Shown: positions 1 through 64,000 of the stretch, in pieces
Layout: each line of letters begins with the position of its first letter
Position numbering within the stretch: position 1 is the first letter of the stretch
Assembly (NCBI RefSeq): GCF_000801105.2
Contig: NC_079517.1
Coordinates: 9,052,001 to 9,116,000 of the forward strand
Length of the DNA stretch: 64,000 nt
Source: Raphanus sativus
Taxonomy: Eukaryota; Streptophyta; Magnoliopsida; Brassicales; Brassicaceae
Direction: 5' to 3'
Program-made: the position numbers and the translations under genes
The notes under the pieces: model-generated
Told to the model about the DNA's origin: nothing
The model's input: the letters and a program-made list of their open reading frames with translations, nothing else
Database searches by the model: none

Positions 1-3000
1 GTTTTTTTATCTTTGATTTTTTGAATCGACTTAAAAACTCTTGGAATCGATTATCTTCATCATCTGATATTTGAAGCAATCAGCAGTAAAATCAATAAGT
101 TCCATGTCCATCCATTTTGTTTGGACAATATTCTAATTGTTCTTTGTAGATTGAAAAGTAATTTATCTCGCTTAGACACTTGCTAATCACTCGAAACGTT
201 TTTTTCTTTCTGAGAATTGTATTATTCGAATATTTACTACTTCTTACTTTTCTTTTCGAGAAAATAGAGAATAATTCATTTGTGTTTATCAAATTTTATC
301 AACAAAATTCAAGTGAACAGTATCTCTTTAATTCATTTTCTATTTATTTTCCTGATAATATGATATATTTGCATATAACCGTTTTATTTACTGATATAAT
401 AATTGAGAAAATATAATATATTGATAATTATGCAATATATTTTTGTTTCAGTTTATAAATATTTTAGAGGTTTTTCTATTTCAAAATATATACTCCCTCA
501 GTATACAATAATTGATGTTTTAGTTATTTCTTTGTATACAAAAGATTGATGTTTTAGAGTATAATTAATGTTTTTTAAATCTAAAACATAAATCAAAATG
601 TAAAGTTATGAGTGGTGAAATTTTATCGGAAAAGCCAATTATTTTATAATTTTTTCGGAAGTATTCATAATTTTTCTAAAAAGTATAATGCTTTCACGTT
701 TTGAATAAAGTTTTATTTATTTAGATTTGTGTGACCAGTTTTTTTTTTTTTTGGTAATCTGAGCAGTTGTTTTTTACCCTTGCATAACTGATTGTTCGCT
801 GTTAATTATACATTTTAAACATTTTTCTTAATTTTGTATGTGTTTAGATAAACTATCATATATTTTAATATGGAAATATATTAATATCCATATACTTAAA
901 ATGAGTTGTTAATTACTAATGTGTAATCATATGCCTTTAACTCTGCTAAAAATATCAAAGATGAAATATATAAACGGTAATGATTGAATGATAGCTCACG
1001 ATTTTTAGTGTGCGTAAAAGTGAATGTCCTGTTCAATAGGATTCCCCTAACACCCTCATTTTGTTTCCAGTTATTACTAAAGAATATGGAAATAAAGTTT
1101 AGAAATCGCATGAAGTTGCATTTGGGAGAGATCATAATACATACAATAACCCCAAATTTTGGAAGACGATAGGTAAACTTCTATTGTGTATTTAATGGTG
1201 GATGTCCCAGTCTATTAGGATGCGATAACACACTCATTGGTTTCTAGTTATTATACTCTCCATAATTAGATAATTAAAGGCTCTTAAATTAACTACCATT
1301 ATCAAACCATTTATAATGGTGAATAAAGTACTGAAAGACTTCGATTAAAGGAACGATTAACGTTCATTGGTAGTGGTCTGATACTTATACCACCCAATAA
1401 TTAGAGAGCTAAAGCATTAAGCATTTGATTTACATGCAGCGCGTAGATGACACGAGTCAGCATGATGGTGACATTCGGAAAATTAAGAGTTTACAATTTG
1501 ACCCAAAGTGTGAAATGTCGGCAGGTGATTGGAGAAATGACACTACCAGCCATTTCTTTTGGAGGTATGAGAGTCTAATCCAACCTTAGTGCATCTTTTG
1601 TGGTGCATTAGTATAATCTTTATATCTATCATATATGTTTATAATCAGGTAATTAATTACGACGAATATATGCACAAACACAAACTCATGTTATACTTAT
1701 GCTATCTTAAGTTGATGCGCCAACAATAATACGTACCAAAAACGTACGTCTTCTACGTTTTATGAAATCAATATAGTTCGTTAATCGTTATAGGCCCACT
1801 GCATCATCGCCGTAACTGTTTTCCCTGGGATTAGAGAGAATCAGGAAATTTAGTGTACAAATAATTAAAAAATTAATAATATTATGTCAAAACTGTATAC
1901 ACCCACTTTTCTTTTTGGGCAAAAACTGTATACACCCACTAAACAATGTTAATTGGGTCTAGTGGCGACAACAGAGTCTTTCCTCAGGAGAGAAATCATG
2001 TGTCTTTGGGTGTAATGTCGCCTGGGAAGAGGAATTACATTTACAATGTTCTGACCCATGATCCATGAAGATCTATGCTCTCTATTCTATGTTGTATGGA
2101 AAAACATACAGTTATTTGAAAATTGATGTTATAAGGATGTATAAACATGTAAGCATTTTATAAGAAGAGAGAGCTAAATTTAATAGGTCTAGTGACTTTT
2201 AAGTAATAATATACTTGGTCATGAGCAAGTGTGGCTTGTCCCATCCTCTCATTGCCTAGGTCGGTCCGCGTACCGTTAGGTAGCCGCCTAAACCATGTTT
2301 TAGACGCGATGTTGTTCTCTTCCAAATGCGGGTCACATGACATGGATACTGTACAATACTGATTATAATGCGTTTTCTTTTCTCATTGGCAGAAATCTTA
2401 AGCAATTAGTTAGCTGTCTTGTTAATTATAATTATAAAAAATTGAAAAATAATGAATAATGAAGTTCAGGTCTTCACAGGCCACGTCCTTATCCATAAAA
2501 TAAAAATCTTTGTGCATGACGAGCTGTGTACCATTTTCCTTTTTTTTTTAATTCTTTTGTCCTTCTACTAATTTTCTCCAACAAAATATAAAGGTCAAAC
2601 CTTTGAAGTCTTAAAAGAGTCAAATATCAAAACATATGAATTATGAAGTCTTGAAGGTTAACTGGCATGGTCTAGTTATTTAGGAACAAAACTGCTAGCT
2701 TTGACCACCCGAACTCCGGTTCAAATGCTCAATCTACGGTGGTTAATTTATGAACAATCTAGAGTCTTCTCAACTTAACCTTGACGCTGGTACTATGGCT
2801 AAGCACAGGGCAAATACTATAAAAAAATTCCAGTATTTATAATTTATTTTTATCTTATGGATATCTAATTTTTTTTATATATTTTATTCTAGAAAATATA
2901 GATTACCGAAAATTAGATATCTTAAAAATATGCAGATATTTGCAGATATTTACGAATACTTACAAATATCTTGTTCGTTTTGTTTAATAAAAACAAGAAA

Positions 3001-4993
3001 CTCTAAAAATAATCTAGAAATTGATACAAATTTGTTTAAAAATATTTTTGCATAATATACAAAATAAAAAGTAGTTAATTATATGTTTCATAAATTTAAA
3101 ATTAGTTAAAATAAAAATACAAACTTCAAAAAATTATAAATGTTACAAGATTTTGTTTTATGATTTAAAACATGTATAAGTAATCATGTGAATATAATTT
3201 ATTAAATCATATGTTGGAATAGTAATTATATAGATTATACATTTGAAATTCTCCATAAAATCTAGATATACATACATTTATGCCTTTGTCGGAGCGGAGC
3301 TGATATATGTTTTTCTAAGTTTTAGTGTTTGTGATTTGTTTAATTTTTTTATTTTTAGTATTTGCTTTTCACCATAATTTTATGAATATTTATCTTTTTG
3401 GATTGAATTAAAATGAATAATAGATCGAATCAAATCAAATCAAATCATATTTAATTAGTAAAATTCTCAGCCCTAGACATTACCTAATTGATACCTAGCT
3501 TGGTTCCAAAAATTCAGTGACCAGATAATATATGCTCATTTAAGAAAAAAAATATAACTATAGATGAATACTCTTGTTGTCTGCCAATTTTTTATTTATT
3601 TTGCTTTTTTATTCGATTTACTTTAGTTTCAGTCACTCTGTTTGACTGCCAATTTATTTTAAATCTTGTAAAACTTTTGATTATTTTTTGTATATTTCTA
3701 ATAGTTTTTGAAAAACAAAAACTTTGATTCAGTTGAACTGTTTAGAAAAGAATAATTGATAGATTTATTTACCAGCTTAAATTGTTAATAGTTTTTGGGC
3801 TTATCTGATGGTGATGCGTTCTAGCTATAAACTATAGTTACTTTGAACTTTGAAAGGAATATAAAATTCTATAAAACAGTAATTTTTAAATTATGTTATT
3901 ATCAATAGAACGATATAAAAATTATCTTGTTTTAGAGATTTATACTTTAATATCGAAAAGAGTGACAATCGTTCTCAATTGAATTGAAACATGGTATTTT
4001 TAGAGATTATCTCCACTGAAGTTAAACTATTCTAAAAGTAAATATGGAATTTTATATAAAAAATCTTTAATCATCTAATACGTAAAATAGATGTGTTTTA
4101 ATTTATTTTGGATATCTACCGATGTGTATTTTTCTTATATTTATTTTGCTAGTTGCAAAAAAAGGATGAATACACCTGTTGCAAAAAAAGTATTATAGTA
4201 ATTGGTTTTACAGTTTGAAATAATCAGATCCGTCCGTTGTAAATTGCTATTACATGATTATGCGCTCCAAATACGGCTATAATTCATTAACATTTATCTA
4301 ATTAGAATATAAAAAGTACAATTATAAAGAGAAAATTCCACATTTGTGTTTATAATACCAGAGAAAGGAATAAGGATAACTAAAAATATTAAAATATAAG
4401 AATTAATAATTTAATAACAATTTGAGGAATATTGAGCAGTGAAAGACATCAACTCAAAAAAACTAAAGAAAGAGAACAAAATATGAATTCTAACAAACTT
4501 TTTGTTCTCCAGTGAACTTAGACCGAACAATATTCCTTCTTACAAAAAATTAGAACTATAATGAAAGTGACAATTCTTCGAAATAAACCTTTTCCAAGTT
4601 TTTGTCGCAAAAAATTCTTGAAAAAATAATTAAAATATTTTATTTAAAAAGGAAAAAATATTTATATCCTAAATATATAAATATAAATAAATAAATACAA
4701 TGAAAATAAAAAAATAATATATTTTATAGTTTCAAATTACATATTTTCAAATTCGATTTTTTATTAAGTGTTTTTATTTTAATTTTATTTTTGAAATAAT
4801 TTTTGGTTTTTTTTTTGAACTTGAAATTTTTTTTTAAAATATTTTAAAAATTTTGATTTCAAAATTTAAATAATATTTTTTTATTTTATAAAATTTTAAA
4901 TCTAAATTCCAAAACTTCTTCCCTTAACTTTACAGTCCAAAATCGATATTAAAGTCGATATTAGTTATATGGTTATAACTCCAAAAACATAAC

Positions 4994-5025
<32 letters not shown>

Positions 5026-5325
5026 TATATTTTTAATGAAATATAGTATATTTGTAATAAAAAATTTAGAGCTATAATAAGGTATTTCTGTAATTAAAAA
5101 CATAAGAATATTTTAAACATAGAGAAAATAGGAGAGGTAAAAATGCTAACGTGCGCCACCAGTGCCTGTTTATCTAAACGGCGCCAAATATTCTGAGTGT
5201 TGTCTTGTCCTTTCACAATAAAACGTAAACAAAAACCCACTCCCACTTCCTTCTTTCCAAAAAAGAACACACAGACACACACACCACTTTCTCTTTATCT
5301 CTCTCTCTTTATTTTGCCGGCGAAC
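1..5325. other. AT-rich intergenic region upstream of ARR11
   Basis: No convincing gene is visible in this 5.3-kb stretch; open frames are short and unlike known proteins. It holds decayed mobile DNA. A TACTCCCTC-type MITE-like start lies near 488, followed by repeated GATGTTTTAG. A diverged direct repeat covers about 1029-1085 and 1199-1255. A 19-base unit, ACTGTATACACCCACT-containing, occurs twice near 1892 and 1923. A possible degenerate hAT remnant spans about 2806-3475 (CAGGGCAAATA at one end, CTCAGCCCTAG at the other), without a clear target duplication. An AT dinucleotide run sits near 5008-5030. The last 200 bases, with CT-rich sequence at 5285-5312, would be promoter and 5' leader of the response regulator. 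Confidence 0.6.
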
Positions 5326-7225
5326 ATGGATAAAGGCTTCTCTCCCGTCGGTCTAAGAGTTCTTGTGGTTGATGACGACCCAACATGGCTCAAGATTCTT
5401 GAGAAAATGCTAAAGAAGTGCTCTTACGAAGGTCTCTATCTAATGTTTTTAGACTTATTCAGAATCCACCTGAGATGTCTCCTTAACTTCCCTCTGCTTT
5501 TTGAATTAACTCTGTTACAGTCACTACATGTGGGTTAGCTAGAGAAGCTCTGAGGCTGCTGCGGGAGCGTAAGGACGGATATGATATCGTGATCAGCGAC
5601 GTCAACATGCCTGACATGGACGGCTTCAAGCTCCTTGAGCACGTTGGCCTTGAGTTGGACCTCCCTGTCATAAGTGAGACTTCTCTACAAGCAGATGTCT
5701 AATAAATGAACAAAAACGTTTGCTTCTAACTTCGTTGTTTTTTGTTAAACAGTGATGTCAGTGGACGGTGAGACGAAAAGAGTGATGAAAGGTGTGCAGC
5801 ACGGAGCGTGTGATTACCTGTTGAAGCCGATAAGGATGAAGGAGCTGAAGATCATATGGCAGCATGTTCTGAGAAAGAAGCTTCAAGAAGTGAAAGACAT
5901 CGAAGGCTGCTATGATGGAGGAGCTAATTGGTTCACCGGAAACGATGAGACGCATTATCTTGGAGGAGGTGAAGATGTTTCTTTTGGGAAAAAGAGGAAA
6001 GAGTTTGACTTTGAGAAGAAGCTTCTTCTTCAGGATGAGAGTGACCCATCATCATCATCATCTTCCTCCAAGAAAGCCAGAGTTGTTTGGTCTTTTGAGC
6101 TTCATCAGAAGTTTGTCAACGCTGTTAACCAGATCGGTTGCGATCACAGTAAGTACGTTGGGGATACTTTCAGTTTCTTTCAATATCCCTCCCTTTATCC
6201 CGTCTTCTTCATAGAGACTTTCTCTTCTTGTGTATGGCAGAAGCTGGTCCAAAGAAGATATTGGACCTCATGAATGTTCCATGGCTCACTAGGGAAAACG
6301 TTGCTAGCCACCTCCAGGTAAAAACTTTACCTTCTCGTTAATCCAAGTGTAGATTAAGCTTTTTGTCACTTTGTATTTTTCTGTTTTGTAGAAGTACAGG
6401 CTTTACCTGAGCAGATTGGAGAAAGGAAAGGAGCTAAAGTGTTATTCTGGTGGAGTAAAGAATATGGATTCACCTCCAAAAGATTCCGAATTTACTTCAC
6501 GCCACCAAAGCCCTGGCAAGAACAACAGCTATGCATTCTCTGGAGGCAGTTATAAAGCAGAGAGTGATCCAAAGCAACTTGCTGCATCTTCAGTGTCTGA
6601 CCCCAGCAGTGATGTTCATACGCCTCCTCCAAAAGCGAAAAAGACGCGTATAGAATTTGATCCTCCCATTTCTTCAAGTTGTGCGTTTGACTCTCTCCTT
6701 CCCTGGGAAGATGTTCCAGACCCACTTGAATCAAAGCACCAGATTCTGTATCAGAGCAGCTTTCTCCAGCAACAACCATTGTTACCAAGTCAAACTCCCT
6801 TTGTCATGGAAAAGGAAATGAAGCCTTCTTATGAGACTTGTGTGAATGCGGATGAGTTTCTCATGCCACAAGATGAGAACTCTACTGTGATCCTTCAAGA
6901 TCTACACTTGTGTGCTCCTCCCTCTGCCATGAAGCTGCAGGAGTCAAGCTCAAATGTAACCAACGATACAGAGTCGATTCTGAGAAGCTTGAACTGGGAA
7001 CTTCCAGAATCAAATCATTCTGGTTTTATAGACACTGACTTAGACTTCAGTTGGCTTCACAACGAGCATTTTCTTGCAAACACCTCCGGGAACTTCCAAA
7101 ACTTCCAGTTTCAAGATTACAGTTGTAGCCCATCTCTCCCATCCGAGCTCCCACCTCACCTTTGGTTTGGAAATGACCCTGACGAGTATACCCTCATGGT
7201 AGACCATGGTTTATTCATATCTTGA
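5326..7225 (+). CDS. ARR11: Type-B two-component response regulator ARR11
   Basis: Nuclear transcription factor of cytokinin phosphorelay signalling. Five exons were read from splice sites: 5326-5431, 5521-5673, 5753-6148, 6241-6317 and 6392-7225. They give 521 residues, the length I recall for Arabidopsis ARR11. The receiver domain (about residues 8-125) has the VVDDDP acidic pocket, the phospho-acceptor aspartate in [11 protein letters not shown] and the switch lysine in [24 protein letters not shown] start and an [18 protein letters not shown] end mark the GARP/Myb-like DNA-binding domain, at about residues 185-250. The remaining C-terminal half is acidic and glutamine/serine-rich, as in type-B activators, and ends in VDHGLFIS. 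Nothing looks broken. Its tail faces HHL1. Orthology to AT1G67710 rests on remembered sequence and on the collinear neighbours. Confidence 0.95.
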
Positions 7226-8199
7226 ACTTGCTCCATTAACTTCTTTCCCTATATTGGTCGGTGTTTTGCATAAAGATTTTGTGGGTATACCTGAAAATAA
7301 TCTTGCTTTACCAAGAACTTTCCATGATCGAATGCATGTACAATAATCCATGAGTGTCATAGTCTAATTACACCACAATGATAAAGACCACATGTTTCAT
7401 ACTGTCGCTTAAGATCTTCAAAGTGTCAAATTGCTTTCCCTTTCACGTGTTTCTGCTGTTGGTAGGAAAATACTAGACCTATCAGATGCCACCAAATCCA
7501 ACAAAATGGGAAACTAAACAGAGTTATGAACTAACTAACGTCTCCCACAAAGTGAATCCCATTCATGCATGCAATTGGTTGATTATCTGACTGAGCTCTA
7601 GTCAGATATGCAGCTAAAACATATTACAATGTTCAGAAAGTCAAATGTCGTACAGTAGTGTGCATAGAGCTTAGAGTTTTTACCAAGTGGAGCGATCAGG
7701 GAGGTCCTACTTTTTCACTGCAAATGGTCTCTGTTCTCCCTCTCTGCTGCCTACACAAAGTTTTTGAAGATCTCTATTCCACAGTTGATATGTAAGATTT
7801 CTTGGGAACGGTGAGAAAAGATTTCAAGTTTTCATGTACTATTATTTGACAATGACTAAGAAACGATTGAACTCAGAAAAGTTGTAACCAAACAGCTCTT
7901 TCTTTCAACAAATCTACACACACATAAGTTATATGTTACAAGAGATTTTGGAGAAACTGTTTCTCTCAGAGGTGTATAAAGAAAAATGTGCACAAAGTAG
8001 TGGACAATCTCGTCCTATCCAGTGAACTTCTGCATTCCATATCAAGTCGGTTGAGACATTAGGAATCAGCCCATCATGTGTCAATCGTTCAGCCTTGGGC
8101 CCTGGGAAATAATAGCATACATCACTTTGGAGAAAAAGACAGTAAAATCCTACTGAAAATGGAGAAAAGAAACATCTGATACCTGTTTACACTGTATAC
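7226..8199. other. Intergenic region between convergent ARR11 and HHL1
   Basis: About 1 kb between two genes whose 3' ends face each other. It should contain both 3' untranslated regions. No open frame, RNA gene or repeat family could be recognised. A GCATGCA palindrome-like sequence at 7565-7572 has no clear significance. Confidence 0.5.
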
Positions 8200-9343
8200 T
8201 TACTTGGCTTTCTCATCAGTGCTTCCTTCGGTTTCTTCATCTGTCCCAGGATTCAGTGATGATATCTTTCCGAAGGACTCTTTTGCATCCCCAAAAAAGT
8301 CTTTCACTTTGTCCAATACTGTTTTAAGCTGGTCCTGGGTTGGGAGCTGTGTTCACATAAAGTTCAAATGTTTCAGAGAAAACATATATGACAGTAACCC
8401 TTTTTGTCACACATTATATGGAGTTTTAAGTGGTTGTATAGCTCACCTCGATGACATCTGAAGTACTCAGTGCAGCTCTCATATTTCCATTTTCCTGAAT
8501 GTATAACGCAGACATAATAAGTGGAAAGAAAAAAAAGACAAGTAACTTTTTCGATGTTCTCACAGAATCTGACCTCTAAAGGATTCGAAGTTTATAAACA
8601 AAAAAAAGCTAAGGCAAAAGTTTGCAGAGCATTACAACAAGTTTGTAGCCATATCGAAACTCAGTGGCAGTCCGCAAGACACGATGCTGCTTAATTGCTG
8701 TCTTTTGTATCTCCTTCTCATCCTGTTGAAGATGCAAAAACAATCAGAAATCAAATCTAAAAGAGAGACGCATTAGAAAGCAGAACCAGGACCAAACAGC
8801 TAAATAATAAGAAAAAGCTTGTCTTACTTACTCTGTAAATAACAGCAGCAATATTTCTAGCAATGGTGTCTTTGTATATATACTTCCCCAAGAGGTTGTC
8901 TTTAGCAGCAACCATGATCTTAGCAGTTGTACCTCCGGCTATTATACTGAGAGGGTACCAAAGATACACCTGTTCACGTTACAAGAAACACTTATTACAC
9001 AACAAGACTTCAGTTTTGACTTCAAGCAAGTAACCAAAGAGATGATGATGATAGAGAGGAAGAGACGAACGTTGGCCATACGAATGAAGATAACGAATCT
9101 AGGGTTTCCGTCGTCTTCAATCTTAGGCATAGGGGGAGGCGTACGTTGATACTGACGCGCCGCCATACCTTTCTTCCCCTTCGCCTCCACCACTAAAACC
9201 CTCCTCCGCTGCTGCGCCTTCTCTTGGCATGGCGTTCTCGAGGAGGTGAACAGAGAGTGTCTCGCTAAACCGAACTCTTCTAGTCTTCCCGTGTTCTTCA
9301 GTGGAAGCCGAGTTAACGCGTTGAGGGACATACTTGCCTCCAT
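8200..9343 (-). CDS. HHL1: HHL1, thylakoid protein for photosystem II upkeep
   Basis: In Arabidopsis, HHL1 (hypersensitive to high light 1) is a thylakoid membrane protein that works with LQY1 in photosystem II repair; that role is literature knowledge. Five minus-strand exons were read: 9343-9071, 8969-8832, 8722-8636, 8494-8447 and 8346-8200, giving about 230 residues. The start chosen is MEASMSLNALTRLPLKNTGR, seven codons inside the longer open frame, because it matches the remembered Arabidopsis N-terminus. Residues 1-55 resemble a chloroplast transit peptide. A QYQRTPPPMPKIEDDGNPRF segment follows, then the hydrophobic stretch WYPLSIIAGGTTAKIMVAA and an acidic C-terminus rich in D, E and K. 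The stop at 8200-8202 is uncertain, because AAGTAAGT there could also be a splice donor. Confidence 0.93.
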
Positions 9344-9740
9344 TTGAGCACGTAGATTCACCAACTGGAGTTTTTTTTGGGGATGATGATGACGATGTCG
9401 TGGATCGTACCTTATCCACTGGAACGTGCCACGTTTATTATTCGGTTGAACCGAACCGGGATTGTAAACCGGATTTGTGTTTTAGCCACTCGATCAGCTA
9501 TTTATTCTATGTACCAGCTTGAACCACCTGATGTCAGCGTTGGCCACTCAACTAAACCCAATCCTCTCAAAATCAATTTTGGATTCATTAGTTGCAGAAA
9601 AAAATAAATTGCAAATTATATTAGCATAATCATCAACATTCAAGTCCTCTCAGCTCATTACCAAACATCAATATACGATGTCTCCGACAGCATTAACAAA
9701 ATGTTGAGCTTCGCTAATGACTAAGGGATTTGCGCAGATA
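9344..9740. other. Short gap between the HHL1 promoter and the oligopeptidase 3' end
   Basis: This 397-base interval lies upstream of HHL1 and downstream of the oligopeptidase, both on the minus strand. It should hold the HHL1 promoter and the peptidase 3' untranslated region. GCCACG and ACGTGCC at 9424-9432 form an ACGT-core (G-box-like) element in the likely HHL1 promoter; ACGT cores are common in light-responsive genes. No gene is visible. Confidence 0.4.
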
Positions 9741-12700
9741 TCACAAACTATACTTTGATCGGCTCTCTATGTAAGCTTGGGTTGATGGTTCCCTTCCAAG
9801 AAAACTGGTCAGGAGTTCCATGGCTTCTTTGCCTCCTCCCGGGGCCAACACCTATAAGAAGAAAGTAGTTGTGTTACACACTCACTTTCACAGACTGCAA
9901 AAAGAAAAAGTAAAGAATAAACAAATACGCTTCTCGTTATCGTTTTTACTTTGTCTCTGAACTGCAAGCCACTATACAAATTCGGATGCCCATCCCCAAA
10001 TTGCGAAGCAAATATATCAGCAGCATACACCTGTGAACCGGATTCTCATTATTAAAACAAAACATGGCAAAGAGCAATCAGCGACCGCGGTGCAAATCAA
10101 TCATTACCTCACTCCATAAACGGCTATAACATGTTGCTTCAGAGCCGATTACAGCACGTGGGAAACATGAAGCAGGGTTTGTTCCTTCCACCACTGGTAG
10201 CCCTACCATTACCTATAGACAGACACGCTGCTACGTGTTAAGACAACTTACGCGCCGTAAATAAAACATACTGCTTTGAGAGTTTCTGCTTTTTACCTTT
10301 GGATGAAGACTCTTGATTAGTTGGTGAAAGTCCACATCATCATCCGCATATATTTTCTGATCGAATAGACCTGAGATCAATGTTTCAAGCATCATTAGTG
10401 AATCCCAAATTTAACTTATCATGGGCTTCTTAGACCGCTAAAATGCTTCTTACTGAACTTATAATAATAACCAGAATCTACTGATCTTACTAACAAACCA
10501 TTCCATTAGTCATAACAGTGGTGTAAAAATTAAAATTATGTGGATACTCTTAAGATAAAACAAACTCAAGAGGTACATAATCGTCAAGACAAGTTTTGGC
10601 AGTAGCCTATTAAAAGTAACTTTATTAAGATAATAAAATCACCGAAAGAGATGCTCACAGTATAGTATCTCCTGAAGCGACTTGAGTGCAGAGAAAGAAT
10701 ATCTCCAACGTTTGAGTGTTTTGCAGACTTCATCCACAAGTGGCTTGGTGATATCCTGCAAGTCAAAGGAATTAAATAAAGCACACAGTCTAAAAGGGCA
10801 TCAGGAATAAATCCCAAGTTGAGCCAAATTATCATAAGTAGTCGACCAAAGAAGAATTATCAACCAGTCTGTCATGCAAAGTACTCACCTGACGATAACC
10901 TGATATTAGTTTCAAAGTGAAACTCTCGTAACACCTAGAAATACAAGAATAATATTGTAAGGATTTGCGTTGATAAAAAACTAAAACAAATTACAGTTAA
11001 CTTGCCAGTTTTCCAGTAACTGAGAAGGGATCTCTCGAAAGTCAGGGTCAACACGTAGGCCCGAGAATCTAGCAAATGAAGCACGATTGCAGATATGTTG
11101 GACCTATATTCCAGTAGTTAACAAGTAACATTAGTTCATAACATCCTTTGATATATATACAAAAGACAATGTACAGCATCATCAATTCACTTATTCTAAG
11201 TAACCAATCTTATTCACGTACCACATGGCCAAACTCATGAAAAAGATTAACCACCTCAGAGAACCCCAAAGGCACAGCTTCACCACCATCCTTTGCAAAT
11301 TGTGCAATAAGCAATGCCACAGGAATCTAGAGACAGAAACAGAACAAAATAAATGCCAGAATAAGAATACCAACACGTTCAATTACATTGGGACAAGAAT
11401 CATATTTATCTTCGAACTGCATAACATTTTCGCACAAAGGTTTGACATGGATGAAGGATTTGTTACCTGACATGCACCATTGGAGAACAGTGCATTGTTC
11501 TGAAGAGCCACCACGCAGCTCTGACTAAATTTCCCTTCCCTGTTAAACAATATAATGCTCACAACTTAAAATAAAGTGGAGGATACAAAAGTGAAAAGGG
11601 GATTAAGCTAAGGTTGCCTATGGACCTTGAAAACATGTCAAGATAGAAATATCCCAAAAGCTTTCCAGATCCGGAGTCAAAGACGGCAAATGCCCGAACA
11701 TCATAATACCAGACATCAATTTCTGTCACCTCTTCAATCTTTATTCCTGCATAGAGAAATTGGGGTCAGCAAGCTATGACGAGGATGGAATAAATAAATA
11801 TACATATCCTCAAGCCACATACTTGGTTCGAAAAAGCGAGCGATTCTGTCGCCATGGCGCTAAGCGCCTTAAAGCGAGCACCTCCTCGCATAGGGACCCC
11901 ATTGCCAGGCGAGGTACGTGAAGCACTCGCTTTCTCTCGCTTTTCCTCGTTTTTGCTATTTTGCGAAAGCTTTAAAAACGCCGCTTTGTTGTACCTATAC
12001 AAAAAAAAAAATTTGATTCAAAATTGTAAACTTAACAAAACGGTTGAAGAATATTTAGTGTATCAAAAGTATATGCTCTGATCACGTATTAGGCGTGTAG
12101 AGGAGGCTTCCACAATCCCACTAACCTAGGATACAATCCAACTAACCCTATTTCTTCTCTTATACAAATAACTCTACAAACTCTTAAGTTAAAATCAATA
12201 GCTTCTCTTCTCTTGAACTTACGGCAGTAGCATATTCTTTGCAAGGTTTTTGGCTGATCAGTAACTTCTTTACGACTCTTGTTTATATTATAGTTTTTTC
12301 TTGCTAAGTCAGTAACGTTTTCTTTAATATATGAATCATGTCAGTAGCTTGTTTATAAGTGATCATGTCTTGTTTATATCATAACTTTTTCTACTTAAGT
12401 CAGTTTCTTTAATGTAAGTTTATATCTTGTTTCTCATTGTATGTTTGTTTATGTTATACATATATATGGTCTAGAAATTACCTTTTTGTTGCAGGATACA
12501 CAAAGCGTTCGCTTTGAGGCGCCATGGCGGTAAGCGCTAATCTCCCACCTCTTCGCTTCGTCTCGCCACACGCTTTTTCGAACCAAGGCCACATAAGCAA
12601 AATAAAAATTTATTAAGAGCCAAAAGATTAAGAGTACAGACTCTAAACTCACCAAAAAGGTCCTGACATATTTTAAAGATCCCGGGAAGGACCAAACTGA

Positions 12701-15139
12701 CAGGAAAATATTGTCGGATATCTCCAAAGTCAAGATCAAACTGCAACTCCTCTACCCTCTTTATATAATATAAAAGATCTTCTACGCCAAACGGAAGCCC
12801 CCCTTCTTCTTTCCTCTGATATTAGAACCCAGCAAGTTGAGTGTTGTGAAAGGCATCACTATTATATGAAATAGACAGCATTATATTTTACCTTCAAGTC
12901 TTTCAAAAAGGACAACTCTCTACTAGCCAAATCAGTTAAAGTGGAAGAGATGTCCTCCAGGAATCTGATCACCTGGACACAAGAAGAGCGTCAGTTTAAA
13001 CGACATGATGAATAAATGATAAACTAATAACTTGAAGGATCTTTCACAAACCCTTGTTGATGTCTTTGACATCCTATGATCAAGAGCATAATCTGCAAAG
13101 TGTGCATAACCAAGTAAGCGAGCTAATCTATGGCGCGACTGAACCTACAGAGACGAGTATAGTAAGATGTCAGCTGATTGAAGTCTGCTGAAGGCTTCTG
13201 TTGATTTTCTACAATAGACATGCAAGTACCAATTTTTGTAACACCGGAATATTGGCATCTCCACATCTCTTTCCATATGCCATAGCCACTGTCTTCCTTG
13301 TCTTGGCTATCTGCAAAGTTCAAAACAACAGCCAAAATATGTTCAAAGACAAATTCAAATGTATTGGCATGAACACAAAGAGAGATAATGAAAGTGTACC
13401 CAGTTATCAAGAACAGGTAAGTTATTGTAACTTGAATGTTCTATGTGGCATGGCAATTTAAAAAGCTACATGGGAATTGTTACCTTGCACAACTCTAGAA
13501 TAGCTGCCACGTGATTACTTTCCAAGGTGAGCTTGAATTCTTTATTTTGAGTTTTATCCAAACTCTGAAGGAGGAAGTGTAGAAATGGAATTTAGTTATG
13601 GAAAGGTCGAGCTCACAAATTTGCATGTGACATAGTAAGCTAAAAAACATTTCGGGTAAACACCTGAAGGAACTCCAGAGGCAGACCAGCAAGCTCAGCT
13701 TCAGTAAAAAAGAGACAAGAACTATCTTCATTTAAGTTCTGAACGTAACGCAAGCTTAGCTCATCAATTTCATTTCTCAATCTATCCACTTCCACTCTTT
13801 TTGTTGCAGTAAGGTTCAGACCATTGTTCTCAAAGTCTCTAACCTGTCACTGATAAAACAGAAATCAATACATTTGTTTAACTCACACATCTTAGTAAAG
13901 AACAAAAGAAGCCTGCAACCAACTCTTGAAAATGTGCTACGAATTAAATCTCATTACTGCAACCACTTCCTTCTAGAACAACAGAAGGAAAGATCATGAC
14001 TCAAACCTCTCGTCACACCCTAAAAGAGTGCTATTTGCTAGTCCATGAGGATAAGAAAAATCTCAAAAAGACTTTGTTACATAGGTGGAAAAAAAAAAAC
14101 AATTATTGGTTCTTATCCACAAGTCGACATGTTGTACACAATTCAAGGCTAGTTTATTAACGAAACATCAATAGTACAGAGTCAAGGACAATAGACTCTA
14201 CAGCTGCGAAGGAGAGACTAGAACTGGTAATAATTACGCTAAGGAGGACATATTTACACAACCTTTGTAATTTAAAATCAGTTTATACATGATAATGTGA
14301 TATAGTAATGTCAGAGACATTGAAAAGAATATGATTCAGGTTTCCTTTACCAGACACTGTAAGTAGCATTTAGCTTCGGGAGCAATTGATTCTCCCTTTG
14401 CAGCATAAATTCTGATAACACGGTAAACATCTTCACGTTTTCTGATAAGCTTGCACAAAAAGATATGATCATCAGTTACATACGAAAAATCAAGAAACTG
14501 GATCAGAAATTCAATCCACAAAACACCTGGAGGAGAGAAGATGAGCGTCTATCTTCACCTCAGCTTCAGCACTAGCTCTACGAACATTATCATGAGGAGA
14601 TAACATCTTAGGAATCACACAGCACTGTACAAGAGGAAGCTGTCTCGCTTCGAGTTCCGCCAGTGGCAACACAACATTCTCATAAGAGAGCTACACGAAT
14701 CCAACAATCAATCAAGTTCAAGTCAGAGACGTCTCAATACGCATCTCGTTTTCTAAAAAATGGTAAATTTCGAATAACCTTATTTAGAGGAACCAAGGCA
14801 ACAGCATCATGAACTCTCGTGGAATCGGAGATGATCCCCTCAGCTAAATCGAGAATCTCCTTGGCTGATAGGTTAACACGAACAGTGTCACATCCAGGAA
14901 GACCTAAATCGAGAATCTCTAGTCAGCATTGTGAGATACGAACTCGAATAAGTGGGAGCGAGAGAGAGAGAGAGAGTACATTTCTTCTTGGATTTTTGCT
15001 TGTGAGAGTTGAAAGCGAAGATGGCGAAACTGACGGCGAGTCCGATTAGGCCGGCTGCTCCGGTGAATTTTACAAGTTTGAGCTTCTTGGGATTATTAGA
15101 TGGTTGCATTTTCTTGTAGTTTTCATCGTCTTCTGTCAT
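9741..15139 (-). CDS. Thimet-type oligopeptidase (M3 zinc metallopeptidase)
   Basis: Zinc endopeptidase that cleaves short peptides, probably AT1G67690. The first exon (15139-14980) encodes MTEDDENYKKMQPSNN and then one membrane segment, FTGAAGLIGLAVSFAIFAF, so the enzyme is likely membrane-anchored. Roughly fifteen small exons follow with GT-AG borders. Recognisable pieces are the KREDVYRVIRIYAAKGES region (exon ending near 14350), the NEIDELSLRYVQNLNED region (near 13760), AKTRKTVAMAYGKRCG (near 13290) and HRLARLLGYAHFADYAL (near 13110). The catalytic motif HEFGH is read on the minus strand at 11239-11225, directly before a splice donor. VQHICNRASFARFSGLRVDP opens the next exon. The C-terminal exon ends with GREPSTQAYIESR and a stop at 9741-9743. 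One intron carries a 766-bp hAT-like element. Some exon borders in the middle were not checked base by base. Confidence 0.9.
11822..12587. mobile_element. Non-autonomous hAT-like element in a peptidase intron
   Basis: A 766-bp element bounded by a perfect 17-bp terminal inverted repeat, CTTGGTTCGAAAAAGCG, and flanked by a perfect 8-bp target duplication GCCACATA (11814-11821 and 12588-12595). The subterminal parts form a second inverted pair around CGCCATGGCG and TAAGCGC. The interior is AT-rich and encodes nothing recognisable. An 8-bp duplication fits the hAT superfamily. The flanking exons of the oligopeptidase look intact, so the element is presumably spliced out with the intron. Confidence 0.85.
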
Positions 15140-17445
15140 TTTCCTCTCTGCTATGCTATTATGCTTTTAGTGTGTTAGTGACCCTCTCTCTCGCTGATGG
15201 TCCGTCCAAGGCTGAACGTGAGACGGACGGGACAGACAATCTTCTCTGTGGACGCGTTAAATAATTTTGATAGTTTTCGTTCAATTTTGTAATTAATTCC
15301 AATATATATATCTATATTACTATTTGGGAAGCAAATTTGTTGTTTGTTATTTTTTCGTAATTTTAGATTTAATTATACTTTATACTAAATTATTAATTTT
15401 AATAAATAAATTTATTAATTTAGTTGATAATTTATCATCATCTTCAGAATAAAAAATTCTAACCATCGCATCATAGTTAAATTTATATTAGTAATTTAGC
15501 TGATAACTTATCAGCATCTTGAAAATATTTTTTTTTAAATTAATTATAATATCATATAAACACACACACACACTATATATATATATATATATATTTGTGT
15601 ATATATTATATTTGGTTTAGTAATATTAGACCGACTCTATTTTAATACATATCTTAAGATAAATTTCTTAAGAAAATTAAAATCACTTATTGTGATTATT
15701 TTTTTAAACAATTTGGCAAATAATTTAAAAATATTTATAATATTATTTGCAAAATTAATTTTTTGCTCTCAAATTAAAAATTGGTGTGTTTAAAAGTCTT
15801 TATTATCCTTAATAAATAATTAAATTAGATTTGTTCATATGATTCATCACTATCTAAAAATAATAATATAGATCATAATATATTTAAAATAAATATAAAT
15901 CTATGTATATAGTTTTATGTATCAATGAATGTTTTCAAGTTTATTTTATGCAATAAAAGATATTTTATTTAAAAAGAAACTTTATCGTATGTAAAATTTA
16001 ATATTTAATAAAATATTAAGTATTTCAAAATCAAGAAAATAATTTATTGGTTTTTGAATTGATAATATATCTACTTGGAATTTTTGCAAAGCTGTTAACC
16101 CCGCAAGTGCAAGCAAAATATCTAAAATAATCACAATTATAGTTTGTTTTGGGGAAAAATTGATACATTTTAATTTTAGTACAGCAGGCATGAGTTCACA
16201 ATGTGTATGAAAACATATTAATGGTTTTGGATGGATTTGGCAATTTTGAGAAAATTACAATCATATTTATAAGTTATTTTAAACAATATTTTACAAAAAG
16301 CCTTGTCCATCTATCTTAAGAAAATGTCATCGGCATAATTACAAAATACCGAAATACAGTCTACCAAAAGATGTCGAGGCAGATTATTTTCCTTGGATTA
16401 TGTGGTATAATAGAAACGGTAAAGTTTACAATAATAAAGATAGGAACCCCTAGGAAATCTTCCGTAAAACTGAGATTGAGGAAAAGCTTTGGAAGGAGAC
16501 ACAATTATTAATAGAAAAACCTTCTGGGTTACCTCAAGCGGTCCCTAATTTGTAATTTTTGGAATCGACCAGAGTTCGTTATGTAGATGGAGTTTGGAAG
16601 GAACAAGATGTTTTCACTGGTCAAGAATGGTATTGCAGACGAACGGATTCAGAAGATATCATGATGGGAGTAATGAATCTCCGACAAGCTTGCACGTGGT
16701 ACAAAATTATATGGCGGATAAACTTGCATGTGGTGCAAAGAATTTTCCTTCAACTATGTTATATGTCGATTCAGTACTTCCGGTCTGGTTCACTGGACCG
16801 ATAAGACGTCACTAGAATAGTTTATTGTTGTAAAAAAAAAGTCTTTCTCTTCTTGTCACTTGTTATTTTATTTTATTTTTTCAACGTACAGATCTTTTTT
16901 TCATTGTGATTTTGTGTTTTCCAATTTAATTTAAAATTTTGTTTTTTTTTTCACTTTGGCTGGATTTTATAACTTTGTTATTTTAGATTTTATCTATTTT
17001 TCTTTATATTTTAAAATATTGATCATGTATTTCCCTCAAGTGATGAACCGTAAGGATATTCACCACTTCTTTACGGTTCAAGCACAATATTCTCATTAAG
17101 TTAGATTAGATTTTAAAGTTGTTTAATAAAAATCATCCACAATTTTCAGATTCACCTAAAATCATATAAAAACTCTTTAAATATCAAATCACTTAAAATA
17201 TCATATTGAATACATTCCATTATCTTAATTTATAAAACACAATAAAAATCTACAATGGTTTTATAAAAATGATAACTTTCCAAAAATAGTATTTTAAAAG
17301 GTTTTTTTTAATACAGCTTATTAATTAAAAATTCTTAAAAAATTATTTTATCTTAATACATAAATCAAAATCCCAAATTTACAATATTTCTCTATAAAAA
17401 TCATAGCTTTTATTTATTTATCCATATATATATATATATATATAA
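15140..17445. other. AT-rich spacer with microsatellites and a LINE remnant
   Basis: This region lies between the oligopeptidase promoter and the Pack-MULE. It includes AC/AT microsatellites near 15560-15596 and 17424-17444. TTTATT-rich stretches elsewhere look like old insertions. Apart from the LINE fragment listed separately, no gene is recognisable. Confidence 0.5.
16300..16815 (+). pseudogene. 3' fragment of a non-LTR (LINE) retrotransposon, RNase H-like region
   Basis: Translation in one frame gives PWIMWYNRNGKVYNNKDRNP, then KTEIEEKLWKETQLLIE, then VRYVDGVWKEQDVFTGQEWY. The first piece resembles the linker ahead of the RNase H-like (RVT_3) domain carried by many plant LINEs, and the last resembles that domain's opening, usually VDGSWK...D.FSGQGW. 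Stop codons interrupt the frame after DRNP and after AVPNL, so the copy is dead. No reverse transcriptase remains upstream. A short A-run at about 16831-16839 follows and may be the remnant of its tail. The family call is from remembered motif patterns. Confidence 0.6.
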
Positions 17446-17577
17446 GGGGAAATTTTATAAATACACTTTTATTGATACCACTAATCAACTATACCACTAA
17501 TCAAAACACATTTTCAAAAATACCACATTCATTAATATGTGAATTACTAGACTGCCCTTACCTTATTTTCAATTCAT

Positions 17578-18027
17578 CATTTTCTCGAACAAGGAGCAGC
17601 TCTCCCTTCACCCTCTTCTTCTTCCACTTCCTCTTCTCATCTCAGCAACCGTCACCTCCACCGGCGGCGGAATCGGCTCCCGATCTATGACTACTAGTCG
17701 CACCTTCTCTGACTATGGGCCGATCGGGTCCGAGAGCTTCGGAACGGGATCCTCTGTCCCGTACTCGTCAGAGGAGCTTCTCAGCGAGCCTGTGGGGGAG
17801 AATATCAGCTCTGAGCGGGATAGTATCTCCGTCACCATTCGTTTTCGACCATTGAGGTATATAAATAGATCTGATCTTCGTAATACCAGATCTATTGGAA
17901 GTTCAATTTATTGGGATTTCTGAAATTGATTCTGATTGCAGCGATAGAGAGTATCAAAGAGGAGATGAAGTTGCTTGGTACCTTGATGGCGATACTATGG
18001 TCAGGCACGAGTACAACACTTGTTCAC
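17578..18027 (+). pseudogene. Captured N-terminal fragment of kinesin KIN7D (MKRP2-like)
   Basis: The frame from 17687 reads MTTSRTFSDYGPIGSESFGT and then SSERDSISVTIRFRPL. After an intron-like gap with AG/GT borders, SDREYQRGDEVAWYLDGDTM continues at about 17940. These pieces closely match the start of the Arabidopsis kinesin-7 family protein At4g39050, including the intron inside the first motor-domain strand. Upstream, SRTRSSSP (near 17585) and TSSSHLSNR (near 17626) from the same N-terminus appear in different frames, so at least one frameshift is present. The motor domain stops before the ATP-binding P-loop, so no working motor can result. The kinesin identity comes from memory of the family sequence. 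Confidence 0.75.
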
Positions 18028-18138
18028 TCTCTCACACTCTGCGAGAGAGGAGGATGCGAGTGGGTGAGAAATGCAGATGCTTTATACTTTGATTCAAGAC
18101 TGTAAAATGCAGTTACAATATAGGCTGGCGGCAGTATA

Positions 18139-18573
18139 ATGTCAGCTCAATCAGGTTTTGTAGATACAGCCAAGTCTTTCCTCTGTACAGTTTTGAAATG
18201 CGGATTGGTCCTTACTGTGTATAGCCACAACATACTCATCAACAGGTTCTGTCTAGCTGGCTCCATCGGAGAAGCTTTGGAGTTAGCTGGTGATATGAAT
18301 ATCAAGCATGGAGTGGAGCCTGATAATGTGACGTACAATATCCTTGCGAAAGGGTGTCATCTCCTCGGTATGATCAAATGGGTTTGGGAGATCATTCAAC
18401 AGAAGCATTGGTACACAGGGGAAGGAATGGACGAGATGGAGTTAACAGAGGCAGAGAGCAACATGAATGATCTTGTCTCAGAGTACCAACAGTACCAAGA
18501 AACAACTGCAGATGAAGAAGGTGAGTACGAGGATGAGGAAGAAGGAGAATACCAACAAGAAGAGGAGTACTGA
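18139..18573 (+). CDS. Chimeric open frame: PPR fragment fused in frame to a beta-tubulin C-terminus
   Basis: An uninterrupted 144-codon frame. Residues 1 to about 84 resemble pentatricopeptide repeats: [17 protein letters not shown], then [11 protein letters not shown] and [14 protein letters not shown], close to the Arabidopsis PPR protein At1g13630 as I recall it. From about residue 89 the frame reads [13 protein letters not shown] and [13 protein letters not shown], then an acidic tail, which is the C-terminal helix and tail of a beta-tubulin. The fusion point is near 18400. Nothing shows that it is transcribed or translated. It lies inside the Pack-MULE just after the kinesin piece. Whether it is a new gene or only captured debris cannot be decided from sequence. 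Confidence 0.6.
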
Positions 18574-18829
18574 GAGTAAGCGTATGTGAACTACTCCCAC
18601 CCCCTTATAAAGCATATCTCTAGTTATTTGTTTTTATTAAGGAAGCCTCAACTACGAGTTGCAGGTTTATATTGACAAATTATGGATCCTGCTTGACTTA
18701 TGGTGTGCTGTTTGTGTACTTTAATTTGGGATTATAAATTTTAACAAGCAATTATTTTCATAGGGATTCTTAGAACATTCCAAGTATGCAGCTGGAAACT
18801 TCGTATTCTAACAACTTCCCCATCACCAA

Positions 18830-20790
18830 GGCTTTATAAGGATTATAAATACTTTATAAATGTATATAAATCATTTTTAAAGATTTAGAAATCATTTATA
18901 AACCTTAAGAAACTCTTAAAAACTTTATAAAGAATTATAAAATATTGACAAACTTTATAAAATATATTTAAAGTTGGTTGTTGGCTGTTGTTTATAAAAA
19001 AATTTATAAGAGTTTATTAAAACAGTCTATAAGGATATGTATAACAAACTTGAAGTTATTATTCTACAAGGCTTTTATAAGGATTATAAATAAAGGTTTA
19101 TAAAACCAATCATATGGATATATGAATTATTTTTGTATATAAATCATTTATATGAGTTTATAAAACCATTTATTAATTTTATAAGAGCTTATAAAACTTT
19201 GTATCAACCATCTATAAAGTTTAAAAAACACATATAAATATTTATATAACTATTTAACGGTTTGTAAAACTATTTAGAAGGGTTTATAAACAATTTACCA
19301 GAACTTATAAGCGATTTATAAAAATAAGGCCTTATAAAAAGTATAATTCAGTATTGAGATGATTTAGCATTGAGAGATATTTGGGGGTTCTGAATTTTGA
19401 TCCGTGTGCGTCCATCATCGTTCCGTCGGTTTATAAGGTTTATAAAATTTATACACCATTTATAAATAATTTATAAGGGTTTATAAATAGTTTATAAATC
19501 AGTTCATAGCCTTTTTGAAACTAAAATCAGTTTATAAATAATAATAATTCAACATAAAACCCCGAAAATTACCTTATAAACCCTAAATCAGTTTATAAAA
19601 TAATAAATCAGTTTATAAACTCTTATAAATCAATTTATAAAACCATCTCCTACACGCCGTGTTGATTCTGCTTGCCTTCTCGCCATTATTAGGATATCCC
19701 AGAAATGTTCATTTAACATTTGGTCGTGGGAACCCGAGTCTTTATTGGCTTAAGCTTCAAACCAAGACTCTCCTGAGACAGAAGCTCCGGTGAAATTCAT
19801 GAGGCTTCATGTTCTGCAGGAAGACAAAGCATATCTCAGTTAGATACTCTTTAATGTCAGAAAGTCAAAAACTACAAATCTAACCTCTGATCTCGCAGAA
19901 AGAACATCTTGAAACTGCTTTGTAGCTCCCGTAAGTTTTGCTTAAAGTCATCCCAAAATATTTATAATGGTTTATAAAAATTTATAAAGGGTTTAGAAAA
20001 CCACTTAAACAGTTTTAATGGGTTTTGAAAGAGTTTATATATGGTTTATATAAAATTATAAAGGTTTCTAAAATAATATAAATATTTATATAACTATTTA
20101 CAAAGGCTTATAAAACCATTTATGAACCATTTGTAAAGTTTATAAGAGATTATAAAACCTTGTATCAACCTATTTAAAAGGGTTTGTAAAACTATTTACA
20201 AGAAAATTATGAAAGCTTATAAATAATTTATAAGAGGTATGTATACTATTAATAAGAGTTTATAAAAATGTTATGAAAGCTTATATTCAATTTATAAGAG
20301 GTATTATTAGAATTGTATAGGTTTATAAATAATTTATAAGAGGTATTATTATAAACCTTTAGAAATTATACATATATAATTCCTTACAATTACAAATAAT
20401 TTATAAACCATTATAACTAATATATAAACATTTTATAAACCATTATAACAAATTTATAAACATTTTATAAAGGTTTATAAAATATTTAAAAAGGTTTATA
20501 AAACTATTTACAAGAACTTATAAGATATTTATAAGAGTTTATACATTTATTTTAAAGTGTTTATAAATTAATTTACAAGGTTATATATCTATTTATAAAA
20601 GTTTATAAATCTATTTATAAGGGTTTATTCCAAAGATTGTAAGAATTTAATAATCTTCATAACACAATTTATAAGAGTTTATAAATCAATTTATAAATAA
20701 GTTAGAAGACTTTATAGATCATTTATAAATTCTCAATTCTTTTCTCGCCATCTTAGAATTTTTGTAAGAATTTATAAATGATCTAAAATC
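18830..20790. repeat. Dense block of TTTATAA/TTATAAA motifs
   Basis: For roughly 2 kb the sequence is packed with the self-complementary core TTATAA, usually as TTTATAAA, TTTATAAG or TTTATAAC. In the densest lines (such as 19441-19500) there are five or more per 60 bases. The spacing is irregular, so this is not a simple tandem satellite. The block is interrupted at about 19640-19960 by a captured syntaxin fragment and continues afterwards to near 20790. It lies wholly inside the Pack-MULE. I know of no named repeat family that fits. Confidence 0.85.
19735..19965 (-). pseudogene. Captured fragment of a plant syntaxin (SYP31/SYP32-like)
   Basis: Minus-strand reading from about 19940 gives GATKQFQDVLSARSE, then a donor GTTAG, an intron of about 70 bases ending TTCCTGCAG, and an exon beginning NMKPHE. 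The Golgi Qa-SNAREs SYP31 and SYP32 have an ATKQ..DVL..R(S/T)ENMK.HE segment with, I believe, an exon junction at the same place. After NMKPHE the match stops (FHRSFCLRR), so only a fragment was picked up. The retained intron argues for DNA-level capture. Confidence 0.6.
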
Positions 20791-20982
20791 TCTATGCTAA
20801 AGGCCACGATAAGTAAGATGTTAAATAACTAACCATTGATTTGCATATAAACAAAATTAAGTCTCATGACCAATATCATAAACAACAGCGAACGCAGAGA
20901 AACACTACATATTAGTTAAAGTGATATCATATTGTCTCCACAGATATAAGCGAAAGCAAGACGCTAAACATCATTCCTTCCA

Positions 20983-21790
20983 TCAGTCAACCACAGTACT
21001 CTCTTTTCTGGCCTTCTTGGTGATGAGGATAAACTCAGTGGGTTTGATGAGCCTGAAGGTACACCTGTCACCAACCTTCAAAGGGAACTCTCTTGCCAAT
21101 CTACTCCATCCACTTGAGAAGACTGTTCGATTCTCCCTCACCAAGCAAAGCACGTTCCATGAAGACTTCCTTTTTGAGTGATTGATCGTGTACTCCATAG
21201 ACTCACTCGGGATATGATCCTTTTCAAACACCCTCAGACAACTGATACCAAGACAAAGAAGAAGCAGATATTCACATGTCAGAAACTGTATAGAATACTT
21301 GTTGAATTTCTTTAAATATTACCAAGAACTTGAGGTATGATTTCCTTATGGTGATTTCGAACTCTGGAACACCATTTTTCTTGATCTTCTTCTTTTTTCT
21401 TGAATGTTTTGAGTTTCTCAGCTTTCTTCTTTCTGCCTCTCGATGATTCATCTACTTCCTTCACCACTTTCTTGCTCTTCTTCTTCTTGGAGGATGTTTT
21501 AGAAGCCTCAGCTTTCTTCTTTGTGGTTTCAATCTCAACTCCGTCCACAGACTTACATGCTTCATCTTCCTTCTTCACGTCCTTGTAGCTACTCTCACCT
21601 TCTTCTTTCTTTATGCCACCTGTTTACATCATCATCAAATTAGCAAAAAAACATTCTTCCTCACAATCTACTCTGTTTCATTGAAAACAAAATGCTTACT
21701 GAAAGGAGTCGTTGTAGGATGTTTGCGTGGTGCGACGATCTCCTTGCCACTCGGCTTGTACATGTTGACGTTGAAGCGCATTAGTACAGT
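20983..21790 (-). pseudogene. Captured B3-domain (REM-type) transcription factor segment
   Basis: The minus-strand frame ending at 20983 reads LRVFEKDHIPSESMEY, then LVRENRTVFSSGWSRLAREF and PLKVGDRCTFRLIKPTEFIL. This has the core features of a REM-family B3 DNA-binding domain: a GW..F/A pair, then LK.GD.C.F.LI and a closing hydrophobic strand. Upstream (21578-21312) a lysine-rich linker carries KKKKSKKVVKE and a closing NHHKEIIPQVLG. Before that, about 21770-21710 reads YKPSGKEIVAPRKH, resembling the end of an earlier B3 domain. Splice junctions could not be joined in one clean frame between the linker and the last exon, so the copy may be decayed. It lies antisense to the kinesin/PPR/tubulin pieces. 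Confidence 0.6.
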
Positions 21791-21833
21791 GTGAGTAAAG
21801 GTAACGACCTCGTTTCACCCAAAGCATTGTCGC

Positions 21834-22328
21834 TCACAAACTGGCTCTGTAAGCATTGTCGCTCACAAACTGGTTCTTAAACATAACCTTCCTGTCCCAT
21901 GTTTCTTCTCCACATCCATCGTAACTCGACCTTCTCCTCTCTCTCTCTCCAATCTGGTTATCTTCAAGTATCACTATAATCCTGAGCCACATTAATAACC
22001 CAATCCAAACTTTCCAGGCACCACTTCTAACAAATCGTTGACTCCTCTGTCGATACACCAAGTAAATCCAAACAGATCTCCCACTGAATAGAAGAAAAAT
22101 CATACCTTTATTATCCAAGCCATCATCACTTGAAGACCCAAGATCACATGTATCTGTGTAGATTGTAGATCGTAATATCTCCCAGCCCCTATCAATCCCG
22201 ATCTTTTTCATATTCCCCTGCAATCCAATCAGTTCTGATTGATCCCCTCGGATCATCAGAGTTGGCTTCTCAGACGAACACGTTTGCTGAACCAACCAAG
22301 CCTTCCACGAAGATGAAACAGATTGCAA
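21834..22328 (-). pseudogene. Unidentified 164-codon open frame near the right end of the Pack-MULE
   Basis: A minus-strand frame reading SWKAWLVQQTCSSEKPTLMI, then NMKKIGIDRGWEILRSTIYT and TCDLGSSSDDGLDNK, followed by a GTATGATTTTT that could be a splice donor. The rest of the frame looks like intron sequence rather than protein. I do not recognise the family. The first 75 residues have protein-like composition, so this is probably another captured exon. A tandem partial duplication of the AGCATTGTCGCTCACAAACT segment occurs at the end (about 21823-21841 and 21850-21868). Confidence 0.35.
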
Positions 22329-22793
22329 AAGAGATGCAGAAACGAAGCCAAAAAGCTATGGAGGTGGTTATAATGATTCGGCGGCGACGGAGGCGTTCAC
22401 CAGGTGGAGACAACGACGACTTCTCCATCTCCTTTGATTAAGCTAGGGTATATTAGTCTTTTACCTATTGATATTTTAAGTGTAAAGTTGGTTAGTGTAT
22501 TTTTGAAAAGTGGTACTTTGAAAGTGGTATTAGTAGCAATTTCCCTGTATATAATCGAGAAAAACTTAAATAATCACATTCGTAATTTCGTATAATATGT
22601 TCTACACCTACAAGAACCACTACAAAGACTCACTGAATCTGGATAATACCATAGGCCCAATTAAAAAGCCCATGGGTATCCTCTTCGACAAATCTTAAGC
22701 AGTCATCCATACACATTCAAGCCGAAAGAAAATGCAGAAAACCCTTCTCTAGCCTCAATCACTGTCTTCTCCGATAGAAAAAAGAAATCCACG

Positions 22794-25511
22794 ATGGCTC
22801 CTAAATCGAAAGAGAAACCGAAAACCCCAACATCCTCCCAGCCTCCTCCCGCGATCGAAGATCTCTTCACCACTCTCGATAGGCACATCCAGCGATCTGA
22901 ATACGAACAAGCCGTCAAGGTCGCTGATCAAGGTATCCAGATCCTCAAACCTCCCTATGAATCTTAAAATTTTATAATGGTGGAAATTGAGATTCCGACT
23001 GTTTTTTTTTCAGTTCTGTCGATCGCACCTGCCGATGAGGACGCGATCCGATGCAAAGTCGTGGCTCTTGTCAAAGACGATAAGATCGATGATGCTCTCT
23101 CCCTCATTCACTCCTTCCATAAGCTTCCCATCGATCTAGGGTTTCAAAAGGTCACTTCTCTCGTACACTTATCCAGCTACATTTTATTTTACTGGAATGT
23201 GACTGTTTAGTTGAGATCTATAAAGTTACTGTTTATAAAAAGCATCAGAATGAATATTAGAAAGCTCTAATGGTTTCTCTATTGCTTTGAATAGGCATAT
23301 TGTTTATACCGTCAAAACAAGCTAGACGAGGCTTTCGAGTGTTTGAGAGGTCGAGAGAGAGACTCAGAGACTTTGCTTTTGGAGGCTCAGATTCTCTACC
23401 GTCTGGGGAAAACAGATGCTTGCGTTGATGTGTATCGGAAGCTGCAGAACTCACAGATTGAGACGGCAGAGGTCAATTTTGTAGCGAGTTTGGTTTCGGC
23501 TGGTAAAGCGTCTCAGGTGAAAGGAGCATTGGAGTCTTGGAGGATCAAACCTACTAGTAGCTTTGAGCTGGCGTTTAACACTGCTTGCTCTTTGATTGAA
23601 AACAACAACTACGCTGATGCTGAACAGCTTCTGCTAGCTGCAAGGAGGTATGTCACAAAGTTATATTCACGTCTCATACACTATTGCTAGAGGGTTGCCC
23701 ATTTCTTTTAGTTGCTTCGCTTGACACTCCTTTAGCTAGGTCTAATTGTAGTATATAGGATAAGTAATGCGGTTAATTAGTTGTTAATACTGAACACTAC
23801 TGCATGGTCTCGTTTCTTTATTGTCTTATAACCGCTACCAATTGTTTTCTTTGAATAATCACGTCAATCTATATAAAAGGTTTCCTTTCATCTGTATCTT
23901 TATCAACACTTCAAGTACATTGTTCATTTGACTACTGATTGTGCAATATACTCTTCACTGATGAAAATACTGTTGGGTTGAGACAGAATTGGTCAGGAAA
24001 CCCTCACGGATGATGGCTTTGCTGATGAGGATATTGAGAATGAGCTTGCCCCCATTGCTGTCCAATTAGCATATGTCCAACAGGTATTTTGTGCTGATTG
24101 TATTAGACTTAACTTCCTGTTAGGATATCTTCCGGTCGTTTGTGACAAAGTTTTTCGCATCAGGTCCTTGGACAAACTCAGGAATCCACCAGCTCTTATG
24201 TAGACATCATTAAACGAAACCTGGCCGATGAATCGTCACTTGCTGTTGCTGTGAACAACCTTATTGCCTTGAAAGGTTCCAAAGATGTTTCTGATGGTTT
24301 GAGGAAGCTTGATCGTCTCAAGGATAAAGATTCTCAAAATTTTCAGCTTTCTCAAACACTTGATGCTAAGCTTTCACAGAAACATAAGGAAGCTATATAT
24401 GCTAATCGCGTCCTTCTGCTCCTCCATGCAAATAAGATGGATCAGGTCCTTTTTTAACTCAAAAATCTTGTTTGTTCCTATCTTATTTCTTCTTTGCATA
24501 TTTGGCTTGACCTGTTAAGAGAATCTTTTTCCACAGGCACGAGAACTTTGTGCTGCACTGCCGGGCCTCTTTCCTGAAAGTGTCAATCCTGCATTGCTTC
24601 AAGCTGCTGTCTTAGTGAGAGAGAACAAGGCTGCCAAAGCTGAAGAGCTTCTGGGACAGTTCGCAGTAAAGTTCCCGGAAAAATCTAAGTCGATTCTCTT
24701 GGCCAGGGCACAAATTGCTGCTTCGGCCAGTCATCCTCACGTAGCAGCAGAGTCCCTGTCCAAAATAACTGATATCCAGCATTTCCCTGCTACCGTTGCC
24801 ACCATTGTCGCACTCAAAGAGCGAGCTGGGGACAATGATGGTGCTGCTGCTGTTCTCGACTCAGCGATTAACTGGTGGTCAAATTCGATGACTGAGAACA
24901 ATAAGCTTGGCATATTGATGCCGCAGGCTGCTTCCTTCAAGCTCAGGCATGGCCAAGAAGAGGAGGCTTCACGGTTATACGAGGAGATTGTGAAAAAACA
25001 TAAAAGCACAGATGCTCTGGTTGGTCTTGTGACCACACTTGCTCGTGTCAACGTCGAGAAAGCAGAGACTTACGAGAAACAGCTAAAGCCGTTGCCGGGG
25101 TTGAAGGCTGTTGATGTGGATAACCTAGAAAAAACCTCTGGTGCAAAACCCATGGAAGGCGCTGCCGCAGCAGCTGCTTCAGCGATGCAGGAAGAAGTGA
25201 AGAAGGAGAAGGCAAAGAAGAAGAGGAAGAGAAAGCCAAAGTACCCCAAAGGATTCGATCCGGCAAACCCGGGACCACCTCCGGACCCTGAAAGGTGGCT
25301 TCCGAGAAGGGAAAGGTCAAGTTACAGACCCAAGAGGAAGGACAAGCGTGCAGCTCAGATCCGTGGATCGCAGGGCGCAGTGACAAAGCAAGACAAACAA
25401 GAAACAGCTCCTTCGACCTCAAAGTCAAACCAAGCGACCACTAAGAGTGCAGCCGCTGATCATTCAAAGCCTTCTTCCTCTAAGGCCTCAAAAAAGAAGT
25501 CTAGGAGATGA
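22794..25511 (+). CDS. SRP72: Signal recognition particle subunit SRP72
   Basis: RNA-binding TPR protein of the cytosolic signal recognition particle, which binds SRP RNA with SRP68 and helps target nascent secretory proteins to the ER. Six exons (22794-22932, 23014-23150, 23295-23647, 23987-24083, 24164-24445, 24537-25511) give 660 residues in a continuous frame. The N-terminal part has tetratricopeptide-like helices (IEDLFTTLDRHIQRSEYEQA, AYCLYRQNKLDEAFECL, ILYRLGKTDACVDVY). The C-terminal region has the SRP72 RNA-binding motif KYPKGFDPANPGPPPDPERW, followed by LPRRERSSYRPKRKDKRAAQ. The end is lysine/serine-rich. Collinear with AT1G67680. It starts about 250 bases right of the Pack-MULE, so the element sits in or next to its promoter. 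Confidence 0.96.
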
Positions 25512-25795
25512 ACGAAACAACCTTTTTACAGTCTTTTCTAAGAGAACAAAAAGGTCTACTTTATATGACAACACGAGAGCTGGATTTCCTTTGTTTTTTT
25601 CTGCTTTTTTGGATTAATTAATGTTTTGGTTGTCTTGACCCATTTAAGATTTTGGTTAATTTATCAGTTTACATATGCTCGTTTGCATGGTATTGAATCA
25701 AGACGAAGAGCAAGAAGAATCGATTAAATGCAGAAGAATATTAATAATCAAAGGGATATAGATACAATGAAACAGTGGTTTGATTTATTAACTAA
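25512..25795. other. Gap between SRP72 and a small convergent gene
   Basis: A 284-base AT-rich interval holding the SRP72 3' untranslated region and, on the other strand, the 3' end of the small conserved gene. No other feature seen. Confidence 0.4.
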
Positions 25796-25978
25796 TCACT
25801 TTTCAGATTTCTTGCGGAGATCCTTCATCCATTTAAACCCAAGTATGGTCTTCCCGAAGCTTCTTCTTCCATCTTTGTCCTTCTTTTTTTTCTTTTTGCC
25901 TTCATCTTCTTTTGTACCACTGGGAGGAGGGTCAGGGTTTGTATCCCATTGATCAGCCCACGATAGCCCCGAATCCAT
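25796..25978 (-). CDS. Small conserved plant protein, 60 residues (AT1G67670-like)
   Basis: A single-exon 60-residue protein: acidic/proline start MDSGLSWADQWDTNPDPPPS, a lysine-rich centre (EGKKKKKKDKDG), then the helical end SFGKTILGFKWMKDLRKKSE. The SWADQWD...P and GF.W.K.L pattern recurs in short plant proteins of unknown function. Its position between SRP72 and the nuclease-like gene matches AT1G67670 in Arabidopsis. No signal peptide or membrane segment. No function is proposed. Antisense, the run of T and CTT over the lysine codons is low-complexity. Confidence 0.7.
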   Translation of the reverse strand: MDSGLSWADQWDTNPDPPPSGTKEDEGKKKKKKDKDGRRSFGKTILGFKWMKDLRKKSEK

Positions 25979-26425
25979 CTTCTTTTCTTTATTATATTTC
26001 AGAAAATCAAAGAAACATTAGTCTAGCTACAGGAACTTCTTCAATAACTTATTTGTAGCTTCCTTCTTCTTGTTCATTGCCCTTGTTTTTAACTCTATTA
26101 GTTTTCAGTTTTTTTTTTCATTTTGGTTACTACTGGTAACCTAACTTCTGTTTTACTACATTCCTTTCTATCTTTGGTCATCTGTTTGGTTGGTACAAAT
26201 CTTCCCTCCTTATTGTTTCTCTTAATTGAATATTATGCCATCTTATGGTCTAACCGTCTTCACCTACTTTAACAATGTAAACATTTCACATCCAAACAAC
26301 ACCTCCCATCTCCAGATATTTAATTTCCTTTTATCTGATTAAATTATGTTACATAATCCTTAACCAGTTTTCATAACTGACGAGATTATTCATCAGTTCA
26401 AGAATCAAAAGCTATAACGAGACTT
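25979..26425. other. Spacer between two minus-strand genes
   Basis: 447 bases: promoter of the small gene and 3' region of the nuclease-like gene. T-rich runs near 26105-26120. No gene or repeat recognised. Confidence 0.4.
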
Positions 26426-27352
26426 CTAAAAGAACTCGACATGATCAGCTATTTCTCTGCAAACAAGTTTTGATTCCGCAGCCAAACTTATGCTTTTAGC
26501 TATAGCAAGACCAGTAAGCTTATGCGTAGACGTCGGCTCATACTTCTTCACCTCTGCATCACCCTTCCCTGACAGCAAAGCCCCCCTCGCAGGAATCACA
26601 TTCTCCCACCAGAACTCCCTCAACACCTCGTAAATGATCCTCCAGTAGCTTCTGTCTCTCATCACTCTGAACACAGAGCTCCCGTTCAGCGTCCAGCAGT
26701 ACAAGTCCACCCACTCACGGTCCATTATCTCCATCTGGCCCTGCATCTGAGGCATGTAATAGAACGGCACTTTGGACCAAGGCAAGACCGTTTCCGTCTT
26801 CCCTTTGTTATACGGACACTTCACTTCCAGAATCCCAACATCGAGAACCCCATCCGGAGAAGCACCAAGCCAGTGAAACTGCTCTTGTGAGTGAAGAGCA
26901 AACCCCATCGAGCCAACCTCGCACCCCATGATCCTCTTGTACCTCTCTATCGCAGCCGATTCCATCTGCACACCCCAGTTCATCGCAAACCTCGCGGAGT
27001 CCTCCACCACTCGCGGCGACTCCGAGTCGTACACCTTCTCGTGCCAGAGCTCGGAGCGGCGGTTCTTCTTCCAGAAGCCGAGCGCTGTGCTGAATGTGCT
27101 CGTGGTCAGCTTGTCTTTCCTTAAGGCGAACCATTCTTCTGATTTCTGAGGGATGTCGGATGGGGAGAGGTGGCTTGAGACAGCTAGTGGAGAAGAAGCA
27201 CGGGGAGGAGCAAGGACAAGGGGTAAGCTTGTCTGAGAGAGGACTTGTTGTAATGCAGTGGAGGAAAAGGACAGCGAACTGCTTCTGTTCCTTAACTTTA
27301 GTCTTGGTTTAGGGATAAGAGTGTTGAACCCGGAAACTGAACATGTCCTCAT
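26426..27352 (-). CDS. YqaJ/lambda-exonuclease-like PD-(D/E)XK nuclease, organelle-directed
   Basis: A 308-residue protein of the restriction-endonuclease-like fold, probably AT1G67660. Residues 1 to about 65 are rich in S, R, P and L with few acids, like a chloroplast or mitochondrial transit peptide. The domain begins IPQKSEEWFALRKDKLTTST, the conserved YqaJ opening. NWGVQMESAAIERYKRIMGC follows, then the catalytic core GASPDGVLDVGILEVKCPYN: D in SPDG, then E and K in LEVK, all present. The end HVEFF is the stop region. Such enzymes are phage-recombinase relatives, and a DNA repair or recombination role in organelles is inference. Other start sites are not excluded, but no intron is needed. 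Confidence 0.88.
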   Translation of the reverse strand: MRTCSVSGFNTLIPKPRLKLRNRSSSLSFSSTALQQVLSQTSLPLVLAPPRASSPLAVSSHLSPSDIPQKSEEWFALRKDKLTTSTFSTALGFWKKNRRSELWHEKVYDSESPRVVEDSARFAMNWGVQMESAAIERYKRIMGCEVGSMGFALHSQEQFHWLGASPDGVLDVGILEVKCPYNKGKTETVLPWSKVPFYYMPQMQGQMEIMDREWVDLYCWTLNGSSVFRVMRDRSYWRIIYEVLREFWWENVIPARGALLSGKGDAEVKKYEPTSTHKLTGLAIAKSISLAAESKLVCREIADHVEFF

Positions 27353-28770
27353 TGGTATTATCGAAAGGAAGCAACTTTAATTGGCTTCAAGACCCTACAG
27401 AGAAACCCATTTCGAAATAAGGTTAAAAAATGCAATCTTTGAACTTCGAAATCATCAAACAGATTCAGAAAAACTAAACCCAGTAAACGAAAAGCACGAG
27501 TTTTGTGATTTGCGTTTCATCCAGCGACACTAACGATCCTAATTCAGAAAACCCCATTTAACCAGAAAGCGAAAACTGAATCGAAAAAATAAGTAATATC
27601 GGAAGCCCACAAGGTGTTCGATGAAATTACCAGAAACCAGCGCTTCAGGGACCGAGCCGGGGAAGAGAGGAAGCAGAAGATATGGATTTAGTTAGTTGAC
27701 GATATAAGTTGGTTTCGTTTGGTTATTTATTTAGTTGTTATTTTGACTCGGTCTACCCGGTTTAGTCAACTGTCTGTATATATCCGGATGCGTTGACTTT
27801 GTTTGCAAGTGAAAGAGAAAAAAAAAAAACAGAAAATCACTTTTCATATTTTTGATTGCATTTTCTATTATGGTATCGAAGTTTTACTTCTGTCTTATTT
27901 AGTGATTTCATGTTCGTTTTTTCTTTATCATTTGTACAAATTTATTATCGAATTTAATCCAACTCGCTGTTGTTTCTGAAGTTTATTGGTGCGGAAAAGA
28001 CTTCTTTGTGTGACTAGAGGTTTAAAGCTTTTGGGTCACTGTCTCCTTCTACCAGTGGTTATTGGGTGATCATTTTCTCCTCAGCCGACTTTTGCAAAGC
28101 TCTGCAATTTCGGTCTAAATTTATTGAAATAGCGCTTTCGAACCAGGGTATGTGGTTTGATGGTGATTAACTTGAGATTAAAAAATCCAATACGGTGAAA
28201 CCATCAGGATTCGAGTCACGGCTACTGGAGAATTAATATTTTGGCATTGCCAGAGACAGAAGACCGACATGTGGCAACACATGACTAGTCTGTATTATTT
28301 ATGTGGAGCTAGCATACCTATTTATAATTTAGAAAAAAAAAAGATCTTTCGGCAAACTGATGTATACAGAACATGGTCTCATTTATTATCAAAAGCTCCA
28401 AACTCATTTGGCACTGCTTTGTTTTTGGCCAAGTTTTTTCTGCTTGAATCTTGTTTGTTCGTGTTTTTAGTTTAGTTAGTCCTTTGAATCTAACTAAACT
28501 AAAGTTGGGTTCAAAAGAACAACCAAAATTTTGAAACACAAAAAAGAAAGAAAAAACAACATTAGTGAATTCTCATTTAGCTTAGTTGTTTAATCATGAA
28601 CAAATGTTAACTTTCAATAAACTGTTTTGAATTTCTATGATAAATATATAAAATAGATTGGTAACAGCTTAATAATGATTGTAGGATGGAACAAGAAAAA
28701 TGGTCCAATAACAAAATATTTTCAATTAAAATAAATATTTATTCAAGACATTAAACAAAACATAGAAATT
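27353..28770. other. Intergenic region left of the F-box/LRR gene
   Basis: The first 340 bases (to about 27700) likely hold promoter and 5' leader of the nuclease-like gene. Beyond that is AT-rich sequence without recognisable genes. A perfect 14-bp stem-loop occurs at 28466-28503. In Arabidopsis several genes (about AT1G67635-67650) lie in the matching interval; I see no trace of them here. Confidence 0.45.
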
Positions 28771-29843
28771 TTAAAATTCAAGTTCCTTTATCTCATCAGT
28801 TTTCCATTGCTTACTGGACAACATACAGTAGTTGCAGTGAAAATCCCAAAGACCCCGCATAAGTCCAAGCAACTCGTTCTTACAATGATTTGAACACACG
28901 ATAAATGTGTCAAACTTTTGAGTGGCAGTTTGTACGATATTTTCGGTATTTAAACCTGACGCCTCTATGTAATTATTGTAGTATACATTAGTAAATCCCT
29001 TAAAGTTTATGTATAAGCAATGTGAAAGATTTAGGTTTCTGAGGTTTTGGTGATATGTGACAAGCGACAATAATGCCTTTATGCATAAAGATGAACCTCG
29101 AAAGCTTAAACTCTTCAGGTTTGAGAAGTAACTCACAATTTGATCGGATAAGTCATTGTCTAATGGCCGGATAAGCTTTAGGCTGGTGAGGTTCTTGCAG
29201 TTCTCTCCAATGCTTCGAAAGTTAGCATTTGAAATGGGTAAACCTGGTTGAGTAATGACTAACGTTTGGAGATTCTTCCACTGGCTGAATGTAAACATAA
29301 GTGAATTCTCATTTAGATTACGATAGAGCGGCAGTGACAATTTTTCTACGTTTGGCATCCTGAAAATAAACAAAAACAAGAAATAGTAAATAAACACAGA
29401 AAATTGCACCATACCACACTTATACACAAAATTTTCTATTATATAGTGTGCAAATCTGTTTTAGGGATATAACTTACCTTGGAGCAATGATTGCGAGTTC
29501 CTCCTCTTGTATATAGTAACAGTTATCAAAAACTAGATTTGTCGTGACTGAGCTGTTAAATTTAGTTATATCAGCCAATATATTTCTGAGATCATATTGG
29601 TGATCTTCGTCATTAGACTGATGGTCTGCCTTATCGGGATTTTTTGAAATAATTGACTTGAGATTACTTAAGTCTATGGTCTTCCATAAAGTTTGGTTGT
29701 GAGAAGTAAGGAACCAAGAGACAGACGCGAGATGCCCCCTTGATTATATCAATAACGTTGAGCATCCCAAATATCTTGGCTAATATGTCTCTCTCCATAT
29801 TTTCCCACCCTGACATCTTTTCTAAGCTACTTGGTGTTTCCAT
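28771..29843 (-). pseudogene. F-box/LRR protein gene with a frameshift in the F-box
   Basis: The start METPSSLEKMSGWENMERDI opens an F-box (WENMERDILAKIFGMLNVID, then IIKGASRVC). Just after RVC the frame breaks. In the next frame the family sequence resumes as VSWFLTSHNQTLWKTIDLSN, consistent with loss of two bases near 29722. It continues to LAIIAPR at 29478, where a GTAAGT donor begins a 118-bp intron. The last exon (29359-28771) carries leucine-rich repeats: MPNVEKLSLPLYRN, NLQTLVITQPGLPIS, CKNLTSLKLIRPLDN, NLKSLSFRGSSLC and LRNLNLSHCLYINF. F-box/LRR proteins are substrate receptors of SCF ubiquitin ligases. As written, the protein would truncate soon after the F-box, so it is called a pseudogene; a sequencing error is possible. 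Confidence 0.75.
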
Positions 29844-29945
29844 CTCAGTGCAGCTAAAAACAATGCAAATTAATTGCAAAAGTAATAGAGTTTTCTGAAG
29901 ATTAAAGTTCAGAAATTTATAAGAAAATAACAGTAGATTCAACAA

Positions 29946-31015
29946 TATTGAATAACCGATTTGTTAGAACAATTAAAAGAGACAAACAAAAACGTCGAGG
30001 AAAGAATACAATTTATAGAGAAGTCATCAGACACGTATAGGGGATTTACTTCTGGGATTTGTAACCATTTCTGAAATGTGAATTGTGAAACTTTGTCTAT
30101 TATATTAAATAAGCATAGATATTTTATGATGAGACCTAATGAATACTATTACAAAATTACATTAAAGTTTTATTTAAGAAAATAAATATGGCTATAAGTA
30201 ACCCATTATGAGATATTTTCCCAAGAAGTTATACACAACTTAATAAAATGGATATATTACTTAATTATCTATATGGTTGATATAAAATGATATAGTTTAA
30301 ATAAAAAAGTTATTTATAAATAGTAATATATTAACTAAATAAGATATGCATGTAAGTAAATAGTAATTGATCTTTTTGTGAAGATAATGATATTTAATCT
30401 TTACATGTTCAAGAATTGAAAGAAATCTATCTATATTATTAAAGTAGAAGTCTCCTTTCTTCTCCTTTCATTTCGTCAGTAAGCAGCCATTTTGTTGGGG
30501 ATAATTTTTAAGAAAAAAGTGTTTTGTATTATTTGCATACGTTTTTTATACAAAATTGTTCTAAAATTTAGGTGATGTCTAAACAATGGCTCACTACACC
30601 CATAACCTTTACAGCCGTTGCTACAGGAAGCAAATACGAAAATTCATTGATTCCTCTAAAGACAACAAAACCCACCCTCCCCTTCGAACACCTTACGAAC
30701 CAACATCATTCTTACCCTAACTATTATATTTTTCGAACCCCCATCAACAAATATTACTATTACCAAAGGCTCTACCAAAAAAAAAAAAAATCGAAGAATA
30801 TACAATCATAGGTCATGCTCACATACGAATAAATACGAGCTAATGGAAAACATATCACAGTCTAATAAATAACATATTTCACATTCCCGAGCCTATTACA
30901 AACCATATTTCAATCACAAGGGTGGTTTGTTTAGAATCGTATAGCATTATTATAAACCTCTAGTTTGAGACTCGAATCGAAATGATGCTAGTTAAGAGTG
31001 TATTTATCTTGGCAG
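29946..31015. other. AT-rich spacer with a Helitron 5' end
   Basis: About 1 kb between the F-box/LRR gene and the polymerase relic. A Helitron-like 5' terminus is at 30430. Codons of the short frame at 30572-30811 do not look like a known protein. No other features recognised. Confidence 0.4.
30430..30454 (+). mobile_element. Helitron 5' terminus
   Basis: The sequence A|TCTATATTATTAAAGTAGAA matches the usual 5' end of plant Helitrons (TC...TATTAAA..AGAAG), with the insertion-site A before the TC. No matching 3' hairpin plus CTRRT was found before the polymerase relic, so the element is probably truncated. Only the terminus is claimed. Confidence 0.45.
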
Positions 31016-31513
31016 ATAATTGCATCTGGAGCATTCACCACATTAGACAACTTGCTATTTGAGCCACTGAACGAGCTACTAGTCCATGCGGAAAGAAAGC
31101 CACCACAGTTACTCGTGCTGGTTGGTAACTAAGATTTGTTCAGACCTTTCTATAAGCCTACATATATGGTGTGTTGGTTGTGTCTTGAGGGGGCACTTAC
31201 GGTCATTTCTTAAAACTCATCTTGGACCGTTTGTGGATTCTGAGCATCCAGAGATTAAGAAAGGAGCTGTTGATGTCAAACCCGGGACAGGGGACTTTTG
31301 AGGCAAACCAGGTAAAAAAATCTCTTCCGAGAAGCCATATTCTCTCAACTCTCAAAGTCCTTAAACCATAAACATTCAGGTGAAGGTAGGTTGCTGCATG
31401 GTGGATGTACTAAAGCATCTGAGTGCGGATGAGACGTCTAGAAACCCCAGCAAATGGAGTCCCCACAGATCGCATATCCAGACTCGCAACTCATCTCCTT
31501 CGTCAGAGAAGGT
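31016..31513 (+). pseudogene. Relic of the DNA polymerase alpha B subunit gene (POLA2)
   Basis: Three exon-like segments remain. About 31016-31120 reads IIASGAFTTLDNLLFEPLNE and then HAERKPPQLLVL. About 31221-31280 reads LGPFVDSEHPEIKKGAVDV. About 31401-31512 reads VDVLKHLSADETSRNPS, a +1 frame slip, then NGVPTDRISRLATHLLRQR, ending at a GTATAA donor. All match the calcineurin-like C-terminal half of the replicative primase-polymerase accessory subunit POLA2 (AT1G67630). Upstream and downstream exons are missing and the frame is broken, so it is dead. Its place between the F-box gene and the nuclease-like gene is exactly where Arabidopsis has the intact gene, so this looks like gene loss in progress after duplication. 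Confidence 0.8.
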
Positions 31514-31688
31514 ATAAAACACTCTTAACTTTCTAGTCAACCTATACCGGGGTTAAAATCTTAATCATGAAGCAGAACCTTCTCCAAAATTGAAGAGTTG
31601 GCATATAAATCATATGGATGTATCGAAAGAGGTATATACATAAAAACTACCCAAATATAACACTTTATTAATTATAGTTTATCATAAT

Positions 31689-32663
31689 TCACTCATTAGG
31701 GTCAAAAAAACATTTAACTTCATGATCCCACAGACAAATCTCACACGCAGAAGAAGTATTCATGTCGTTATCCTCGCCGTATCGATGCCAAGCACAATTA
31801 TATGCTATAATAAAGTCACTGGTTCGACCATCACACCCGCACTTGTCTGGAACGTACGCTCTTTTGAGCTCTTTCATCACCGGTGTGCCAAGCCACCGAA
31901 TGTTCCCTCCAATCTTGTCCCGCATATCCACCAGCTCCTTCAACGTTTTTGACATTAACGGTTTCATTAAAGAAGACAAGATCTTGAAACCCTCTTGTTT
32001 TGTTTCGCCTCCATGCAAAACCGGTCCTGGTATATACATAGACCAACGCATATCAAATCTTGTTTGGCTCAAAAACGCTTAAATTGCTAAATATAAGATA
32101 AACGCAAAGATACACAACATGCATGGAACCTATAATAACAAAAAAAAAGAAGAGAAACTCAGGTTAACAATTAATATATCTTGCTTACCCTCCTCGTAGA
32201 TGTCTCTGCCTCCACCACAGATTAGGATCAGTCCATAAATATAGATTGCTTCTTTGTTTCCTTTTTTCGCAGCTTGAGATAAAAGTTTGAGTCCTTTGTG
32301 TTTTTGGTTTCTTCGAAAGTAGTTGTTGACGCCTTTGAGGTACAAGGCTTCAGGATTCCCGTTCCTTCGACATCTCTTGTAGAAGTTAGATAAACTCCTT
32401 GCCTTCCTTTGAGGTTCAGGGCCTTGATGCCAACTCAGAAGAGTGAGTTCGTGGAGGGAAAGTCGAGAGATTACGTATTTTTCATCGCATGTTCTTTTAA
32501 ACGTTTTGGAAACTAATCTGAGATTACGAACCGCTGACAAGGAAGAAGCAGCGGTACGTGAAGAAATCTCCAAAAGAAGATCATCAGGCAAAGAATTGAG
32601 AGAAACTCTTCTTTTGTTAGAGTTCTTGAATATGCAAGACGCGTGCAAAGAGGAGGATACCAT
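31689..32663 (-). CDS. F-box protein with Sel1-like region (AT1G67623-like)
   Basis: Two exons (32663-32189 and 32026-31689) give 270 residues, joined across a GTAAGC...CCAG intron of 162 bases. Residues 18-60 form an F-box: SLNSLPDDLLLEISSRTAAS, then AVRNLRLVSKTFKR. Residues about 100-145 resemble a Sel1/TPR-like helix pair (GNPEALYLKGVNNYF, GLKLLSQAAKKGNKEAIYIY). The second exon ends with a C..C.WDHE pattern (ACEICLWDHEVKCFF), typical of this plant F-box group. It is likely a substrate adaptor of an SCF ubiquitin ligase; the target is unknown. Order and orientation agree with AT1G67623. The exon 2 acceptor was chosen because it keeps the frame EEG|PVLHGGE. Confidence 0.85.
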
Positions 32664-33417
32664 GTTATCTAAGCTTTGTTTTCCTTTTTTAAGGATACTA
32701 TTTACATTCTAAAAGTTAGTCAATTGTTTGTTATATAGAGAGGCCTACATTCGTTTTCCTTTTTTCAGTAGGAATAGAAAGAAAAAAACAAGTGGACGAA
32801 TGAAAACACAAATTAGTTCCTAATTCCATATTTAAAAAGGATAAATTAGATAGAAAAATAAATCTAATTAAAAAAAGTAAATGCATAAATCTTATAGTTT
32901 AATAATTCATATATATCTTCTGTTTTACTTTTATCCAATTTTCCATGTTTACGCTCTTATTATTATTATTTTTTTTCGCATGAATGATATTACTACTTAT
33001 ACCGGTTTTTGTATTCCACCATGTATTTTCCATCAAAAGCTTGATAGATTTAGAAAAATCCTATCTTTCAGCAGACTCAATTTTAGTGACATTATTTTTT
33101 CTTTTATTACTATATATATCTTGTGTTCTAGTTTCCATCATGTGTTGTTCTCCCTCAGATTTTTGATAAATTTTTGGGGAAAATCCTATCTTTTCGTCAA
33201 TTCCAACTTTTGTGTTGTTTTCTCAACTTGTATCCAATTTTATATGTTGTGTATCTTGACTGCCTCGTTTGGAATTTGTTTGTAGGAATACTTTCCAACG
33301 GTTTTTGTATTCCACCATGTTTTCTCCATCAAATATTTTATAAAATTTAGAAGAAAAAGAAACCCATCCTCAACCCATCTAGGAGTATAACAGTGGCTTT
33401 TTGTTTTTTTTTCTGGA
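32664..33417. other. Spacer between F-box and RsfS-like genes
   Basis: AT-rich sequence holding the F-box promoter. Three diverged copies of a segment containing TTTTTGTATTCCACCATGT or TTCCATCATGTG occur near 33005, 33135 and 33301, followed by GATTTAGAAAAATCCTATC-like text, so an old tandem duplication is likely. No gene. Confidence 0.45.
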
Positions 33418-34655
33418 TTAAGAGCTCAGTTTAGCCGGATTCTTCTTTTTGGAGTTGTTAATTGGTCGGACCTTAACAAAAGCGTTTTGTAAATCCTGCA
33501 AAACAAAAGAAAGGTTTCGCACACTTTAAGTAGTTTAACACACAAACAGAATAATCCACATTGTAAGAAGATATGATAATGTCTCGCACACTTTTAGTAG
33601 ATCCTAAATGAGTTTCTCTAGTAGCACGAGAGTAATGCACAGTGTAAAGAGCAACACCAAGCTTATTATAGAGAGATCGAGAGTGTCTTTTGATAAAATG
33701 CAAATAAAAATCCCAAACGAGCGCAAGAGAAGAATTGTAGTCATATGGTAAAAGATCTACTAACTGGTTATAGTTCAATGAATCAACTACTTGAGAGACA
33801 ATCCTAGCCATACACTACTGTAGTAACAGACATTCTCCCACCTCTAATTGTTGGATATGATGATGTCTAAACACAAAAGCCCCAAAGCTAAGAGCTTTTA
33901 TTCATATTAGCAGTAACCAATAATATACACTAGTACTAATCTACGTCAAATCTGAGCAAAGGTGAAATTGTTTATACCTTATCAGAATTATCATTAGCTG
34001 AAGCAGGTTCACCAGTCCAAAGACTCTCCAAATTGAAGTAAACCCTGGCCTTCTCATCAAGTGCATGTACCACAAACTTTCCTACACGAATCCAAAAATT
34101 TACAATCACCACAGAGAAATATATTTAAATAAAAAATCAAGACTTTATAATTACAAAACACGAACCGTAGTCAATGACAATCCACTTGGTATCGTAGCCT
34201 TGCACACAAGGAAGCATCACATGTTTCTCTCCTCTCTGCTTCTGCTTTGCCTGTTTTCAGTGAACAAAAGTACTCAAATGATCAATGAAAGTATCGGATT
34301 CGAAGGTGAAAAGGAGTGTATATATATTATATACCTTGTAGACGAGAGCCTGAGCGATGTTCTTGAGGTGCCAATCGGATCTTCCCGTGGCGATGATCGT
34401 GACGTCGGCCCAGCAAGACTGGTTCTCCGTCGGAATCACAATCACGTTGTCTGCCTTCACGTCGGAGAGTATCTTCTCCACTTCGGGAACGGACAGAACC
34501 TCTGAGACATCACGGGCGGCGGAAGAAGAGGAAGAGAAGGAGGGAGGATTCGAAGCGGAGAGAGCTAGCAGCTTCTTCCATGACTGATCTAGAAGTGAAG
34601 ATGATGGTGGCGATTTGAGGAGAGAAGAGGAGCGAGATCGGAGAGCAGACAACAT
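33418..34655 (-). CDS. Iojap/RsfS ribosome-silencing factor family protein
   Basis: Four exons (34655-34335, 34250-34166, 34081-33978, 33495-33418) give 195 residues. The first 45 residues (MLSALRSRSSSLLKSPPSSS) look like a mitochondrial or plastid presequence. The RsfS domain follows: SVPEVEKILSDVKADNVIVI, then CWADVTIIATGRSDWHLKNI, QALVYK, GEKHVMLPCVQGYDTKWIVI and YGKFVVHALDEKARVYFNLE, with the closing SLW. RsfS binds ribosomal protein uL14 and blocks subunit joining in bacteria; in organelles the family acts in ribosome biogenesis. Orthologue of AT1G67620. The final small exon, after a 482-bp intron, is lysine-rich (NNSKKKNPAKLSS) and its boundary is the least certain part. Confidence 0.9.
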
Positions 34656-35339
34656 TAGGTTTTAGGGGTGGTTGTGAAATGAAATGGCCACGATTTGGGG
34701 GGAAGAGAACCCTAATAATACCTTTTAAGTCCTACGACGATTGGACCTGAACGGCGAAGTGTGTTCGGTTTCCCTTCCCTTCTTTTTGTGTGCTAAAGTC
34801 TTTTTTTCTATTTTTTGTGTGCTAAAGTTATTTGTGATATTAAAACGGGTATTTGCAAATTCCAATCATAACTCAAAATCAACCCTAAAACTAATCCTTA
34901 ATTTTTTTTTCAACTTTTTGTCATATTCACTCTACAAATTCACATTATTCACGAAAATACTATTAACTTTTTTTTTCGCAAATAACATTTTTACTCTCTC
35001 AACCTTATCATCTTCAAATATTTACAAGATTAGCATTGTCATTAATACACTATCACCATGAACAATCAATTTGAAGTTCTTAATGCACTTCAAATTGATT
35101 TAGACTCATTATTTTTTAATTCTTATGAATGAAAAGCAATATCTCTTTCACTTTCTCTTTATATTCATACAAAAAAATCTAAGATTTTGATTATAAAACT
35201 TTTATAGTTTAATGAGGCGTTGAAGCTTACGATTCTTAGTGAGTCACTTTTGTGTAAGATTCTGGATACTTGGAGAAGACTTATGTATACCGAACAAGTT
35301 CTTTCACTGGTTGAAACTATGAAATCATTTTTTTTCAAA

Positions 35340-36180
35340 TATGTTCGTCCATACGACTTCTGGGTATGTTTATGGTTGTAGATGACTTACATGGAAATCT
35401 TCTGGTCAATGCAGATGTTAGTTTTGCAATTGATTTTCAAATGTGTTTTTATAGACGATTTATGTCATCCATCTTTGTTGTTAAAAAAAATCTCAAAATG
35501 ACTTTCATGTAAATTGTCTACGATAAACATGTTAATTTTTTATTTGACCGGATTGTGTCAGAAATTTTACTTTTTCTAGACGACTTGTGTAAGTCGTCCA
35601 GTAGAAAATTAAAAATCAATATTTTGTTATACCTACACGACTTCCATGTAAGTCATCTTAGGTTAGTTTTGCAATTGAAAAATAAAAACTTAAAATTTTT
35701 TTTTTTTTTTCTAGATGACTTACACGACACGAAAGTCGTCCATGATTTTATTCAGAAATTCTGGTCAAACATTTCTTATCTTGGATGACTTCCACGTAAG
35801 TTGTCGGACAGACGACTTCCTTGTAAATCATTTAGAAAAAAAAATAATTTTATCTTTCAATTGTAAAATTAACCCGAGACTACTTACATTGAAATCGTCT
35901 AGGTATAAAAAAATATTGATTTTTAATTGTCCACTAGACGATTTATGTGTAAATCGTTTTGGAAAAGTCAAATTTCTGATGCAATCCGATCAAATGCAAA
36001 ACTAACCCGTTTACCGTAGACGACTTACATGGAAGTTGTCTCGAGATTTTTTTAACAAACAAAGATGGACGACTTCCATGTAAGTTGTCTAGGTTAAAAA
36101 TCAATTGCAAAACTAATTTAAATGGACCGCTTCCTAGAAGTCTACCAGAAAACCTGTATGGAAGTCGTTTGCGTTAATGT
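35340..36180. repeat. Array of imperfect palindromes built on GACGACTT...AAGTCGTC
   Basis: Around fourteen copies of a 20-30 base near-palindrome, for example TAGACGACTTGTGTAAGTCG (35578), ACGACTTCCATGTAAGTC (35637), GACGACTTACATGGAAGTTG (36018) and GACGACTTCCATGTAAGTTG (36068). Units are spaced 35-75 bases apart, separated by AT-rich text in which AAAATTTCTGAC-like and TTTTGCAATTGA segments also recur. Each unit could fold into a short hairpin. Similar GACGACTT motifs are, from memory, widespread in Brassica intergenic DNA. Confidence 0.8.
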
Positions 36181-36207
36181 TTAATAAACTTTCATTTTCT
36201 CTAAAAC

Positions 36208-36815
36208 TAGGGGTGGGCAAAAAACCCAAACCGAACCGAACCGAACTAACCAAACCGAAATCAAACCAAACCAAACCAAACCGTGCTCTTTATGTAACCC
36301 AATTGGTTCATGTTTTACTCAACCCGAACGGTTTGGTTTGGTTTGAGTTTAAACCGAACCAAACCGATAATCCCAATATATATATATAGTAAAAATATAT
36401 ATGATATATATATATATATATATATATATGTATTAACATATTGTAAATTTTAGTTAAAGTTTCGTTTTTTATTTTTCATAACTTCCATATCTTTAAAAAA
36501 AATTATAAATATGATTCAAATAATACTATTATATGTAAACTCATGTAGAACTCTATCGTTTATGAGTTGATTAGTTTTTAACAAAAGTATAAAACTGATG
36601 CTTTCATATTTTATAACCAACCCGAACTACACCGAACCAAATTAGACCATAATAATGTAAACCGAACTAAATCTAAACCAAACCGAACTGAACCGAACCG
36701 AATTAAACCCAAACCAAACCCAAACCAAAGCTACTTTGGTTTTAATTGGTTTGAATTTTATAAAACCCAAATTACCCAAACCAAACCCGAAACTAAACTG
36801 AAATGCCCACCCCTA
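36208..36815. mobile_element. Non-autonomous hAT element with AACCGAACC subterminal repeats
   Basis: A 608-bp element with 12-bp terminal inverted repeats TAGGGGTGGGCA and a perfect 8-bp target duplication TCTAAAAC (36200-36207 and 36816-36823). Both subterminal regions are rich in AAACCGAACC and AAACCAAACC repeats, which pair with a GGTTTGGTTTGG stretch near 36331. An AT microsatellite occupies the centre (36404-36428). There is no coding capacity. The structure matches a common plant hAT MITE type. Confidence 0.92.
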
Positions 36816-38129
36816 TCTAAAACTATAAAGATTTTTTAATATATTTTTGTTAATTCATGTAGCTACTAAATGAAATTTATAACTTAATTGGTGATATTTA
36901 TGAGGTTGCCAACATTTATGTATATTAGTGTTTCCAGAAGTCTTTTATGTTAGTTTTTATAAATTTATTAAATAACTTTAAAATATATTTATTTAATTTT
37001 TAAAAATGTTAAATAACTTCAAGAATATCAAGTAACATAGTATCCTTTTATGTCATAAGATATATTTTTAACTTTCAAGAAATTTGAGATTTCAATTTTC
37101 ATTTAAAATTTTGAGTTTCCACTTAAATTTTAATTTTCTGCTTAAATTTTCCGCTTATATTTCATATCCCACTTTAAATTTAAGATTTCCCAGAAAACTT
37201 CTAATAAAGTGTTCTATCTTTGAACTTATGTAATGTTTTATTTTTATGAATTTGACTAAATTTTTTTTGAGAATTCTTCTTTCTTAGTTATAATAAATTT
37301 GATTAATTTTTTGTGTTATTGTGTTTTGCTATTAAAGTTTAAATTAAGCTACATAAAATAAATATTATACAATAATTTCTCTTAACATTAAACAATATTC
37401 AATTAATTATAAAAAAACTTATTCAGTTTAAAGTAAAATATGCATTCGTGCGGTTATGATCTACTTTATATTCAACCAAAACATTTGTTTTCCTGTCTTT
37501 ATATATCAGTCATACATATACAATTTTGTATATTGTTTGGAAATTTAAGTCCACGCTAATTCTTTTCAGAATAATGCCATGAAGGCATATTCCTTTGCAA
37601 ACTTACAAACAAAGAAGCATATTCTGGTCAATCACATATTAACCAATAAACAAATTAAGTTAACGTGTATACGAATTCTGAATTTACATGGAATATATTT
37701 GTGAATATACACTCAATTTCTAAATTTTAAACAAGTAGCCCACTTTTATAGCCAAGGTATAGTACAATAAAAGCTCTAAGAAACATTTTTATTTTTTTAA
37801 AAAAGTCAATGGAAACAGAATTTATAAGATAAGATATTCTACTATACTATAATTCTGGACAAATTAACATTTTCTACTTCCATAAAAATAGTATAATAGA
37901 ACCATTGTTGGTTGTTGCCGAAGAAAGCGCGATAAAACAAACGAAAGAAATATTTTACGGAAGAAGAAGAAAAGAGAACCTGGGGATTTGGACGGTAGAC
38001 GTACTCCAACGAAGAGAGATCCAAGATAAGAGTTTTTTCCACGTCTTATGGATTCATGTCGTCTCTGTATCTTCTTCTTGTAGCAGACATATTCACATGA
38101 TTGATTTGAAGTCCATCGATCAACGTCTA

Positions 38130-39259
38130 ATGGAGGAATCAGCTGATACGTCTTCCTCTTCTTCTTCCTATTATTTCTCCATTTTCACGAATTATCCTCT
38201 GATTTCCGCTGTGCTAGCTTTCACCATCGCACAAGTCATCAAGTTCTTCACCACCTGGTACGTGCACGTATCACTCATATATTATTGCTCTTCTTCTTCT
38301 TCGATTAGAGATTATTTGATCGTACTATTCATAGCTTCTGAAAAGGGTATAGATAAAGATTTGCATTTAGATTATTAATGAGTTGCGAGCATCAGGTAGA
38401 AAATTAAGCTTTGAAAGATATAATGAGTTAAACTATATGTTTGTAAGTTTTGTGAAGGTATAAGGAAAAGAGATGGGATTTAAAACGGCTTGTTGGGTCT
38501 GGAGGAATGCCTTCTTCACATTCGGCAACAGTTACAGCTCTAGCTATGGCTGTTGGCTTGCAAGAAGGCTTCGGAGGATCACACTTCGCTATCGCTTTAA
38601 TCCTCACATCCATTGTATGTTCTGCTCACTCAAACCACTTTTGCATTAGCATTAGTAAGCATGCAAGTCTACGATGATATTAGCGTGAAATACTCTTATA
38701 TTTTTTTTTTGTGCTCTTCTAAGTTCTAACCGTACTCTGAAATTACTTTCACTAATAAGATATCTCTTTATCATGTTAAATCTTTATATTATTATGTTTA
38801 TTCTTCTGTTTTCCACATTATCTTCTAGCATCCGTTATAACACCTTCTTTGTCATTTTTGATGGTTACGGTTCTTAGGTGATGTATGATGCAACTGGTGT
38901 AAGATTACATGCTGGACGCCAAGCTGAGGTTTTTATTTGATTGTTTTCTTTTGGTGTTACAAGCTCTGTTTCCTTTTACTGATTATGGGCTCCGTTTCAT
39001 TTCCAGGTTCTCAATCAGATTGTGTACGAACTTCCTGCAGAGCATCCCCTCGCTGAAAGCATACCGTTGCGTGAACTTCTCGGTCATACCCCTCCACAGG
39101 TGAGATTAGACCAATACAGACTTTCATGTTAGACAAAGTAAGAGACTGGTTGTGGCAAGCATATCTTTTTTGGTGTCATGTCATCAGGTCGTTGCGGGTG
39201 GAGTGCTTGGAATTGCCACTGCAGTTTTTGGATACTTGGTCACCTTGATAGTCAAGTAG
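38130..39259 (+). CDS. DUF212 membrane protein, acid phosphatase/haloperoxidase-related
   Basis: Five exons (38130-38257, 38458-38614, 38878-38928, 39007-39099, 39188-39259) give 166 residues. An N-terminal serine run (ADTSSSSSSYYF) precedes a hydrophobic segment, PLISAVLAFTIAQVIKFF. Next come KEKRWDLKRLVGSGGMPSSH and a second hydrophobic stretch. VMYDATGVRLHAGRQAEVLN and LRELLGHTPPQVVAGGVLGI then precede a last membrane helix. GMPSSHSA and the later GHTPPQV histidine resemble the phosphate-binding motifs of the PAP2/vanadium-haloperoxidase fold, as in AT1G67600 and bacterial YuiD. The substrate is unknown. An upstream in-frame ATG at 37905 was rejected because the Arabidopsis protein starts at MEE. 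Confidence 0.92.
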
Positions 39260-42200
39260 CTGATTAACAAAGTGCAGTTAAAGCTCGCATTTTCTGTTCC
39301 AATATCGTGTGTGGATGCCACTGCTGCGTAGCTGAAACAGCCATGACAAGCAATGGACTCCGGAAACTGGATTATTTTTGTGTGTTTTTGCTGGTCGATC
39401 TCTTTGTCATTGACAACATGCTAGTATAGGTTTGATCTTGTAAGGAAAGCATGAAAATGTCATTACACCGACATACTAGTATAGGTTTGATCTTGTAAGG
39501 AAAACATGAAAATGCTGATTTTCTCTAATTTATTTGGCTCATTAAACACATGTCTGAGCATTAACTTCTGTCTCCTCTGTCTGTGGTGGATATTGATTCC
39601 TTTAACGTTGATCTAACCTCCTGAGAAGAAACAGTAGATGTATATGAATAAATACGTCAAGATAGCTAGGGACATGGGAACATACTTGTCTTCTCCCGAC
39701 TATACTCGCCGCTGCGAGATCACCAGTTCAAGACTCATCATCAGGAATATAAGAGGTTGTGATTTTAACTGGTTCTATTGATAAAGTCCATGAAGCGTAT
39801 CTGATGTGGTGGGATGAAGAAGGATTACAACAGAAAGATTAGTCTATGTCCCCATGAAGAGATTTAGACATTAGACAATGAAAAAATAATATTGATTTGA
39901 ATTTTTTTGGGTTTTAACTGATTATCAGCAAATGCTAGAGAGGTCAATAAGCTAATCTTACAACATTTTATTAAATTTTCTTGTAAAAATACAAGCAAGA
40001 TTCCTAAAATTGTAGGGTCAGTTGACCCCTTTCACTGTACATCCGCCATTGTGTGAGGACGTTAAGATATTCTCAACGGTAAAGCCTCTTTGCGTTTCTA
40101 AAAAAATAAATATATTAATTTTTAAATAAAATTTATTTGTTTGAAGTTTAACAAACATTGAACTGACATCGGGATTATAAGTTTTTGTGAGTTTCTCTAC
40201 TTCTAGTAATTATAAGAATCTTTTACTCTTCTCTCTCTTAATTTCCAATATTTTTTTATTTTAAAATTTGAAATACCCATTAAATCCTATTGTTGGAACT
40301 GCTCTTGCATTCATCTTCACTCCTAAAGTAATTATTTCAAAATTTCAAAACTTGTTATTTTCTTAATTTTATTATATTTACTGTCAATTTGACTCAGTTA
40401 GTTATAAAGTTTTTCTGTAAATAAAATTTTATATAAAACTGCACAAAACCATGTTTCCATCTATGATATTTTCTAGGTACATGAATCAATAAGAAATGCT
40501 TTAAGTAATGTTATATTGTTCACATTTATACATTAATCCATCCCAATTTCTAGTGAAAGCACCCTTTCATTAATTAGAAACTTGGCAGAAACAGAAACGT
40601 GGGTTAAATAAAAGAAGTACCATAATAATGAATTCATAAGAAACCAAAGACGGTCCACAAGCAGTAGAGGGGACTGTCAGGAGGACCACGTGAGTTTGTC
40701 GTTGGTCAAACACGGACCCGCCTTCCCCCCAACCAGGACCGACTAAACCCATCCTCGCCGCTCATTCCAAGATCTCTACCCGTACACGTGCCATAGTCTT
40801 CATGAAACTGCTTCCTTCTCCTAAAATCTTAATCAAAGATTCTAAAGTTACCGTTAAAAAGTACAAGTGTATCTTTAAAAATAATACCTCTCGGGAACTA
40901 CGTTAGAAGTTCTAACTTTTTCATAAACTCTTTGGTTCACCCGAGATTCCTCCTAATTGTTTGTGATTGTTCCCATTGCTGTCGCTTTATATTGAGTTTC
41001 CTTTATATTATTAACATTGTACTTAGTAGTAGTGTAATGGTGATTGTTGAGTCACTTTCTCCCCACGTACAGATGATTATTAATAATACTATTTTCTAAC
41101 CGTGTTCGCAGCAGTTTCACGAACGAACCGGATCCGAGCATTATTATAAAAACCATTCCCAATATTAATCTGAAAATGAAAACAAATAAAAACTCTGGGG
41201 CATATATGATTCTGTGTGAACTGATGATTTAGAGACTTTTTTTTTTGATTTAGAGACTTACTGTCAGATTAATGATCTAAAGCAGAACAAGTGTTTAAGC
41301 GATTATTCAAAAAAAAATGTACGTATTGTTTTTTTTTGTAACTCCTTCCTAAGCGAATGTACGTATGGTTGCATAGTTATGCAATAGTATTAAAAACTAA
41401 AAGAATTTTTAAAGATGGATGTAACGTTTTTCAGTACTGTTTTGTGATTGATACCCGATTTTGGCTAAGTGAGGTGTTCTATCTATTATTAGAAAACATT
41501 GTTTTGTGATTGATATTAAAAACGATACAATCATCTTCGTTACACCAATCAAATATATACTGGATTATACAAATATATGAATTATCTAAAACAGAAACAG
41601 ATACTAAACGCTGTTGATACTCGATTAGAGTAGAAGGTATAAGATCTGAAAGCAACAGATACTAAACGCTGTTTAGTAAACAAAAAAAAGAAACTAAACG
41701 CTTCTCTAACTTTATTTCATTTTTAAGCTCAAACTTCACTTTAAAATATTCTTGTTTTAACTTAGGTTTACCTTTATAATAAAATAAGAAGAAAAGTATT
41801 ACAAAATAAAATTAATCATATATATTATTTTATCTTTTGCTCATTACTATATTGTGGAGTACAAAGATAAATACTAAAAACTTAATTTTATTCAAGAAAC
41901 TAGAAAGTAAAAACACTTCATTTTGTAGTACGTTGAAAATGCTCTATCCATATAACAAATATCAATACTTATTACGAACCAGATCTGAGTATTATTACAA
42001 AACCCACGTACTATTTTTCTTAAAATAAAAAAAAAACAGAGAAAATGTTGGGGCTATGTATATTAATATTTGCCATTCCAATAGAAAAAGACAGAACTTA
42101 TTGGAGTCATCAAGACCATCTATCATTCTCTCTACTACAACAACAGCTAAATCTCTCACATCATCAAGTTGTGTACGAGAGTGACGACTCTTTGATTGCT

Positions 42201-42289
42201 TGCCCACATCTTTCCTCACTTCGATAGTATATACTTACTTTCAATCCCCTCCTCCGAGTCATCTCTGCTTCTTATCTATCTCGAGAAGA
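39260..42289. other. Spacer between DUF212 and remorin genes
   Basis: Three kilobases. The first part holds the DUF212 3' untranslated region, with a 55-bp tandem duplication starting at 39421 and 39476. An AT-rich interior follows; AGGGTCAGTTGACCCC near 40014 forms a short palindrome typical of decayed mobile elements. The segment at 40570-40790 is GC-richer and contains GGTCAA and CACGTG elements but no convincing frame. No gene recognised. The last 300 bases are CT-rich, as in the leader of the remorin gene. Confidence 0.45.
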
Positions 42290-43545
42290 ATGAGATCTCA
42301 AGGGTGGCTTGGACCAGCGACGCCGCCGGAGATTACTAACGGAAACGGGAACACCGGTTTTGAGTTTCAGAAAGGTGCAAACCGGACACCAAACCACCAA
42401 CACCGGTCCACCATCGGAAAACCAGCACCGTCCAAATGGGACGACGCTCAGAAATGGCTCTCCGGCGTTGGTTTCGCTCGCGGCGGCGGCGGAGAGAAGA
42501 ACAACCACCACAGCTCGAGGAACTGTAAACCGAGAAACTCCAACGCCGATGATCTCAGACTCATAGCTTCTGCTTCCCAGAGAGAACGCGAAGGAGAGGA
42601 TCAGTACGTCGAGTACGACGACGAAGACGGAGCAGGAAGGACCGAGGTGGAGACCAAGAACGTAGACTGTGGAGAGCCAGACTGGAGGAAAGAGAGTATT
42701 ATTAATCCGGCGGCTGTGATTCGTTCGGTGTGTGTGAGGGACATGGGGACTGAGATGACTCCGATCGGTAGCCAAGAGCCTTCTAGAACGGGTACGCCGG
42801 TTCGTAACACGACGCCGGTTGGGAGGAGCCCGGTGACGTCACCGGTGAGAGGTTCTCACGGCGTCGTCGAGGCAGTGAGGACGGAGGCTAGAAGCGTTGC
42901 GAGTGATGATAATAATGAGAAGATTAGGTTTGCAGTTAATGATAATAATAATGATAAGGCAATGAATGCTATGGAAGCTCGAGCCGTGGCTTGGGATGAA
43001 GCAGAGCGAGCTAAATTCATGGCTAGGTGATTAGCACTAATTAATTAAATTAATTGGTGTTGGCGTGTCTTCATTATCTATCAGTGTTTGAGGTTTTATT
43101 TTTGGCTGTAATGTGATTAGGTATAAGAGAGAGGAAGTGAAGATACAGGCTTGGGAGAATCATGAGAAGAGAAAGGCTGAGATGGAGATGAAAAAAATGG
43201 AGGTAAGATTTACCGTCCAATGGTAAAATTACACGTGTTCAATCGGAGTTTCGGCTAGGCATTTTTAGATTTTTAACGTAAAACCAAAACATTGTGGATC
43301 AGTTGGGAAAATGTGTGGATGTTGTGTAGGTGAAGGCTGAGAGGATGAAAGCTAGGGCAGAGGAAAAGTTGGCGAACAAGCTGGCGGCGACAAAGAGGAT
43401 AGCGGAGGAGAGGAAGGCAAATGCGGAGGCGAAGTTGAACGAGAAGGCGGTGAGGACGTCGGAGAGGGCTGATTATATAAGGAGAAGTGGCCACTTGCCT
43501 TCTTCTTTCTCCTTTAAGATTCCCTCTTTCTCTCTATGTTGGTAG
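42290..43545 (+). CDS. Remorin family protein (AT1G67590-like)
   Basis: Remorins are plant-specific proteins peripheral to the inner plasma-membrane leaflet that organise nanodomains. Three exons (42290-43026, 43121-43202, 43330-43545) give 344 residues. Residues 1 to about 240 are low-complexity and probably disordered: glycine, arginine and asparagine runs, then SVCVRDMGTEMTPIGSQEPS, a conserved element of long-N-terminus remorins. The C-terminal remorin domain is a long coiled coil: MEARAVAWDEAERAKFMARY, KREEVKIQAWENHEKRKAEM, VKAERMKARAEEKLANKLAA and KRIAEERKANAEAKLNEKAV, with the usual R.AEYIRR-like ADYIRRSG. The end PSSFSFKIPSFSLCW is hydrophobic with a cysteine near the terminus, the pattern of a membrane anchor. 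Confidence 0.94.
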
Positions 43546-44610
43546 CCATTATTTTGTGTGTTTACTTATTACTCTCATCAGTATTGTCTTTAGAATGTAA
43601 CCGTGTATGGATTTAGTGATGCAATAACTAATGGACAAACGTTAACGGTTTCGTTGAAGTAGATAGATAATAATAGAATAGCAAGTTTGGAGATATGATA
43701 ACAGTGTTAGTGGTACGACCCAACTTAGAAAGGTACTAACAAGTCCTGTCTACTTGGAAGCTCCAAATCTTGATTTTCCAAGCGTCCCCTCCTGTGAGTC
43801 ACTTAAAACTGTACAATCCTTCTAGCTAGTGCCTCTCATCCAGACATGTAACTTTGCTAGCACATAAAGTATATTGGGTGGAAAGTTTTCTCAAGCATTT
43901 TGTCAGTTCTAATTTTCTCAATGAACCATAACATCCTTGGAAAACATCTTTCACGACAGAATACAAATTGACAAAAAAGAACATGTGGTAAAGTTTAGTT
44001 GAGCACCTTTTGAATTTTGCACAGCTAAAACAAAAAGATCTACATAGATAATGATTGTTGCACAACCAACTTAGTCCAGTGGTTAACAAGCTCAGGGAAA
44101 GTTGAAGGGATTAAGATTTGTGTGTGTGTTTTTTAAGTTATATTGGGTTCAGTTGTTTTTGGTTATATAAGCAGATGATCTAAATCTTTTAACCAATTTC
44201 GGTGTTCTTTTAAATTTGCAGAAGAGTGCATCTCTCATTTTCTAGGTATGGTTAGATTTTTGCTAAAATGAAAGAGAAAACCATTACCAATAATTTGAAA
44301 TGATATCAAATGTTGAAATTAAAAAGAAGAGTCATTAAGGTAAGTAGACACAAAAAGGGCCCAAATTTGAGAAGTACCCATGAGGTGATCGAAGTGGGCC
44401 GGATCATAACCATGAGGTGGGGGAAATGACGAGAACGCCCTCGACGTCCCTTCCTTCGCTCGGCGCCGTACCCTGACTCGGCAGGTTGAGCGAAAAGTGT
44501 GTCAGGCACGGCGAGAGGGAGTCTAGGGCGTAGGTCTCTAGCTACTAAGCTTCTCCACCACACGATTCCTCCGGTTTTGGCGTCGAAAACTGAAATCTCT
44601 ATAACCTAGA
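43546..44610. other. Spacer after the remorin gene
   Basis: About 1 kb. No clear gene. The GC-richer part at 44390-44580 (CGGCGCCGTACCCTGACTCG) stands out from the AT-rich background and directly precedes the transposase-like gene, so it may be that element's promoter or 5' end. Confidence 0.4.
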
Positions 44611-46494
44611 TGGCATCGGTAAGTGGAGAAAAGATTCCAAATCTGTTCTGTAATTGTTAAATTGTGTTTTATACTTCTATATATACTTTTAGCAGTTGGA
44701 GAAGAGATTGGAGGAGAACAATAGTGAAAACGATAACTGTGATTTTGGAGTGCGGCTGTGGAAACTCTAGTGACAGTGTTCGTTCTCGCCTGTTTGAAGG
44801 TGAAAAATCTACGGTTTGATCTCTGTGGATATTTGTTCTTTTTTTATAAAGGTTTGTTTATGTATCATTTTCTCTTTTTACAGAAATGGGAGTACTTGTG
44901 AGAATGATTGTTGGTGATTGGGTAAGACATCGCCAGGGAGTTTGGAGGTACGTCGTCGATCAGACAGAGGTGAAGTACGACGTCTCTATCCGAGAGAATG
45001 AGACTTACGTGTTGCTCCTGGACATCGTTAAGAGCAAGTACAAACTTGAGGAGCGTCTGCTTCCGACTGAACCTGTCCTCCTAACCTACGACTACCCTGA
45101 CTGGATGAAAGTTCCGGGACGCTACACAACACCACCGGTTGAGATAAAGGAAGACGGGGACGTGGAGCTTTTCATGTCTGTCAAACTGGACTATGCTGAC
45201 TTGCCCCTTTGCGTGTCGTTTGGCAATATGATGGTTGGGCGCTACCTAGAACAAAGGTTGGTGGAGGAAGAAGGTTTGCGCCAAGAGCTTAACATGGCAC
45301 TGCTCAACACGAGCCCTCCTAGGGGTAAGAACCAGTGATACAAAAAAACATAACATTTAATATATATTGTAGTAGAGAACAGATTCTGTGGTCGTTAACA
45401 TTTAATAGAAACGGTAAATTTGTTGTTTACCTGCTACGATGTGGTGTATCTGTAAACTTAATTCGTTGCATCTGCAGTTGCGGTTGAGGAAGGGTGGTTG
45501 GCCTGTACACAGCAAGTCCGTGTAGAGCTGAGCTCTGACGAGGAGGTAGACCCAGTGCACAGGGGATCTCTTGGGCTAACGGGGGAAGATGTTGTGCCGC
45601 ATGGTGTTGATGAGGAAGACATGGAGTCCTCAACAGATTCATGTGAAGACCATGATGTTCTAAGTGTCCCTAAGCCCAACGAGGAAGGAGTAACACTAGT
45701 TGGTGGGACAGATGTCCTGATGGGAGAGCCATGTCTAGCGTTGACAATTGGTATGTCAAAATCATTTTCTTAGCGGTTAATTTTTTTTTAACATCTATAG
45801 CTGTTGTTGGAGGGTAAATAAATAACAAATGAAACTGTTTGCCGTAGCTGGGCCTGTGACAGTTGCTGGTCAAATTACTGCAGTGAGAGACAAAGGGAAG
45901 GGGAAGCTTGGAGAGGCAGACCATGAAGGGGGGAAATACTTGACCCTTGAATTGGGGTCTGGATCCGGCGGCCAGAGCATGCCAACTCCAGAGGAAGATT
46001 CCGACTGTGAAATTCTGGGTATGGTTTTGATTAAATGTTAATTTTTTTGATAGCGGCTAACTCGTAAGGATTGCATGCTAAAAGATTTTTGAATGAAATA
46101 TTCATGTCAGTTGGCGATGAAATGGGAGTAAGAGACCATCTTAATGGCAGAATTATTAGAGGGTTCCTTGACTGGAGAAAAGATTACTCGGCCGCAGAAT
46201 CAGATTACACGATGGAGGAGTATACAAGATATCGATAAAAAGGTGAGTAGTTGGAGAATTTAAGAAAGGGAGATGGAAAGGGATGAGGTTTAATGGCAGA
46301 ATTATTAGAGGGCAGCGTTTTTTGGGAAACCAAACAGGCGGTCGCGTGTTCTATCGAGATGTGGTGGACCCGAAATTCCTCGGGAATCCGGTTTATTCTC
46401 CGCCTGAAGTCCATCGTTCTGACATGAAGCAGGGTTACGAGCGTAGAGAAGTAGATTGGAGTAGGGATAAAATGGGGACGAAAAAATATTGACT
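44611..46494 (+). pseudogene. Broken Mutator-type transposase-like gene, N-terminal part
   Basis: The clearest frame (44886-45338) reads MGVLVRMIVGDWVRHRQGVW, then YVVDQTEVKYDVSIRENETY, VLLTYDYPDWM and DGDVELFMSVKLDYADLPLC. A short strand with GEW/GDW, a polar core and a DV..FM..R/K...L.LCV.FG element is, as I recall, typical of the region ahead of the MuDR domain in Brassicaceae MULE transposases. Later exon-like frames (45498-45773, 45829-46041, 46283-46492) are acidic, then rich in R, G and D. They end FRRGNQTGG-like text and KMGTKKY, without a DDE catalytic core. A GGCAGAATTATTAGAGGG repeat occurs at 46144 and 46295. The family call is tentative; it could be an uncharacterised Brassica gene. 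Confidence 0.45.
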
Positions 46495-47982
46495 TCGGCT
46501 ATGGTAGAGATGCAATTTGGTTCGGTTTATGTGGCACGTAAGCCAATATTCTCTAAAAAGGACCTAGATATATAACCATTAGTATGATATGTGAAACTAT
46601 AAATTGTAGGCAAATTGCAAACCAAACATACAATTATATCAGACAAAAAAATCAACCACTGAGAAAAAAATGTATTTAACTCATATTAGCATATAATATT
46701 TTGCTTGATTTTTAATCAAATTTTATTTTCATATTGTATTAGTTTCAGCATATAATCCATATATCTATTTATATAGTAATTTTTATGGAAATTTTGTATG
46801 TTAATATTCTTCATTTCAGTATTATATTAATGAAATTGTTTATCAATGACTTTTAATTCATGTGTGATTTTTAACTACAGGGTGGTGGGTCAATGGTCTT
46901 GACGCAGTTATAACGCCAATAAAGACCCGAGTTCAAATATCCCATGTGGCCACGAAATGCTTTACGCCTTTCCCAAGTTGAGTTAAGCGCGGCGTTGGTG
47001 CCATCGTGTTCCTTGGGTAATGGGTATTGGCGCCGGCTGGTTCCGGGCCAATACGAATTAGTCAGTTGAGTTAAGCGTGACGTAGGTGCCATTGCGTCCG
47101 CTTTCGAACCTCCTGTTAAAAAAAAATTATTTATCAAAAAAATATCAATTAAAGGAAAAATTTCATATAATAGCCCAATTAGCTTTTTAAACTTTTTAGT
47201 ACCAAATTTTCTTGCTACTCAACTTAATACTTTAATTAGTTTATTTATTTTCTTTAATACCCTTAACTTTAATTTTTTCTTGAATATAAAATTCAAACTA
47301 ATGTCTATTTTAATCAAGAATCAATAAATTTCAAAAAGTTTAAAAATGTAAAATTTTAGCACAATTATGATATAACAATTAAATATTAGTGGTTTATATA
47401 TTAGTGTTCTTGATATGAGACCTCTCCATATTGTTGAAACTTGAAACCGACTACAATGAAATATCAATTAGACTGACATAACAGAAAACTAAAAAAGGTT
47501 TAGGGGATTCTTTGAGCAATAACAAATAAAAAAATAGAGGGGGTAAAACAGAAACAAAGGGAACTAAAAAATCGATAAACTAATTTACGATTACGTCCTT
47601 AAGCTCCCCTCCCCCGACTCGCTCGCTCGAGAGTCTCACGCCACGCCCCCCCTTTTGTCGTCGTCGTCGTCGTCTCCTCTCCGCCGTTGCTCGTCCCGTA
47701 CTACTACATCCTCACCTCAACGGAAGCTTTGCATCATCTCTACTTCACCCTCTCTTCCTTGGTATATCCACCAGGTCTCGCTTTTTGATTTCTAGGGTTT
47801 CGCGATTCAAATCACCAGCAGCTGTTTCCTCCTCCGGTGAAACCTCGAAGATTGAGTTTCTCTGCGATTTCTGAAATTTGAGCACGGTTAGTCACTACTT
47901 GGTCGTTTTGTTAATCAATTTTCGCCTAATAGAAGATTTGGGATAGCAAATTCAAAGTGGGTGTCGTCAGTCACTGTTCCGT
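46495..47982. other. Spacer with a SINE-like element and the CDKG2 leader
   Basis: The left part is AT-rich. A SINE-like element spans about 46877-47129. From about 47590 the sequence becomes CT- and GC-rich, with a GTC trinucleotide run at 47656-47674. It leads into the 5' untranslated region of CDKG2, which probably contains an intron (GT near 47889, AG before 47930). Confidence 0.5.
46877..47129 (+). mobile_element. tRNA-derived SINE-like element
   Basis: The 5' part, GGGTGGTGGGTCAATGGTC, then CCCGAGTTCAAATATCCC, resembles the A and B boxes of a tRNA-type RNA polymerase III promoter at roughly tRNA spacing. A GC-rich body follows and the element ends in an A-rich run (TTAAAAAAAAATT). Inside, GTTGAGTTAAGCG...GGTGCCAT occurs twice, near 46977 and 47065. 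No target duplication was confirmed. Confidence 0.45.
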
Positions 47983-50936
47983 ATGGCGGCTAGGAGGAAT
48001 ATTAGATATCCTGATCATGAACTGAGAGGCCAAGAATCGAATTCTAGGTTTTCCAGGCGTGATAGCAGTGTTTACTCAAATGAGAATTGTGAAAATAATG
48101 CTCTTGATAATGGAAAGGGACGGGTTAGTAATTTAAGACACGGGGATAGCGTTAAAGATAGAGATACGTTTACCTCCGGAGCTAGACAGAGAGAAGCCTT
48201 TCTTGATCGTGGACCTAGAAGATGTGGGCTTTCTGCTAAGTCTGTGGATAGGGAACCAGGTGAGCTCTCTAGTGAGAGTGGTTCTGATGATTTAGTTGGG
48301 TCTGAATCAGTGGTGAAAGATAATGGAGCTGTGAAGCAGCAGGTGGATGATAGGACTGCTCAAAGCCCTGTAGAAAAGAAGAGAAAGTATTCACCGATTG
48401 TATGGGACAGAGATGAGCACGAAAGAAGTTCTTTGAGTAGAAATGAGAAACCTGTGGAGGTCACCCCGCTTCCTCCCCCACCTCCACTTGTTAAGAGGTC
48501 AAGCCAGTCACCTACTGTCAACATGCTTGAAGATCCTAAGCAAGTTGGTCTTCTTGAGGTTTCTGCTCCTACTTTGTCATCTCCGGTAGAGATATCTTCT
48601 TCGTGTGTGGTGGAACAATCATCAAATGCTGGGAAGGATCGAAAACAAGAGGATGCAACACACCTGGAAGATGAGGAAAACATGCCAACAAGGCATATAT
48701 CATCCTCTAGGTGGGCTGCTGGTAATAGTTCCCCAGCTGACGAGGGTGAAATAGTAGAAGTGGAAATAAATAAAAGGAGGAAGAAACTACTTCCCGGGAG
48801 TTTGCGCGATAAGTCTTTGACGCCTGAGGCTGGGGAGTCTGTGAAGGAAGGTAGATCATCTGATTCCGATGAAAGGAGACACCATTCTTTGCCGGGAAGC
48901 AGAGATGATTTTGAGGAGAAAAATGCTGTTAAGGGTGACTATATGGAAATTGATGAGGAGGAACGCAGGAGAGGAAATACTAGTGACAGCCTTACTGAAA
49001 CAGATTCTGATGACGAATATGTTCGCCATGAGACACCTGAACCTGCTGGCACTCCACTGAGAAGTATAAACATGCTCCAGGGTTGTCGAAGTGTTGATGA
49101 GTTTGAGAGATTAAATAAGATAGATGAAGGCACTTATGGTGTTGTTTACAGAGCGAAGGATAAAAAGACAGGTGAAATTGTCGCATTGAAGAAGGTGAAG
49201 ATGGAAAAAGAAAGAGAAGGTTTTCCGTTGACTGCTCTTAGGGAAATTAACATACTTCTTTCCTTTCATCACCCATCAATAGTGGATGTTAAAGAGGTGG
49301 TTGTGGGTAGTAGTCTTGATAGCATTTTTATGGTGATGGAATATATGGAACATGATCTTAAGGCGTTGATGGAGACAATGAAGCAGCGTTTCAGTCAAAG
49401 TGAAGTTAAATGCTTAATGCTTCAACTTTTAGAAGGCGTCAAGTATCTTCATGACAATTGGGTGCTTCATCGAGATTTGAAAACATCTAACCTGCTTTTA
49501 AACAATCGGGGTGAGTTGAAGATATGTGACTTTGGTTTGGCTCGGCAATACGGCAGCCCGCTGAAGCCATATACTCATCTGGTTGTTACGCTCTGGTACA
49601 GGTAAAGTCCGTTTACCCTTTTCTAGTTAAAAATGGTGGTTTCTTGATTTTGTAATTTAGTTCCAGAGAGTCCTGAGGTTGACTTAAATCCTTATGTTTC
49701 CACTTTGAGTATAGTTTCATTATATGCCAGCTTAGCTGTTGAATGCTAATGCTTTTGCGGTATTACCTTGGACATCACAGAGAATGGCCCATTCAGAACT
49801 AGACACACTAGGAAATATTCGTTCTTCAGCTTTATTTTCTTGTTTTGTTCCTTGTGTTGACTCTCCCTTTTTTATAGAAAATAATCACTCCCTCCAGGAC
49901 CAAGCTCAATGACTGCATTTGTTTTCCCAGGGCACCTGAACTTCTCTTGGGAGCGAAACAATATTCTACAGCCATTGACATGTGGTCACTGGGCTGTATC
50001 ATGGCAGAACTATTAGCAAAGGCGCCATTATTCAATGGTAAAACTGAGTTTGATCAACTTGACAAGGTATTTCAAACATAGGTTTTGACGTGGATTTCTA
50101 GCCATCCCGGCACATTCAGCTTTTAAAGAACTGCTTCTATCTATTTACAGATTTTCAGAGTCCTGGGTACTCCCAATGAATCAATTTGGCCTGGATTCTC
50201 CAAGCTGCCTGGAGTCAAGGTCAACTTCGTCAAGCATCAGTAAGTGTTTGTAATATTTTAGCTGTTATGCAAGCATACCTTAAATTTGCTGAAACTCTCA
50301 ATTGTTCTTAGGCTTTCTAGCTTTGAGTGATGTGGTCTGGCATTCTTGTTTATTAGTGATTTCTTTTGTTTTTCCGGCTTTACATAGTTGTTATGTCGTG
50401 CTTCTTACCACTGGCTTATTCTTTCAGGTATAACCTATTGCGTAAGAAATTTCCAGCCACTTCATTTACTGGTTCACCAGTTCTGTCCGACGCTGGCTTC
50501 GACTTGCTGAACAAGCTCCTGACATACGATCCTGAGAGGGTAATAGAATATACGAGAAACCAGTTGCATGTATACTCATCCAGTATGCACCTTGATAGTT
50601 TTTTTGACTTTTTGAATCTGTGGGGATTCTTTGTCTGTAGAGAATAACTGTGGATGCTGCTCTTAAGCATGAATGGTTCAGTGAAGTCCCTCTGCCAAAA
50701 TCCAAAGATTTCATGCCTACTTTCCCTGCTCAACATGCCCAAGACAGGTGCGGAGATCTATCTCTTGTTTAAAGTGAAACGATCACTGGTCAACTTGACT
50801 TTAATTCTATCTCTAACTTTTATTTTATGTGCCAAGGCGTGGGAGGAGGATGATAAAGAGCCCTGATCCTTTGGAAGAGCAACGTAGGAAGGATCTAACA
50901 CAAACCGAACTAGGGTCTGGTGGTCTGTTTGGCTGA
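47983..50936 (+). CDS. CDKG2: Cyclin-dependent kinase CDKG2
   Basis: Nuclear PITSLRE/CDK11-type kinase; in Arabidopsis, CDKG2 pairs with CYCLIN L and acts in splicing and flowering control. Six coding exons (47983-49601, 49931-50066, 50151-50239, 50428-50539, 50641-50747, 50837-50936) give 720 residues. Residues 1 to about 370 are charged, serine-rich and probably disordered, with a proline run ([13 protein letters not shown]). The kinase domain starts with [20 protein letters not shown]. The usual lysine is present in VALKKVKM. The PSTAIRE-equivalent helix reads PLTALREIN. The catalytic loop is [15 protein letters not shown], followed by CDFGLAR and the activation segment up to [14 protein letters not shown]. 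The C-terminus ends LGSGGLFG. All splice junctions keep the frame. Collinear with AT1G67580. Confidence 0.96.
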
Positions 50937-52036
50937 AGTATGGCTCACGATTGATGATGCTCTCTGATACCTTGGAATTACCACATTAAGGCGAGGGCTG
51001 CTGCTTAAGCGGAGGTTGGAACGTTTGTATCTCAGACTATAATTTGTACTTTCTTTACTCATTTCAAGGGTCCATGGTGATTTGTGAAGATGATTTTCCT
51101 CCTATCGCCAGCTGGATTCCTTGCAGGTTTTAATGTGTTGATGACAAGCTAGGCTGGTCAGTTAGTAGTGCTGCAGCTTTCTGACAATGCTTGTTCTGCA
51201 AGGTGTGACAATCACAATAAAAACTCATTCCCTACTGAAACTTATGTATGTAGCCACAGTGTTATTGAATAGTGAGCTTTTCTTGCTTTATTACCACAAT
51301 TAAGGGAGAGAACCTATTCTTTTCAACTACAATCCTCTTAATCAACTGTGTTTTATATGATGCCACATTGTGATTGCAAGAAAGACTGGTGTTGCAGTGG
51401 AGTTGTCAGTCTTGTCTTTGACGAAGAAAAGATAGTTAACGATGAATCTTTGCAAGGTAATAGGTGACTTATGTAAAGGTACTACCAGTATTGTATTTGG
51501 TTTATATGGAAACAGCGTTCTTTGCAGTCCTTCTCTTCTTTAGCTGGGAATAGCAGTAGTATTCAAGCTGCAACTCTTTCCCGGAGACATATCATGACAC
51601 TAGTAATGGTGCTCCTCCAAGCGGGGTCATTTTCAAAAGAGTTAAACCTATCCCAGGTTAGGTGATCATTTCACATGCAACTTGCTGGAGTGCTTTGGTA
51701 ATCTATAGCTTCTTGTCCCATGCTGTTATCGGAGAGGAATAGATATCAGCCAAGTGTTTGCAGAAAGAACACTCTGCGAAGTGCATTGTGGTGGCCCATC
51801 CATATACGAGATGCTAAAAACAACAGTCTATATAAGATCGTGTAACAAGTTCCAACAAGTATGTACTATGTAGTTCTAAAACCTCATAAAAAAAACTTAT
51901 TATACACACTAGACGTAAACAAATTATGAGAAACCTGTGTTCAGTTTCTTCTCATATTAATTGCAAAAAATTCACTATAGTTGGCAAAAAGGGTAAAGCC
52001 TTGTGTTTAATATACCACACCTTTTTCTTGTCCGAG
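50937..52036. other. Convergent spacer between CDKG2 and the DUF3537 gene
   Basis: About 1.1 kb between two 3' ends. It should contain both 3' untranslated regions. No open frame, repeat family or RNA gene was recognised. Confidence 0.45.
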
Positions 52037-53979
52037 TCATTCAGGACTGAAAACTATAGTCTTCCCAAGTACAAAGGTAACTAGAGAGAGCTCAATGAAG
52101 AATATTGTGTTTATCAAATGTCTGTCCACTGTCCAGCCGAATATCGTTATCCCTCCTGGATTCATCTGCAAATACAACACTGCAACAACAACAATCATCT
52201 ATAATCAGCCATCACGCCTTGTTTGGATGCAAACAATGGAAAAAAAGGACATAGACAATCATCTCACCAAAAGCTTGTCTTTTATGGTATGCAGACATGG
52301 ACATGTAAGAAGGGAAGTGGTTGTTATTATTAGCAGGCATCCTCATGTAGTGATCCATTGACTCCACATCGCTTTCCGAATGGGAAATCTGGAAGGAGAT
52401 TGGTGGATTCGTGGTGGCCTCCAAGTGAGCTCCACTAGGAGAAGTCCTTATCTGAGTTGCATCAGTAGATGAGCAAGACATTATCGCATGCCATTTACTT
52501 GCAACTGATGCTATCGCTTGTGCTCTGTGAGATATCTTCGTTGCTGCGTGCAGACATAAAATAATCCCAACAACTTGGACCACCGCCGAGACCTAAACAC
52601 ATAAAAACCAATCCAAGCTTTTAAACCTCACCAGAAACCAAAGAAGAAGAAACAAAAAGGTTGACTCACCGCGAAGTCACCACCGTTTATATACGTGATA
52701 GTTCCGCTATACGCGGTGGTCTGGAAAAGCGTGGTAAACTGGCTAACCGTGACGACCAGAAACTGTAGAAGCAGAAAGATGCGGAACCTGTGGCTTATCT
52801 TAGAGAGGTAATGACGCAAACGGATGTGCTCGTAGATGAAAAGAGAGATCTCAGACTCTCCGTCTAAGAGCTTTGCGTAGTCTTCGAAGTGAATGACTTG
52901 CAAGTTGCATACCAGATGAAACATGGCACTCGCAGCTAGAAAGATAGTGCTTAAGTAAGTCCATGACAAGATCATAGACAAGAGAATCAAAACAGAGAGC
53001 CATGGCTGGTCATGAGGCACGTATAGCATCCGGATAATCTCTCGAACAGCTTTTAGTCCGAAACAGGGGAGTGACCAAAGTGCAAGCAGTCTCACAGAGT
53101 TCTGTAATAAAGGAAAAACAAAAAAAAGGTTTCAGCTTTTATCCGAAACAGGGGAGTGACCAAAGTACAAGTAGTCTCACAGAGTTTTGTAATAAAGGAA
53201 AGACAAAAAAAATGTCAGCTTACAAGCAGTCTCACGGAGTAGTATAATAAGGAAAAACATAAAAAGGTTTCAGTTTTCCGACAACCCATGATCTATCACA
53301 GAGTTCTGTAATAACGAAACACAAAAAGAACTCATCTTTCCGATAACCCATGATCTATCACAGAGTTTTGTAATAACGAAACTCAAAAAGAACTAATCTT
53401 TCCGACAACCCATGATCTATCACAGAGTTCTGTAATAAAGGAAAAAAATTCAACTTTCATGCAACCCATGATCTATCATAGAGATTCTGAACCGAAGATA
53501 GAAAAAATCACCGAGATTTGCTGAATATACTGAGCCTTGAGCCGCCCCATGCGACCGCTGAGCTGATCAACGAAGAGAAACTTTCGAATCCCATGCTTTC
53601 TCAAGTTATGCGAAACGCAGAGCAGAGAGACGCCAGCAAGACACGCCTGAGAGACGACGATGTTGAGCTCGAAGCTCTTGTACTGATACCTCTCGCAGTC
53701 TCTGCAATGCCCTAGCTCCAGCACTGTCACGGGAATCACAAGACCGACCGTCAAGAACACGATCCAAGACAGAGCAAGGCTCCGCGTGGAAGATTGGTTG
53801 AACCCGAGGAGGGTCAGAAAGGTCTCGAGCCACTGGAGGGTTTGACCGAGGTCGTCGTCTTCGTCGGAGGGAGGTTGCTCTTGATCGAGCAGCGGCGTTT
53901 CGGGGGGTAGATGATCACTCGACGACGACATCAGAGACTGAATGAGTTTACAGAAGAGATCCACCGCGAAGGGAAACAT
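52037..53979 (-). CDS. DUF3537 multi-pass membrane protein (AT1G67570-like)
   Basis: Four exons (53979-53512, 53101-52670, 52592-52268, 52179-52037) give 455 residues from the first ATG. A second start, MSSSSDHLPPETPLLDQEQP at 53931, would give 439 and fits the family better. Hydrophobic segments include SWIVFLTVGLVIPVTVLELG, VVSQACLAGVSLLCV, RLLALWSLPCF, SVLILLSMILSWTYLSTIFL and IFLLLQFLVVTVSQF. The last exon reads MNPGGITIFGWTVDRHLINT, then FIELSLVTFVLGKTIVF. This resembles the seven-helix gustatory-receptor-like plant family (DUF3537), whose function is unsettled. Intron 1 (53102-53511) carries tandem copies of its own acceptor region, described among the findings. The frame is intact. Confidence 0.93.
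53102..53500. repeat. Intronic tandem repeats that copy the splice acceptor
   Basis: Copies of the plus-strand sequence CACAGAGTTCTGTAATAA start near 53093 (the true exon edge), 53178, 53297, 53359 and 53421, with a more diverged copy near 53234. The last three units are 62 bases apart and also share CCCATGATCTAT. The first copy at 53135-53190 duplicates about 50 bases of the exon itself (CCGAAACAGGGGAGTGACCA). On the coding strand the units read ...TTATTACAGAACTCTGTG, that is, acceptor plus first exon bases. Confidence 0.9.
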
Positions 53980-54348
53980 CGGAGCTCGTTGATGGCGGTC
54001 TCGATCTCATTTAAAAATCATGTATCATCATCTCTCGTCTTTAGATCGACGGTTGTTAATCATTCCGATTAATCAGAAATTGGGAATCGGAAAAATTAAA
54101 TATAAGAAGTAAAAAAGAGAAAATCCAACAATCGAGGGTTTGGCATTTAGCGGTGGAAGTTTATAAAACAGTTAATATCTCTGATATGTGTTTTAAGCCG
54201 TTAGATTGAAGGTTACGGGTGAAGTTTCAACGGTTGGTGGTGGATAAGGAACATAAATGATACAGTGAGGCCAGTACCACCTGATCATTATTATGTGAGA
54301 CTGTGAAGTTCAACGTGGGAAAGCCTAATAAATTTTCATTTCTTTATA
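53980..54348. other. Promoter region of the DUF3537 gene
   Basis: 369 bases between the DUF3537 start and the Helitron end. Nothing distinctive was found beyond AT-rich promoter-like sequence. Confidence 0.4.
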
Positions 54349-55160
54349 ACTAGGGTAAGTCCGGGCTACGCCCGGGATTTTTATTTATTTTTCTAATTTA
54401 AATTATTATAGTATTTATATTTATGGTACATATATGGAAACTTAAAATGCATATCAAAATTAAATGATTTTAATTTTTCAAAATGTTAAATTTACTTGTC
54501 TCCTAATGATTTTAAAATTATTGTATTTTGTTAGATATTTAGTTTTAGCAAAACAATTGTTGAGTTTTTGGCTATCACTGCATGTAAATATATGATCTTA
54601 ATTTTATAAATAGTATGTTTATTGTCTAAATAAAAGTTCGTGATTGTTTAACCTATAACTGGATAAAAGAAATAGGTAAATTATAACTTTTTTGTCAACA
54701 ATGGTAAATTATAACTAAAGCAATAGAACTTGAAGACATGTGTACATTTGAAAGTTGTATGCTCCTTGTACGCAAGAATGCAAATGACTATAGTATTAGA
54801 CGCATACATGCAGTCTTAGTTCTTAATATTATTATTTTGATTCATGATGTGATCAAGAATTAGATATCAGATACGCGATAGCAAATGGACCGACAAAACT
54901 TTGTTCATCAAACATGTTAACATATTTTTACAGCGTGAAACTTTCCACTCAAATTTATTTACCCACGATTTCATATTTGAAGTTTTCATGGCTTTTAACT
55001 TCCGCATTTTGAAGGAAGTTATAACATGACCAAATTACCAAATGGTTGTTGATTTTTTTTTTCCGTTTGTAGTGTTCTCATATCTGTTCCATACCTCTAT
55101 AATTTTGCTGCTTAAACTTTAAATACCTCAATCAACAACTTTTCTCTAGCTGACCGTGTG

Positions 55161-55324
55161 CAGGGCCGGCCCTCAGATTTTGGGGACCTGTTGCACTATC
55201 TATGTAAAAAAACAATTTGGAGGCTTAAAAAAAATTTTGGGGGCTTATGTCTATGTAATTTTCTTCAAAAATTTCGGGGGCCTGTTGCAAATGTTTCATG
55301 ACGCATTGCTCAGGGCCGGTCCTG
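55161..55324. mobile_element. hAT MITE nested in the Helitron
   Basis: A 164-bp element starting CAGGGCCGGCCCT and ending, inverted, CAGGACCGGCCCT, with internal inverted text around CCTGTTGCA. A perfect 7-base direct repeat CCGTGTG flanks it (55154-55160 and 55325-55331); eight bases would be the hAT norm. There is no coding capacity. It must have inserted after the Helitron. Confidence 0.85.
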
Positions 55325-56230
55325 CCGTGTGGAAAAAGATTTTTTTTTGTTCACTACGTGATTTCCCACAGAAGTCATTAAGCATAATCTCAGTTTCAAA
55401 ATCCAAGCTACAAATAAGAAAATTCTGAAACGAATACCTCTTCCACTTTCTGAACTTCCATTGCTTCAAATTTCTTTTCTCTGCATCAGCTTTCATACAG
55501 GTAGTCTCTGCAGATTTTTCTACCGTTCTCACTGATATAACAGAGAGCTGTTTTTGAGCCTCTTGTGATGGCTTTCAGAGAAGCTTTATGCAAGAATAAG
55601 AAAGTATTAATGTTCAAATGTATACACTTGATGTTGTTGATTATTTACCATTCAGAATTGTCGGTAAAGTTGGGGTGTATTGACAATCTTAAGTTTGAGA
55701 AAACTAACTTTGGTAATGAAAAAGTGTTTGTGGATCTTAGTGAATCTGACAAATGGCAATTCAAGCTATATTTGTAAGTCCAGGTTTGTAGAGCAGAGAA
55801 TGGATGGATACAAAGCATAAACATAGGTGTGTATAGTGTCTAAATCTTGGTTCAGTTTTTGTCTTGCTAGCTATGTGTTCTCCAAACGTCTTAAGGATGA
55901 AACAACAGATATACTGTTTACACAGACCACCAAACGAAGCACAAACCTCAGATTATGTTGCGGCATAGGAATCATGTGCAGGAAAATATTAGAAATTGGA
56001 TCCTTACCAAGTCTAGTAGTCAAGAAGAAAAGATCTTTAAAATTTTCCAAGAATTAAGAATTTAATTAGCTGGAAGCTGTCCTTCGTCACAATGAAGTAG
56101 TGTCGGGTTATTGAATAATACGTTTGATGACCTGAAATTCTTCGTTGTAGGTGTTCCTGATGCCACAAACAACTCGAAAAATTTCTGCAGAAAATTTTGG
56201 TAACAAAGGTTGAATACGGATGCACAATTA

Positions 56231-56497
56231 TTAAACCCAAAAAATGTCATTGACGTGAAAAACCAAGATCAGAAACAAATACTCGGAAAATCCACGTTTG
56301 TATGAGCTGCTTATATTTATGAAACCTGAACTTTTCTGTAGAATAAAGACAGTAGTCTTCATAAGCTCCACAAATTTGGTCTGGTTGTTGAAGCAAAGGG
56401 AAACTGGTGAGTCAGTGGATTTGAAGTGGTCGTTACTTCGTGTGAAGTTGAATACGCGTAGCTCACAGATGGCACCTTCCTTCAGCAGGTGCTTCAA
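56231..56497 (-). pseudogene. RPA1-like (OB-fold) relic inside the Helitron
   Basis: The frame reads LKEGAICELRVFNFTRSNDH, then FKSTDSPVSLCFNNQTKFVE. Plant RPA70-like proteins, often carried by Helitrons, have a matching LLKEG.IYEL..F.V...N..F..TD.P..I.F...T.F element. Beyond this the frame loses the match, and the neighbouring minus-strand frames (57265-56918, reading FISLAETVRVMVFNQCIHFL, and fragments near 56150) are fragmentary. It has the same orientation as the Helitron. The RPA assignment is from remembered family patterns and is moderate. Confidence 0.5.
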
Positions 56498-57509
56498 AGT
56501 TTTGAGTCAATGAGCCCCGGTAGAATCTTGGACGAAGGTAGACTGTAAAAATTAGGAAAATTCCTTGAAGAGGTATAATGGTCGAGTCAATGCAGAAACA
56601 ATAGCCTTGAATGAAATCAAATAAATCCAAGAGTATAATCTAACTTGGTACACATGCAAGAAAAATTGCTCTTATAGGTAAAGTATTGCACAATATAGAA
56701 TGTTAATATTTTCAAAGTGGTTTAGGTAAAATACGAAACTTTATAGAATTCATTGTGATGAAAACAACTCCAAAGGTTTTCTAAGGTGAAATGCAAGTAT
56801 GATCTTTACATATGACTGATCTTCTTTCTATTGATCAAACCACATCAATTCTATTGAATCCCATCAAAAACAGGAATTCTAACTCTATTCTGTTAAAATC
56901 CTATGTCTCTAATCCACTTATTTTGCCATATACAAATTTATGTAATTACTGGGAAACATATAAAAAACAGTATTAGAAAACATTGTTCTCTCAAGGTATG
57001 ATTGGATGGTAATACCTGGGATTTTAGCGACAATCAAAGATCTTGATTTTACCACCGTATGTGGAAGAAGACGACGCCGGTGATGCTCTCCGACTCCTCT
57101 GTTCGAAAAAAATATGTAATTTCTCTTGAGAACCTTGACACCATATAATATACAGTAGCTGCGGTTAATGGGGGGAGGCAAGATATCTTCATTGATGATG
57201 AGAAAGTGGATGCATTGATTGAATACCATCACTCGAACCGTTTCAGCTAGCGAGATGAAGCGCAAAGGTCACCAAATCGCCGTCACACGCAGAGAGAAGA
57301 GGAGAGACGAACTTTGTTTTATCGATTATGCCGTTCTATTTGGGCCAGATACAGACTCAAAATTTTCAGCCCCCACACGTTAACGATCGAGCCTATAATG
57401 CTAAGATTAAATGATACGGTGCGTTGAAGGCGCCGGACACGTGTCATCCCCTCGTGCAATGACTTTCCTAGGTGAAATCCTATGCGGCGCAATTCTTTAT
57501 ATAAATAGA

Positions 57510-58979
57510 TATATGCTGATTTTCAGTTTATTATAGTATACACCATTTGGCATTTGATTAGGGTTGACCACACAAGTATACATGATTTCTGTTTATTAAT
57601 ATGATAGTATTTTCCACTCGTAATGGTGTTAAATAAAAAAACATATCCTATTAGTTATGACTTATGACCAATAATTATGATGTATGTATGATCTGCAGTG
57701 CAGGTATTATCTAAGCTTCGATTTCTTTTTCTTTTAATACCAGCAACGTTTTTCTTTGTTTATTGTAAAAACTTAGAAGGAGGTCAAATCTTGCGTTGTT
57801 TCAGTCCTTGTGAATCAGATCCCATCTTTTAAACTATTGAGTATATTACCATTATTATATTTTCTTACGTCATAAGAATAAAAATAAATAAACAAAAATA
57901 GTATTTGCCTGATCTGTTCAAATAGAGCGTGGGCTGGCATTTTACGAGGAACACGAAGCCCATATCTAAATGCAGCTGCAAGATTTCACATGATTCACAT
58001 TCTTTTCTCCAAATAAACTTTGTCTGCTTCAGAAATTGTTTTGAGATAAGATTATGCAATTAAAATGTAGTTAGGTGACATGTTGATATATTTATTGGTG
58101 GTAGTTGGAATTACAGTTGAACAGTAATCGTTGAAAAGCTACTGCGATTACAAAGACATCACAAGATGACAAGAAACATGCGTAGTGGTTTATGTAGAAA
58201 GTTCTGGTTGTGTTTACTACTTTTGTTGTTGCTTTGTTGTTGTTGTGTTTACTACTTGCAATTGATTTTTCAGTGTCTTTAATATACTAGCTATGAATAT
58301 GATAGTGATATTACAGTTCATTAGACAAAAGTAGTCAAAATCCTTTTAAAATTTTCATTAATAAATTTTGCTTTAGTTGCGGCCAGTCCTAAAACATTAT
58401 AAGGATGAACCTCTATGTGTCCAGTAGATAAGTTATTTACCTAACTAAAACTTACTCAAGTTTTATTTAAAATACTTTTTATTTGTAATGATGTAATTAT
58501 GGTTTTTACCAAAAAAAACCATAATGGGTTTTTTTTTAAAAAAAGAAAGTAATTATGGTTGTTCACAATGGTTGACAAGTTTACAAGTGGTGTTATATGG
58601 TCTAAGTTGATTTAGTTCCACCGAGCTAGCCACCGGGTTTGGAATCTGATTAAGATTAGTATAGTTTTTGTTGAAAAACAAGTAATTGTGGATGTTCACT
58701 TGTTTGTTCTTATCATCCAACTAGACAAATTCAACGACCAACCCAATATCCGCACAAATATGGGCCAGTGGGCTGGACAAAAAGCATTAAGGTACGAAGA
58801 CAGAGAGAAAAAGCGTAACCGCTAATTCAAAAAGCGCTCCAGCTGAAATCAAGACTAACCGCTCACTTTTCCCCTGACGGTTATAACGGGTACATATAAA
58901 ATCCTCACAAATAAATATTCTCAAAATTTTCAGAAAATAAATATTTTCATCTCAATCTGCATTAGCATTCATTCCCCAA
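57510..58979. other. Spacer between the Helitron and an uncharacterised gene
   Basis: AT-rich. A GTTGTTGTT-rich run lies near 58225-58245. A possible SINE fragment (GTTCCACCGAGCTAGCCACC near 58614) is too short to claim. No gene. In Arabidopsis the genes beyond AT1G67570 include LOX6 and urease; no trace of them is seen here. Confidence 0.45.
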
Positions 58980-59814
58980 ATGATGGTATGTAATTCTCTC
59001 TTTGTTCCTGTTTTCTTGCCATGTCGGTTAATATTCAAATGTATGTTTTTAGCAGGACAAACCAGCAAGAAGGAGGTCAAGACCTCGTCCTCGTCCTCTT
59101 GAGACTTCTGGTGCTACCATACTCGCCACGGCTCGCGTCGTTTACACAAGAACCAAGACTCCGAAGAATCCAGCCTCTTTCCTTGTCCAAAAACTCTTCC
59201 AGCTCCTTCTCTTCTTGTCGTCCATGACAAGTCCCTTCCATCGTCACCTTCTATCCATTCTCTATGTAGCCGACGATCACATCCTTGCGGCGCAAGACAC
59301 GGTCGAAACTTACTTCCCTTCTTCCACCTTCGCCTTCCTAAAGATCTCCGAAATGCTGATCGCATCAGAGTCTCTCCCCGAGAAACTCGACGCGGTTCTT
59401 GAGAAGCTTCCATGTTTGATGAGCAGAGCCGCGTGGCTAGACTGGATGCTGCTTCACGCTATTTATTGCCTTGATTCTCTTGTGAACGTGTTGGAACGTT
59501 GGAGAGATAAGAACAAGGGGGCGAATGAGAAAGAGATCACGGTGTATAGGAGTTTCAGCAGAACAGGATCAAACTTTGTAGAGGAGGAGGAAGAGGGGAA
59601 GAAAGTGACGTACAAGGAGGCGTTACAGAGAGGAAGCAGCGGAGAAGATGGTGGGGGAAGCACCGGTCGTAGCAGCAGCAGCGGCGGCGGCGGCGGAGAT
59701 CCTATTTTGGAAATGTTTGAGAACGGTTGGATCACGAAGCCAATCAAAAGAAGTAGCAGAAGCGCTGATTCGCTCACTTGCTCTCGTTCTGATTCCTGTG
59801 AGACCACTACATGA
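58980..59814 (+). CDS. Uncharacterised plant-specific protein, 254 residues
   Basis: Two exons (58980-58985, encoding only MM, and 59056-59814) joined across a GTATGT...AGCAG intron. A basic start (DKPARRRSRPRPRPLETSGA) is followed by a helical region: VVYTRTKTPKNPASFLVQKL, QLLLFLSSMTSPFHRHLLSI, DTVETYFPSSTFAFLKISEM and LPEKLDAVLEKLPCLMSRAA, then WLDWMLLHAIYCLDSLVNVL. The C-terminus is acidic, then glycine- and serine-rich, and ends ENGWITKPIKRSSRSADSLT. Leucine spacing suggests amphipathic helices. I do not recognise the family. A start at the internal MTSPFHRH would drop the basic part. Codon use looks like a normal host gene (GC-rich, CTC and CTT leucines). Confidence 0.75.
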
Positions 59815-60707
59815 GTTCTTTTTAAGTCTTTTGTCTTTTTTTTTTGTTATCTGTAGCAATTATAAGGATGGGTTTCACAACAGCAGCAACAACAACACAA
59901 ACCAATAAAAACTATCTTGTCCTTGTCGACTTTGGTAACTTTTATGTTCATATCTTTGTAATTATCGTATTCTACAACAATCCTTGTGTGTTTTGTACAA
60001 AACATAGAAACATGATAGGATTTTAAGGATGCTTTGAAGAGGCTTGTGTAGTTATGTTAATATTTGTGTTCCCTAAACATCATCATTAGAAGCTTCTGAG
60101 ACTTCTTTCTGCCTCTCGAAAGTTCCGTTCACTGAGATTGGCAATAACGATGGTGTCACACCTTCTCGAAGCACCATCGGGATACAACACTCTCTCTCCC
60201 ATTAAACAGAATCAAAAGGCATGAAACAGCTTGCTCTCTCTCTGTCGTGTCACCCATGTCTAGCACAGTTGCTAGACTGCTGATCATATGCCTTTTGCGA
60301 AATCGGGAGAAAATGTGCCCATGCTTTAAATGGACCCAATACTAAGCTCACAAATGAGTTATTGCATCAACAATGGAAAAAGAGACAACAAGTCACTAAT
60401 ATTGAGACTGGGAATCCAAATATTTTTTCGTTCTTTTGTTTGTCGAGGTGGTTACATATAGTTAACGATCATGAGCTATGTAAATGATAGTTAAAAATAA
60501 CACACGAGACTATTCGGATAACATTGTTTTATACAGCTTAACCTATAAAGAAATCTCTAAATACCTAGAGATTATCGTTGGATTGATTTCGAAACAACAT
60601 TACTCTCAACGAAAGAAGTGTTATTTATTCATAGGCATAGCCGCATAGCAACGAGAAGAGCAGAATAAGTCTCCACTAGATGTCTTTATATTTACTTTGT
60701 ATGGACA
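59815..60707. other. Convergent spacer before the DC1 gene
   Basis: About 0.9 kb holding the 3' untranslated region of the uncharacterised gene and the 3' end of the DC1 gene. The CTCTCTCCC and GCTTGCTCTCTC runs near 60190-60240 are short. No other gene recognised. Confidence 0.4.
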
Positions 60708-62414
60708 TTAATGCCTTCCGCAAGTTTTGCATATAGTTCGCGTTGGATAAGTGTTTGGAAGATACTGAATCGTTTCCTTGTCACGTGTAACAACAGTTTG
60801 TCCGGATTTCATATATGGATCCCTTCCCAATAGACAGTCGACGTGGAGGCTGACTTTACACTCGTTGCATGCATATAATCCTTCCTGTATATGTATATCT
60901 TCTTCGCATATTTCGCACCAGTAAAGTTCATCACCATCTGCATCTTCGTTGTAAGAAAAAACGAGCAAATGCTCATCATGCTTGTACCTCGCTTTATGTG
61001 GTAGAGTAGCACAAAGAAAGCAAAGAACAAAACGACATTCAATACAATTTAAAGGTTGTTCTTGCCATAAATGACAAATGGAACACAGCCTGCTTGAGTA
61101 TTCATCACAAGTTATGAACAAGGGATGTGGATGAGAGTGATGATTGAATGGGTCACATATAGAAGCACAAAGCGTGTCTAACTTCCAATCACAGCCCTCG
61201 ATCGGACACACATACGCGAAACCACATGAGTAACGTCCACATTTCTTACACATGAAGCAACTTGTGGTATAACCGAGCTCTAGAATCAATGGATGAATGT
61301 GTAGCATAAACTGTTTGACTCGAAGAATATATGCACATGATTCATGTAAAATGAAATCACAGTATTGCATACAACGATACACATTGCCATCATCAAAGAA
61401 CGGAATCATGCACGCGTGACAATGCTTGTTTTCGTCATGGAATTGTTTTTCAAGTTTTATTAGATGACAAGGATGGCTCTGATGCAGTATAACTCCATCA
61501 CCTTTATCTTCAAACAATTTAGTATTTTCATATGTTTCTTCAGGCTCCCCTTCAAGTTCTTTCCCGTCGGACACGTCACGTCGTAGTGCACATCTAGAAT
61601 GCATTGAATAAACGCATCCTTTCACACAAGAATATTCTCCGTAGTTTATGTCTATCTTTTGATAACAAACTCCACAATCAGCCGACTCCTTGAAAGGGTT
61701 ACTAGGAGTAAAAGCGAGACGGTGATTGTGACGAGATACCTTTATAAGATATGGTAAGTCGATACACCTTTTATGAACAAAAAAATCACATAGGAGACAT
61801 GCGTATAATAAGTGGGAATAATCATCATCCACTAATCCACAAACATCACAAGCCAAAGTAGATTTCCTGGGAAAGTAATGGAGGGTATGCTTGTGCCTTT
61901 TAGGATTATCTATAGTAAGGGATGTTGGTTTTCTTGAGCAAATAACATCAAGTGCAAAATTGCAAATAAGGCAATAGTAGAATAGACAAGAAAAAGTGTA
62001 ATCTTGACAAGAAAAACATCTTGGATTAGGGTATCGCTCAGACCAGAGAAGTTGAAGAGGATGCTTTGGATGATCAGAGGAATGGTAAATAGAAGGAGAC
62101 TCAACACATTCTTTGTGATATGCACCATTGCAGTAGCTGCAGAAGTAATAGGTATCTGTATCGATCTTGCAGTGACAACCTTCACAACCTGTTGCGTAAT
62201 ATTTCTTATTTTCTTCATCCATTTTTTTGCTGCGATGAAATAAAGAGTGGACATTATTGGAGTTTTCATTGAAACAGGAAGTTTTGACAATGCGATATTT
62301 AAACTGAAAGCTTCGCCCTTTAGTTTTTGCCAGTTTTGTATGCTCTTTATCTTTTTCATATCGTTCTTTTGGACACAAGAAATGACATGAACGAACATGG
62401 TTAAGAGGATCCAT
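60708..62414 (-). CDS. Cysteine/histidine-rich DC1 domain protein
   Basis: An intron-free 568-residue protein of the plant DC1 (divergent C1) family, a tandem zinc-binding fold often tied to stress and hormone responses; its ligand is unknown. At least seven Cys/His clusters are visible: CEGCHCKIDTDTYYFCSYC, CFSCQDYTFSCLFYYCLIC, CDVCGLVDDDYSHLLYAC, CGVCYQKIDINYGEYSC, CHACMIPFFDDGNVYRC, CKKCGRYSCGFAYVC and CEICEEDIHIQEGLYACNEC, each followed by a C or H pair. HPLQLL and HPHPLFI-type elements open the repeats. A start at 62222 (MDEENKKYYATGCEGC) is also plausible, because many family members begin there; the first 64 residues look less like the family. The end is ICKTCGRH. Confidence 0.9.
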   Translation of the reverse strand: MDPLNHVRSCHFLCPKERYEKDKEHTKLAKTKGRSFQFKYRIVKTSCFNENSNNVHSLFHRSKKMDEENKKYYATGCEGCHCKIDTDTYYFCSYCNGAYHKECVESPSIYHSSDHPKHPLQLLWSERYPNPRCFSCQDYTFSCLFYYCLICNFALDVICSRKPTSLTIDNPKRHKHTLHYFPRKSTLACDVCGLVDDDYSHLLYACLLCDFFVHKRCIDLPYLIKVSRHNHRLAFTPSNPFKESADCGVCYQKIDINYGEYSCVKGCVYSMHSRCALRRDVSDGKELEGEPEETYENTKLFEDKGDGVILHQSHPCHLIKLEKQFHDENKHCHACMIPFFDDGNVYRCMQYCDFILHESCAYILRVKQFMLHIHPLILELGYTTSCFMCKKCGRYSCGFAYVCPIEGCDWKLDTLCASICDPFNHHSHPHPLFITCDEYSSRLCSICHLWQEQPLNCIECRFVLCFLCATLPHKARYKHDEHLLVFSYNEDADGDELYWCEICEEDIHIQEGLYACNECKVSLHVDCLLGRDPYMKSGQTVVTRDKETIQYLPNTYPTRTICKTCGRH

Positions 62415-62690
62415 GGGTTAGGTTATTGTTTTGGTCTGAAGATTTAATGTTTACTTATTACAACAACTAATATGGTATATATATACACTGGAAACAGTTT
62501 ATATGTCGACAACATATCACGCCAAGTATTGCAATTTTTGTTCATTTCAAACTTCTTCACAACAAAGCAAGAATGAGATTCTTTTAGAGTCTCAAGTTTT
62601 GATTATTCATTTCTGAATGAAAAAGCAAGTGCTGAGGGAAACAAGTTATTCAGTTTTATTTTATTTACTTATGCACGTTTATACAACTAT

Positions 62691-62720
62691 ACTAGGTGTC
62701 TTCCTGTGCAATGCGCAGAT
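62691..62720 (-). mobile_element. Helitron 3' terminus
   Basis: On the minus strand the end reads ...CTGCGC-ATT-GCACAG, a near-perfect hairpin (62704-62718), then eight bases and CTAGT at 62695-62691. This is the Helitron 3' signature. The element would run rightward; its 5' end was not found before the window edge. The flanking base is A rather than the usual T. Confidence 0.6.
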
Positions 62721-63109
62721 ATAATAATTTTTGAAAAATATTTATTACATGAATATTTATTTAATTATTTTTATTCAATTTTTTAAAAATATAAATTAAT
62801 CATTTATATTGAGATTATATTTAGTTTATTAAAATTTTAATCTACACCCGCACATAGTTTAAATAAATATCTTTTTCCGAAATAATATTTTTATACATCT
62901 TTTTATTGTTGTATTATATGATCAACAGATATATTACATTTACAATTATGAAAAAATTACATAAACGATTCGACAGCTGAAAATACTACCTACTTTATGA
63001 GAATCTAAGACCTGGAACTCGAACCTAGACCTGGATGTAGAAACCTTTAAACCTTAATCATGCGGCTATAAAGCTTTTACAACAAGTAAGATTTATTAAA
63101 AAGAAAATA

Positions 63110-63735
63110 AAATTTTTAAAAAATAGCTGAAAGAAAAAACAACACCGAGCCGTTTGCAAAGTTCTTAACTCTAAAAACCTAAACTCTGAATCATAAACAA
63201 AAAATCTTAAATCATAAACCCAAAACTCTGAACCATAAATCTCAATTCTAAAATCTAAACCCTAAATCTTAACAAGAAACTCTAAATACCAAAATCTAAA
63301 CCCTAAAGCCTAACTCAAGACTCTAAATCCTAAACCCTAAACTCTAAATCTTAAACCTTGAACAAAAAAGTCTAAATCGTAATCCTGAACTCTAAACAAC
63401 TGATGGATTTAGGGTTAAGAATTTAAGATTTTTGGTTAAGAATTTAAGATTTTTGGTTTAGAATTCAGAGTTCAGAATTTAATGTTTATATAATTTAGGG
63501 TTATGGTTTAGAGTTTTGAGTTTAGAGTTTAGGATTTACGGTATAGAATTCAAATTTAATATTTTGGACTTAAGGTTTATGATTTAGAGTTTCACGTTTA
63601 GGATTGATGGTTAAGGTTTAAGATTTATGATTTATTGTTTTAGATTTAAGGTTTAAACTTTAGATTTTTAGAGTTTAGAGTTTTACACGTTAATATCGGT
63701 GTTCTTTTTTTCAGCTGTTTATTTTTTAATTTATT
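63110..63735. repeat. Foldback element made of telomere-like CTAAACCC/GGGTTTAG repeats
   Basis: The left arm starts AGCTGAAAGAAAAAACAACA and continues as degenerate AAACTCTAAA and AAACCCTAAA units. The right arm, from about 63402, is the inverse (TTTAGGGTTAAG, TTTAGAGTTT) and closes with the inverted end TTGTTTTTTTCAGCT-like. The outer ends share AGCTGAAA...AACACCGA in inverted orientation. Several exact CCCTAAA units occur (near 63250, 63301 and 63333). The whole could form a long hairpin. Confidence 0.75.
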
Positions 63736-63865
63736 GTATTTTTAACAAATCATAGTACATGACACTTTGGTTGGCCATGAAAAGTGTTGTGAATTTAACA
63801 ATTCACTATAGGGGTGAGTGAACATATATATATATTATTAAAACTGATGTATAAATTAGGTTTGT

Positions 63866-64000
63866 TTGAAAACATGGATAACAATTTTAAAAAGATGTTT
63901 GTTTGGAAACTTGGACATCAATTTAAAAAAAATAGAATTGTTTGGAAACATTAATAGCAATTTAAAAAAAATATAATGTTATTTGGAAATATAGATAGCA
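63866..64000. repeat. Short tandem repeat, unit about 45 bases
   Basis: About four diverged units of TTGTTTGGAAACAT..ATA.CAATTTAAAAAAAATA run to the window edge and are cut by it. No coding capacity. Confidence 0.7.

Follow-up and report, generated by a model that had tools for sequence, protein, structure and literature searches.

Pack-MULEs that carry pieces of more than one host gene are commonly pictured as the outcome of repeated captures by a single element. According to one review, cargo from several loci is present in about a fifth of the Pack-MULEs of rice (PMC12030055). For animal Pack-TIRs the FoSTeST model has been described, in which a switch of template within repetitive sequence of a TIR transposon creates chimeras able to transpose in turn, and its extension to plant Pack-MULEs is called worth exploring by its authors (PMC8277862). 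Rearrangements tied to repeats have been described in MULEs with multiple long terminal inverted repeats (TIRs), in an account that leaves the role of recombination open (PMC3310237). The VANDAL elements of Arabidopsis have degenerate TIRs as a trait (Sasaki 2023 PMC10398659), and their VANC proteins are described as undoing silencing and as binding tandem noncoding arrays of short motifs (Hosaka 2017 PMC5735166; Sasaki 2023 PMC10398659). The element considered here lies at 17446-22545 of a 64,000-nucleotide stretch of the radish genome, referred to as the window (contig C7:9052001-9116000). It is a real Mutator-like element, apparently non-autonomous, and a Pack-MULE with host gene pieces; the probability that it arose by recombination between two lineages of one non-autonomous Pack-MULE family is put at roughly 0.8. 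Its features are as follows.

17437..17445, no strand: left target-site duplication (TSD) TATATATAA, matching the right copy at 8/9 positions
17446..17585, plus: left terminus and imperfect TIR, about 72-85% identical to sister elements and 97% to L009
17586..18016, plus: kinesin fragment with 5' region, exon 1, intron 1 and part of exon 2, compared with L012 and L013
18017..18132, plus: linker, also in L009 apart from a 14-base gap
18124..18570, plus: in-frame PPR::beta-tubulin open frame of 149 aa, stop to stop, open in L009 too
18133..18408, plus: PPR fragment, 96% to elements L010/L011 and 93% to genomic PPR loci, with a Pfam match
18405..18730, plus: beta-tubulin C-terminal tail and 3'UTR, 86% to L040 over 18405-18729
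18605..19641, no strand: first TTTATAA/TTATAAA array, 49 motif starts with overlaps counted
18995..18996, no strand: switch point, where 97.6% homology to L009 stops within the array
19642..19960, no strand: spacer between the arrays, 89% alike in subfamily C over 19834-19940
19961..20778, no strand: second TTTATAA/TTATAAA array, 47 motif starts with overlaps counted
20344..20345, no strand: switch point, where 97.5% homology to L037/L038 starts in the array and runs on to the 3' end
20924..21876, minus: B3 transcription-factor fragment, 86% to L039 over 20924-21847, with a Pfam match
21877..22387, no strand: cargo for which no source was identified, holding the predicted 'syntaxin' and matched by four family right arms
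22388..22545, plus: right subterminal region and terminus, by comparison with family ends
22546..22554, no strand: right TSD TGTATATAA

Searches of the element's own genome (433 Mb in 6413 contigs, C1-C9 being 25.9-53.7 Mb and C10 0.16 Mb long) gave 23 elements in which both ends could be read, namely the window element and 22 sisters (L009, L010, L011, L019, L020, L022-L031, L033-L038 and L041). Nineteen of the sisters were found by similarity to window positions 17400-18400, outside the array, while a search with the right arm led to L037, L038 and L041; L018, L021 and L032, with no right end seen, were left out. L021 and L032 are left halves of subfamily C followed by long frames that are presumably CACTA-like. 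The original prediction of Mutator-type ends is borne out by the sisters, 15 of which have a perfect 9-bp TSD (L009, L037 and L038 included); six of the 23 elements, among them the window element, have a TSD with one mismatch, L026 has three mismatches, and for L041, whose left end has decayed, no TSD was found. At 2000 random places given the same offset freedom, a perfect duplication arose in 0.6% and one with at most one mismatch in 3.3%. The window element begins with GGGGAAATTT at 17446 and ends with CAATTTCCC at 22545, and the predicted 8/9 duplication, TATATATAA on the left and TGTATATAA on the right, sits at the family end positions and adjoins a TA run. Among the window's other 9-mers, 0.13% come within one mismatch of TATATATAA, and one of 171 sister TSD pairs differs by no more than one base; the target preference is itself A/T-rich, since one of 19 sister TSDs is one base away from TATATATAA. 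The terminal repeats, predicted to match, do form a pair, albeit an imperfect one, being identical at 58 of 74 positions in a local alignment that outscores 100 of 100 shuffles. The TIR score lay above all 100 shuffles in 19 of 21 elements tested, the exceptions being L030 and L009, the left end of the latter being incomplete.

Pfam revealed no transposase domain in eight frames of the window and ten of the sister elements, and inspection by eye found no autonomous partner beside the family-end matches listed (150 of 1015 MULE transposase candidates scored). More than 80 of the 150 scored transposase matches share an identical score of 86.2 bits, many of them in frames of 822 or 828 aa, and these are perhaps a large young MULE family. 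The window had no Rfam match at gathering scores. Some members of the family have moved of late: L037 and L038, 4376 bp each and identical to the base, occupy two sites of contig C5 where each has a different perfect TSD, which is very recent transposition in the radish genome, and subfamily C is also recently mobile, its copies L019, L024 and L022 being 99.97-99.98% identical over their aligned parts (one difference in 4682 between L019 and L024). A probable start codon lies at 22794, about 250 bp downstream of the window element, and its gene carries the SRP72 domain in a later frame (24594-25511). Further along the window, an open frame on the minus strand at 26426-27352 has a YqaJ-like viral recombinase domain (E 7e-24).

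The cargo was predicted to come from at least five host genes, whose parent loci might be sought. A search in the same genome confirmed four of those named at 86-93% (kinesin, PPR, beta-tubulin and B3/REM), whereas the syntaxin had no host match. The matched loci would be parents or close paralogues of the cargo, each a putative donor as judged from similarity. The kinesin piece is 86% identical to L012 over 17668-18016 (81% to L013), with a further 24 bp exact to L012 at 17586-17609, and since intron 1 is kept it was copied from genomic DNA. Pfam assigned no family to it, and its kinesin identity rests on L012, further frames of which contain GVTSSGKT and NLIDLAGSE, taken here to be kinesin motifs; the family name KIN7D is likewise our assumption. 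For the linker (18017-18132) no separate parent was found among 44 matches, with 40 of 514 candidates scored. The PPR piece is 93% identical over 18154-18406 to three genomic places that share one identical sequence. Pfam matches were obtained for the PPR and B3 fragments, PDB sequences match the PPR piece and the tubulin tail, and the B3 fragment, which we presume to be REM-like, has 24 bp exact to L039 at 21853-21876. Seven places (two on C486, and C127, C102, C125, C3589 and C5:5169930) carry the same 67-68-bp tubulin tail at 90-93%, perhaps as another repeat family with tubulin sequence. Between the window element and L009 the PPR::beta-tubulin frame has seven nonsynonymous changes and one synonymous (dN 0.020, dS 0.012), and selection on it was dropped as a proposal, seven changes against one giving no sign of constraint.

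The syntaxin capture was rejected, as 21870-22400 matches only four places in the genome, all of them family right arms; its 41-aa frame gave the same four and one match at E 0.185, with no host match below E 0.18. A cytoskeleton or trafficking theme had been noted in three of the sources, as perhaps due to chance, and has lost one of its members with the syntaxin; it is best read as chance. The search for sisters that had been proposed did find elements with other cargo. The sister L028 has a 221-aa open frame with a CCDC47 match (6797-7459, E 8e-45) and a frame with a dehydrogenase E1 match (5709-6044, E 3e-6), and a frame of L019 resembles the DUF3730 (Focadhesin/RST1) profile at E 1.7e-4, under the profile cut-off. 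The number of sources had been thought exceptional: four of them hold, but a multi-locus share of about a fifth in rice, as given in the review, makes such cargo less of an exception (PMC12030055).

The most surprising part of the element, of which the original prediction makes no mention, is an array shared by the family members read. About 2.2 kb of the window element (18605-20778), without any recognisable gene, consists of TTTATAA motifs and a spacer. Whatever their cargo, all 23 elements have such an array, with 47-106 matches to TTTATAA plus TTATAAA in each compared with 2.5-7.5 expected from base composition, the 8-mer TTTATAAA scoring twice. In 20 elements the density of motif starts was 15.35 per kb in the array, 1.71 per kb in the sister flanks and 0.95 per kb in the rest of the window, and TTATAAA/TTTATAA was the most over-represented 7-mer in the arrays of eight out of eight subfamilies. 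Distances between TTTATAA copies in eight elements peak at 10-11, 21-22, 32, 42, 53-54 and 64 bp, a phase of about 10.6 bp, or about one turn of the DNA helix (fitted periods of 10.40-10.75 in ten elements). Titles among the matches listed for TTTATAA and Mutator name no such array, and TTTATAAA is absent from the matches listed by another literature search, neither of which shows the array to be unpublished.

What the array is for, if anything, divides into two readings. It is a serious possibility, short of an even chance, that slippage of a 10-11-bp monomer produced the array as a neutral side effect and that the array has no role. Slippage alone yields periodic arrays, yet this one recurs in all 23 elements examined, whose cargo differs, and its phase exceeded every one of 300 jittered controls in nine of ten elements, L033 (subfamily F) failing. 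Two of six control words had enough pairs to be informative: TATATAA (27 pairs) showed no best period near 10.6, but AATTTAT (64 pairs) was also periodic at 10.60 with a mean cosine of 0.52, so that it is the repeat unit as a whole that is phased. The core contains no cytosine on either strand and thus escapes methylation-linked mutation, which favours neutrality; even so, its sites differ at 11.3%, the lowest value of 58 A/T-only 7-mer classes of at least 150 sites each (median 21.2%), and these likewise lack cytosine. That ranking comes from 149 alignments between the arrays of eight subfamilies; the alignments share ancestry, and the counts are therefore not independent. Of 12 close pairs, ten show a lower divergence in the core than in the spacer as a whole; in the remaining two, L019/L020 and L019/L027, the core differs as much or more. 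The other reading, put forward tentatively and by analogy, is that some protein of the transposon system, be it a partner of the transposase or an anti-silencing factor like VANC, binds the phased array along one face, and that the array, which members must keep for this, doubles as a shared recombination zone for the trading of arms. If this were true, one and the same DNA would act both as a module for binding or anti-silencing and as a hub of gene shuffling.

The two arms of the window element that flank the middle of the array lead to different places in the genome. The left arm, with kinesin, PPR and tubulin, matches L009 on contig C4 up to 18995 at 94-98% (94% over 17483-18640 and 97.6% over 18627-18995, with a divergence of 1.1-7.6% per segment); L009 has about 1 kb absent from the window, at window position 18640. 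L009 has a perfect TSD of its own, TATATTTAA, and its left end is split by a LINE-like insert, on the far side of which both the TSD and the initial 51 bases (96%) are preserved. That insert (L009:1-9001 with L017) has poly(A), and its frame is presumably RNase-H-like. The right arm of L009 differs from that of the window element and bears 44 residues of an NADPH-P450 reductase, matched by PDB 5gxu (E 1.9e-13), to which Pfam assigned no family. The right arm of the window element, 20345-22545 with the B3 cargo, matches L037 and L038 at 97.5% over 2211 bp, and these two have a left arm and first array different from those of the window element, their left end being 80% alike. Both switch points fall inside the central AT-rich TTTATAA array, the L037 homology starting sharply at 20345; a TTTATAA-like word stands at each but is weak evidence, since such words fill much of the array. 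The stretch between them (18996-20344) is a patchwork of matches at about 73-93%. Not all switches are in arrays: a further right-arm copy, L041, becomes homologous only from 21589, a position within the B3 cargo, and between subfamilies D and E nothing beyond the first 424 bp is shared. The single capture history of the original prediction is not supported, the left and right arms matching different element lineages.

The recombinant could have arisen in a few steps. Host pieces would first have been copied into separate elements, most likely when gaps left by excision were repaired. At a later round of repair or replication, the template may then have been switched between two elements during the copying of their similar arrays, which would join the left arm with kinesin, PPR and tubulin to the B3-bearing right arm, and the joined product would have inserted upstream of the probable SRP72 start codon. 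Binding by a protein of the transposon system would be the reason why the array is kept. Since a single genome still contains the joined form together with elements of both parental types, the route of assembly, separate captures followed by arm exchange, is readable.

An improbable alternative is a single lineage that captured the fragments in turn and from which L009 and L037 descend, each with one arm later replaced. Several captures in one Pack-MULE are already known, and the three shared by the window element and L009 must have been together before the two parted, but two separate replacements would be needed, each ending in the array, in the face of a complete different left arm with perfect TSDs in L037/L038 (left end 80%) and a complete different right arm with a perfect TSD in L009. 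Still less credit is due to an artefact in which two different elements were joined by the assembly inside the low-complexity array. The AT-rich, repetitive nature of the array and a TSD of 8/9 next to a TA run would suit such an error, and a misassembly there keeps a small probability; against it, near-matching 9-mers flank the element exactly at the family end positions, compared with the 0.13% background, and the arms are about 2.5-6% from their nearest relatives and so are not collapsed copies of those. Nested insertion, with the right half as a second element inside the first, is barely credible: that half does have a right terminus and its own cargo, but no left terminus lies near 20345, the left end of L037 is about 2.2 kb before the part shared with the window element, and a search of the interior with family ends, bearing on the separate nested elements that the original prediction had considered, gave two weak matches (33 and 46 bp, E 0.004-0.009), both within the array.

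Whether arms have been traded across the family was judged from ten representatives. Left-end and right-end identities show no correlation (r -0.20, P 0.91; -0.01 with 110-bp ends), yet within a single end the odd columns do agree with the even ones (r 0.87 and 0.67), and the first and second halves correlate at r 0.66 for the left end and only 0.25 for the right. In AU tests each end rejects the tree of the other (7e-5 and 6e-6). When the window element, L037 and L041 are removed, the left-right correlation is 0.23 (P 0.24) and the AU values are 0.006 and 0.029. In that set odd and even columns of the right end correlate at only r 0.25 (P 0.14), so that this end holds little signal of its own. 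With L037 kept and 200-bp ends the AU values are 0.069, which is not significant, and 0.006. Exchange is thus firm for the window element, and for the whole family, the signal being weaker without these three, it is only suggested. The PPR cargo of subfamilies A and B, 3.6% apart between elements whose left ends are 77% alike, also points to exchange. Fourteen sites separate the four element PPR copies from genomic PPR sequence, and the copies may instead stem from separate captures of one donor gene missing in this genome. The best reading of the family is of non-autonomous MULEs that capture gene fragments and trade arms between elements.

Two questions become testable via the array common to the members read: are Pack-MULEs of plants built by switches of template from one element to another, and do gene-carrying elements that are non-autonomous retain target arrays for anti-silencing or transposase proteins? 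With the VANDALs, as described in the sources cited, the family has in common degenerate terminal repeats, here detectable, and short noncoding tandem motifs that change fast between relatives, and its array resembles the targets of VANC-type anti-silencing. The VANDAL motifs are given as YAGTATTAY or AGTTGTCC/AC, whereas that of the present family is TTTATAA and host fragments are present; the likeness is an analogy, because the motif differs and no VANC gene was identified. The published VANC motifs were rejected as the make-up of the array, TTATAAA/TTTATAA being the dominant 7-mer in all eight subfamily arrays as judged by top word. The FoSTeST case, as reported, joined a host gene and a Foldback element in a fly, whereas here two transposons are joined in a plant (PMC8277862), and the MULEs with multiple long TIRs are described as having duplicated TIRs, in contrast to the exchange of arms with different cargo in the present family (PMC3310237). 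To the Pack-MULEs of rice, maize and Arabidopsis the window element is alike in its Mutator-type ends, 9-bp TSD, want of a detected transposase, intron-bearing host pieces and, as happens in some of them, an in-frame fusion. It differs from them in that its arms are traced to two donor-type elements and in the phased array found in the 23 members read.
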